A stretch of 43,673 nucleotides of DNA from Alphaproteobacteria bacterium (GTDB lineage Bacteria > Pseudomonadota > Alphaproteobacteria > RUG11792), in the NCBI GenBank assembly GCA_017481035.1, contig JAFUQI010000056.1, positions 1 through 43,673 on the forward strand. The letters run 5' to 3'. Numbering within the stretch: position 1 is the stretch's first letter; each line of letters begins with the position of its first letter. The notes below the pieces were generated by a model. The model saw only the letters and a program-made list of their open reading frames with translations. It ran no database searches and was not told the DNA's origin. A program made the position numbers and the translations under genes. This document shows, piece by piece, positions 1 through 43,673 of the stretch.

Positions 1-1
1 A

Positions 2-76
2 GGAGGATCTTATAGATCTTCTAAACCTATAGGTATTAAGGTTATTAATAAAGGAGGTAAGATAGTGTTTAAGTAA
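2..76 (+). CDS. C-terminal end of an unidentified protein (partial)
   Basis: An open frame enters from the left edge and ends with TAA at 74-76, giving 24 residues rich in Gly, Ser, Lys and Ile and ending in GGKIVFK. A good terminator hairpin follows six bases later, which supports a real gene end. Too little is visible to name a family. The start lies outside the window. Confidence 0.4.
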   Translation, partial: GGSYRSSKPIGIKVINKGGKIVFK

Positions 77-81
77 GAGGG

Positions 82-105
82 AGCCTATCTATAGGCTTTC
101 TTTTG
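82..105 (+). terminator. Rho-independent terminator
   Basis: AGCCTA at 82-87 pairs with TAGGCT at 92-97 around a four-base loop, followed by TTCTTTT. It lies just after the partial gene ending at 76 and separates it from the ATP synthase operon. Confidence 0.6.
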
Positions 106-127
106 TGTGTTGGGGTGTTGTTGGAGG

Positions 128-190
128 GGGGGAGCTTACGAAGTGAAGGTGGTTAGGTTAAACTGTTGATATGTTAGGCTAGTGATGTCT
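128..190 (+). repeat. Diverged copy of the tail of the dispersed repeat family
   Basis: The stretch beginning GTGAAGGTGG and running through GATATGTTAGGCTAGTGATGTC resembles 3014-3066 and, on the other strand, 7063-7110. It looks like an old copy of the outer part of the intergenic element found at 2735-3066. No hairpin core is present here. Confidence 0.45.
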
Positions 191-235
191 GTTGGCTTTA
201 CTATATGTAAGTATGCGTATAATTTAAGGGCTGTT

Positions 236-264
236 TTTACTTTTTGTTTTTTTTGTGATATACT
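236..264 (+). promoter_or_regulatory. Probable promoter of the atpB operon
   Basis: A -10 hexamer TATACT (259-264) lies 17 bases after TTTACT (236-241, four matches to TTGACA). Transcription would start near 271, about 30 bases before the preferred atpB start codon. Confidence 0.45.
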
Positions 265-301
265 GGTTTAGTGAGGTGTTGATTTTTTGGATTTTGAAGC
301 G

Positions 302-1048
302 ATGAGCGATCCTATGTCGTCTTTCGTTGTCAAGGAGTTGATCCCGATACATATTGCAGGTATAGATTTGTCAATCACAAATTCTTCGATCTTCATGATT
401 TTTGTGACTTTGTTGATTTGCGTGCTATTTGTTTCTGGGGCTTCTAAGAAAAAATTAATACCATCAAAACTACAGTTAATTATTGAAAAGTCTATATTTT
501 TTATAGGTGGGATTGTAAAAACTAGTGCTGGTCAAAACAGCGTTTTGCTATTTCCTTATATGTTAGCGTTGTTTTTGTTTATTATGTTTGGAAATGTAAT
601 AGGTTTATTTCCTTTTGCGTTTTCATTTACAAGTCAAATAGCGGTTACGATAGGAATGGCGTTAATAGTTTTTATGTCGTCTATCATTATTGGGCTTGTA
701 AAGCAAGGAAAGCATTATTTTCGACATTTTTGCCCCGAAGGAATTCCTGGATATTTAGCTCCATTTTTTGTTGTTGTTGAGCTTTTGTCTTTTATGTTTC
801 GACCAATAAGTCTTGGAATAAGACTCTTTGCAAATATGGTTGCTGGGCATATAATGATAGATGTTATAGCTGGTTTTGCAGCATCTATGGCAGGCATTGC
901 AGCGTTATCGGTATGTTCTGTCATACCAGTTACTGTAAACATATTATTAAATTGTTTTAAGGTAGTTGTGTGTGTTTTGCAGGCATACGTATTTGTAGTT
1001 TTATCTTGCATGTATTTATCTGAATCTTTTGCAGATTCAAATCATTGA
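302..1048 (+). CDS. atpB: ATP synthase F0 subunit a
   Basis: Subunit a forms the proton half-channels that face the c-ring in the inner membrane. The protein (248 residues from this start) is strongly hydrophobic with five to six membrane segments and carries the family signature in the region RPISLGIRLFANMVAGH, which includes the essential Arg and the Asn-Met-Ala segment of helix 4, then a C-terminal helix with LQAYVFVVLS. A TTG at 287 is in frame and has a GTGAGG-like site upstream, but ATG 302 gives MSDPMSSFVVKEL, which matches the usual alphaproteobacterial N-terminus, so I prefer it. It is first in the operon atpB-atpE-atpF'-atpF. No atpI precedes it and F1 genes are absent here, as is normal for alphaproteobacteria, which split F0 and F1. 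Confidence 0.95.
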   Translation: MSDPMSSFVVKELIPIHIAGIDLSITNSSIFMIFVTLLICVLFVSGASKKKLIPSKLQLIIEKSIFFIGGIVKTSAGQNSVLLFPYMLALFLFIMFGNVIGLFPFAFSFTSQIAVTIGMALIVFMSSIIIGLVKQGKHYFRHFCPEGIPGYLAPFFVVVELLSFMFRPISLGIRLFANMVAGHIMIDVIAGFAASMAGIAALSVCSVIPVTVNILLNCFKVVVCVLQAYVFVVLSCMYLSESFADSNH

Positions 1049-1062
1049 AAGGAGAAGAAAAA

Positions 1063-1290
1063 ATGGAAGCTAGTGCAGCGAAGTTGATAGGTGCCGGTAT
1101 TGCTGTTATCGCGCTTTTTGGTGTCGGTATAGGTCTTGGGAACCTTTTTTCATCGTTAATAAAATCGATAGCTAGAAACCCTTCAGCTAAGAATGATCTT
1201 GTATCAACAGGAATGTTGTGTTTTGCTTTGCTTGAGTCTATTGCTCTGTTAGCATTCGTTGTTGCTATGATAATTCTTTTTACGGCATAG
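1063..1290 (+). CDS. atpE: ATP synthase F0 subunit c
   Basis: Subunit c is the proton-carrying ring protein of F0. The 75-residue protein has two membrane helices joined by the polar loop with Arg38-Asn39-Pro40, and the proton-binding acidic residue is Glu58 in helix 2 (context CFALLESIALLAF). The chosen ATG at 1063 has a good AAAGGAG site at 1048-1054; an in-frame TTG at 1045 would overlap atpB but would place that site inside the gene. It lies 14 bases after atpB and four bases before the next gene. Confidence 0.95.
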   Translation: MEASAAKLIGAGIAVIALFGVGIGLGNLFSSLIKSIARNPSAKNDLVSTGMLCFALLESIALLAFVVAMIILFTA

Positions 1291-1293
1291 AAA

Positions 1294-1737
1294 ATGTTAC
1301 CGCAGCTTGATAGTTCAACTTATTTATCGCAGTTTTTCTGGTTGATTGTTTGCTTGTTTGTTCTTGTTTTTGTTTTAAAGAAATATTGTCTTCCAGCAAT
1401 AAATGACACAATTGCAAATCGTGAAAAAATGATATCTAATTATAAACACGATATTGACAATTTGGAATCTGATATAAAAAACATAGAAACTGAATTACGC
1501 AATATAAAAACTGAAAAATTATTAAAGATTAATAGGATAATTAAGGCTGCCGTTGATAAGTCTGATAATGCTGTTGCTGAACAGATTGAGCAAATCAATA
1601 AGGAAAATGAAATGATTGTTGGATCTGTAAGGCGTCGTTTAAAGAACGAACTTAAGAGCTTGAGCACTACATTTGAAATGCAACTCGATATCGCAGCTAA
1701 CAATATATTTGAAACTTTGTTTATGAGGGTGAAATGA
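1294..1737 (+). CDS. atpF': ATP synthase F0 subunit b'
   Basis: One of the two peripheral-stalk proteins that hold F1 to F0. The protein (147 residues) has one N-terminal membrane helix (about residues 12-30, FFWLIVCLFVLVFVL) followed by a charged helix typical of the stalk. The start MLPQLDSSTYLSQFFW is characteristic of the b' type found in alphaproteobacteria and cyanobacteria, where a second b-like gene lies before atpF. It begins three bases after the atpE stop and its own stop overlaps the next start (ATGA at 1734-1737), so the pair is translationally coupled. Confidence 0.9.
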   Translation: MLPQLDSSTYLSQFFWLIVCLFVLVFVLKKYCLPAINDTIANREKMISNYKHDIDNLESDIKNIETELRNIKTEKLLKINRIIKAAVDKSDNAVAEQIEQINKENEMIVGSVRRRLKNELKSLSTTFEMQLDIAANNIFETLFMRVK

Positions 1738-2255
1738 ATATTTTTTACGATATTCATACATACTTAATTATAAGCTTTGTTGGTATGTTGTTTCTTTTGT
1801 TCAAACTTGTTTCGAAGAAAGTTAATTCATTTATATCAAAAGAAATAGTTGATATAGAACGTAGGTTCAATGATCTTAGAGAGCGCAAACAGCAGTTGGA
1901 ACAAGAGCTTTCAGATATCAAACAAAATATATATAAAGAACAAAATATTGCAATCGACAATATAAAGGAAGCAGAGCAAAAATCAAAAGATATTTCTGAT
2001 CAAACAATTTTAACAATATCAAGGATTATAGAAGAGAAAAATCAAGAGCAGCAAATCGCAATCCAAAAGATATATAACGAGTTATCGGTTGAGTTGCAGC
2101 GAAAGCTGGTTGATGAAGTTATAAAGAAGGTTGTTTCAAAGATTAAACTTTCAAGTGGAATTTATAGGGAATTGCATAATAATGCGATAGCAAGCTCTTT
2201 AGATATGTTGAATTCTTTGGCAGATGATGATGCTTTAAATAAAGAGAAAAATTAA
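1734..2255 (+). CDS. atpF: ATP synthase F0 subunit b
   Basis: The second peripheral-stalk subunit, 173 residues. A short N-terminal membrane helix (about residues 9-25) is followed by a long, highly charged coiled coil (about 30-150) rich in Glu, Lys and Gln that would pair with b'. Sequence identity to the family is weak outside this architecture, as is usual for subunit b, so the call rests on structure plus position directly after b' with a four-base start-stop overlap. It is the last gene of the operon; a terminator hairpin lies at 2402-2426. Confidence 0.88.
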   Translation: MNIFYDIHTYLIISFVGMLFLLFKLVSKKVNSFISKEIVDIERRFNDLRERKQQLEQELSDIKQNIYKEQNIAIDNIKEAEQKSKDISDQTILTISRIIEEKNQEQQIAIQKIYNELSVELQRKLVDEVIKKVVSKIKLSSGIYRELHNNAIASSLDMLNSLADDDALNKEKN

Positions 2256-2401
2256 GAGATTTATTAAAATGATTTGATCAACTAATTAACTTTAAAATCA
2301 AAAATACATCGATAAATAAAGTGTTATAGTAAGTTTATGTGGCGTTAAGATCGATTGTTATATTGTCAAAATATTGAATCCTATTTGGTCTCTGATTTAT
2401 G

Positions 2402-2426
2402 TTGCTATTCTGTAGCAATCTTTTTT
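2402..2426 (+). terminator. Rho-independent terminator of the ATP synthase operon
   Basis: TTGCTA (2402-2407) pairs with TAGCAA (2413-2418) around a five-base loop and is followed by TCTTTTTT. It lies about 150 bases after atpF on the same strand. Confidence 0.55.
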
Positions 2427-2734
2427 GGAGCGCATTTTCTTTCTGTTGTGATGCATATATATGATGTTATACGATGTTAGGAATGAAATGGTGTTACTGT
2501 TTTGCTTTCAAAAGACTAGTGGTGTGGATGATGGTTACTTATATATTGTTGCTGTAACTGTGAGATATCTGCAATATTGCAATTATGTATAAACAATATT
2601 AAATCCAGTATTTTTAGGGGTAATATTTGATGTGTGCTAGTATATGGAAGCGCCACTCGCCATTCATGTCGCTTGCTTATGTGAAATGCAATACCGATAT
2701 TAAATCGACATCTACGATACTGCTATTTCTTGGA
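2427..2734. other. Intergenic stretch without a recognisable gene
   Basis: No convincing coding frame on either strand. Near the right end (2655-2690) there is a short stretch ending CTTATGTGAAATGC that resembles 7432-7450 inside another repeat-filled gap, so this is probably repeat debris next to the hairpin element. Confidence 0.4.
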
Positions 2735-3066
2735 CGCAATTGATAATATCAATTGCGAACTATCAATATGATTGCTATATATATTTCAAAAAGGCTGTTC
2801 GCATTATATAAATGAAGCTTCACTATATGTCAAGGTTCACTTACGTTCTCCACCTTGACATAAGTTCTCTTCATTTATATTTCTTTCTTCGAACCTTTTT
2901 TCAAAAAAAATATAGTAGTAGTATTATGGTTGCTTATATGTATGTGATAAAGTGTTTTGTATATATGTTGCTTATAGTTAGTTGTTGTTAGTCGCCACTG
3001 GTTCACCTAACGGTGAAGGTGGCTTAGATTAGTGGAAGATACGTTAAGTTGGTGATGTCGCTTGGA
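2735..3066 (+). repeat. Dispersed hairpin element, copy A
   Basis: The module starts with a perfect palindrome (CGCAATTGAT, three bases, ATCAATTGCG; 2735-2757). Its 141-base core (2775-2915) folds on itself end to end: the ends CTATATATATTTCAAAAAGG and, reverse-complemented, CTATATTTTTTTTGAAAAAAGG; then TATAAATGAAG with CTTCATTTATA; then an 11-bp stem (TATGTCAAGGT with ACCTTGACATA) at the tip. A tail to about 3066 includes a small TTCACC/GGTGAA hairpin at 3002-3016. A near-identical inverted copy lies at 7063-7389 and a related core at 42363-42503. It carries no coding capacity, so it resembles a miniature inverted-repeat element. Confidence 0.75.
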
Positions 3067-3164
3067 GCTATCTGCTATTTTGGTTGCGGTTGTGTATGTC
3101 GCGTTGTGACGAGCGGCAAATTTTATGTTTATTTTATGCGTGTTTGTTATAAGGCTGATGTACC

Positions 3165-3262
3165 AATAAGCATGTGGTTTGAGTTGCACGGGGTGGTATT
3201 TGTTTAAATATCGACTTATGCTGATACATATTAAACATTAAGTTTACGTAAAGTGATATATT
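3165..3262 (+). repeat. Intergenic repeat, member 1 of a pair with 38903-39000
   Basis: Starts with AATAAGCATGTGG and ends with ATTAAACATTAAG, TTTACGTAAAG and TGATATAT. The same order of blocks recurs in the same orientation at 38903-39000 with clear divergence in between. No gene lies in it. Small open frames on the minus strand across this stretch have no start site or family signature. Confidence 0.45.
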
Positions 3263-3395
3263 TGTCGGTTTGCACTTAGGCATTTGACAAGCATATATAC
3301 GTAATACAACAATTGCATATGTTGTATACGATAGATGTATCCTACCTTCGTTGGTATAATTATGCAACTTTTACAGTAAACATCTTGATGCAGTT

Positions 3396-3653
3396 TTATT
3401 TGTCTTTATTTTGAGAGTTTCTTATTGCCAGTTCAACTATTCTTGAATTAATTTTTCCTATTTTCCAGTTATTTATTAGATTTTTTGTTGTTTCTTTGTC
3501 GATTTTTTGTGTTTTCCATTCATTATTGTTTTTTTGTGAGTTGATATCACATGTTTTGCATTTGAATTTTATTTTTTGATCGAATGGTAAATTTTCTCCA
3601 AAAGCACTTAATGTAAAAGCAAATAGATAGATATATGGTGTAAAATTTTTCAC
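3396..3653 (-). CDS. Small secreted protein of unknown function
   Basis: I do not recognise this protein (85 residues). The N-terminus is a plausible signal peptide (MKNFTPYIYLFAFTLSAFG, cleavage before Glu-Asn) and the mature part is short, basic and hydrophilic with a CKTC pair near residues 32-35. The start is GTG at 3653 with no clear ribosome binding site, which keeps the confidence moderate. It stands alone on the minus strand, pointing away from pfkA. It could be a small envelope protein or a disulfide-linked secreted peptide, or a chance frame. Confidence 0.45.
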   Translation of the reverse strand: MKNFTPYIYLFAFTLSAFGENLPFDQKIKFKCKTCDINSQKNNNEWKTQKIDKETTKNLINNWKIGKINSRIVELAIRNSQNKDK

Positions 3654-3736
3654 AAAAAAATATTCAATTTATTTGCGCTATTTATTATATTTTATACGAA
3701 AAAGATTAATTTTCCGTTAACGCAGAAGCGCAAAAC

Positions 3737-3766
3737 TTGTGTAGTTAGTTAATAATATGTTAAAAT
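3737..3766 (+). promoter_or_regulatory. Possible promoter of the pfkA operon
   Basis: TTGTGT (3737-3742) and TAAAAT (3761-3766) are 18 bases apart, 38 bases before the pfkA start. Both hexamers are weak matches, so this is tentative. Confidence 0.3.
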
Positions 3767-3803
3767 ATAAGAGGATTGGTGTCTTTTTATATGGCGTAGC
3801 CTT

Positions 3804-4889
3804 ATGAGTAAAATTGGAATATTAACAACTGGAGGAGATTGCTCTGGTTTAAATTCTGTTATAAGGGCAGCTTATATTAGATCAAAAATACTTGGATGTG
3901 AACTTATTGGAATAAGGCGTGGAATTCAAGGATTGGAACATGAGACACTAGATAGTATAAAGTTGAACGATACATTATGTGATTATTCGTTGCTTGGTCG
4001 TAGCGGTAGTATTCTTTTATCCAATACAAAATGGATGAAGGCGTCCATTGACAAAGGTAAAAGTTTGGACGATATCAAAAAACAAATCTACGAAGGTTAC
4101 AAAGAACTTGAGCTGAATGGTTTGATTTGCGTTGGTGGCGATGGTAGCATCAAACTTATCAATGAGTTGCTAGTCGATAACGAAGATATAAATGTAGTCG
4201 TTGTTCCCAAAACAATAGATAACGATGTGAACTATACATCCAGCAGCATTGGTTTTAATACTGTTGTTGAAAACGTTGTCCATCAGATTGATTGCGCTCG
4301 ATCAACTGCAATGAGTCATGAAAGGACCATGATAGTTGAGGTTATGGGAAGAGGGGCTGGTTTTATAGCTATGTATGCTGGCACGGCTTCTGGTGCAGAT
4401 GTTATCCTTATCCCAGAAATCAAATATAATACTGAAAACCTTATCTCCAAAGTAAAAAGTTGTATGCATCAAAATGGACACTGTATAGTTGTTGTTTCGG
4501 AATCCGTCGAGTCAGACGATTTTACACATTTGGAAAAATTTGTGGATGGTGTTTTGAAGTATACACATCTTGAATATAAAGGTATATCGCATCATTTTAA
4601 GAAGCTATTCAAAGATCATGGAATTGAAACAAGGTCAGTCGTTCTTGGACATACTCAAAGAGGAGGCGATACAACAGCTAATGATCGAATAATAGGATCT
4701 ATGTTCGGCGTTGAAGCTGTAAACTTGCTGTGTCGTGGAGAGTCAGGAAAATTGCTGTGTTATAACTGCGGAAAAATAAATGTTGAAAATATTTCAGAGG
4801 TGTGTCATTCTATAAATAGATCGCTTCCAGCCGATGATCCAGTGCTGTTGACAGCCCGTGATATGTGGGTATATATCGGTGAGGTATAG
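3804..4889 (+). CDS. pfkA: 6-phosphofructokinase (PfkA family)
   Basis: Phosphorylates fructose 6-phosphate in glycolysis. The 361-residue protein shows the phosphoryl-donor loop GGDCSG (10-15), GGDGS (111-115), the catalytic PKTIDND (135-141) and MGRGAGFIA (181-189). Two positions that help to separate donors disagree: the residue after GGD is Gly, as in ATP enzymes, while the residue before TIDND is Lys, as in many pyrophosphate-dependent or group III enzymes (E. coli has Gly there). The donor therefore cannot be fixed from sequence alone. No strong ribosome binding site is visible before ATG 3804. The next gene overlaps its 3' end. It shares its neighbourhood with an SH3 protein and RNase J rather than other glycolytic genes; gpmI is 4.5 kb away. 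Confidence 0.9.
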   Translation: MSKIGILTTGGDCSGLNSVIRAAYIRSKILGCELIGIRRGIQGLEHETLDSIKLNDTLCDYSLLGRSGSILLSNTKWMKASIDKGKSLDDIKKQIYEGYKELELNGLICVGGDGSIKLINELLVDNEDINVVVVPKTIDNDVNYTSSSIGFNTVVENVVHQIDCARSTAMSHERTMIVEVMGRGAGFIAMYAGTASGADVILIPEIKYNTENLISKVKSCMHQNGHCIVVVSESVESDDFTHLEKFVDGVLKYTHLEYKGISHHFKKLFKDHGIETRSVVLGHTQRGGDTTANDRIIGSMFGVEAVNLLCRGESGKLLCYNCGKINVENISEVCHSINRSLPADDPVLLTARDMWVYIGEV

Positions 4890-5379
4890 TTGGCGTTTAG
4901 CCATACTTTCTTTTTGTTTTATTGAGATATGTGATTTACAGGCCAAGATCAATAGTGGTTATTGTGAACCGTATTACGTTTCAATAAAATCATCTAGAGC
5001 AAACTCACACGTAGGTCCTGGCAAGAACTATAAAATTATTTATACTTATGTGCAAAAAGGAACACCTTTGCTTGTGACAGCAAAATATGATCATTGGCGG
5101 AAAATCAAGGATCCAAATGGAGATGAATCGTGGATCCATAAAAGTCAGTTGTCATCAAAGCGATATGTAATGACGTTGAGCGAAGAAGATTTGCCAATCA
5201 CGAAAAACACAGGAGAATCAGAAGAAGCTCTTGCATATGTCAAAAAAAATGTTGCGATGAGGCTGGAAGATATAAAAGGAAACTGGTGTAATGTTTCCGT
5301 AGATTTTCAAAATAAGAATTTCAAAGGATGGGTTCGAAGAGATAAGTTATTTGGAATTTTTAAAAATGAAACAAGGTAA
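4879..5379 (+). CDS. Secreted SH3-domain protein (bacterial SH3_4 type)
   Basis: An exported protein with two bacterial SH3-like repeats, a family common in alphaproteobacteria and thought to bind cell-wall material. From GTG 4879 it has 166 residues: an N-terminal signal sequence (about 1-22), then the first SH3 region with the signature SSRANSHVGPG, a WRKIKDPNGDESWIH segment and a second, more diverged repeat ending GWVRRDKLFG. A longer form starting at GTG 4858 is possible; I choose 4879 because it leaves a short basic N-terminus ahead of the hydrophobic stretch. The gene overlaps pfkA by 11 bases and precedes rnj by 20, so the three are likely one transcript. Function in the cell is inferred from the domain only. 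Confidence 0.8.
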   Translation: MRYSWRLAILSFCFIEICDLQAKINSGYCEPYYVSIKSSRANSHVGPGKNYKIIYTYVQKGTPLLVTAKYDHWRKIKDPNGDESWIHKSQLSSKRYVMTLSEEDLPITKNTGESEEALAYVKKNVAMRLEDIKGNWCNVSVDFQNKNFKGWVRRDKLFGIFKNETR

Positions 5380-5399
5380 ATTAAAAAAGGAAGACTAAT

Positions 5400-7052
5400 A
5401 TGAATATGAAAGATAAATTATTAATAGCACCGCTTGGAGGGCTTGAACAGATTGGTGCAAATTGTACAATGATAGGCTGTAATGATGAATGGATTATGGT
5501 TGATCTCGGCATTGCATTTTATGACAAATTAGGTATTGAAATTCTTACTCCAGATATTTCTTTTCCAGAGTCTATTAAGAAAAAAATAAAAGGATTATTT
5601 GTAACCCATGCGCATGAAGATCACATAGGGGCGATTCCTTATCTTTGGCAGCGTTTAAGATGTCCTATATATTTAACAGAATTTCCTGCGGCAGTTCTTC
5701 GTCAAAAGCTCGAGGACTATTCTTGGGGCGATGAAGTGGAAATTCATGTCGTAAATCAACGTGATAAAGTGCAGGTTGGAGGGATTGAGGTTGAATATGT
5801 TTCATTGGCTCACTCTATTCTTGGAGCTTGCGGATTATATATAAAAACCCAAAAAGGCAATATATTCCATACAGGTGACTGGAAAGTTGACGAACAACCA
5901 CTGCTAGGAGATTTGATCGATTATGATAGGTTAAACGAAATAGGTCATGAAGGTGTGGATTGCCTGCTTTGTGATTCAACAAATGTATTGGTTGAAGACG
6001 AGATCGGTTCTGAATCTGATGTTCGTGAAGCTCTTGAAGGATTAATTTCCAAGTATAGTCACAAGCGCGTTACAGTAACTTGTTTTGCCTCAAATGTTGC
6101 ACGTATCGAGACAATATTCAATGTTGCAAGAAAGACTGGAAGAAAGGTTGCGATTATTGGCAAGTCTATGAGAAAGATGCTTAACGCAGTTTCTGAGACA
6201 AAATATTTTACAAACAAGTTTAAAGAGAATGTAAATTTAATCCTTGATGACGAAGCTGCTGCAGATATGCCTCCAGAGAAGGTTTTGCTAATATGCACAG
6301 GATCTCAGGGAGAAAATAGATCTGCACTTGCAAGACTTGCAAAAGGTGAAAATAGGGTAATAAAACTTGGAAAAAATGATGTCGTTATATTCTCATCGAA
6401 AGTAATTCCTGGCAATGAGCTTGAAATAAGAAGTGTACAAAATATGTTAACCAAAAAGGAGGTTGAGATTATAACGACAGAAAATGAATCAGGTATTCAC
6501 GTTTCTGGACATCCAAACAAAGATGCTCTTAAAAAGATGTATAAATGGTTAAATCCTCGATCACTTATGCCTGTGCATGGAGATCCAAGAATGTTATATG
6601 CTCAACGCGACTTTGCAAAACTTAATGGAATAAATGAGGTTTTAATTCCGGAGTCAGGAGACGTTATAAGTGTAACTGATGGTCAGCTTGAAAAGGTTGC
6701 TCATCAAGATATAGTGTTTAATGCAATCGATGGCACTGATTTAATTCCGATAGATTCTATGTCTATTCAGCAAAGAACGATGATGTCGTACAATGGATGC
6801 GTTTGTGTGAGCTTTTTGTTGGAGAAAGGAAGGCTTAAAAATACACCAGAGATCTCGATATTAGGAATACATATAGATGATTCTAATATTAAGAAGTTGA
6901 AGCATATGATATCGAAAAATATATCGTCCGAAATAAACAAAGGGGCAGATTCTCTTAGCACATTAAAGAAAAATTGCGAAATTAATATAAGAAGACTTAT
7001 TATTCGCCATTTCGAGAAGAAGCCTATAGTTGTTATCCATATTTTAGATTAA
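5400..7052 (+). CDS. rnj: Ribonuclease J
   Basis: A metallo-beta-lactamase/beta-CASP nuclease that matures and degrades RNA by 5'-to-3' exo- and endonuclease action. The 550-residue length is normal. The zinc motif HAHEDH is at residues 70-75, followed by the metal His in LAHSILGACG and the HTGDWK segment; the beta-CASP part contains CTGSQGE and the conserved SGHPNKDALKKM and MPVHGDPRML motifs. The weakly conserved C-terminal domain fills the last 100 residues. The ATG at 5400 follows a good AAGGAAG site. It ends the pfkA-SH3-rnj transcript, and a hairpin repeat begins 11 bases after its stop, which may define the 3' end of the mRNA. Confidence 0.95.
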   Translation: MNMKDKLLIAPLGGLEQIGANCTMIGCNDEWIMVDLGIAFYDKLGIEILTPDISFPESIKKKIKGLFVTHAHEDHIGAIPYLWQRLRCPIYLTEFPAAVLRQKLEDYSWGDEVEIHVVNQRDKVQVGGIEVEYVSLAHSILGACGLYIKTQKGNIFHTGDWKVDEQPLLGDLIDYDRLNEIGHEGVDCLLCDSTNVLVEDEIGSESDVREALEGLISKYSHKRVTVTCFASNVARIETIFNVARKTGRKVAIIGKSMRKMLNAVSETKYFTNKFKENVNLILDDEAAADMPPEKVLLICTGSQGENRSALARLAKGENRVIKLGKNDVVIFSSKVIPGNELEIRSVQNMLTKKEVEIITTENESGIHVSGHPNKDALKKMYKWLNPRSLMPVHGDPRMLYAQRDFAKLNGINEVLIPESGDVISVTDGQLEKVAHQDIVFNAIDGTDLIPIDSMSIQQRTMMSYNGCVCVSFLLEKGRLKNTPEISILGIHIDDSNIKKLKHMISKNISSEINKGADSLSTLKKNCEINIRRLIIRHFEKKPIVVIHILD

Positions 7053-7062
7053 ACAAATATCT

Positions 7063-7389
7063 TTGCAATTGATATCTAACATATCAACAACAAAATCTAA
7101 GCCACCTTCACCGTTAGGTGAACCAGTGGCGGTCGTAGTACGACAACCATACTACAGCAACTATATAAGACTACTATATTTTTTTGAAAAAAGGTTCGAA
7201 GAAAGAAATATAAATGAAGAGAACTTATGTCAAGGTGGAGAACGTAAGTGAACCTTGACATATAGTGAAGCTTCATTGATATAATGCGAACAGCCTTTTT
7301 GAAAATATATAGTAATCATATTGAGAGTTCACAATTGATATTATCAATTGCGTCTAAGTAATAATGATGACATTAGCAAGCATCATAAT
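7063..7389 (-). repeat. Dispersed hairpin element, copy B (inverted relative to copy A)
   Basis: Reverse complement of the element at 2735-3066. The hairpin core is 7174-7312 and matches copy A almost base for base, including the AAGGTGGAGAACGTAAGTG tip; the tail hairpin (7101-7117) and the AATTGATATTATCAATT palindrome (7330-7352) are also kept. The segment between core and tail is diverged. Beyond the palindrome it carries CATTAGCAAGCATCA (7370-7384), which recurs inverted next to copy C. With copy A it brackets the pfkA-SH3-rnj group in inverted orientation. Confidence 0.75.
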
Positions 7390-7402
7390 AACAATATATT
7401 AA

Positions 7403-7440
7403 AGCAGGCTGCTGGAATGGCGCGGGGCGCCGCCTGCTTA
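7403..7440 (+). repeat. GC-rich hairpin in repeat DNA
   Basis: AAGCAGGC (about 7402) pairs with GCCTGCTT (about 7431-7438), with an inner GGCGC/GCGCC stem. It is much richer in G and C than the surroundings and sits at the start of the second repeat family. Confidence 0.5.
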
Positions 7441-7527
7441 TGCGAAATGCAGTAACTAGCATTATATATGCTTCCTTAATCTAACGGACACATTATGGCA
7501 ATTTAAGCCTTTTTGAAATATATATAG
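7426..7527 (+). repeat. Second repeat family, copy 1
   Basis: Direct repeat of 7877-7974. Shared blocks in the same order are GGCGCC, CTGCTTATG, GCTTCCTTAAT, ATGGCAA and CTTTTTGAAATAT followed by ATAG. The last block equals one end of the hairpin element (reverse complement of its left end), so the two families share a terminus. Confidence 0.6.
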
Positions 7528-7541
7528 ATATATTGACAGTT

Positions 7542-7564
7542 CGCAATTGATATTATCAATTGCG
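7542..7564. repeat. Palindrome shared with the hairpin elements
   Basis: CGCAATTGAT, three bases, ATCAATTGCG. The third copy in the window of the palindrome that borders elements A and B; here it is attached to a half-element (7507-7527) with no matching second arm. Confidence 0.65.
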
Positions 7565-7572
7565 ACCAATAT

Positions 7573-7610
7573 GTGGCGGAGCCATGATATGAATATCCTG
7601 GCTCCGCCAC
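7573..7610. repeat. Strong 12-bp hairpin
   Basis: GTGGCGGAGCCA (7573-7584) and TGGCTCCGCCAC (7599-7610) pair perfectly around a 14-base loop. It has no U-run on either strand and lies in repeat DNA far from a gene end, so I read it as part of a mobile or decayed element and not as a terminator. Confidence 0.55.
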
Positions 7611-7876
7611 TACAATAGGAAACTGTAGAATACTCACAAATTTCGTAGTATCTCAAATGAAACAAGCCAACCATCCCCATATTAAGCCGGCACCGTCCAG
7701 CGCTATTTTCTGCGGCCGTCTTATGAGTAAAGAAGTATCCTATAACGTTTTATTATCATTAAGCATAACATACCGCACACACTAGCAATGCAGGATTACT
7801 CAAGGCAAATAACATAGCCTAGCAACATTAAGCACGTCAAAAAGCAACATATACAATAGCAATCGAAATAGTATGC

Positions 7877-7974
7877 GGCGCCTCATGCCATTTCCACCGA
7901 CTGCTTATGGGCAGTACAATAAGCTTCCTTAATACAACAGTATGGCAACATAATCCTTTTTGAAATATGTATAG
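7877..7974 (+). repeat. Second repeat family, copy 2
   Basis: Diverged direct copy of 7426-7527 with the same block order, again ending with CTTTTTGAAATAT. It ends 48 bases before the rpmJ promoter. No coding sequence is visible between the two copies. Confidence 0.6.
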
Positions 7975-8021
7975 TAACGATTACTAATATTTAGGTCAAC
8001 ACTAGTTGATGATCCTCGTTG

Positions 8022-8050
8022 TTGACATAAAGGCAATAGTGCAGTATACT
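8022..8050 (+). promoter_or_regulatory. Consensus sigma-70 promoter of rpmJ
   Basis: TTGACA (8022-8027), a 17-base spacer and TATACT (8045-8050): a full -35 match and five of six at -10. Transcription would begin near 8057, about 30 bases before rpmJ. GTCAACA about 7995 and TGTTGAC overlapping the -35 box form an inverted repeat that could be an operator. Confidence 0.8.
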
Positions 8051-8085
8051 TTTTGGATGAAGTGGGGTTGTAACGATTGATAAAA

Positions 8086-8211
8086 ATGAAAGTCGCAAAT
8101 TCAGTAAAAACACTACGCAGTCGCCATCGCGCTTGTAAGCTTGTGCGTCGCAAAGGAAGACTGTACGTTATTAACAAACAGATCCCTAAGTTTAAGGCTC
8201 GTCAGGGATAG
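8086..8211 (+). CDS. rpmJ: 50S ribosomal protein L36
   Basis: A 41-residue ribosomal protein. The sequence [18 protein letters not shown], then [22 protein letters not shown], is the alphaproteobacterial form of L36 lacking the full set of zinc-binding cysteines. It is very basic, as expected. It has its own near-consensus promoter, in line with high expression, and ends eight bases before ispDF, so the two are probably cotranscribed. Confidence 0.95.
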
Positions 8212-8219
8212 CAGTCTTT

Positions 8220-9344
8220 ATGTATGCGGTCATAGTTGCTGCTGGAAATAGCGCAAGATTTAACAGTGACCGCCCAAAACAGTATATTTCAATATGCGGA
8301 CAAACACCTATTGTTGAATCAGTAAAAGCATTTCATGGTATCGATAAGATCTCTGGTGTTGTTTGTGTTATATCGCCAGATCATCAGCATTTGTACGAAA
8401 GTGTTTTTCAATGTCATTGTTTTGGAAAATTATTGCCGCCGGTCTTCGGTGGGAAAACAAGGGCTGAATCAGTGAGAAATGGCCTTAATTTTATAAGCGA
8501 TCAAAATATTAAACATATTCTTATTCATGATGCAGCAAGGTATAAATGTTCACAAGCACTAATCAATAGAGTGGTTGATAGATTACTAGAAGGATGCGTA
8601 GCCGTTGTCCCAACAGTACAGTCTGTTGATTCATTAAGGTATAATGGAAAGAATATAGATAGATCGAAGGTTGGAAGAGTACAAACCCCTCAGGGATTTG
8701 AATTTGAAACGATATATAACCTTCATAAAAAACATATAGATGCAAATGTTACAGATGATGCCTCGTTGTGCGATATCGAAGGAATCGATGTGATTGAAGT
8801 GCAAGGAGAAGAAACAAATACAAAGCTTACATATTTGAGTGATATAAAAACACAGACAATTATAAAGACAGGTTTTGGATACGATGTTCATAAATTTTCA
8901 AATGATCCAAAACGTAAGCTTTTCTTGATGGGTGTTGAGGTTCCGGGTTATTTCGGATTAGAAGGAGTTTCTGATGCTGATGTTGCGATACATAGCATAG
9001 TTGATGCTATCTTAGGGGCTCTTGGCAGAGGAAGTATAGGAGAGCATTTTCCTATAAAAGATCCTTTAAATCAAGACAGAGACTCTAAAGAGTTTTTGCA
9101 ATATTGCAAAGACTTGTTGGAGCAATCTTGTGCGACAATACTCAACATAGACGTTACAATAGTATGCGAAGAGCCAAAAATTTCTATATTGGCAGATAGC
9201 ATGAAAAAAATAACGGCAAGCTGTTTAGGTATAAAAGAATCAGATATAAATGTAAAAGGCAAAACAACAGAAGGTCTCGGTTTTGAGGGGCGGCGCGAAG
9301 GTATTTCTTCATATGCGGTAGCAACTGTTTCTATAGAAGAGTAG
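8220..9344 (+). CDS. ispDF: Bifunctional IspD/IspF (MEP isoprenoid pathway)
   Basis: Catalyses two steps of the non-mevalonate pathway: cytidylyl transfer to methylerythritol phosphate (IspD, residues 1 to about 212) and cyclisation to MEcPP (IspF, about 217-374). The IspD part has VAAGNSARF, PKQY with the catalytic Lys20, and GRVQTPQGF. The IspF part has the zinc ligands Asp222 and His224 (GYDVHKF) and His258 (DADVAIH), plus TTEGLGFEGRREGI near the end. One oddity: the usual His in the motif G-H-S-D-A-D is Val250 here. Fusion of the two domains is typical of alphaproteobacteria and Campylobacter-type bacteria. It follows rpmJ by eight bases without a clear ribosome binding site, and precedes gpmI by six bases. 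Confidence 0.95.
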   Translation: MYAVIVAAGNSARFNSDRPKQYISICGQTPIVESVKAFHGIDKISGVVCVISPDHQHLYESVFQCHCFGKLLPPVFGGKTRAESVRNGLNFISDQNIKHILIHDAARYKCSQALINRVVDRLLEGCVAVVPTVQSVDSLRYNGKNIDRSKVGRVQTPQGFEFETIYNLHKKHIDANVTDDASLCDIEGIDVIEVQGEETNTKLTYLSDIKTQTIIKTGFGYDVHKFSNDPKRKLFLMGVEVPGYFGLEGVSDADVAIHSIVDAILGALGRGSIGEHFPIKDPLNQDRDSKEFLQYCKDLLEQSCATILNIDVTIVCEEPKISILADSMKKITASCLGIKESDINVKGKTTEGLGFEGRREGISSYAVATVSIEE

Positions 9345-9350
9345 GTATTT

Positions 9351-10778
9351 ATGCACAAAGTTTTGCTATGTATATTAGATGGTTTTGGTGTTAGCGAAGA
9401 ATATTATGGCAATGCAACACTTGAAGCAACGTACATTCAAAATTTAATCAGAACAAATAATATTGCTTTTCTTGAGGCTTCTGGTCGAAGTGTTGGCCTT
9501 CCGGATGGGCAGTTTGGAAATTCAGAGGTTGGCCACTTAACAATAGGTTCTGGACAAGTAATAAAGCAAAAACTTCCGTTGATATCAGATGCAATACTAT
9601 GTGGCGAGATTGATGAAAATAAAAGCCTCAAAAATTTTATCAAGAACATTAGAGGCTCCTGTCACTTGATGGGACTTTTTTCAAACGGAGGCGTTCATTC
9701 AGATCTCTCTCATTTTTTTTGGGCGATAAAGTTTCTCCGAGCAAACAACATCAATATAAAGGCGCACCTATTTCTAGATGGAAGAGATGTCGATCAAAAG
9801 GACGCCTTAAAAACATTGAAATACGCAATCGATTCAGGACAAATAAGACTCTCAGAAATTGCAACTATTTCTGGGCGTTATTATGCGATGGATCGAGATA
9901 ATAAATTAGACAGAACAAAAAAGGCGTTTGACTCTATTGTTAAAGGAATTGCAGATTCAAGAGCATTTGATCCAATTTTGAAGATCCAAGAATTTTATGA
10001 TCAAGGCATATTTGATGAAATGATACCTCCATTTATAGTTGGAGAATATGAACATGCTATGCAACAAGATTCGTTTTGGATGTTGAATTTTCGAACTGAT
10101 AGAATCAAGCAGATTTTAAAAATGATTATTGATGCTAAGTTTGATTTGCTCAATATGGTTGATTGCGGCCAAGATATCGACTCTAAAGCAAGCACAATAT
10201 TTCCAAGCATTTCGGTTCAAAATACTCTCGGAGAAATATTGTCAAACAAAGGCATCTCTCAACTTAGAATTGCAGAAACAGAAAAATATGCACATGTTAC
10301 GTATTTTTTTAATGGAGGCGCAGAAATTCAATATCCTGGAGAAGATCGCATACTTGTTCCATCACCAAACGTTAAAGATTATGCAACAACTCCTGATATG
10401 TCATCAGAAAAGGTGACAGAACATATTATAGAAGCGCTAAGTAAATCATCGCATCAAGTTATAATAGCAAACTATGCGACGCCGGATATGATTGGACATA
10501 CTGGCAATTTTGAGGCTACCAAACAAGCCTTGCAAATGCTTGATAAACATATTGAAGATGTTGTGCGAGTAGCACGAGACAATGATTATATAGTGGTAAT
10601 AACAAGTGATCATGGAAATTCGGAAAGCATGATTGATCAATTCGATAAACCTATAAAGACTCATACAAACAATAAAGTTCCACTAATTTTATTGCCAAAG
10701 ATAAAAACAAACATAGAATGCAAGTCATTAGCAGATATTTCTAGCTTGATTCAATCCTTGGTTTTTGTTGGTCATTAA
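9351..10778 (+). CDS. gpmI: 2,3-bisphosphoglycerate-independent phosphoglycerate mutase
   Basis: Interconverts 3- and 2-phosphoglycerate in glycolysis. At 475 residues it is a little shorter than the usual 510. Manganese and catalytic features are present: Asp10 (ILDGFGV), the phosphorylated Ser58 in GNSEVGH, GGVHSDLSH, DGRDVDQKDAL, ISGRYYAMDRD, the HTGNFEAT motif and SDHGNSE near residue 420. It begins six bases after ispDF and probably shares its transcript. With pfkA it shows that the organism keeps at least part of glycolysis. Confidence 0.95.
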   Translation: MHKVLLCILDGFGVSEEYYGNATLEATYIQNLIRTNNIAFLEASGRSVGLPDGQFGNSEVGHLTIGSGQVIKQKLPLISDAILCGEIDENKSLKNFIKNIRGSCHLMGLFSNGGVHSDLSHFFWAIKFLRANNINIKAHLFLDGRDVDQKDALKTLKYAIDSGQIRLSEIATISGRYYAMDRDNKLDRTKKAFDSIVKGIADSRAFDPILKIQEFYDQGIFDEMIPPFIVGEYEHAMQQDSFWMLNFRTDRIKQILKMIIDAKFDLLNMVDCGQDIDSKASTIFPSISVQNTLGEILSNKGISQLRIAETEKYAHVTYFFNGGAEIQYPGEDRILVPSPNVKDYATTPDMSSEKVTEHIIEALSKSSHQVIIANYATPDMIGHTGNFEATKQALQMLDKHIEDVVRVARDNDYIVVITSDHGNSESMIDQFDKPIKTHTNNKVPLILLPKIKTNIECKSLADISSLIQSLVFVGH

Positions 10779-10880
10779 GTAATTCAAAAGCCTGTAGTTA
10801 AACCTATAAAAAGTTTTTTTGAAAAATAAACGAATTTTTAACTTTTATATAATAGAATAACAGTAGGAAGGCTTGAATGT

Positions 10881-12668
10881 GTGTTGATATATAGAAAAAT
10901 GGGCGTATCGCAAAAAGTATCAAACTGTCTCGCTCTTTTGAAAAAATTTGGGTTTTGCCCGAACATATTGAACATATATATAAAAAAATACTCCTTTCTA
11001 TGTCTTGTAAATGATCTCCTTTCTGGGATTAAAATTTTTTTATTAAGCCTTCCCATAGCGTTATCTCTTGCAGTTTTTTGTGAACTTTCTCCACTCCAAG
11101 GAATAATATCATGTTTCGTTGCGGCATGTGTTGGAATTTTATTTGGAGGCTCGAAGTATCAAGTTAGCATGGTTGCTTTGCCGATTTGCGTTTTAACTTT
11201 TGAGATATTATCTAAATATCAATATATGGGATTATTTTGGACCGCGTTGTTTGTTGGCGTAATATTAATGCTTTTTGGACTTTTGCGATTAAGTGAAGTT
11301 CTCAAGCACATATCATACGCTTTTATTTCTGCTTTGTGTGTTTATGTTATTATATCTATAATTATAAACCAACTTCAATATATACTTGAAATAAATACAA
11401 TTCAATCTTCGCAAAGTATTATAGAAAACTTTAGGCTGCTTTTTAATAATATTGGAAATACGACTAGCACAGCTTTAACGACTTGTTTGGTATATATTAC
11501 TCCATTAATGTTTTTGCGGATGTTTTTCAAAGGATTTTTCGCATTTTTTCTCTATATTGTATTGGGAGCAGTGTTTGCATATATATCTGATATAGGTTTA
11601 ATTCCTAGCTTTGTCGATATAAGAACCATAGGGAAAGAAATGGTTTCACTAAATTTATTTGACAATATTTTTCACATAACAGGTGGTGTTCCTTCAAATC
11701 TTTTTCTTGCAAACTCCATTAATTATGCGTTCGTAATTTCACTAATTATAGCTACGGAATCTTGTTTTTGTACAAGCATATCATCAAGCATAACTGGTGA
11801 TACTAGAATGCAAATTAACGCTGAATTAATTTCGACTGGTATTGCAAATTTTTGTTCGATAGCATTTGGAGGAATGTTTGTGTCGCCAAATCTGCATTTC
11901 TCAACAAGGAATATCGGTTTTAAAGCAAAAACATTATTTCCAACACTGGTTGTCGCAATATGTTACGCTATATTTATAACTCTATGTGTAGATATTTTAA
12001 GATATATCCCTAGCAAATGCCTTTGTTCGATATTAATAATATACTGCTTTAGTGAATTTAGAAAACGACACGTGATACAATATCTGAATATGAAGTCAAA
12101 TGATTCATACATATTCTTATTGACTGTCGCTATAGCAATATATTTTGGCTTTATTCCGGCAACAATTGTTGGGTTCAGCGTTTCTTGTATATTCTTTGCT
12201 AAAAGAATGATTAAAATAAAAGATGCAACAGTGCATACGATGGCTGATCACGATGCTGGAGTAATAGAATTTTTAAGAAATAAAAATGGATATTCAAAAA
12301 GCCTTAACATAGATAAAAATATAATGAAAGACATCGAAGTTATTCAGGTCGATAATACATTGTTTTTAAATGTTGCAAAACTTGTTGAAGAGGCATATTC
12401 CGCTTGTGGCAAGTTTCCAAAAGTAGTAATTATATACTTTAAAAACATACCATACCTTGATGGTGAAGCATTTTTATCATTAAAGAATCTAGTAAAAAAG
12501 GTACGTTCTCATGGAGCAATAGTCCTAGTTTCAGGAACAAATGGCTTGCTTCTCGATATAATAAATCAGAAAGCTGCAGAGGAAAAATCTGGAGATGCGT
12601 ATGGTTATATAGTGCCAAACTTTAGAGATGCAATTCAACAAACTGTTAAGCGACTCTCTGCTACGTAA
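10881..12668 (+). CDS. SulP family anion transporter with STAS domain
   Basis: An inner-membrane anion carrier of the SulP/SLC26 family (sulfate, bicarbonate or dicarboxylates; the substrate cannot be read from sequence). The 595-residue protein has an N-terminal extension of about 35 residues, ten or more membrane segments between about 45 and 445, with family features LPIALSLAVFCELSPLQGI and FGGSKYQVSM, and a C-terminal STAS domain (about 490-590) containing PYLDGEAFLSLKNLVKKVR. The GTG start at 10881 has AGGAAG ten bases upstream; ATG 10899 is the alternative. A TATAAT box lies at 10848-10853. A weak terminator hairpin follows directly. Confidence 0.88.
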   Translation: MLIYRKMGVSQKVSNCLALLKKFGFCPNILNIYIKKYSFLCLVNDLLSGIKIFLLSLPIALSLAVFCELSPLQGIISCFVAACVGILFGGSKYQVSMVALPICVLTFEILSKYQYMGLFWTALFVGVILMLFGLLRLSEVLKHISYAFISALCVYVIISIIINQLQYILEINTIQSSQSIIENFRLLFNNIGNTTSTALTTCLVYITPLMFLRMFFKGFFAFFLYIVLGAVFAYISDIGLIPSFVDIRTIGKEMVSLNLFDNIFHITGGVPSNLFLANSINYAFVISLIIATESCFCTSISSSITGDTRMQINAELISTGIANFCSIAFGGMFVSPNLHFSTRNIGFKAKTLFPTLVVAICYAIFITLCVDILRYIPSKCLCSILIIYCFSEFRKRHVIQYLNMKSNDSYIFLLTVAIAIYFGFIPATIVGFSVSCIFFAKRMIKIKDATVHTMADHDAGVIEFLRNKNGYSKSLNIDKNIMKDIEVIQVDNTLFLNVAKLVEEAYSACGKFPKVVIIYFKNIPYLDGEAFLSLKNLVKKVRSHGAIVLVSGTNGLLLDIINQKAAEEKSGDAYGYIVPNFRDAIQQTVKRLSAT

Positions 12669-12703
12669 TTGATTCTGTTTTATATTGATAAAATCAATTT
12701 TTG
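12667..12703 (+). terminator. Possible terminator after the SulP gene
   Basis: AATTGATT (12667-12674) pairs with AATCAATT (12692-12699) and an inner TTTTA/TAAAA pair closes the loop; TTT follows. All A-T pairs, so weak. Confidence 0.35.
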
Positions 12704-12771
12704 TAAAAAAGAATTTTTGCGCTAATATTTCGTGTGTGATATACTTATAATTGATGGTTCGTATATTATAA

Positions 12772-12941
12772 AATGAGCCATTTTCAACTATTGCAAAAGA
12801 TGTTGATATTGAATCTAATTTTTTGCAAAAGCAGAACGAGAAAGGAATTATGTTGCCAACCAGCTAGGCGTCATGCCTCAAAATCTTTCACATGACGATA
12901 TTTTGAGGTATATTGACGAACGTATGCCTGGGTATTATTAA
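12772..12941 (+). pseudogene. Fragment of a decayed protein gene
   Basis: Two neighbouring frames read like protein but neither has a start codon: 12772 onward gives NEPFSTIAKDVDIESNFLQK, and after a shift near 12820-12830 the other gives ERERNYVANQLGVMPQNLSH and ends YIDERMPGYY with TAA at 12939-12941. Joined, they would form about 55 residues of a soluble protein. I do not recognise the family. The bases from 12942 to 13183 hold nothing I can name. Confidence 0.3.
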
Positions 12942-13183
12942 AATAATCCTGTTAAGACTGTAACGACAGACAATAAAATGTTTGTTGTTACAATGGTTTA
13001 TTTTATATTAACGAGTTGCCACATCACTGGATTCTATTGCTAATATAGCTTAGAAGGAGTCAATGTATGATTAATTAGTTTTCAAGCGCTTGTTTCGGAA
13101 TTGTGCTCTGATCTTATGAACATTGTTTTGCTTGCTATTACGTTTTTCACGCTGAAACTGTCTTTGAGAAAAAATTGTTTGCT

Positions 13184-13270
13184 TGGTGCCCGGAAGAAGA
13201 CTCGAACTTCCACGGAGTTGTCTCCACACGCACCTGAAGCGTGCGCGTCTACCAATTTCACCACCCGGGC
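13184..13270 (-). tRNA. tRNA-Leu (anticodon CAG)
   Basis: The reverse complement starts GCCCGGGTGGTGAAATTGG and ends TTCCGGGCA-CCA. It folds into a class II tRNA with a long variable arm (GTGGAGACAACTCC), GTTCGAGTC in the T loop, and the anticodon loop CTTCAGGT. CCA is encoded. The 87-base length fits leucine. Confidence 0.95.
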
Positions 13271-13940
13271 TCACATTTATTCTACTATAAACTTTATAAA
13301 ATATCTAGAACGTAAGACAGCGAGTTTTGTTAACGGAGTTACATATGTTGTTAGGTGCGCTGAATGTTTGTGTTGTCTTTCGTGTGTGTTGCTTTTGTCT
13401 TGGTGTCATACAGCTATCTCACATCTACAGTAACGGATTCACTTTTTGCTAAAACTTATTGATTGTTATTATGCTTGTCAATTTCGGATGACTGATAATT
13501 TGAGAATATATTTACACATATCTGTTCTATGTTATAAGAATAGTGCTGAAAATGCTTTTTCGTCTATATACTTGTTGTTTCGACATATTTCGAATCTATT
13601 TTGTTTTGCTTCCTGCGCTTGTGTATGTGATTCTTTTTTTTGTTCTGGTGTTGGCGCAAGTGGTTAACTTGTATTCATAAGTTATTGTGATTTTAGGATT
13701 TGATGTGTGTTTTTGACTATATTTGGCCGCAACCATGGGTATGGATTTTTTTTAATATATTATCAGCGTATGATTACTGGCTCTGAACAGCATAATGTAA
13801 TTTTTGTTGGATGTTGTGTTTACAATGATAATGTCGTTAGCTAATTCAAGTTATTTTTTTAATCATTTTTGTTTTTTAATTGTCATAAAATCTGAAAATA
13901 GATTGTTAAAACCTTGTTTGTATGTATGCGCTAACTACTT
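13271..13940. other. 670-base gap without a recognisable gene
   Basis: AT-rich, T-rich on the plus strand. A 73-codon frame at 13446-13667 and others on both strands lack ribosome binding sites, family motifs and protein-like composition. No tRNA, clear hairpin terminator or copy of the window's repeat families was found. Confidence 0.4.
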
Positions 13941-15362
13941 CTAGTTAAAGAAACATACATATGCGTACCATATTGTGAGAATTGCTATTGCATGTACTAT
14001 ACCGCAAGTTAGCCATTTTTTCGCAGACACATAGCCGGATGAATACATCGTTATTGCTACTGGCCCAGAATAGTTTGTTAGCACATCGGAAAGTGAGCTG
14101 AATGCTGCGAGTGTCATTCCATACGCTATTGGGTTCAGTCCTAATGCTATACCAGTTGACAGGAATGGAACGTAAAGAGCTATTATTCGTGAGTTTTCTC
14201 CTGAGAAGAAATAGTGTGCGAAGAAATATATTGTTGATAGTAGTATGAAGAGCGCGCTACTGCTAAATCCTTGGACTGCTCCTGATATAAAGTTTGTAAA
14301 CCAATCAACGGCGCCAAGTGAGACTAAGCTGTTAACGTATGATATGAGTAGGCCTAACATGAGGACTGATCTAAATGTTGTATCGCATGATAACATTTCT
14401 TTCACATTTACAATGCCTAGCGTTATAAATATACATAATCCTAGGATTGTTGTAACTGTGACTTGAACTCCTATTTTGTCGGCAAATATCCACATCAAAA
14501 GCATTCCTATGAAAACTCCTATTACTATTTTTTCTTTGTTCGTTAGTGGACCTAATTCTTTACTGTTTTTAGCAGCTTGGGTTCTTAAGTTTTCGAGGTT
14601 TTTAATGCCTGGATTGCAGAATACCTGGAGAATGAATGGTAATATTATTAGTATTATTCCACATGGAATTATCCCGAAAGAAAACCAACTTATCCATGTT
14701 GCGTTTATGCCAACGTTTTGCAGCGCTTCCATTATGATCGCGTTTGATATCATTGCTGTAAAAAATAGTGCACTACAAACTGCATTTGCTGAGGAATATA
14801 GCAAGGACAGGTATGCTCCTATTGATCTCTGGCATGTTCCAGCTACGTGTGTCGTTATATACTCAGAAAGTGATGTGACTAGAGGAAGACCAACACTTGC
14901 GCCTCTGGCTGTGTTGCTTGGTAGCATTGGTGAAATAATAAACTCAGTTAATATTATACTATATGAGAGTCCTGTAATTCCGTGCCCAAAATATCTCAAA
15001 AACATGTAAGCAATTCTGAGACCTATTGTTGTTTTTGTTATAACTTTCGAAAGCGACAGTATTAGAAACAAGAGCCATGGAACTACGTTGCTCATACCTG
15101 AAAAACTTTGCTTGACGTCTATTGTGTTTGTTAGGTTGGCTATCATCATTGTGAATAGCAAAAATGCTATTGGTTTTGTGACTTCGAGCATTATTCCTGC
15201 CATTGTGGCTACGAATATGATTATCATGTGAAATGCTTGTTGCGATAATCCTTGTTGTGGTTCTATGCAAAACCATGCAAAAATCGCCAATGCTGCTATT
15301 ACAAAAAGGCGCTTGAAATTAATTTCCGATTCTGTAAGTGATTGTTTTAAAAATGAAATCAT
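13941..15362 (-). CDS. DASS/SLC13-family anion transporter (dicarboxylate type)
   Basis: A membrane carrier of the divalent anion:sodium symporter family, closest in pattern to the 2-oxoglutarate/malate translocator group (DiT1, YbhI-like). The 473-residue protein has about 12 membrane segments. The first substrate motif appears as SPMLPSNTARGASVGLPL (about residues 148-165) and the second, repeated half as SSLSDVLTNYSGPVAITMYS (about 433-452). Such carriers let intracellular bacteria take up host dicarboxylates, though direction and substrate are inference. The start ATG lies 24 bases after the tRNA-Thr gene on the same strand, so tRNA and carrier mRNA are probably one transcript. Confidence 0.85.
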   Translation of the reverse strand: MISFLKQSLTESEINFKRLFVIAALAIFAWFCIEPQQGLSQQAFHMIIIFVATMAGIMLEVTKPIAFLLFTMMIANLTNTIDVKQSFSGMSNVVPWLLFLILSLSKVITKTTIGLRIAYMFLRYFGHGITGLSYSIILTEFIISPMLPSNTARGASVGLPLVTSLSEYITTHVAGTCQRSIGAYLSLLYSSANAVCSALFFTAMISNAIIMEALQNVGINATWISWFSFGIIPCGIILIILPFILQVFCNPGIKNLENLRTQAAKNSKELGPLTNKEKIVIGVFIGMLLMWIFADKIGVQVTVTTILGLCIFITLGIVNVKEMLSCDTTFRSVLMLGLLISYVNSLVSLGAVDWFTNFISGAVQGFSSSALFILLSTIYFFAHYFFSGENSRIIALYVPFLSTGIALGLNPIAYGMTLAAFSSLSDVLTNYSGPVAITMYSSGYVSAKKWLTCGIVHAIAILTIWYAYVCFFN

Positions 15363-15385
15363 ATTCTGAGCCCTGAAGAAAAACG

Positions 15386-15461
<76 letters not shown>

Positions 15462-15783
15462 TCTTCTAAGATAGTAACATAAGTTATTCATAAAAATCTA
15501 CTGTTTTGGAAAAAAGGCACTGACAATCATCTTAATCGTAGAAATAGTGATTGAGTAACTACATCAATTCTGACACATTATAATGTAAATGATCATTTCT
15601 TCTGGAATTGCTTGATGCGCTGCTTTTTTAGATACTGTGTTGCGTTAATAATCGGTGTACGTATTAAAAATTGCACTTGTTTAAACTTATATGTTGTGTG
15701 TGGATTTGATGTGAAATAGTTGACTCCCTACTCTGTAACGCCGCAGCTTTATCGCGTTGAATGTTGAGGGGCTTATGCTTTCC
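15462..15783. other. Gap between tRNA-Thr and the MotA/TolQ-like gene
   Basis: About 320 bases with no supported coding frame. It should hold the promoter of tRNA-Thr (reading left) and the 3' end of the gene to the right, but I see no convincing hexamer pair or terminator. Confidence 0.35.
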
Positions 15784-16902
15784 TTATTTTTTCTCTATGA
15801 TTGATGACAGTGTTTTCGATATCATTCTGATTTCACGATTAATATTTTCTATCAAATAGTCGCGATCATTCGATGAATTTTTAATAATTGCGTTCAAAGC
15901 ATTTTCGGTTGAATTCAATCGCTTTATTATATCATCCCATTGAACCTCTCCCATTCTCCCCAATAATGAAGTGGTTATTGATTGCATCTGATTTTGATTC
16001 ACGCACAAGGTTTTGATTGTTTCCTGATTAACCGTCATTGCTTCAGTTAATTGCGATAATTTATGAGATATATCTCGCTGCATATTAAAAAGAGATACCC
16101 TATTACCTTCAAGTTCGCTTAGTTGATTCTGAAATGCATACATAGTTTCGATAGACTTTTCTAAAAGCCCCATTGAAAATATCTCTCCATGATAACTTGC
16201 GTTGTTATCAACGGAATCAAAACTGATCGTTTTCCTAGACAGCCAAGTTTCAATCTTATTTTCAAAATCACTAGATGCTCTTCGCAAATTTATATTCAAA
16301 AACCCAAGAATCAACGACGTAGCTAACCCCATTAGAGAGCACCCAAAAGCAATCCCCATTCCAGATAAAGGAATCTTTAGGCTATTCTTTAACTTTAAAA
16401 AAGACTCTGCTGAATCTGCTTGGTCTATCCCGAGATTGTCAATAATACTAGCTACATTTCCTATCGTATGCGAAAGCCCCCAAAAAGTTCCCAATAACCC
16501 TAAGAAAACTAGGATTCCAGATAAATACTTAGAAAATGATTCTGTTTCATATATATTCTTTTCAATTCCTGACATTATGGTTTGAAGTTTTTGTTGCGAA
16601 AGTAATTTGTTATTTTTCGATATATACAAAGTAATTGGCTTCAATATTTTGAATTTCTCTATATCAGCTTTTCCTAGCCTATCAAAGACAGAGATAAGAT
16701 TAAATTCCATCGAATAAGAAAAAAGCCGCAAATAAACAACAATAACACCAGTTAAAAAACACAAAAGAATAACGGAATTAATATGAATGTTATATAAAAA
16801 TGCTGTTTTCAAAACGTCAAAAAGATAAAAGACCAAACAAGCTATAACTAATAAAAAAGCCGTTATTTCAACAAGGCATTTTTTAACAGACGACAATTCC
16901 AT
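15784..16902 (-). CDS. MotA/TolQ/ExbB-like membrane protein
   Basis: An inner-membrane protein of the proton-channel superfamily that powers MotAB, TolQR and ExbBD. The 372 residues show two N-terminal membrane segments (about 12-30 and 42-60), a cytoplasmic part, then the hallmark pair FLGLLGTFWGLSHTIG (about 133-148) and PLSGMGIAFGCSLMGLATSL (about 176-195), followed by a coiled-coil C-terminus of about 130 residues. The pattern is closest to a set of alphaproteobacterial proteins often named MotA that sit beside an OmpA/MotB-like partner, but no partner gene is here. In relatives the third-helix motif usually has Thr where this one has Ile (GMG-I-AF). It is on the same strand as, and downstream of, the T6SS sheath operon, separated by a terminator and 550 bases. 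Its task is unknown; flagella are not implied. Confidence 0.7.
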   Translation of the reverse strand: MELSSVKKCLVEITAFLLVIACLVFYLFDVLKTAFLYNIHINSVILLCFLTGVIVVYLRLFSYSMEFNLISVFDRLGKADIEKFKILKPITLYISKNNKLLSQQKLQTIMSGIEKNIYETESFSKYLSGILVFLGLLGTFWGLSHTIGNVASIIDNLGIDQADSAESFLKLKNSLKIPLSGMGIAFGCSLMGLATSLILGFLNINLRRASSDFENKIETWLSRKTISFDSVDNNASYHGEIFSMGLLEKSIETMYAFQNQLSELEGNRVSLFNMQRDISHKLSQLTEAMTVNQETIKTLCVNQNQMQSITTSLLGRMGEVQWDDIIKRLNSTENALNAIIKNSSNDRDYLIENINREIRMISKTLSSIIEKK

Positions 16903-17192
16903 AATAATCTGACGTATACCAATACATAATTTTATTCTAACTTATGGGGTTTGTGCTCGCAAGAAAATTAAAATATGTATTATTTTTCGTTAACAATTGT
17001 CTTGAAAGCAACAATCGATCAAGCCTAACACATACGCAGAATGCGCTATACACTACTATACCAAAGACATATAGGCAGTACTATTTAATTATATGTCTAT
17101 GTATTGTTGTGTGTTAAATGTCTATTATTATACAAGGAAGCGACTATGTTTATTTTGGTGTTTTAAAAATCATTTTAATGTCTATAACTTTA

Positions 17193-17224
17193 TTAAAAAA
17201 TTCAATTTTTTGGAAAACTGAATT
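17193..17224 (-). terminator. Probable terminator of the tssB-tssC operon
   Basis: On the minus strand AATTCA-G-TTTT pairs with AAAA-T-TGAATT around a four-base loop (17199-17224, one mismatch), followed by TTTTAATA. It lies about 230 bases after the HtrA-like gene. Confidence 0.5.
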
Positions 17225-17454
17225 CTAATCTATCTGTAAAATTAAATCAATCATTTTTGTAAAATTTTAAAGAAAAAATACAAAAAATACAAAAAAATTA
17301 AATAAAATAAAAAAAACACTTAACCGGATTAAAATATGCTGTTATTCTTTTGCTAGGAGTTGGTTGGTTCCCTAAATCATAATAAGTGCTAATATAAAAA
17401 ATACCTCCTGTAAATAAGCACGACTGTTAACTTCGGCCAACTCCTTTAATTGAC

Positions 17455-18678
17455 TCACTTGAATATTTCACTTTCAATTATTGTTTCATCTCTTAGTATT
17501 TTTAAGGTTGTGGTTGTATTTCCTATAGAATATTTTTGCAAATTATCAAATTCCTTGGTGTTTGTTACGACATCTTTATTGTGAGTTAAGATTATATCTC
17601 CAGGCATTATACCAGCTTTATCTGCCGGGGAATTTACATGAACTGATTTTACGCGAATGCCAATATTTATATTATCCATGATTCCTATGCTTTTTTTTGC
17701 CTGTGTCAATTTTTTTGAAAGCTCTTTGTTTGGTGAATTTATATCATTCGCATCAATTCCAAGTTTTGTGTTCCCTGAATATTTTAATATTTGAGGCGCT
17801 GCGAGCATTGCACCTTGCTTAACAACAGAGACAGGTATACCTGTTGAAGTTGTAAAAGAAAAATCGTTTATTGAATTGCAGGCTATTCCTATGAGTTTTC
17901 CTCCTTCGTCTACTATTGCTCCGCCTTCATTTTCTGGGATTACTCCAGATCCTATGAATTCGTTTTGAATTAAGAGTGTTGGAATGCCTTCTTGTTTTTT
18001 GAATGATAGAGTCTCAATTCCATTTGCGCAAATTTCGAATTTATTTTTGCTTAGTGCCGGATGTTTTTCAGATACGGCTATATGTCCTTTTGCTTTGCCG
18101 ATTGCAATGGCGCCGTTTCGCAGTATCTTGTTTTTTCCGCTTATAAGGTTCGTGTCATTACCGAGTTCAAGATATTGTATTTTTTTTCCTTTTGTATCAA
18201 TTTTTAAGAATGCTAGATTTAGCTCTGGGATAGTCTTTATAATTTCTGCTTCATAATCATTTCGACCTTTTTTTATTATACAGTCGTCATCATCTGGGTG
18301 ATTTGTTCGTTTTTCACTATTTATAGATACAATAATTTTTTCAGATCTTTGTATACTGTTATATGTGGTAACAATAATGCCTGTATCAGATATAACAACA
18401 CCAGATATAACACCATTTCTATAATTTTCATTCTTTGTTCTTGGTTTTATTGCAGAATTGTAAATTTTCCAATCGTCTTTTGCCGAGCTATTAATTGTAT
18501 AAATTAAAACGACTGCTGGCGAAACGCTTGAAACTAATTTTTTAAAACCTTTTTTTTCAAATGTCTGTTCTATTGTTTGGATATTTTGTTGCTCTTCATT
18601 AATTGTTGTTAATCTAGCCGCGATAGGACTAATCGATATTATAAACAACGAAAGTATTATAATAAAATTAGTTAGCAT
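17455..18678 (-). CDS. HtrA/DegP-like protein with a lost catalytic triad and one PDZ domain
   Basis: A predicted exported protein built like a Deg protease: signal sequence (MLTNFIIILSLFIISISPIA), trypsin-like fold (about 45-290) and one PDZ domain (about 325-400, with INIGIRVKSVHVNSPADKAG and PGDIIL). All three catalytic residues are replaced. The His of T-N-N-H becomes Asn107 (VTTYNSIQ), the Asp of the D-L-A-L segment becomes Asn154 (IPELNLAFLKI), and the Ser of G-N-S-G-G becomes Glu251 (PENEGGAIVD). The folds around these sites are kept, so this is a pseudoprotease and not a random wreck. I take ATG 18678, preceded by GAGG, over TTG 18693. It follows tssC by 19 bases, so it belongs to the T6SS sheath operon. 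A chaperone, scaffold or substrate-binding role is inference. Confidence 0.8.
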   Translation of the reverse strand: MLTNFIIILSLFIISISPIAARLTTINEEQQNIQTIEQTFEKKGFKKLVSSVSPAVVLIYTINSSAKDDWKIYNSAIKPRTKNENYRNGVISGVVISDTGIIVTTYNSIQRSEKIIVSINSEKRTNHPDDDDCIIKKGRNDYEAEIIKTIPELNLAFLKIDTKGKKIQYLELGNDTNLISGKNKILRNGAIAIGKAKGHIAVSEKHPALSKNKFEICANGIETLSFKKQEGIPTLLIQNEFIGSGVIPENEGGAIVDEGGKLIGIACNSINDFSFTTSTGIPVSVVKQGAMLAAPQILKYSGNTKLGIDANDINSPNKELSKKLTQAKKSIGIMDNINIGIRVKSVHVNSPADKAGIMPGDIILTHNKDVVTNTKEFDNLQKYSIGNTTTTLKILRDETIIESEIFK

Positions 18679-18697
18679 CTGCAAAATCCTCAAAAAT

Positions 18698-20164
18698 TTA
18701 TCCTGCTCGCGCTGGAAGGGTTGCCACTAATCTGATCGAAGCAGTTAGTTCTTCCATTTGAAAATGAGGTCTAAGGTATATAACTGATTTATAGCTGCCT
18801 GGAGAGCCAGGTATATCATAGACATCTATACGTCCTTCGCGCAATGGATAAGCGGCTTTTATGTTTGCTGGTGCGTCATCATTTAATAACACATATGATG
18901 CTATCCATGTATTCAGATAATTTTCAACATTTTCTTTTGTTAGAAATGCTCCAATTTTATCTCTCATTATGACTTTTATATAGTGAGCAAATCTTGACGA
19001 AACAAGCATATACGACAGTCTTGATGAAATCGATGCATTTGCATTTGCGTCGTCCAAGTTATATACTTTTGGTTTTTGGGTTGTTTGCCCTCCAAAAAAT
19101 ACAGCATAGTCTGATCCTTTTCGATAACATGCGGCAATAAAACCAAGGTCGCTTAATTCTTTTTCTCTTCTGTCTGTGATTGCAACTTCTGTCGGACATT
19201 TTACAACCTTATCGCCATCAAGCGTTTTGAATATATAGGTTGGAAGTCCTTCTACCATTCCGCCACCTTCGACTCCACGTATTGCTGCGGTCCAGTTATA
19301 TTTTGCAAACGCAGATGTGATTCTTTGCCCCAATGCGTATGCTGGATTCCCCCAACAGAACTTTGATGTATCTCCAACGCCAACGTTTTCTGTAAAGTTG
19401 AATTCCGCAACAGGAAGAGTGGTTGGTCCGTAAGGCAAACGCATAAGGATTCTTGGTAACAATAGAGAGACGTATCTTGAATCTTCTGTATCACGGAATG
19501 AATTCCATTTTATATAATCTGGAGATTCGAAAATTTTAGCAAGATCCCTGGGATATGGCATATGTTCAAATGTATCAAGGTTGAAGAACAAAGGAGATAC
19601 GGCTGCTATAAAGGGTGTATGTGCCGCTGCAGCAAGCCCAGAAATATGCTCGAGAAACTGAATATCTTGTGGTTGATTTGTAAACGAATAATCTCCTATT
19701 AAACATGAATAAGGAGCTCCTCCGAATGTTCCGTATTCTTCCTCGTATACTTTTTTGAATAATTCGCTTTGATCAAATTCGATAGCTTTTGTTAAGTCAT
19801 CTCTGAGATCTTTTAATGAAGCGTTTAAAAGTCTAATTTTAAGATGAGTTCCAGTTTCAGTATTCATAACGAAATAGCGAAGCCCTCGCCAAGAGCCTTC
19901 TAACTTTTGATAATCAGGATGGTGCATGATTTCATTTATTTGGTCGCTTAAAGTTTCATCAATTTCTGCAATACGCCTAGTTAAGAACGAAATGATTCGC
20001 GATTCTCCAGGTGATTCTTTTGTATCAAGAAGCTCATTTACAAACTCGACTAACAGGTCTATGGCTGCATCTTCTTGCTCTGGAAATCGTGCCATTTTGT
20101 TTTCGTGAAGAAGGATATCTAATATTTTAGCTTCTTCTGGAATAATAATTACTTCATCTGACAT
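18698..20164 (-). CDS. tssC: Type VI secretion contractile sheath large subunit TssC
   Basis: TssC (VipB/EvpB) forms, with TssB, the contractile sheath that drives the T6SS needle. The 488-residue length is normal. Family features are LEGSWRGLRYFV (about 89-100), the segment around LLNASLKDLRDDL, GDYSF, AAAHTPFIAAVSPLFF, LPYGP, FCWGNPAYALGQRI and the C-terminal LRPHFQMEELTASIRLVA. It begins 14 bases after tssB and precedes the HtrA-like gene by 19. Other T6SS genes (tssJLM, tssE, tssK, clpV, hcp, vgrG) are not in the window and must lie elsewhere if the system works. Confidence 0.96.
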   Translation of the reverse strand: MSDEVIIIPEEAKILDILLHENKMARFPEQEDAAIDLLVEFVNELLDTKESPGESRIISFLTRRIAEIDETLSDQINEIMHHPDYQKLEGSWRGLRYFVMNTETGTHLKIRLLNASLKDLRDDLTKAIEFDQSELFKKVYEEEYGTFGGAPYSCLIGDYSFTNQPQDIQFLEHISGLAAAAHTPFIAAVSPLFFNLDTFEHMPYPRDLAKIFESPDYIKWNSFRDTEDSRYVSLLLPRILMRLPYGPTTLPVAEFNFTENVGVGDTSKFCWGNPAYALGQRITSAFAKYNWTAAIRGVEGGGMVEGLPTYIFKTLDGDKVVKCPTEVAITDRREKELSDLGFIAACYRKGSDYAVFFGGQTTQKPKVYNLDDANANASISSRLSYMLVSSRFAHYIKVIMRDKIGAFLTKENVENYLNTWIASYVLLNDDAPANIKAAYPLREGRIDVYDIPGSPGSYKSVIYLRPHFQMEELTASIRLVATLPARAG

Positions 20165-20178
20165 GTGTTATCCTCCTC

Positions 20179-20760
20179 TTAAATATTTTCGCCTTCTGTT
20201 TCTGGTTGAGTTGTTTGCTCTGTTTCTTGTTTTGTTTCTTCTTGTGAGTTAACTCGTTGAGCTATGCGTTCATCAAGTTCTGCTTTTAGCTTTTCAAGGT
20301 TTGATCTGTTTTTCATAATTTGAGTTAAAATAGATTCCAATGAGTCATTGCCATCCATTTTTGATATTAGGTTTTTTAGGTTAACTCTTTTGTTGTATAG
20401 AGCAGCAAGGTTTGGGACATTTTTAGCTAGATTTTGTGGCTCAAAATCTTCAAACTTAGAAAACCTCAATTCGATGCTGATTTCAGGGTTTTCATCTGAA
20501 ATCCTGTTTGGAACACGGAGAACAAGCCTAGGACCTATGATTCCAAAAACATCAGAAAAGTTATCTCTGTCTATCTCTACAAATTTTCGATTTTTCATTT
20601 TAGGAAGTGGGTTTTCAGGATTTCCTGATAAATCTGCCAAAACCCCAACAACAAATGGAAGTTCTTTTTTTTCAATAGCATTACCAATTTCAACATCGTA
20701 AGTTATATGCACCCTTGGTTTTCTGACTCTGTCTAGAGTATGTTGTCTGCTTTCAGCCAT
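20179..20760 (-). CDS. tssB: Type VI secretion contractile sheath small subunit TssB
   Basis: The small sheath subunit (VipA family), 193 residues. The N-terminal half has the conserved RVHITYDVEIGNAIEKKELP and ADLSGNP motifs, and the middle has KFVEIDRDNF and the LRFSKFEDFEP segment; the C-terminal 45 residues are a charged coiled coil ending in a Glu/Thr/Gln-rich tail. AGGAATGAAAG lies directly before the ATG. It is first in the operon tssB-tssC-HtrA-like; dapA lies upstream on the same strand, separated by 170 bases and a hairpin. Confidence 0.95.
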   Translation of the reverse strand: MAESRQHTLDRVRKPRVHITYDVEIGNAIEKKELPFVVGVLADLSGNPENPLPKMKNRKFVEIDRDNFSDVFGIIGPRLVLRVPNRISDENPEISIELRFSKFEDFEPQNLAKNVPNLAALYNKRVNLKNLISKMDGNDSLESILTQIMKNRSNLEKLKAELDERIAQRVNSQEETKQETEQTTQPETEGENI

Positions 20761-20896
20761 CTTTCATTCCTAAAATTTAGAAGGTTTTAAGTACCACCTA
20801 CTATCCTATCTTATAGAATAACTTAAAATAATTAAAATTCAGTTAATTTTATAAAAAAATTAAAAATACGTTTTTTGTCAATATCTGTAGAAATGA

Positions 20897-20918
20897 GCCA
20901 ACAACAGTAATTGTTGGC
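20897..20918 (-). terminator. Hairpin between dapA and tssB
   Basis: GCCAACAA (20897-20904) pairs with TTGTTGGC (20911-20918) around six bases, 14 bases after the dapA stop. There is no clear U-run on the minus strand; on the plus strand ACAGTTTTTATT follows. It probably limits read-through from dapA into tssB. Confidence 0.45.
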
Positions 20919-20931
20919 ACAGTTTTTATTG

Positions 20932-21813
20932 TCAGTGTTTGGTGTTCTTTACTTTTTCCAAAACTAAATCTATACGTTTACTTGTTGGTTCTGTCGTTGT
21001 TACTAGTGGTAATCTTATTTCATTGGATATATAGCCAAGCTTTGCTAGTGCATACTTAACTGGTGCTGGACTTGATTCAAGAAACATTGCTTGGTGCAAT
21101 GGAGCTAACAATCTGTCAATTCTCTGTGTTTCGTCGATATTTTTGTTGCGCCACGCCACATAAAGTTGTTTCATAAGTTCAGGAACAATATTTGCTGTAA
21201 CCGAAATACAGCCGTCTCCTCCATGGGCCAAGAACCCAAGATAGCTCGCATCGTCGCCAGATAGCAGTGTAAACTCTGGGATATGATCCTTAATAAATGA
21301 AACTCTTGCAAGATTTGTATCTGTATCTTTAAGCGCTACTATCCTCGGAAGTTTTGATAATTCTAAGATAACTTCTACAGACATATTGACTTTACATCTA
21401 CCTGGATTGTTATACATAATAATTGGAATATTTGTGTTATCATGTATTACTGCAAAATGGTTTGCGATTCCTACTTGTGACGGTTTTATATAATACGGTG
21501 TTATAACTAACGCTCCATCTGCTCCAAGTTCTTCTGCGTGTTGTATCAACGGAATAGTTTCAGCTGGCCATGTTGAGCTGCAGCCAACAATGATAGGGAC
21601 TCGTTTGTTTGCAGTTTGTATGGCGGTTTTAATAACGAGATCACGTTCTTTTTGTGTTATAAGTGTCCCTTCTCCTGTAGTTCCGCAGACAAGTATACCA
21701 TCCGTTCCTGAATTTATTTGCAACTCTATTAAATTTCGTAGAGCTTCTAAGTCAACATCCCCCTTGCGAAAAGGCGTGACAAGTGCGACCATTGAACCTG
21801 AGAACATAGTCAT
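20932..21813 (-). CDS. dapA: 4-hydroxy-tetrahydrodipicolinate synthase
   Basis: First committed step of lysine and diaminopimelate synthesis: condensation of pyruvate with aspartate semialdehyde. All key residues are present in the 293-residue protein: Thr46-Thr47 (CGTTGEGTL), Tyr134 (MYNNPGR with Arg139) and the Schiff-base Lys162 (IVALKDTD). The TTAAGGAGATATG context gives an excellent ribosome binding site. The gene is divergent from the lytic transglycosylase gene with only 25 bases between the start codons. Its presence suggests that the cell makes its own peptidoglycan precursor. Confidence 0.96.
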   Translation of the reverse strand: MTMFSGSMVALVTPFRKGDVDLEALRNLIELQINSGTDGILVCGTTGEGTLITQKERDLVIKTAIQTANKRVPIIVGCSSTWPAETIPLIQHAEELGADGALVITPYYIKPSQVGIANHFAVIHDNTNIPIIMYNNPGRCKVNMSVEVILELSKLPRIVALKDTDTNLARVSFIKDHIPEFTLLSGDDASYLGFLAHGGDGCISVTANIVPELMKQLYVAWRNKNIDETQRIDRLLAPLHQAMFLESSPAPVKYALAKLGYISNEIRLPLVTTTEPTSKRIDLVLEKVKNTKH

Positions 21814-21838
21814 ATCTCCTTAAAGTTTTATATACTAT

Positions 21839-23707
21839 ATGTTATACATCCCAAAAATTTCAAAGGCAACTAGTTGTTTGTTTAGTGTTCTGCTCGTTTT
21901 CGTATATAGTTCATTGCAGGCCTCAGAGTTAGAGAAATATGAGCAATGGAAAGCAGCAGTTATTTCTCCTGAGAATAGTGTTAAAGTTTTTTCATTTTTC
22001 TTCAATAACCCGCATTGGCCATTATTCAACGAATCTGTAAGGATTGCTGAAAAACATATAGATAAGTCTGTCCCAACGGATCTTATTTTAAAGTGGTTTA
22101 GAAGGTATCCTCCAAAGACAAGTGAAGGACTGTTCGCTCATATAAATTGCATGCTAGGCAAGGATCATAAGCAAACAGAAAGCTATATAAGACAGACTTG
22201 GATATATCAAAATATGTCAGACAAACTGGTAAAGCAATATTATTCGAAATTTAAGGATTATATAACCCCACAGGAAGAAGCAAAAAAAGCAAAACACCTA
22301 TCGATCAATATGATGATCGATCAGTTAAAAGCGATGAAGGAGTTTGCTTGCAAAAAGGTTTCAAAGTATATTGATAAATTTATTGCACAATTTAAAACTA
22401 AACACACCATAAAATATCAAGATAGTGACTTACAAGATATAGATCGGAAATGCATTATTGTTCAGAATTTGATAGACAACAAAAAATACTTAAAAGCTGC
22501 CGAAATATTAGCTAAGTCAAACGAAAACGAAGAAAAACATATGGATACATTTTACAAAATTCGTAGGTTTTTATCTTTTAACTTTGTGCGAGATGGGAAT
22601 CCTGAGTTGGCTTATGATGTTATTAGATTATATAAAATAAACAGTAAAACAAAAGATGAAAGGATTGCAAAAGCTGAATGGCTTCTTGGATATTTGTCAT
22701 ATAGATTCCTTGATATGCCTGATCTAGCGATTAAGCATTTTGAAAAAGCTTACAATAATTCGAAAAAAACTATAAGGTTGAGCAAAAACGCATTTTGGTT
22801 AGCGAATGCTCATAAGAAGATTGGCAACGTTGTTTTTGCGATAGATTGGTTTCGTAAAGCTGGGAGATATAATTCAACGTTTTACGGATATCTCGCAAAT
22901 TCTTATCTTGAAAAAATAAACCAAAACAAAAATGAAGCGATGAATGATGTTATGGAGTTTTTCGCTTCAGAGATTATATTTGACAACAGGGAGCTTGTAA
23001 GGATACTAAAGACAATAACTGATAGATCTATGATTGAACATTTTTATTTGCAGTTGGTGAAGGAGATAGATGATCCTGTTGAAGAAGAGTTGCTAATAGA
23101 AATGGCTCAAAATAATGATGAACTTGATGCTGTATTAACTGAAGAAGATCATAAACAGCACTATTCTGTAAGCGACAAGATATACAAAACATTGGATCAA
23201 AGCGATATGAAGCTGGTTAACAGAATAAATAATGATGTATGTTTCTCGTGCCTTGTGCATGCAATAATACAGAGAGAAAGTCACTTCAAACAAAATGCAA
23301 AGAGTAATGCTGGCGCAATTGGCCTTATGCAAATTCTACCATCGACAGCAAAATATGAAGCAAAAAAAATCAAGTTTAAAATAGGAGGCGATTCTTTGTA
23401 TGATCGTAAACGTAATCTGACTATCGGAAGCTTTATTGTTAACCGTCTTTTAGATAAGTATGATCAAAATATCGTTTTTGCAATAGCGGCATACAATTGC
23501 GGAGAAGGAAACATTGCAAAGTATCAAAAAAGCATAAAAAAATTAAAAGGATTAAGTGCATTAGATTTAATAGAGCTAATTCCTATTAAAGAAACAAGAC
23601 TATATGTAAAGCATGTTTTGAGAGGATTTTTTTATTATTTAAAGAAGTTTAATGTTAAAAACTGTTATGATTGCGAACAAATAATTCAAAAAGTAAAAAT
23701 GAATTGA
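21839..23707 (+). CDS. slt: Soluble lytic murein transglycosylase (Slt70-like)
   Basis: A periplasmic enzyme that cleaves the glycan strands of peptidoglycan. The 622-residue protein has a signal peptide (residues 1 to about 28, ending SSLQAS), a long all-helical U/L-domain (about 30-450) with TPR-like repeats, and a C-terminal SLT domain (about 465-600). The catalytic Glu480 lies in IIQRESHF, followed by NAGAIGLMQILPSTA and AIAAYNCGEGNIAKYQ. The ATG at 21839 has no ribosome binding site, and a TATACT box ends only two bases before it, so translation may be leaderless or start from an unusual site. It is divergent from dapA; both act on the cell wall. Confidence 0.93.
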   Translation: MLYIPKISKATSCLFSVLLVFVYSSLQASELEKYEQWKAAVISPENSVKVFSFFFNNPHWPLFNESVRIAEKHIDKSVPTDLILKWFRRYPPKTSEGLFAHINCMLGKDHKQTESYIRQTWIYQNMSDKLVKQYYSKFKDYITPQEEAKKAKHLSINMMIDQLKAMKEFACKKVSKYIDKFIAQFKTKHTIKYQDSDLQDIDRKCIIVQNLIDNKKYLKAAEILAKSNENEEKHMDTFYKIRRFLSFNFVRDGNPELAYDVIRLYKINSKTKDERIAKAEWLLGYLSYRFLDMPDLAIKHFEKAYNNSKKTIRLSKNAFWLANAHKKIGNVVFAIDWFRKAGRYNSTFYGYLANSYLEKINQNKNEAMNDVMEFFASEIIFDNRELVRILKTITDRSMIEHFYLQLVKEIDDPVEEELLIEMAQNNDELDAVLTEEDHKQHYSVSDKIYKTLDQSDMKLVNRINNDVCFSCLVHAIIQRESHFKQNAKSNAGAIGLMQILPSTAKYEAKKIKFKIGGDSLYDRKRNLTIGSFIVNRLLDKYDQNIVFAIAAYNCGEGNIAKYQKSIKKLKGLSALDLIELIPIKETRLYVKHVLRGFFYYLKKFNVKNCYDCEQIIQKVKMN

Positions 23708-23733
23708 TTTTTTCGCTTGTGATGCTATATACT
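23704..23733 (+). promoter_or_regulatory. Possible promoter of the XRE-receiver gene
   Basis: TTGATT (23704-23709), an 18-base spacer and TATACT (23728-23733), 35 bases before the ATG. The -35 box overlaps the slt stop codon. Confidence 0.4.
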
Positions 23734-23768
23734 TAACCAAAGTTCTAATTACAGTTTAGTTTTTGGGG

Positions 23769-24452
23769 ATGAAAAAGCAAAATAGCATTATAGATAATAA
23801 GATTATCGATCAACATATAAGTCGCCAAATTAGGGATATTAGAATTAGAAAGCAATTAACTTTAAGCTATGTCGCAAAGAATCTGGGAGTGTCTTATCAG
23901 CAAGTTCAAAAATATGAGACAGGGCAAAGCACAGTGTCAGCATCAAAACTGTTTGCTTTATCTCAAATTCTTGATGTTAAAATTAATAGCTTTTTTGATA
24001 AGCTAATTATTGATACAGATGAAAACATAGCGACAAAACCTGGTCGAGATATAAGCATTGTTCTTATAGAAGATAATCCTGCTGATGAATCAATTTTTAG
24101 AAAAACATTAAATTCGATTGAAAATATAGAAGTGTTATGTTTAAGAGACAAAGAACAGTTCTTTAAAATTATAAGACATAAAAGATCTAGTTTGTCACTA
24201 CCAAGGATGATTTTTATATCTCAAAATTCTTTAAAGCAAGAATGTTCAGGTATCCTGAGGTGGATAAGAAACGACATTCAACTATCGAGTGTTCCGGTAA
24301 TAGTATTAAGTTCTTACATTGATAAAAATATTGTATCAAGATTATATAGATTTGGACTTTCTGGATTTGTTTTAAAAGCTTTTGATATTAAAGAATTCAG
24401 TAATACTTTGTTAAAGTGCACGAAATACTGGATCGAAACAACAATAATATAG
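23769..24452 (+). CDS. XRE-type DNA-binding protein with a degenerate receiver domain
   Basis: A predicted regulator of 227 residues in two parts. Residues about 15-75 are a Cro/CI-type helix-turn-helix (IRKQLTLSYVAKNLGVSYQQ, then QKYETG). Residues about 94-220 resemble a response-regulator receiver: the acidic pair Glu101-Asp102 (LIEDNPADES), the Ser position (VLSSY) and Lys203 (GFVLKAFD) are there. The phospho-acceptor Asp is replaced by Ser151 (RMIFISQNS), so normal phosphorylation is not expected. XRE-receiver fusions of this order are known in alphaproteobacteria. ATG 23769 is preferred to TTG 23763; neither has a well-spaced ribosome binding site. It lies alone after slt. Confidence 0.82.
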   Translation: MKKQNSIIDNKIIDQHISRQIRDIRIRKQLTLSYVAKNLGVSYQQVQKYETGQSTVSASKLFALSQILDVKINSFFDKLIIDTDENIATKPGRDISIVLIEDNPADESIFRKTLNSIENIEVLCLRDKEQFFKIIRHKRSSLSLPRMIFISQNSLKQECSGILRWIRNDIQLSSVPVIVLSSYIDKNIVSRLYRFGLSGFVLKAFDIKEFSNTLLKCTKYWIETTII

Positions 24453-24534
24453 CCTTTTAGAGAAAAAACTTCTTGAATATAAAAAGTAAAACAGTTATCA
24501 TTCAATAAGAATGTGTTTTTGTATTAATGTGTCT

Positions 24535-24714
24535 ATGTCGAAAAATCTTTTATTGAACAAAGAAGAGAGAACCGTCTGTGAAGTTTGGACAAGAGTTATG
24601 GGATATTACCGCCCAGTGTCGGCTTTTAACAAAGGAAAGCACAGCGAATACAAAGAACGCCGGTGTTTTACAGAAAATTGCGAAATGCCAAAACTAATAA
24701 AAAAGGCTGCTTAG
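24535..24714 (+). CDS. Stand-alone NrdD C-terminal-like small protein
   Basis: A 59-residue protein whose core (EERTVCEVWTRVMGYYRPVS, then FNKGKHSEYKERRCF) matches the C-terminal part of anaerobic ribonucleotide reductase NrdD (Pfam NRDD). Very short proteins with only this piece are widespread in alphaproteobacteria, including intracellular ones; they lack the catalytic barrel and cannot be reductases. One Cys sits in the core, two more flank it (CFTENC). I chose ATG 24535; ATG 24511 is an in-frame alternative with six to eight extra, unconserved residues. A strong terminator begins at the stop codon. Function is unknown. Confidence 0.75.
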   Translation: MSKNLLLNKEERTVCEVWTRVMGYYRPVSAFNKGKHSEYKERRCFTENCEMPKLIKKAA

Positions 24715-24749
24715 AATGAACGGGGTTTTCAACCCCCATTCTTTTTTTT
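24714..24749 (+). terminator. Rho-independent terminator
   Basis: GAATG (24714-24718) and GGGGTT (24722-24727) pair with AACCCC (24731-24736) and CATTC (24737-24741) around a three-base loop, followed by TTTTTTTT. The strongest terminator in the window; its base overlaps the stop codon of the NrdD-like gene. From here to 25076 I see no supported gene. Confidence 0.85.
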
Positions 24750-25076
24750 GAGTATCATCCTTGATTAGATAGCAGGGTATCTGCACTTTACAAGGGCAAT
24801 TACGAATGATACAAGGAACATTTTCATTGCGAAGCTCATAACCTTCATCCATCTAAAAAGAACTCTCACTTACGTATAATAGTATGCATCAAAAGCAAAC
24901 AAAAGAAAAATTACACAATTCATAGTTGAAAATAATTGTTAAGTTCTACTTAAAAGCGAAAAACGTTTAGGCTAAAAAAATGTAGTATTTTTAGTATTTG
25001 TGAGTTGTGTGGTTGATTTTTACTTGATATCTAATTTAGTATACAAGTATAGGTAGTAATTTGTTGTTTTTGTGAT

Positions 25077-25634
25077 ATGAAAAATATAATCAGTTTTTTT
25101 GTCGTGTAATTGTTTATCTATACGTGTTTTTTCTGACGGTTGTCTAGGGGCAGAAAATTTACATGAAAGATCATCACAAATAGATGAAGCTACATTCAAA
25201 TATGAGTTTAAAAATATTATTACAGAACCTATTCATGATGTATGTGATTACCTATTATCAATTTTGCTTATAAAAGAGGATCCAAATAATAATAAGATCT
25301 TTGTAAGATTACAGGGACGCCATAGAATAAGTCTTTGTTGATACTGAAATTTTGTTTGATAGCAAAATAAAACCAGAATGGGAACAGTTACAAAAAATAT
25401 AATATTAGTTCTAGTGATGTTGAGCCACTGCAACTAAAAGATATCAACTTCAACATGAGCGATCTGAAAAGTGCTGTAAAAACTATTCTTTCCATTTGTT
25501 ATAAGAGCTCAAGAGCGATTTTGCGATGTATAGTGATAAAACTTATGCTCATATATGTTGTTAGCAGTAATCAACGTATCACAGCAATACATATCCAGAA
25601 CAAGAAAAAAACTGTTGCTGCAAATAAAGCGTGA
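25077..25634 (+). pseudogene. Broken gene for a secreted protein
   Basis: At least three frameshifts break what looks like one gene. ATG 25077 gives MKNIISFFVV and then TAA. A second frame (about 25102-25341) gives FSDGCLGAENLHERSSQIDE and a well-formed stretch to RLQGRHRIS. A third adds VDTEILFDSKIKPEWEQLQK (25338-25400), and the last (about 25412-25634) starts DVEPLQLKDINFNMSDLKS. A signal-peptide-like start and GENxH-type mature start suggest an exported protein of about 180 residues. I do not recognise the family. Confidence 0.45.
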
Positions 25635-25680
25635 TGACTCTTTCTCGTTATTGTTTAAAAAAGTCATCTCTTTAAAAGTG

Positions 25681-27138
25681 TTAACGGCCTAAAAATGATT
25701 TAAATGCATTAAGCAATTCTGCGATTTTATCTGTTTTATTCTGAAGCATCTCTGTCGTAACATCTTCCTTTGTTGTTATGTTATCTATGTCTCTTTCTGT
25801 CATGGCGATACTAAGTTTTTCTGCGAAATCATTATATTTTATGGCAAATTCTTTAATTGTTTCTCGTTCGACTTCAAAAAGAACTAGATCTGTTTTTGCA
25901 ATAATGGTGGCCGCTCTTGGTTCGTTCCTGAGAATGGACATTTCGCCGAAGTATTCTCCATCGACAAGCATTTCAACATTTTCTAGATGCTCAATATTTT
26001 GTCCATCTTTTTCTATATTCATTTTTTTATAAACATCAACAACACCCTCGGCGATGATAAACATACTGTTTCCATCATCGCCTTCATTGCAAACTGTACT
26101 GCCAGCCTTAAACGATTTTCGTTTCATTTTTGATGAGAACTCAATTTGCACCTCTCTCGAGCACCCATTCAATAATCCGCACATTTGTAAGCTGTTTAGG
26201 CTTGTTGTAACACATTCCTCTTGAATCGGAATTATTGTTTTTGGATCTATATTTGAAACATTGTATTGAGCTGCAATTTCGCAAACCTTTATATTGTGCC
26301 TCCGCAAATGAGAAATTACTGAACTGATCACTTGATGTCTTACTCTTCTCATCATGTGGTAATCTGGCACATCATAGAATATAGCAAAGACCACTCCATT
26401 AAAAGCGATAGATTCTGCGGCGACAAGAATGTTTGGGGTCGCGATAGTTGGGGCTCTAAGTACAGCTGCTTCTAATATACGTCTTGCACTCTCAACAGGA
26501 ACTTTGTGTTCGATTGTAACGGTTATCCCATCTCCAAAATGCCTGTCTGGTTGATTTAAATTGATCATTGGTTGTTCTGAGAATAGGTGATTTGATACAT
26601 AAAGTTGCGTTCCGTTCAGTAACCATAAATCTACTCCTGTCAATTTTAATTTGATAATTTTTGCGATTGTTCCGTCTGGAAATTTTACCCAATCTCCAAC
26701 GCGAAAGTCGTCTTGAAAGGCGATTGCAAAGCCTGCAAAAAGGTCTTTTACCATATCTTGGCACACATATATTAAACCAAGGCTTGATGCTCCCAAGCAC
26801 ACAAGTATAGTGCCTGCAGATTCATTATATACTTGAGTTACTATGAATAATGCGCCAAGCGTAAATACAACGATACCAATCAAATATTTTGTCATCTCGG
26901 ATATGCGTATTTGTGTCTCCGCTTCTTTTCTGCGAATTATTACGACGAATAAAAGCCTGCTTATTGTTAACGATATCAAAAACACTATTCCAGCTTTAAC
27001 AAAACGCTCATAATCAAAAAGCGTGCCCGTATCTTGTGGACTTATGTATTCACTGTAATGATATCCGAATAACAGCAAAATTAATGATATAATACATATT
27101 ATCAACACGTTTCTTGAGTGTTTGTCCATAATATTCAT
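25681..27138 (-). CDS. MscS-type mechanosensitive channel with a cyclic-nucleotide-binding domain
   Basis: A predicted inner-membrane channel regulated by a ligand. The 485-residue protein has four hydrophobic segments (about 10-27, 47-67, 84-101 and 108-127), the MscS pore helix and beta domain (about 105-195, with LGASSLGLIYVCQDMVKDLF and FRVGDWVKF), and a C-terminal cyclic-nucleotide-binding domain (about 318-440). The phosphate-binding cassette GEYFGEMSILRNEPRAAT (394-411) keeps Glu399 and Arg408, the two residues that contact the ring ribose and phosphate in active domains. Proteins of this build (bCNG) are usually gated by cAMP and respond poorly to tension. It is alone on the minus strand, divergent from the Lrp gene. 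Confidence 0.9.
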   Translation of the reverse strand: MNIMDKHSRNVLIICIISLILLLFGYHYSEYISPQDTGTLFDYERFVKAGIVFLISLTISRLLFVVIIRRKEAETQIRISEMTKYLIGIVVFTLGALFIVTQVYNESAGTILVCLGASSLGLIYVCQDMVKDLFAGFAIAFQDDFRVGDWVKFPDGTIAKIIKLKLTGVDLWLLNGTQLYVSNHLFSEQPMINLNQPDRHFGDGITVTIEHKVPVESARRILEAAVLRAPTIATPNILVAAESIAFNGVVFAIFYDVPDYHMMRRVRHQVISSVISHLRRHNIKVCEIAAQYNVSNIDPKTIIPIQEECVTTSLNSLQMCGLLNGCSREVQIEFSSKMKRKSFKAGSTVCNEGDDGNSMFIIAEGVVDVYKKMNIEKDGQNIEHLENVEMLVDGEYFGEMSILRNEPRAATIIAKTDLVLFEVERETIKEFAIKYNDFAEKLSIAMTERDIDNITTKEDVTTEMLQNKTDKIAELLNAFKSFLGR

Positions 27139-27263
27139 CTCTTTTGTACTTATCCTATATTATATAGTATCTCACAAAAAAGTTAATTTTTTATTAACAA
27201 AGAACTTAATACTAGCAAAAATAAAAATACACTGCTCAGTTGATTTTTAAGGGAAAATTCACC

Positions 27264-27292
27264 TTTAAATTGTTTTCTTAAACATATATAAT
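27264..27292 (+). promoter_or_regulatory. Possible promoter of the Lrp/AsnC gene
   Basis: TTTAAA (27264-27269), 17 bases, TATAAT (27287-27292). The -10 box is perfect, the -35 weak. A transcript from here would start about 28 bases before the first ATG. Confidence 0.4.
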
Positions 27293-27326
27293 AAAAAAGT
27301 TGAATATGTAGGAGTAAATAGATGAA

Positions 27327-27794
27327 ATGGTTGAGCTAGACAAAGTTGATCGATTGATCTTAAATACACTGCAAAATAATGGAAGAATGACAAACGTTGA
27401 GTTAGCTGAGGTTGCCGGAATATCTGCACCACCGTGTCTGCGCAGACTAAAGTTGATGTCACAAAGAGGGATAATCCAAGGATATCACGCGAAAATTAAT
27501 CCAAATATCATGGGGTATGGGTTAAAAGTTCTCTGTATAATAACGCTAAATTCACAGTATATAAATAAAATTGCTGAGTTTATAGAAACAGTCACAAAAC
27601 TCAAAAATATAAGATCATGTTTTTCAACTCCTGGTAGCGAATCTTTTGTTCTGGAGATTCTTGCGAGAAACTTGTCGGATTATGAAGAAATTTTAAAGGC
27701 AAAAATCCAAAAGCACGAAGAGATTGCCGAAGTAAAGAGCTACATTTTGTTAAACACCCACAAAGAACTACCAGGTATTCCTATAGATATATAA
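27327..27794 (+). CDS. Lrp/AsnC family transcriptional regulator
   Basis: A feast-famine regulator of 155 residues. The N-terminal winged helix (about 3-62) has LDKVDRLILNTLQNNGRMTN and VAGISAPPCLRRLKLM; the C-terminal AsnC/RAM domain (about 68-150) binds amino acids and makes dimers. AGGAG at 27310-27314 is 12 bases before this ATG. Another ATG, at 27322, is at the ideal distance but reads only five codons before a stop that overlaps this gene, so it could act as a short leader frame. The neighbours on both sides point away or are unrelated, so the target is unknown. Confidence 0.92.
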   Translation: MVELDKVDRLILNTLQNNGRMTNVELAEVAGISAPPCLRRLKLMSQRGIIQGYHAKINPNIMGYGLKVLCIITLNSQYINKIAEFIETVTKLKNIRSCFSTPGSESFVLEILARNLSDYEEILKAKIQKHEEIAEVKSYILLNTHKELPGIPIDI

Positions 27795-27807
27795 AATAGC
27801 TTTTTTG

Positions 27808-27831
27808 TAGCCTTCATTTTTCTGAAGGCTA
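27808..27831. terminator. Hairpin between convergent genes
   Basis: TAGCCTTCA (27808-27816) and TGAAGGCTA (27823-27831) form a nine-bp stem with a six-base loop between the convergent Lrp and small secreted-protein genes. Neither strand has a strong U-run, but the position suits a shared terminator. Confidence 0.55.
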
Positions 27832-27843
27832 TGCGATTATTCG

Positions 27844-28062
27844 TTATGAATCACATTCATCTGTTACTGGAGCGATTGATGGAACAATAGGGGCTAAATC
27901 TGAAGGTGCAATACCTTCAATCTCAGCAGAAGGTTCTTCTGGAGCTGGCGGAGCAAATTCTGGAACAAATTCCTCGTTTGATGTTGTATCGTTGTAGTCT
28001 GCGGCCATTGTAGCAAATGAACCAAGAGCAAAAAGCAAAGCTAATGATGTAATTTTAAACAT
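27844..28062 (-). CDS. Small secreted acidic, proline-rich protein
   Basis: I do not recognise this 72-residue protein. It has a clear signal peptide (MFKITSLALLFALGSFATMA, cleavage near Ala-Ala-Asp) and a short mature part rich in Pro, Glu, Ala and Asp with repeated AP and EP steps (FAPPAPEEPSAE; LAPIVPSIAP). A good AGGAGATAAAC site precedes the ATG, which makes it a real gene. It has no visible fold and might be an envelope linker or an exported host-directed peptide; both ideas are inference. Confidence 0.7.
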   Translation of the reverse strand: MFKITSLALLFALGSFATMAADYNDTTSNEEFVPEFAPPAPEEPSAEIEGIAPSDLAPIVPSIAPVTDECDS

Positions 28063-28282
28063 GTTTATCTCCTAAAAAGAATTGTAAAAATATATTGGCT
28101 TACGCCTTCTTAATTTCAGTATAACTCTAAAACGTTAATTTTTTATTAACTTTATAAACTTTTTGTTTTTTAGTTCTTTTTGTATAATAGTTACATGCAC
28201 CGTGCGCTATGTAATGCTTATTTTTTTAACACTTTGCGTAACGTTGCTTGTCATTTTTTTGCAAAAATGACAACAAAAACAC

Positions 28283-28312
28283 TTGAACGAAAATATATGG
28301 TTGCGATATAAT
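28283..28312 (+). promoter_or_regulatory. Promoter of tRNA-Val
   Basis: TTGAAC (28283-28288), 18 bases, TATAAT (28307-28312), ending 14 bases before the tRNA. It probably also serves phzF. Confidence 0.6.
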
Positions 28313-28326
28313 ATCAAGTATGTGAT

Positions 28327-28401
<75 letters not shown>

Positions 28402-28431
28402 TTTTTGTTTGTCAGTTTTTTAGTAATTTTA

Positions 28432-29232
28432 GTGGGCGGGTCATCTTTTGAGTTTTTGTTGGTTGATGCTTTTACAGACGTTTATTGTAAAGGTAATCCG
28501 GCTGCTGTGTGTTTCTTGAAAGAGTATCCGGGACAGGATCTTTTGCAAGCAATCGCAAAATTTCATAATTGGTCCGAGATTTCGTTTGTTAAACAACTAG
28601 ATGATAATGAATTTCAAATGAGGTGGTTTTCACCAAATGATGAGGTCCCTCTTTGCGGTCATGCGACGCTTGCAGCATCATTTGCAATTTTTCAAACAAA
28701 AAAAACAACAAGCAATGATATAATTATTCATTATAATTCAGGAATATTAAAAGCGACAAATCACAATCAGCTTATAACTTTGAATTTTCCTACTAAGCCG
28801 ACATATCCATGCAACAAAGATTCAAGGATTATAAAGAAAGCACTGAATATAGAAAAAATTATAAATATAGAGCGAGATGATTTAGTCTATGTTGTAGAAT
28901 TACAGGATCCAAAAACAGTTAAAGGTCTTGATCCCAATCTAAGTTTGATATCGCAGTTAGATTGCAGGGCAGTGGCAGTGACAGCTAAGGGAAGTAACTA
29001 TGACTTCCACTCTCGGTATTTTGCCCCAAAAGTAGGAATAAACGAAGATCCTGTTTGTGGTTCCATGCATTGTCGTTTAGCTTATTACTGGTCTCGAAAA
29101 CTAAATAAAACACAATTTAAAGCATTTCAAGAGTCAAAAAGAACAGGTCAACTTGATGTAAGGATTGTTGAAGATTCAGTGTATTTAACGGGAAATGCGG
29201 TGATTGTTGCAAGGTTTAAAACGAGATATTAA
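28432..29232 (+). CDS. PhzF family isomerase-like protein
   Basis: A member of the PhzF/YddE family, named after phenazine synthesis but mostly of unknown substrate in bacteria that make no phenazines. From GTG 28432 it has 266 residues: FLLVDAFTDVYCKGNPAAV at the start, the catalytic Glu49 in NWSEISFV, FSPNDEVPLCGHATLA, and EDPVCGSMHCRLAYYW in the second half, all typical. A longer start at TTG 28405 lies three bases after the tRNA-Val gene. No separate promoter or ribosome binding site is visible, so the mRNA probably arises by cutting the tRNA-Val transcript. Confidence 0.85.
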   Translation: MGGSSFEFLLVDAFTDVYCKGNPAAVCFLKEYPGQDLLQAIAKFHNWSEISFVKQLDDNEFQMRWFSPNDEVPLCGHATLAASFAIFQTKKTTSNDIIIHYNSGILKATNHNQLITLNFPTKPTYPCNKDSRIIKKALNIEKIINIERDDLVYVVELQDPKTVKGLDPNLSLISQLDCRAVAVTAKGSNYDFHSRYFAPKVGINEDPVCGSMHCRLAYYWSRKLNKTQFKAFQESKRTGQLDVRIVEDSVYLTGNAVIVARFKTRY

Positions 29233-29340
29233 TAATAAATTGCAAGCTATCATTAACGTCAGGTTAATATAACAAAGTTGTTTTGCAAATCTTGTTTTTA
29301 TCTCTAAAATTGGATGTTGTTATTGATATTTACTACTTTG

Positions 29341-30075
29341 TTAATGAGGCTTAAATACAACGTTTTCATGATTTCGTAAATCTATTTGAGTAAATTTCTC
29401 TTTTGTTATTTTTTTATTTTTAAGGAGTAAATCAACAATGTATAACGATTTATCTACATCTTCTTCTGGTAATTTTATTTTTATACCTGAAATATTAAGA
29501 TCCCAGCGACGTTCACGAATATACGTCATTGTTTCTATGTTTTTATTTATCTCGGGAAATGCTGAAATAGTTTTTAGCATTTTGAATATCGTAATGTTAG
29601 ATTTGCTTCCTGATATAATTGGCAAGTCGTTATATCTTCCAATAACTGTTTCTAGCTTTTTGCCGCTTTTATCTATTAACCAATTTTTGCCTTCTTCTTG
29701 AAAGATAGCTATAGGTTCAGCTTCTGTTATATGTATATCGATTATATTTGGTAAAATTTTTTTTACATAACACGATGTAACCCATGATACTTTCTCTATG
29801 TTTTTTTGAATTTGTTCTTTTGTTAACTTAAATATAATATCGTTTTTTGAAATGCCTAATTCTTTTGTGATAAGTTTTTTGACTCTTTGTGAACAGCCGT
29901 TAATGTTAATTTCGTCTATAGAAAAACACAGAAATCTTAAAGTTGTATCGATTGATGTGTTAATATAAGTTAGAATCACATTTTTATATATGTGGGTTAT
30001 TATCGAAAAAGAAAACACAGATATAAGCAATATGTAAGTTTTATAACTTATTTTTTTTCTTTGTCTTTTCTTCAC
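29341..30075 (-). CDS. ftsQ: Cell division protein FtsQ (DivIB family)
   Basis: A bitopic protein that links early and late parts of the divisome. The 244-residue protein has a short basic cytoplasmic head, one membrane segment (about 13-32), a POTRA domain (about 48-118, with IDEININGCSQRVKKLI and VSWVTSCYVKKILPNIIDIHI followed by EAEPIA), and a beta domain (about 119-230, with WLIDKSGK and the late WDLNISG). Start is GTG directly abutting the prfA stop codon, so it is likely coupled to prfA. It is not in the usual dcw cluster next to ftsA and ddl, which points to a scattered gene order. Confidence 0.85.
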   Translation of the reverse strand: MKKRQRKKISYKTYILLISVFSFSIITHIYKNVILTYINTSIDTTLRFLCFSIDEININGCSQRVKKLITKELGISKNDIIFKLTKEQIQKNIEKVSWVTSCYVKKILPNIIDIHITEAEPIAIFQEEGKNWLIDKSGKKLETVIGRYNDLPIISGSKSNITIFKMLKTISAFPEINKNIETMTYIRERRWDLNISGIKIKLPEEDVDKSLYIVDLLLKNKKITKEKFTQIDLRNHENVVFKPH

Positions 30076-31152
30076 CTATTCTGCACCTTTTAGTTTTTCA
30101 GCTTGATCAAACTCTATAAGTTTATCGATAATTTCATCAAGAGCTGTTCCGTCCATTATTTTTTCTATTTTATATAGCGTTAGGTTTATACGATGATCGG
30201 ACACTCTTCCTTGTGGGAAATTGTATGTTCGGATTCTTTCTGATCTGTCTCCTGATCCAACTTGGGTTCGTCTGCTTTCAGATCTTGACTGTTCGCTTTT
30301 TATTCTTTCATTTTCGTAAATTCTAGATCTAAGAATTTTCATTGCCTTGGCTTTATTTTTATGTTGCGAACGTTCGTCTTGAACTGCAACAATAGTCCCA
30401 GTTGGAATATGTGTTATTCTAACTGCGCTATCTGTTTTGTTAACATGTTGTCCGCCAGCGCCAGATGCCCTATATGTATCAATTTGGAGATCTTTTTCGT
30501 CAATTTGTATATCAACTTCTTCTGCTTCTGGAAGCACTGCAACTGTGGCGGCTGATGTATGGATTCTTCCTGAAGCTTCTGTTTCTGGAACTCTCTGCAC
30601 TCTGTGAACGCCTGATTCGAACTTTAACTTTGCAAAAACTCCTTTTCCAGAAATAGAAGCACTTGCTTCTTTTATTGCGCCTATGCCACTTTCAGAAAAC
30701 TCAAGAACTTCAAATTTCCATCCTTTTATGGATGCATACATTTCATACATTTTAAAGAGATCTGCTGCAAACAGTCCAGCTTCATCGCCTCCGGTTCCTG
30801 CTCGAACCTCGAGAATAGCCCCTTTCTCATCATCGATATCTTTTGGTAGAAGCAAAATTTTGATGTTATATTCTATAGCTTCGATTTCTTTTTTTAGATT
30901 TAGAACTTCAATTTCAGCCATATTCTTTAAATCTGAATCTTGTTCAGAATAGGCTAATTCTTTTGCATCATCTAACTCTTTTTCTTTAGAAAACAATTTT
31001 TTGATTTCTTTTGATATGTCGGATAAATCAGAAAATTCTTTTGATAGTTTTGCAAATTCTTTTGGATCAAAATTATCAGAATTGTTCAAAATATTTCTTA
31101 CATCATCATGTCTTTTTATAATTGATTGAAGCTTTGATCTAAATGTATTCAT
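30076..31152 (-). CDS. prfA: Peptide chain release factor 1
   Basis: Reads UAA and UAG stop codons and releases the finished protein. The 358-residue protein carries the catalytic GGQ at 233-235 ([17 protein letters not shown]), the codon-reading tripeptide of P-x-T type as Pro189-Glu-Thr191, the [10 protein letters not shown] motif and the C-terminal RVSDHRI. It directly abuts ftsQ. The methylase gene prmC, often next to prfA, is not here. Confidence 0.96.
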
Positions 31153-31254
31153 TTGGTGTCAATTGATATGTGTGTGTAACAGTATTATACAGCATAAGTA
31201 GCAAGAACACAAAAATATCGTTGAAATTAATTGTAACGGCAATATGTTTCGACT

Positions 31255-32235
31255 CTAATCTACGTCTATTATTGTTTTTAGTTGGTTTACAATATTGTAA
31301 CAGTTGTCAACTTTTCCCTTTGCGTTAATTAAATTTTTTTTGTCTTCTTGCATCTGTAAAATGAATTCATTTAAAAAGTCCTTTAATAGATTTTCTTTAT
31401 TTTTTTCTTCTTCAGATAATTTGCTAGATTTTGAGTTGTCTTGTATTATTTTGATTAGCCCATTTATATCATTTTCCAAGCTGTCAAAATTCCTTAAGAA
31501 CTCATTATCTTGTTTGTTGAGATCCGAATATATACCAGAAAAATATTCAAGCATTTTTTGTATTATATTTTTTACAACGTTAATTGGAAAATTTTGCTTG
31601 TTATGAAACGTCCCCTGCGATATTGTACTCATAAGGAATTTTATTTTGTCACAAGAATTATTAGAAATAGATTCGCATAGTGTATATAGACTATCTTGTA
31701 AGATATGCAATACTTCTTTGCTCGGCATCTGATGGCTTGGGTCTACATCCAAAATCTTATATATAATGCCATTTTGCTGTTGAAGCATATAGAAAATTGT
31801 CATACGGATAATTTGTATATTGCTTTCTAAATTTTGAATTAGTATATTTTCGCTATTACAAAGGTCAGTTAAACTTCTTTCTATATCCTTTATAAGTTTG
31901 TCTTCTTTTATTATATACTTCAAAATTGGTAAATTGATCTTTAGAATAGCTAACTTTGAACCTAGCCCATAAAAGGTTAAATCTTTTAAGTCATTTAGGT
32001 GTATTTCAATGTCGTCAAGAAGTTTGCTTCTTATATTGTTAATTTTTTCGACATATGCTTTGTTTTTATTAGATTTATCGTCAGTATCCTTTGTTTTGCT
32101 TTTTTCTATATTTTCCAATTTGTTTTGCAAAATTGAAATAGTGTTTTTTATATCTTCTATTTCGGTTCCAGCATTAATAGTTTCGCTGAACATTATAAAC
32201 ACGAGGCAGAACACAAAACTTTTTACATTAGTCAC
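31255..32235 (-). CDS. Secreted coiled-coil protein of unknown function
   Basis: I do not recognise a family in these 326 residues. The first 22 form a signal peptide (FVFCLVFIMFSETINA). The mature part is almost wholly helical and rich in Lys, Asn, Ile, Leu and Glu: a heptad-like stretch at about 24-50, charged helices to about 130, two Cys near 147 and 207 with a CESISNNSC segment, and a final coiled coil (about 255-325). Start is GTG 32235. It is set apart from prfA and tilS by 70-100 bases on each side. A signal peptide plus helical, low-complexity body would suit a periplasmic or host-directed protein; this is inference. Confidence 0.65.
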   Translation of the reverse strand: MTNVKSFVFCLVFIMFSETINAGTEIEDIKNTISILQNKLENIEKSKTKDTDDKSNKNKAYVEKINNIRSKLLDDIEIHLNDLKDLTFYGLGSKLAILKINLPILKYIIKEDKLIKDIERSLTDLCNSENILIQNLESNIQIIRMTIFYMLQQQNGIIYKILDVDPSHQMPSKEVLHILQDSLYTLCESISNNSCDKIKFLMSTISQGTFHNKQNFPINVVKNIIQKMLEYFSGIYSDLNKQDNEFLRNFDSLENDINGLIKIIQDNSKSSKLSEEEKNKENLLKDFLNEFILQMQEDKKNLINAKGKVDNCYNIVNQLKTIIDVD

Positions 32236-32303
32236 TAAACTACCTATATGTTTACAAAGTACGGTACCTACATATAGTCTAATTTAAAAAACTTAAAAAA
32301 TAA

Positions 32304-33284
32304 TTAATTTTTACGACTTTCGAAAAATAGTTTAATATTTTTTGTTTTATCTTTTTTTAAAACTATTCCTGCAAAGTTTGTTGCTACGAAGTTTTTGTGC
32401 GTTAAATCTGATGCAACTTTTTTTAAGAGATTATATGAAAGTATTTTGTTTGTTTGGGTGAATGATAAAATAATTTGCTCAAGAACTCTGATTCTAATTT
32501 CTTCAGGTTGTTGACTAAAAATATTCAATTTTATGTATCCATCTTTAAATGCATCCTCTTTGATATTTTTTGAAATTTTATCTATAGCGTCTTGTGCATT
32601 TTGTAGCCGATCTATTGTCTTGTTGATATTGTTAATATCAAGTCCATACTCGCCAGATAATTTATTGTATGATTTTCTCCATCGCACTCTTTCAAATTCA
32701 TCACTTTCATTTGATGGATCTTTAACATATGAATCTACATTAAAAGATCGTTTTAATGTTTCTTTTATATCGATTGGTGAAAAATGAAGCATAGGCCGAA
32801 CAAGGGTTATATCTCTAAAATTAGACGCTTCCATAATTGATGTTAATCCTTTTAACGCGCTTCCTCTTGAAAGTCTCATAAAGAACGTTTCCCATTGATC
32901 TAGCGCGTGATGAGCTGTCATAAGGATCTTAGCTTTATACTTTTTGCAGCATTCATATAAAAAATTATAACGTGCTTCTCTTGCCTTTGCCTCAATCCCT
33001 GTCGTTATCTCTTCGTGTTTCCATGTGTATATTTCGTATTGTATTCCTCTTTTTTCAAGTAGCTTTGTGACTGGTTTTATTTCATCGCTAGATTCTTGGC
33101 GTAACTTGTGATCAACGAAACATGCTATAATTTTTATATTATATTTCTTTGCGTATCGATCTGCAAGAAGTGTAAGGCAAAGGCTATCTGCTCCTCCTGA
33201 AATTCCTATAACCCAGGTTGTTTCTTGCTTTGCTTCTTTTGGCAGATATTTTTCGAAATTTTCTTCTGTTATTATATCTGCCAT
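32304..33284 (-). CDS. tilS: tRNA(Ile)-lysidine synthase
   Basis: Adds lysine to C34 of the tRNA-Ile(CAU) so that it reads AUA. The PP-loop ATPase motif SGGADS is at 29-34, followed by the family pattern ACFVDHKLRQES, the catalytic region AHHALDQWETFFMRLSRGS and LVRPML. At 326 residues it resembles the short form; the C-terminal domain seen in E. coli is missing or much reduced, as in several alphaproteobacteria. It follows the MFS carrier by 11 bases on the same strand and is probably cotranscribed with it. Confidence 0.93.
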   Translation of the reverse strand: MADIITEENFEKYLPKEAKQETTWVIGISGGADSLCLTLLADRYAKKYNIKIIACFVDHKLRQESSDEIKPVTKLLEKRGIQYEIYTWKHEEITTGIEAKAREARYNFLYECCKKYKAKILMTAHHALDQWETFFMRLSRGSALKGLTSIMEASNFRDITLVRPMLHFSPIDIKETLKRSFNVDSYVKDPSNESDEFERVRWRKSYNKLSGEYGLDINNINKTIDRLQNAQDAIDKISKNIKEDAFKDGYIKLNIFSQQPEEIRIRVLEQIILSFTQTNKILSYNLLKKVASDLTHKNFVATNFAGIVLKKDKTKNIKLFFESRKN

Positions 33285-33295
33285 AGCTCAAAAAC

Positions 33296-34588
33296 TTATA
33301 TCCTTATCTTCTTTCTTTTTGTCGATGTTATATGCATCATTAGGAACATTGATAGCATCGCAAATATACCGATTATTCCGCTTGAAATAAATATGTGGTT
33401 TAATGAATAGTGTTGGGCAACAAATCCGGCGAGCGTATCGGCACAGAAGGCTGCAACAGCATTAACAAGCCAGTATACTCCAAGACCTGTTCCTCTTAGA
33501 TCTTCAGGTACTTTTTCTGCTATTAATGACACAAATACATTTTGGGTTGAACCAAGCTGAATTCCCCAGAAGAGAACTCCTATATACATGACGGCCCTTG
33601 TTGATGCGCTAAACATAATCAAGTCTGCGATGAGAAGAGCAAGTATTCCTATGCACAAAAGTTTAACCCTGTCAAACTTGTCCCCTAATAGTCCTACAGG
33701 ATAAGATGACAGTGTTGTTCCGAGGTTAAAAACTATCATTACGATTGGTGCGAACATCGGATCTATATTAAAGCCTTCGTTCATTCTTAATATGAGGAAT
33801 GTTTCATTCATTCTTGCCATCATGAAGATTGCGTTAACAACCATCAATAACCAAAATGAAACGCCGAGATATTTAAAGTTTGAAAATGAAAACTTAGGCT
33901 TCAGTTTTGGTGAAGGCATCGGAGCCTCTGACGTTATTGCTGGATGATCAAATCTCTTTGGTTCCTTTATGCAGAATATAAGAATTAAGAACGCGATCAT
34001 TGCTGGAATTGATGCGTATGCAAAAACAGCTTGGTAGTTGTTATTTGTTAGCTTCATTGCAAGAATTCCAAATAACCCTCCAAGAAGAGATCCAACGTAT
34101 GCGAGACTTCTCTTAAGACCGTATGATGCGCCTATTCTTTTTCTAGGGGCAACGTCAGCGACTATTGCGTCTCTTGGGGAGGCTTGAACTCCATTTCCAA
34201 AACGTTCTAGCATCCTAGCCGAGAAGACAAGGCCAAATGATGTTGATAAGGCAAGTATCGGTCTGCTTATAACAGAAAAGACATATCCAAACATCATGAT
34301 ACCTTTTCTTCTTCTGAAGAAGTCGCTTAGCATTCCTGAAATGAGTTTCATAAAGTGTGAGATCATTTCACAGAATCCTTCGAGCAATCCTATGCCAACT
34401 GCCGATGTTCCGATGATTGTTTTTAAGTATAAGCCTGAGAATGCATATGCCATAACGAATGATATGTTCATGAGCATCATCATGATACCTATTTGCCAAA
34501 CCGTTAAAGGAATCTTGCCATCACGTTGTTGGCGATTTTGAATTTGCTGGTCGATATTATTAGATGAAGACTCTTTGTTGTCTATCAT
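33296..34588 (-). CDS. MFS transporter
   Basis: A major facilitator carrier with about 12 membrane segments in 430 residues and a hydrophilic head of 25 residues rich in Asn, Gln and Ser. The inter-helix motif between TM2 and TM3 appears as GMLSDFFRRRKGIMMFG, and its second-half counterpart as GLLGDKFDRVKLL; the segment ERFGNGVQASPRDAIVADVA is typical of a bacterial subgroup of unknown substrate. It is the first gene of the pair with tilS. Confidence 0.85.
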   Translation of the reverse strand: MIDNKESSSNNIDQQIQNRQQRDGKIPLTVWQIGIMMMLMNISFVMAYAFSGLYLKTIIGTSAVGIGLLEGFCEMISHFMKLISGMLSDFFRRRKGIMMFGYVFSVISRPILALSTSFGLVFSARMLERFGNGVQASPRDAIVADVAPRKRIGASYGLKRSLAYVGSLLGGLFGILAMKLTNNNYQAVFAYASIPAMIAFLILIFCIKEPKRFDHPAITSEAPMPSPKLKPKFSFSNFKYLGVSFWLLMVVNAIFMMARMNETFLILRMNEGFNIDPMFAPIVMIVFNLGTTLSSYPVGLLGDKFDRVKLLCIGILALLIADLIMFSASTRAVMYIGVLFWGIQLGSTQNVFVSLIAEKVPEDLRGTGLGVYWLVNAVAAFCADTLAGFVAQHYSLNHIFISSGIIGIFAMLSMFLMMHITSTKRKKIRI

Positions 34589-35092
34589 AACTGAGACGTG
34601 CTTTTGTTAAGCTATCCGTATCAAATAGTACTACATGTTTTGCTCTTTTCTCAAGTGCAAATATTTATTGACATTAACAATTAACATCAATACCATACGT
34701 ATAAAACAAAAGGACTATGGAGAACTTTGATATACAGAATTGCTACAGTATTTAGTTTGTTCGTGCAATATAACGCGAATAACTGAAATACTTTTGTCTC
34801 ACAATCTATTTTGGGATCGATTCTTTTTGGCCATGTTTTTGTTAATTATGTTGTTAACAATTATGTTATCTGTGTTGATATAGGTTCTCTGTATTTTATA
34901 TCGCGGTAGAGCGGTAGTATACATTGTTACCGTGTTACGGCTGTTTTCATTTTTCACTGTACGGAATGTTTGTTTTTGTTTGTTGTTAATATTAATTATA
35001 TATTGTTTTTAGTAAAGATAAGTTTTATGCTTTTTTATATTTGAAGTTTGTTTCTATTGTATTGTTGGTGTGTAGAATTTGTGTGTTTGGTA
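34589..35092. other. 500-base gap upstream of divergent MFS and carD genes
   Basis: No coding frame with family or start-site support on either strand. It must hold the promoter of the MFS-tilS pair reading left, which I cannot place with confidence. The short inverted CGGTA/TACCG at about 34920-34942 is the only local structure noted. Confidence 0.35.
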
Positions 35093-35121
35093 TTGACTTT
35101 GTTCTGTATTTGTGTTAATAA
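35093..35121 (+). promoter_or_regulatory. Probable promoter of carD
   Basis: TTGACT (35093-35098), 17 bases, TAATAA (35116-35121). The transcript would start near 35128, which favours the ATG at 35154 over the TTG at 35136. Confidence 0.45.
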
Positions 35122-35153
35122 TTTATTAACTATTTTTGTATAGTTTTCAAAAA

Positions 35154-35651
35154 ATGGCAACAAAGAAATCTTTTGAAATCGGGTCTTGGGTAGTTTATCC
35201 GTCTCATGGAGTTGGTAAATTAGATAAGATAGAAAAGATTAAGATTGCCGATATGGAGGCTGAGTTTTTTGTTATAACTTTTTCGAAAAATAATTTAACG
35301 CTCAAATTACCGATTAAGAAGGCGATAGATTCAGGTTTGCGTAAGATGTCGACCAAGACAGAACTAAAAAATGTTTTTGAGACTTTGTCACTAAAGGTAA
35401 AAAAACGTAAAATGATGTGGGGAAAAAGAGCTCAAGAGTACGAGACAAAGATTAATTCTGGTGATCCTTGTTCGATAGCGGAGGTTATAAGGGATCTGTA
35501 TCGGACAGAGTCGGATGCCGCTCTTTCATTTAGTGAAAGACAATTTCTTCAAAATGCGATGGAGCGTCTCTCAAAAGAGATAGCTATTATTGAAAATATC
35601 GAAGAGTCTGAAGCTACCAAAAAAATCGAGACTATTTTACAAGCAGCGTAA
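35154..35651 (+). CDS. carD: CarD/CdnL family RNA polymerase-binding regulator
   Basis: Binds RNA polymerase and steadies the open complex at promoters such as those of rRNA. The 165-residue protein has the N-terminal polymerase-interaction domain (FEIGSWVVYPSHGVGKLDKI) and the C-terminal helical DNA-binding part (WGKRAQEYETKINSGDPCSI, then AEVIRDLYR and LSFSERQFLQNAMERL). The length and motifs match alphaproteobacterial CdnL. No clear ribosome binding site is seen. lptD follows after 48 bases. Confidence 0.93.
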   Translation: MATKKSFEIGSWVVYPSHGVGKLDKIEKIKIADMEAEFFVITFSKNNLTLKLPIKKAIDSGLRKMSTKTELKNVFETLSLKVKKRKMMWGKRAQEYETKINSGDPCSIAEVIRDLYRTESDAALSFSERQFLQNAMERLSKEIAIIENIEESEATKKIETILQAA

Positions 35652-35699
35652 AATCGTTTAAACTTAACAATAAATATAATTTTTATAAATAGAGTTAAG

Positions 35700-37889
35700 T
35701 TGCGTAAGTTATTGCAAATCTCGATACTAATCTCAAGCGTTTTTAGTGCTTCTGCAGAGGTTACTCTTTATTCAAAAACAGTTAACTATGATCCAGCTAA
35801 GAACACGGTAATAGCAGAAGGCGATGTCGTTGTGTATCAGGAACTTGAAAACAATATGGTAAGAGAGCTGTATGCAGAAAAGGTGCTATACAATAAAAAT
35901 ACAAAGCAGATAGAATTGATCGGTAGCGCACTTATTAAGGAACCTACTGGAGAAATTATAACATCAAATCGCGTTAAACTTGATGCAGATTTGCAGAAAG
36001 CAATAGCAAAGACTCTCGAAATAATTTTAAAAGATACATCAAAGATACGTGCGAAAAATGGCGACAAAAATGGAAATGTTTTTACATTAAATAATGCGAC
36101 TTATTCTCCCTGCAAAGAGATCAATTGTTCCATGCCTCTTTGGGATCTTCAAGCAGAAGAGGTTATATATGATAAAGATGCAAAAAAGTTTGTATATAAA
36201 AACGTGAAGATGAGAGTAAAAGGATTTCCTGTTATGTTCACTCCATACTTTTCACATCCCTCGCCAGAGATTAAAAGAAAGACAGGTTTTTTAACACCAT
36301 TTTATAGGACGGAATCTGATAAGGGATTGTTTATCGGTTTTCCGTTTTTTGTTGATGTCGCCTCGGATAAAAATCTTAAAATGACTCCATATTTAAGCAC
36401 TCATAAGCGAGCTATGCTAAGTGCTGAATATATGCAAAAATTTTATTATGGTGATTTTGGTTTAACGGCAAGCTTTTTGACAAAGAAGGATAAAAAGAAG
36501 GCTTTGGCTGTGGATAAAAAAACACGTTGGCATATAGATACTCAGTTTCAAACAAAGCATTTTGATAATCAACGGATAACTTTAAAAATAGATAGATCAA
36601 GTGACTTAACCTACAAGGCATTGTATCCCGTTGATTCTATGCATAGAGCAGACATGTATCTTGAGCGAAAGCACAATGATACGAAGATCGAATATGAGCG
36701 ATTTGGTGATAGATATTATTTTGTAACTGATTCTCATATATATCAAACAAGAGATCGTTGGACGGCACCAAAGATTATGCCGCATATAAAATATCTTTCA
36801 TACAAGAACGATATACTTGGTGGGCAGTTTGCATTTCAAAACGATACAGTGTCGTTGGAACGAGATAAAGCTAATAATTCTTATTTTGGGGATCATTATT
36901 TCAGAACATCAAATAAGTGCAGTTGGAATAGATCTATAAATTTTGCTCCAGTTCTTCTTGAGGTTGATACTGGGATAAGGTTGGATTTGATTCATGCGTC
37001 TGAGGCAGAGAAGAGCTCCTATTCAAATAAAAATCCGCGTTCAGTTAAAGGACAGTTATATCCTGTTGCGGAAAATAAGGTTACTGCGACTATGCCTATG
37101 GTCACAAGGATATGTAATCAATCAGTTATATGGGGGCCTAAGTTAACTTTTTCAAGTGTTGAGACTAGCAATTCAAGGGTTAATATAGAGCACAATGAGG
37201 ACTCGATATTTAATAGTTTTGGAGACTTAAGCATCTATAGATTTAATAGATTCGGAGGGTTTGATTCTATTGAAAATGGAGAGAGAGTCGTTTTGGGAGT
37301 TGAGGGTTCTGTATATAACGCAAATAGAAGATCAATGAATGCATTCGTTGGGAGATCGCAATCTATCGGAAAACGGCAGAAACATAAACTTGATGGAAAA
37401 AATTCATCAGTTGGTAGATTGGTGTTGCGTCCTTGGGATAATGTTTCTTTCAGGTCTAGATTTGTTGGATTGCCAGGCGTTGAAAAAGTTCAGCTTTTTG
37501 AATCTGGTGTTAATGCTAGGATAGGCAAGATTTATGGCGGCATCGGATATTTATACGATAAAACCATTAGTAATGTGCATGAGAAAGGATTATCTCAGGT
37601 TGGAGTCACAGTTGGAGCAAAATTAACTGAGCATTGGAATTTGAGTGCGTCGCAAGTCTTTAACTTGAAGCGTAGTAACGGCAAACGAAACTTAACAAGA
37701 GGATTAAATGCTTCGTATATAGACGAGTGTCTTGATGTGAGGATAGGTTTGTTTAGAGCAAACTTTAACGACAAAGATATCAAGCCACGAACAGGATTTA
37801 TGTTAGTTATAACATTTAAGAATCTCGGAAATTTTGTAAGGCAAGGCGTTGGATATAACTTTAATTCTCCGATAGGTAGAGTTGCATAA
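35700..37889 (+). CDS. lptD: LPS-assembly outer membrane protein LptD
   Basis: Inserts lipopolysaccharide into the outer leaflet of the outer membrane. The 729-residue protein has a signal peptide (MRKLLQISILISSVFSASA), a periplasmic jellyroll of OstA type (about 20-160, with YDPAKNTVIAEGDVVVYQ), the conserved NNATYSPCKEINC pair of cysteines (about 131-143), KGFPVMFTPYFSHPSPEIKRKTG, and a long beta-barrel. The number of strands cannot be counted safely by eye. Start is TTG 35700. It presumes an LPS export chain; lptF and lptG follow 2.2 kb away on the same strand. Confidence 0.93.
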   Translation: MRKLLQISILISSVFSASAEVTLYSKTVNYDPAKNTVIAEGDVVVYQELENNMVRELYAEKVLYNKNTKQIELIGSALIKEPTGEIITSNRVKLDADLQKAIAKTLEIILKDTSKIRAKNGDKNGNVFTLNNATYSPCKEINCSMPLWDLQAEEVIYDKDAKKFVYKNVKMRVKGFPVMFTPYFSHPSPEIKRKTGFLTPFYRTESDKGLFIGFPFFVDVASDKNLKMTPYLSTHKRAMLSAEYMQKFYYGDFGLTASFLTKKDKKKALAVDKKTRWHIDTQFQTKHFDNQRITLKIDRSSDLTYKALYPVDSMHRADMYLERKHNDTKIEYERFGDRYYFVTDSHIYQTRDRWTAPKIMPHIKYLSYKNDILGGQFAFQNDTVSLERDKANNSYFGDHYFRTSNKCSWNRSINFAPVLLEVDTGIRLDLIHASEAEKSSYSNKNPRSVKGQLYPVAENKVTATMPMVTRICNQSVIWGPKLTFSSVETSNSRVNIEHNEDSIFNSFGDLSIYRFNRFGGFDSIENGERVVLGVEGSVYNANRRSMNAFVGRSQSIGKRQKHKLDGKNSSVGRLVLRPWDNVSFRSRFVGLPGVEKVQLFESGVNARIGKIYGGIGYLYDKTISNVHEKGLSQVGVTVGAKLTEHWNLSASQVFNLKRSNGKRNLTRGLNASYIDECLDVRIGLFRANFNDKDIKPRTGFMLVITFKNLGNFVRQGVGYNFNSPIGRVA

Positions 37890-37909
37890 AAGATACACTT
37901 TAAAAAAAA

Positions 37910-37938
37910 TTGACAAATATATGTTAGATAAATATATT
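37910..37938 (+). promoter_or_regulatory. Strong sigma-70 promoter of the outer-membrane protein gene
   Basis: TTGACA (37910-37915), 17 bases, TATATT (37933-37938). A perfect -35 box, optimal spacing, and start about 50 bases before the coding region. Confidence 0.75.
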
Positions 37939-37996
37939 AAGTTTGATTCTTGTATGGCAAACTGAGTGTATAAATTAGTAGTTTAGGAGTTCAATT

Positions 37997-38641
37997 ATGA
38001 ACAAAATTTTATCAGCTAGCTTAGCAGCTATTATGCTATCAACAGCAGCTTCAGCAAGTTGCTCATCCATGGGATTCTACACAGGTGCAGCAATCTCAGA
38101 AAACTTCACACATAACAAGTATGTAAACGACAAAAAGAATAGACTAAAAGTTCGCGCAAAGATCGGCGCTGATCTATTCGTAGGTTACGGCGGAAAGATC
38201 AACGGAACATGCACAACATTTGGCGTTGAATTCCGTGCTGGTTCAATCTTCGGAAAGACAAACTTCAAACCAAACGACACAGAAGAACAAACTTCGTTGA
38301 AGACAAAGTATCAATTGGGTTTATTCGCTCTTGTTGGATATGAATTCACCCCAGGTTGGGAAGCGGGTGTCGTCGCTGGTGCTAATGCAACTCAATATGA
38401 GCTCAAGATTTCTGAAGACAAAAATTCTGTTGCAAAGAAGAAGGTTAAGTTCCAACCAGAAGCTGGTCTATACGTAAAGGCACAACTAACAGATATGTTC
38501 TCACTAAGATTAGACGGAACATATGTCTTTAAAGCAAAAGTTGCATTGCCAAAAGCCGACATAGCTAAAGTCGACCACAAAATTACAAAATACGATACAA
38601 AAGGATGGAAAGTCCGTTTGGCCGGTATCTTCAACTTCTAA
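37997..38641 (+). CDS. Outer-membrane beta-barrel protein
   Basis: A small barrel protein of 214 residues with a signal peptide (MNKILSASLAAIMLSTAASA), alternating hydrophobic-polar strands such as FYTGAAISENF, LFVGYGG, LGLFALVGYEFTPGWEAGVV and VRLAGIFNF, and a terminal Phe, the usual signal for barrel assembly. Codon use leans to AAC, TTC and GGC more than the neighbours and GAGTTC-type AGGAG sits well before the ATG, all signs of high expression; the promoter is near consensus. Family resemblance is to the generic OmpA/porin-like 8-strand barrels of alphaproteobacteria, not to any named protein. It could be a major surface antigen. Confidence 0.8.
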   Translation: MNKILSASLAAIMLSTAASASCSSMGFYTGAAISENFTHNKYVNDKKNRLKVRAKIGADLFVGYGGKINGTCTTFGVEFRAGSIFGKTNFKPNDTEEQTSLKTKYQLGLFALVGYEFTPGWEAGVVAGANATQYELKISEDKNSVAKKKVKFQPEAGLYVKAQLTDMFSLRLDGTYVFKAKVALPKADIAKVDHKITKYDTKGWKVRLAGIFNF

Positions 38642-38658
38642 TAGAGGTTGTAACTACT

Positions 38659-38685
38659 ATAGCACCGATATATCATCGGTGCTAT
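38659..38685 (+). terminator. Hairpin after the outer-membrane protein gene
   Basis: ATAGCACCGAT (38659-38669) and ATCGGTGCTAT (38675-38685) pair perfectly over 11 bases with a five-base loop, 18 bases after the stop. There is no U-run, so it may end the transcript or shield its 3' end. Confidence 0.6.
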
Positions 38686-38902
38686 CTGTAAAATATATTT
38701 CAACTTGTTCTCAAGTATCGAAAGACGTCCTGATAATTAATAAGTTTTAGTAAGAAGAGAGCTAGCAGCTGTGTTTTGTGAGTTAATTGCAATATTGCAA
38801 CCATGCAAGCGCTGATAGGTATCTTAATTATGTATGTTACAATAACGCGATAGGGTCGATTTTAAACGATATATAAGTATTTTCAAAATGTATATTTTGC
38901 AT

Positions 38903-39000
38903 ATAAGCATGTGGCTGGAGCGTAGCTTGGTGCTGCAATGCGTAAAAATTGCCTTTATACTAATGTATTAAACATTAATATTTACATAAAGTTATATATG
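38903..39000 (+). repeat. Intergenic repeat, member 2 of a pair with 3165-3262
   Basis: ATAAGCATGTGG at the start and ATTAAACATTAAT, TTTACATAAAG and TTATATAT at the end match the member near 3165 in order and orientation. The rest of 38690-39200 holds no gene that I can support. Confidence 0.45.
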
Positions 39001-39414
39001 TTATTAGAAATAAAGGGTGTTGTTGATTATATCTGTTTGCGATAACATCACTGTAACGGCAACAGGTTTTTCTTGTGAAGTGAATGAGGTTTGCTTTGAC
39101 TGTGGATTAATGATTGCGAAATGCTACATAAACTTTAAACTTATTAGCTTCATTGTCAATTATGCTACCAATGTTTATTTAAAGTTTGCAACCTATTAAT
39201 TTTGTTGTTCTTAATTATTTCTTTGCAAGTTTTTTTGAGCTTTGCTATCTTTTTTAGATAAATTCGAAATTTTAGTTTTTTTAACGTATTTATCTTTGCT
39301 TTGTTTAGATAAACTATATTGTTGTTCAGAAAGAATCTATAGATTCTGTAGTTCTTACATATATATACTCATTTAATATATCTTGGTATTGGTTGATTGA
39401 ATTGCTGTCTTATG

Positions 39415-39955
39415 CTAAATAAGAGTTCGAACAGTTGTGTTTTTTATAGCTCTTTGTTTAATATATTTTTGTACAGTTTGTATTTGTAATTGAGAGTATG
39501 TAAAATGTTTGTTGTATTCTGCTAATTGCATATATAGCAAGTTGATCATAGTATTGTTAAAGTTATTTGATGCATTGTTTGGATTAATTAATAAATTAAA
39601 ACATAATTCGTTTAACGCAATTAAGTCACGGTTGTCTTTAGTGTAGTCGGTATAGTTGATATACAGAGATGTTCTTTTGCTGCATCTTGAGTACGCTGCT
39701 GAATAAATTATGCTTATCAAGTTGATCTTGTGGTTTGATAATATAATATATTGTTTGGTTTTAGTTTTATCTTTGTTGTAATATTTCCAAAATTGTAAAC
39801 TTGATTGCAGTTTTTGTCGGGTGATAGCTGCTCTATAATATTCAGTAATTCCGTTCTTATTGTGAATTGTATACCATATTTCTTATACAGTATTTCTTGG
39901 CAATGTGTTTAGCGTCAAAGTAACTAGTTTTATAAAAGTTTTTTTTGCTGAACAT
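39415..39955 (-). pseudogene. Frameshifted gene of unknown function
   Basis: Two minus-strand frames join into one protein of about 180 residues. ATG at 39955 opens MFSKKNFYKTSYFDAKHIAK and stops with TAA at 39857-39859. A frame shifted by one base is open from 39882 to 39415 and reads TIHNKNGITEYYRAAITRQK near its start and ends VQKYIKQRAIKNTTVRTLI. The two overlap only in the window 39857-39882, so one inserted or lost base explains the break. The body is Lys-, Asn- and Tyr-rich and looks like true protein. I do not recognise it. Downstream, 39218-39330 holds another short Lys-rich open piece on the same strand, perhaps decayed sequence too. Confidence 0.5.
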
Positions 39956-40128
39956 TTGATGTATGAAAAGTAATGGCTTGTGTTTATTGCATATAATGAA
40001 GTATACAGCTGTCAATCATACAATTAATTGCAAATAAATATTTTGATTTTTACGATAATGTATATGATCTTTTTCGATGCTTTAATTCGTGTTAAACTAT
40101 TGGTAATTAAAAAACACGTATATTATTC

Positions 40129-41196
40129 ATGTCCTGCATTGTAAGCAAATACATATTTAGAAAGCTTTTGATTTCATTTATATCGATATCTCCCATTGCG
40201 ATACTAATGGTATGGCTTGCAATGTCAATGCGTTTTGTGGAACTTATCATAACGGATGATATATCTTTTTCTGTATTTTTTACGTTGATTGTATCAATTA
40301 TTCCGGATATAGCAGGGACAATTTTGCCAGTATGTTTTCTTATTTCATCGATTATGGTGTTGGCAAAAATGCAGGGAGAAAAAGAGCTTGTTGTTTTAAT
40401 GACGGCAGGAAAAAGTGATTCCGAGCTTTTTCGTCCGCTTTTATTGTTTGCGATACTTATTACATCTTTGTGCATATATATTCAGACAACAGTTTCTCCT
40501 ATAGCCCACAAGAATATGGCAACATTACAAGACCAGATACGTACAAGTTTATCTACATCTATAATAAAGCAAGGTAAATTTAACTTAGCTGGAAGTTCGG
40601 TTGTATATGTTTCACAGAAAAAAGAAAACTCTATTTCTGATGTTTTTATTTTTAACAACGGGGTTAATGGTATAACTAATACAATAACTGCTAAATCAGG
40701 AATAATCGAATATTCTGATAAAAAATTGTTTTTAAATCTTAAGGATGGGAATCGTCTTGAGCTTGATCATACTAATGCAGTCGTGTCTAGTTTGAATTTT
40801 AAAGAGTTTATTTATGATGTTAGTGAAATTTTTTCAAGATTTGCAAAGTTTGGAGAAAGTGAGAGCAATTACACGCAGCAAGAGCTTTTGCAAAAGATTA
40901 AAGATACAACAGATGTACGGTGGAAAAATATATACAATACGGAATATCATTCCAGGTACCTTCAGCCATTCACAATTTTAATTAATATGCTTATTATTGC
41001 ATTGTTTATGTTTAACTTTTCAAAGAATCCGAGAAGAATTCAAGGAGCATTTTGTTCTTTTGTTTTTGGGATAGCGAATCAAGTTATATTATTAGGATTG
41101 CTAAGGAGTTCTATAAAAGATCCAATTTTTATAAATTTTGCTGTAATTTATATAATAGTTGCTTCATTGGTATTGTATGCTAGGATTGTGAGGTAA
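40129..41196 (+). CDS. lptF: LPS export permease LptF
   Basis: One of the two membrane proteins of the LptB2FG transporter that lifts LPS out of the inner membrane. The 355-residue protein has the usual layout: three N-terminal membrane segments (about 13-32, 46-78 and 95-117), a periplasmic beta-jellyroll (about 120-260) and three C-terminal segments. FLISSIMVLAKMQGEKELVVL is the typical coupling-helix area with a Glu-Lys pair, and SPIAHKNM follows the third helix. No good ribosome binding site precedes ATG 40129. It is followed by lptG after three bases. Confidence 0.88.
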   Translation: MSCIVSKYIFRKLLISFISISPIAILMVWLAMSMRFVELIITDDISFSVFFTLIVSIIPDIAGTILPVCFLISSIMVLAKMQGEKELVVLMTAGKSDSELFRPLLLFAILITSLCIYIQTTVSPIAHKNMATLQDQIRTSLSTSIIKQGKFNLAGSSVVYVSQKKENSISDVFIFNNGVNGITNTITAKSGIIEYSDKKLFLNLKDGNRLELDHTNAVVSSLNFKEFIYDVSEIFSRFAKFGESESNYTQQELLQKIKDTTDVRWKNIYNTEYHSRYLQPFTILINMLIIALFMFNFSKNPRRIQGAFCSFVFGIANQVILLGLLRSSIKDPIFINFAVIYIIVASLVLYARIVR

Positions 41197-41199
41197 AAG

Positions 41200-42294
41200 A
41201 TGAAGTTAACTGGAGTCTTATCAAGATACATCATTAAGATTTTTTTTAAATGTGTCGCAGTTGTTATGGTCTGTTTTGGAACGATAGTTTCATTGATTGA
41301 GATTATGGAGCTTTCCAGAAGAATGTCGGTTAGCCAGATACACTTTCCCATTCGGAGTATTGTTTTGTTAACAGTAATGAAGACTATTGCAACAATCTCT
41401 CATTTTTTCCCATTTGTGGTATTTTTAGGTAGCATCATATTTTTTACAAGAATGCATAGCAAATTAGAGCTGACGGTTATTAAGGTGTCAGGTGTATCTC
41501 TTTGGCAGAAAGTCAAAACAATATTGGCTGCAATCTGTATTATAGGTGTTTTTTATATAACAGTGTTTGACAAGATATCATCATATTCTGTTTCGCATAT
41601 TGGATATATACAAGCTACTTTAAAAGGAGAAATAGCTAGCGAGAAAATTCAAATAACAAGTAGGGGAGCATGGTTAAAAGATAGTTCGCAAAATGAGAGG
41701 CTTATTATATATGGAAGGTTATTTGATTCTCAAACAACGACATTAAATCACGTAAAGATCTTTAGGTTTGATAAAGAAAATAGCTTTAAAGATGTAATTT
41801 ATGCGCATACTGCGACAATAACAAATAAATATTGGATATTAAGTAAAGCTACTATAACGAAAGTTGATGGGACTCAAGAGTTTGCAAAAAGCATAAAATT
41901 GCATTCAAATCTAAATTTTTCTAGAATAAATAAAATGGTTTCTGATCCGGCTGGTATTCCTTTTTGGCGCATTCATAGATATATAAGTACGTTGAAAAAT
42001 GTCGGTTTATCAACAAGCAAATATGAACTTCATTTCTTTATGAAAATAGCTTCAATTGTTCAAATGTTTGCGTTATCTATGCTGGCGATGGCATTTTGCA
42101 TTAATTATAACTCCAGAAATACAAGGTGGTATGCAATCAAGGTTGCTGTTTTAATATTGTCGGCATTCCCTTTAAATTTTGCTACAAACGTTTTGGCTGC
42201 ATATGGCGAAAACGGTACACTTAATATGCTTTTTGCTGCTTTTGTGATTCCGATATTTACAGTATGCTCGGCTTTTATATTGCTTAGACGATAG
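41200..42294 (+). CDS. lptG: LPS export permease LptG
   Basis: Partner of LptF in LPS export. The 364-residue protein repeats the same layout: N-terminal segments (SRYIIKIFFKCVAVVMVCFG and on), the coupling region FLGSIIFFTRMHSKLELTVIK (note RMHSKLEL in place of QGEKEL), a periplasmic domain (about 125-265, with ITSRGAWLKDSSQNERLIIYG) and C-terminal segments ending in LLRR. The SRGAWLKD pattern distinguishes LptG from LptF. Start is three bases after lptF, so both make one transcript. A hairpin repeat begins 68 bases after its stop. Confidence 0.88.
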   Translation: MKLTGVLSRYIIKIFFKCVAVVMVCFGTIVSLIEIMELSRRMSVSQIHFPIRSIVLLTVMKTIATISHFFPFVVFLGSIIFFTRMHSKLELTVIKVSGVSLWQKVKTILAAICIIGVFYITVFDKISSYSVSHIGYIQATLKGEIASEKIQITSRGAWLKDSSQNERLIIYGRLFDSQTTTLNHVKIFRFDKENSFKDVIYAHTATITNKYWILSKATITKVDGTQEFAKSIKLHSNLNFSRINKMVSDPAGIPFWRIHRYISTLKNVGLSTSKYELHFFMKIASIVQMFALSMLAMAFCINYNSRNTRWYAIKVAVLILSAFPLNFATNVLAAYGENGTLNMLFAAFVIPIFTVCSAFILLRR

Positions 42295-42362
42295 TTAATT
42301 TATAGTGATGCTTGCTAATGTCAGCGTTGTTGCTTTGATGCTATTGCGAACTATCAATATAA

Positions 42363-42503
42363 CTATATATTTCAAAAAGGCTTAGGTTGCCATACTATAG
42401 CCATTATATCAATTCAGCTAAGCCTTACCTGTCAAGGTTCACTTTATATATCTTCAGTAGGAAAGGGTGTGGCACTGCCACCCTTTTTTCAAAAAAAATA
42501 TAG
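42363..42503 (+). repeat. Dispersed hairpin element, copy C
   Basis: The same ends as copies A and B (CTATATATTTCAAAAAGG and TTTTTTCAAAAAAAATATAG) and the same length, 141 bases, but a different inside: GGCTTAG/CTAAGCC arms, then GTCAAGGTTCACTT (shared with A), then a hairpin GGGTGTGGCA/TGCCACCC near the right end. Left flank GCGAACTATCAATAT and right flank TAGTAG...ATGGTTGCT are shared with A. The differing core with kept ends is what one expects of a miniature inverted-repeat family whose ends are under selection. Confidence 0.7.
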
Positions 42504-42658
42504 TAGTAGGGATATATGGTTGCTATACCGCTATTTCCGCTTGTGTGAAAACTGTTTTGTTGATAGGTTAAGTCGGTGGTATTGTTAATGACACTAGCAA
42601 ATGCATTTAAAGTATCGTATATTTATTAAAGTTTAGTTTTTTTTGTAACGTTAACAAA

Positions 42659-43448
42659 ATGAAGAAAATTATCATCGGGGGGGGCATTACTAGCAGCCAT
42701 TATCGCTAGCACTATTTCGATTAATAAACATGTGGATAAGAAAATACAGAATATTGACAAACAGTTAAAAAATGTAAAAAGCGATTTAAAATTTCAAGAA
42801 AGTTTTTTACAATGTCACTTTAAAGATTCGTACGTGTTCGAAAAAATATATTCACAAAAAAAATGGGGAACAAACAAGCAAGGCAAGCCGCATTCAGGAA
42901 ATGGCTCTGTGGTTGAAAATGCATTACCTTATATTGATTATTTGCAAAACTTTATTAATACGCATGACGTAACTAGTATATTAGATGTAGGTTGCGGAGA
43001 TTGGCAAATCATGAGTTCAATAGATATCCTGCAACATGTTGAATATACAGGAGTTGATGCGAGCAAATACGTTATCGATCAAAACAAAGAGAAATATAAT
43101 CAAAAAAACGTTAAATTTAAACATATAAGAGACCTTAATGATATAAAAAATATAAAAGGTGACTTGATTGTAATAAAAGAGGTTATGCAACATTGGGATC
43201 AGGAGCAGAGCCTGTATTTTATAAATAAAATATTGCCAAACTTTAAAAGAGCGATAATTTGTAACCGTTATTCGTATAGTAAAGAAAAGAATAATAAATC
43301 TATAAAGTTAGGTGGTTTTACTTGTATGGATCTCGGAGAATCGCCATATAATCTAAAATTTTCAAACTCATTTATCTATGAAAAAGGATTAATAAAAGGA
43401 GAATATTTACAGGTTGTTTTTTGGGAAAACCAACAACAAAACAAATAA
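42659..43448 (+). CDS. SAM-dependent methyltransferase, membrane-anchored form cut by a G8 tract
   Basis: The frame from GTG 42732 (238 residues) is a class I methyltransferase: coiled head (1-30), then SAM-binding motif I SILDVGCGDW (about 82-91), motif II VEYTGVDASKYV (about 103-114), and GDLIVIKEVMQHW (about 142-154). The true start is more likely ATG 42659: it reads MKKIIIGGG and then stops, but dropping one base in the run of eight G (42677-42684) joins it in frame to ALLAAIIASTISINKHVDK, a short hydrophobic anchor that runs straight into the known frame. With seven (or ten) Gs the full protein would be about 262 residues. As given, only a soluble form from GTG 42732 or similar is possible. 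This may be slipped-strand phase variation, decay or a sequence error. The substrate is unknown; the pattern with KEVMQHWD resembles glycan- or small-molecule-type enzymes. Confidence 0.75.
42677..42684 (+). repeat. G8 homopolymer inside the methyltransferase 5' end
   Basis: Eight G in a row in a very AT-rich region, 18 bases after ATG 42659. It sits exactly at the point where the reading frame must shift by one base to join anchor and enzyme. Confidence 0.85.
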
Positions 43449-43461
43449 GTCATATTCTATG

Positions 43462-43486
43462 CAAGTGAGTACCACTTCCTCACTTG
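43462..43486 (+). terminator. Probable terminator hairpin after the methyltransferase gene
   Basis: CAAGTGAG (43462-43469) and CTCACTTG (43479-43486) pair around nine bases, 13 bases after the stop codon. The downstream stretch ACCATTTGTTT is only moderately U-rich. Confidence 0.5.
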
Positions 43487-43544
43487 ACCATTTGTTTCAT
43501 CTAATAGTATTCTTAAGTATATAGGAGAATAAAGTATTAAGCAT

Positions 43545-43673
43545 ATGAGACAGTTGTTAGATCCCAAGTTAGATTATATCTTTAAGAACATATTTGGAGT
43601 AGAGAAGAACAAGAGGTTATTAATATCATTACTCAATGCAATACTAGACAATAATCCTAAGATAAATGAAGTA
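43545..43673 (+). CDS. Rpn / PD-(D/E)XK nuclease family protein, N-terminal part
   Basis: The open frame runs to the right edge. The 43 visible residues start MRQLLDPKLDYIFKNIFGVE and go on with NKRLLISLLNAIL, the typical beginning of the Rpn / PD-(D/E)XK transposase-like family (PF12784), often multicopy in intracellular bacteria and taking part in recombination. The nuclease residues lie outside the window. AGGAG at 43523-43527 is 17 bases before this ATG, a little far. Confidence 0.75.
   Translation, partial: MRQLLDPKLDYIFKNIFGVEKNKRLLISLLNAILDNNPKINEV

Follow-up and report, generated by a model that had tools for sequence, protein, structure and literature searches.

A G8 tract in the start region of a membrane-anchored methyltransferase gene: a likely poly-G contingency locus within a genome-wide set

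The methyltransferase locus and its orthologues

The window analysed here (the whole stretch of DNA, 43,673 nucleotides) carries near its end a methyltransferase gene whose start codon and main reading frame are separated by a homopolymer. On the plus strand, ATG 42659 is followed by codons for MKKIII and then by exactly eight G (G8, 42677-42684), a tract that starts 18 bp on from position 42659 and lies at codons 7-9. As assembled, the frame opened by this ATG (42659-42709) reads MKKIIIGGGITSSHYR and closes after 16 codons at a stop codon at 42707-42709, whereas the adjacent frame, which contains GGALLAAIIASTISINKHVDKK, is open for 253 codons up to a stop ending at 43448; whether a long protein or a 16-codon stub is encoded is thus set by the length of the tract. 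When all frames 3' of the G8 were read, no further disabling mutation of the methyltransferase gene was found across the 253 codons. The tract falls within the PhasomeIt cut-off of at least seven G within a reading frame, as given in the excerpt of PMC6321876.

The open frame begins with a membrane anchor (ALLAAIIASTISINKH, 42684-42731, plus strand), the hydrophobic core of which already starts 5' of the tract, at the III residues read in the ATG frame, and which scores 2.33 on the Kyte-Doolittle scale over 15 residues. It leads into a SAM-dependent methyltransferase of 238 amino acids, counted from an internal GTG (42732-43448, plus strand), with its catalytic domain at about 42978-43217 and a motif I glycine-rich loop reading LDVGCGDWQ. 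The enzyme scores above the Pfam gathering thresholds for Methyltransf_12 (PF08242), Methyltransf_11 (PF08241) and Methyltransf_25 (PF13649), matches a solved 'Methyltransferase type 12' (3jwi) weakly, and is by these matches and its alignment to orthologues a class I SAM-dependent methyltransferase. Among the curated NCBIfam equivalogs, none scores above its cut-off for this enzyme. The earlier note's description of ATG 42659, the G8 tract and, one frame over, an open anchor and a complete methyltransferase is therefore accurate on both sequence and Pfam evidence. The genes lptF and lptG adjoin the locus, a weak contextual pointer to a surface-glycan or lipid target.

The window enzyme is also encoded in three genomes of the same family (L005-L007), with 33-37% identity over the aligned proteins. 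All three orthologues have a hydrophobic N-terminal segment (2.1-2.5 on the same scale) followed by a YVD motif, which corresponds to HVD in the window, and no G-run of at least 6 lies near any of the three. The earlier note had suggested looking for the anchor in orthologues, and these relatives do carry it, tract-free. Because three orthologues have the anchor and no tract, the anchored product is probably ancestral and the tract a feature of the present lineage. L002, a more distant homologue, forms one domain of a larger fused protein and has no such anchor.

No obvious ribosome-binding site was found 5' of ATG 42659. The first usual start codon within the methyltransferase frame is GTG 42732, which has no visible ribosome-binding site before it and sits inside a conserved codon of the motif in the anchored form. 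These two features make it more likely that G8 simply turns the gene OFF, and a choice between OFF and ON fits the locus better than the switch between a soluble and a membrane-bound enzyme that had been proposed earlier, which is the less supported of the two. A soluble enzyme could still arise, in principle, from translation that starts at GTG 42732, and the ribosome-binding-site argument against this start is not absolute, because ATG 42659 also has no obvious site.

Poly-G tracts across the genome

We searched the whole genome, a draft of 83 contigs and 893,567 bases (0.89 Mb), for G-runs and compared the counts with Markov simulations of order 1-3 using the composition of the window. For a minimum length of 7, the genome contains 29 runs against about 2.5-8 expected; for 8, it contains 21 against 0.2-2; for 9, 12 against 0.2-0.5; and for 10, 4 against 0. 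The longest run is G13. In the window itself, three G7 words were found versus 0.21 expected. The rarity of the G8 run, as first pointed out, is therefore real as rarity by chance, but the run is not unique in the genome. With flanks read in all frames, 20 of the 21 runs of at least G8 lie in open reading frames, and 19 within about the first 85 codons. For the 19 tracts of at least G8 with a clear state, 6 are in frame (ON) and 13 out of frame (OFF), about one third ON, as three equal frames would give.

Ten of the tracts of at least G8 belong to one paralogous family (family A) and five to another (family B); the remainder fall in single genes, apart from one non-coding run (contig C35). Outside the two families, G-tracts are found in the window methyltransferase (42677-42684, plus strand, G8, OFF), in a LicD-family protein (G9, in frame) and a Methyltransf_24 protein (G9, out of frame) on contig C6, and in an autotransporter-like open reading frame on C83 with a Pfam match below cut-off. 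The two genes on C6 stand with a polysaccharide pyruvyl transferase (G7 near the start and a second break near 2346) as three poly-G genes in a row (G000:C6, L081, 2149-5812). The longest tract in the genome, the G13 at 2663-2675 of contig C45 (L034), sits in a DUF4015 glycosyl-hydrolase-like gene close to its 3' end, where a change in length would alter the C-terminal tail only. G7-G9 runs just 3' of a terminator-like stem recur at contig ends (L023, L030, L031, L039, L043), as do copies of a PDDEXK_2-type open reading frame (window 43545-43673), and the window starts with a similar run at 126-132. We rejected the idea that the G7 runs behind the PDDEXK_2 genes are part of a coding sequence, as terminator-like stems precede the runs and no long frame is present there.

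In the surface-protein-like family A (MSKI.NKYK.LLYLAIL-GGG-NIGEVYSS), the tract lies within or directly after a signal-like sequence. Copies are in frame with G9 (C4, C31) or G6 (a second copy on C31), out of frame with G8 (C17, C32, C46, C66 and C81, of which C46 and C66 share the same contig ends and could represent a single locus), and in frame with a broken tract, GTGGGAGGG (C47) or GGAGGAGGC (C1). Family B, an outer-membrane-protein-like open reading frame with its tract at NSEANGGGVELSFN, is in frame with G10 (C50, C63) and out of frame with G8 (C37) or G9 (C55, C72), and has the broken tract GGTGGGG in C11 and C27. All of these broken tracts code for the same or a similar peptide, which indicates that the glycines do not need a homopolymer.

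The three OFF copies of family B have complete open reading frames of 157-164 codons after the tract, and their mutual dN/dS of 0.13-0.40, a rough estimate with high synonymous distances and from a family other than that of the window gene, points to constraint on these outer-membrane paralogues. Family-A copies are open up to the contig limits, except for those on C60 and C15, which bear further lesions, and nearly every pair of them has a dN/dS greater than 1 (C15 versus C47: 1.44 over 275 codons), a pattern more suggestive of diversification, or of recombination into mosaics, than of neutral decay. With 53 matches across this genome (e.g. L021, L024, L173, L174), family A comprises dozens of copies or fragments, many of them at contig ends, and copies that have no start region could act as silent donors for antigenic variation. 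Elsewhere in the order, family A gave only two weak matches, both in G010.

Two of the four relatives examined (G004 and G007) have G9-G13 tracts straight after the signal peptides of other gene families (e.g. MMKKSLLLLSALCC-[G] and MKYLKFLTTSLII-[G]); some copies are in frame and others out of frame. These loci, in other genera of the family (L117-L120 in G004; L147, L148 and L150 in G007), form paralogous families with G9-G12 tracts in mixed frames. Several tracts in G010 are in frame or intergenic. G027 was set aside, as most of its long G-runs fall between genes close to contig ends or within a glycine-rich stretch of one gene, which we take to be carboxylase-like. Poly-G at the extreme ends of contigs in relatives (G023:C3:1-9, G008:C2:6-14, G014:C8:1-9) probably represents sequencing artefacts, and counts of G9 words in the relatives were discarded as a measure of phase variation because contig-end poly-G inflates them in several assemblies.

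A 5' cassette shared by three methyltransferase genes

The start region of the window gene forms part of a cassette of about 217 bp (42522-42738, plus strand) that comprises the upstream (promoter) region, the start codon, the G-tract and the membrane anchor. Two further copies occur in the genome, at G000:C29:2591-2809 (93%) and at G000:C22:7999-8220 on the minus strand (88%). Both run into different FkbM methyltransferases and not into the window's enzyme (TIGR01444, E 4e-27 and 5e-28, with a weak RfbT match for the C29 gene). An FkbM identity for the window enzyme was rejected: it matches neither Methyltransf_21 nor TIGR01444, and is of the Methyltransf_12 type; the FkbM domain is confined to the two paralogous cassette genes.

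From the ATG to the end of the anchor, the three copies show five differences outside the tract, four of which are at third positions of the anchored frame, and the tract is unlike in each (GGGGGGGG, GGGGTGGGG, GGGTGGGGGGG). In this assembly all three copies are out of frame (OFF); one has a T within the tract, and a second frameshift interrupts the C22 gene. An all-OFF set with a T-broken tract and a second frameshift also fits a declining family. Just 5' of the start codon, a T run counts eight in the window (42637-42644, plus strand) and in the C29 copy, and seven in C22; it may be another variable tract, which could tune transcription or translation if its length varied. The cassette had no match in viral contigs, and no strain variants of the locus were recovered.

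On sequence grounds, the cassette looks like a unit that combines a switch and an anchor, and it shows how the two may move jointly between enzymes. With slightly less than even confidence, we tentatively propose that it is a portable ON/OFF module, copies of which have been joined to unrelated methyltransferase domains, and that it belongs to a poly-G phasome spanning the genome, of a kind apparently not yet reported for this lineage. If so, gain of the cassette could put a surface-modifying enzyme under random switching in a reduced-genome, symbiont-like lineage.

Phase variation, its alternatives and known systems

Poly-G phase variation is well known, including from Neisseria. We consider it probable that the window gene is a poly-G contingency locus, that is, one of translational phase variation, for a membrane-anchored surface-modifying methyltransferase, and that it is now OFF. 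Slipped-strand mispairing during replication would alter the length of the G-tract at codons 7-9. At lengths of 1 modulo 3, which join the ATG to the anchored frame, ribosomes starting at ATG 42659 would make the N-terminal transmembrane anchor together with the class I methyltransferase, which would probably face the cytosol. With a tract of any other length, such as the assembled G8, they would stop after 16 codons and the enzyme would be OFF. The gene would be one of about twenty such loci, nearly all of them for predicted surface proteins or membrane-anchored enzymes, and random switching of some 20 loci would produce cell-to-cell differences in surface chemistry. The switched membrane-anchored enzymes probably modify surface glycans or lipids, a role that we infer from the functions of other switched genes (LicD, pyruvyl transferase, FkbM); the target of the window enzyme may accordingly be LPS or another surface glycan.

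In favour of a contingency locus are the excess of tracts and their clustering at start sites (21 of at least G8 versus 0.2-2, 19 within about 85 codons), the varying tract length and state of paralogues with similar flanks (G6, G8 and G9 in family A; G8, G9 and G10 in family B), and the different tracts in three of three cassette copies whose flanking code is nearly unchanged. Against it stand the OFF state of all three cassette copies, one with a second frameshift, the absence of an obvious ribosome-binding site at ATG 42659, the position of G8 near the lower limit for efficient slippage, and the dependence of the dN/dS values on high synonymous distances in families other than that of the window gene. 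The earlier note had weighed phase variation against decay and base-call error, and the former is favoured by a genome repertoire with mixed states, intact OFF paralogues, the cassette tract differences and the tract-free anchored orthologues. This support is partial: variation in tract length at the locus is read from paralogues and cassette copies of one assembly, and from it we infer switching by slippage within a living population. The feature is real and meaningful, and likely one poly-G contingency locus of a genome-wide set.

It is unlikely that the gene is instead a recent pseudogene, killed permanently by a one-base change at a fragile homopolymer, with its intact frame a sign of youth only. 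The window gene is indeed out of frame, as are both cassette paralogues, one with a second frameshift, genes are readily lost from reduced genomes, and a few family-A copies (C60, C15) bear further lesions; however, the 253 codons after the tract are free of other lesions and retain the conserved motifs, an excess of start-site tracts with about one third in frame is unlike decay, and OFF family-B copies are intact and constrained. We assign a smaller probability still to programmed ribosomal or transcriptional slippage, by which a G-run near the start would give a constant low output of anchored enzyme from unchanged DNA. G-runs can be slippery, but opposite shifts would be needed, one way in the window and C22 copies and the other way in C29, and the G8, G9 and G10 paralogues would likewise need different shifts where a programmed site should keep a fixed length; programmed frameshifting was rejected on the grounds that homologous copies would require unlike shifts. 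A sequencing or assembly error, with a real tract length that differs from the assembled one and a gene that is simply intact, is marginally less probable again. Homopolymers are error-prone, the genome is an 83-contig draft, and poly-G artefacts occur at contig ends in some relatives, yet many independent tracts of 6-13 are resolved and paralogues differ in length with both states seen, and error would neither site tracts at gene starts nor differ by gene copy.

A contingency locus of this kind has counterparts in several known systems. Campylobacter phasomes consist mostly of poly-G tracts of 9-10 in open reading frames; as described in the excerpt of PMC6321876, they resemble the present set in having many tracts of at least seven G in the open reading frames of a small AT-rich genome, often in surface-structure genes, with length setting the frame, and differ in belonging to another phylum and in peaking at G9-10 rather than G8-9. 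A switch and anchor cassette common to different enzymes is not met for Campylobacter in that excerpt. In Chlamydia, CT166 shows mixed G counts in reads (PMC4514472), and pmpG/pmp10 has frameshifted but undecayed OFF copies (PMC6740158), an argument of the same type as our family selection argument. Chlamydia shares with the present lineage a reduced genome and poly-G tracts in paralogous surface proteins, some copies being ON and others OFF (PMC6740158). The loci there are autotransporters and a few single genes, whereas anchored enzymes are included here; Chlamydia is intracellular, a lifestyle that may also apply here, and length variation is seen there in reads (CT166) and here among assembled paralogues. 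Bartonella, probably of the same class (Alphaproteobacteria), has contingency loci of both poly-G and poly-A close to the starts of genes, e.g. badE and vblA/vblB, and shares G8-11 tracts in signal-peptide lipoproteins with ON and OFF states; its repeats are mostly A, its gene sets are unlike, and switching was seen there in an evolution experiment (PMC11466379).

The genome-wide repertoire thus represents a known mechanism in a lineage apparently unreported for it; a search of the open-access literature for phase variation with Rickettsiales or Holosporales found nothing, which is weak evidence of novelty, as most subscription papers lie outside that literature. The newer elements here are the lineage and the switch-plus-anchor cassette, the latter being the most original. 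Most known cases of poly-G phase variation come from pathogens exposed to immune systems. The present genome is small and symbiont-like, and its roughly 20 similar G-runs suggest genes that are flipped on and off at random; retention of about 20 switches on surface proteins and enzymes by a 0.89-Mb genome suggests strong and changing selection on the surface. The repertoire is testable, in a lineage for which the literature searched held none. The same 0.89-Mb genome also contains the sheath genes of a type VI secretion system, tssC and tssB (TIGR03355 and TIGR03358; window 18698-20760).
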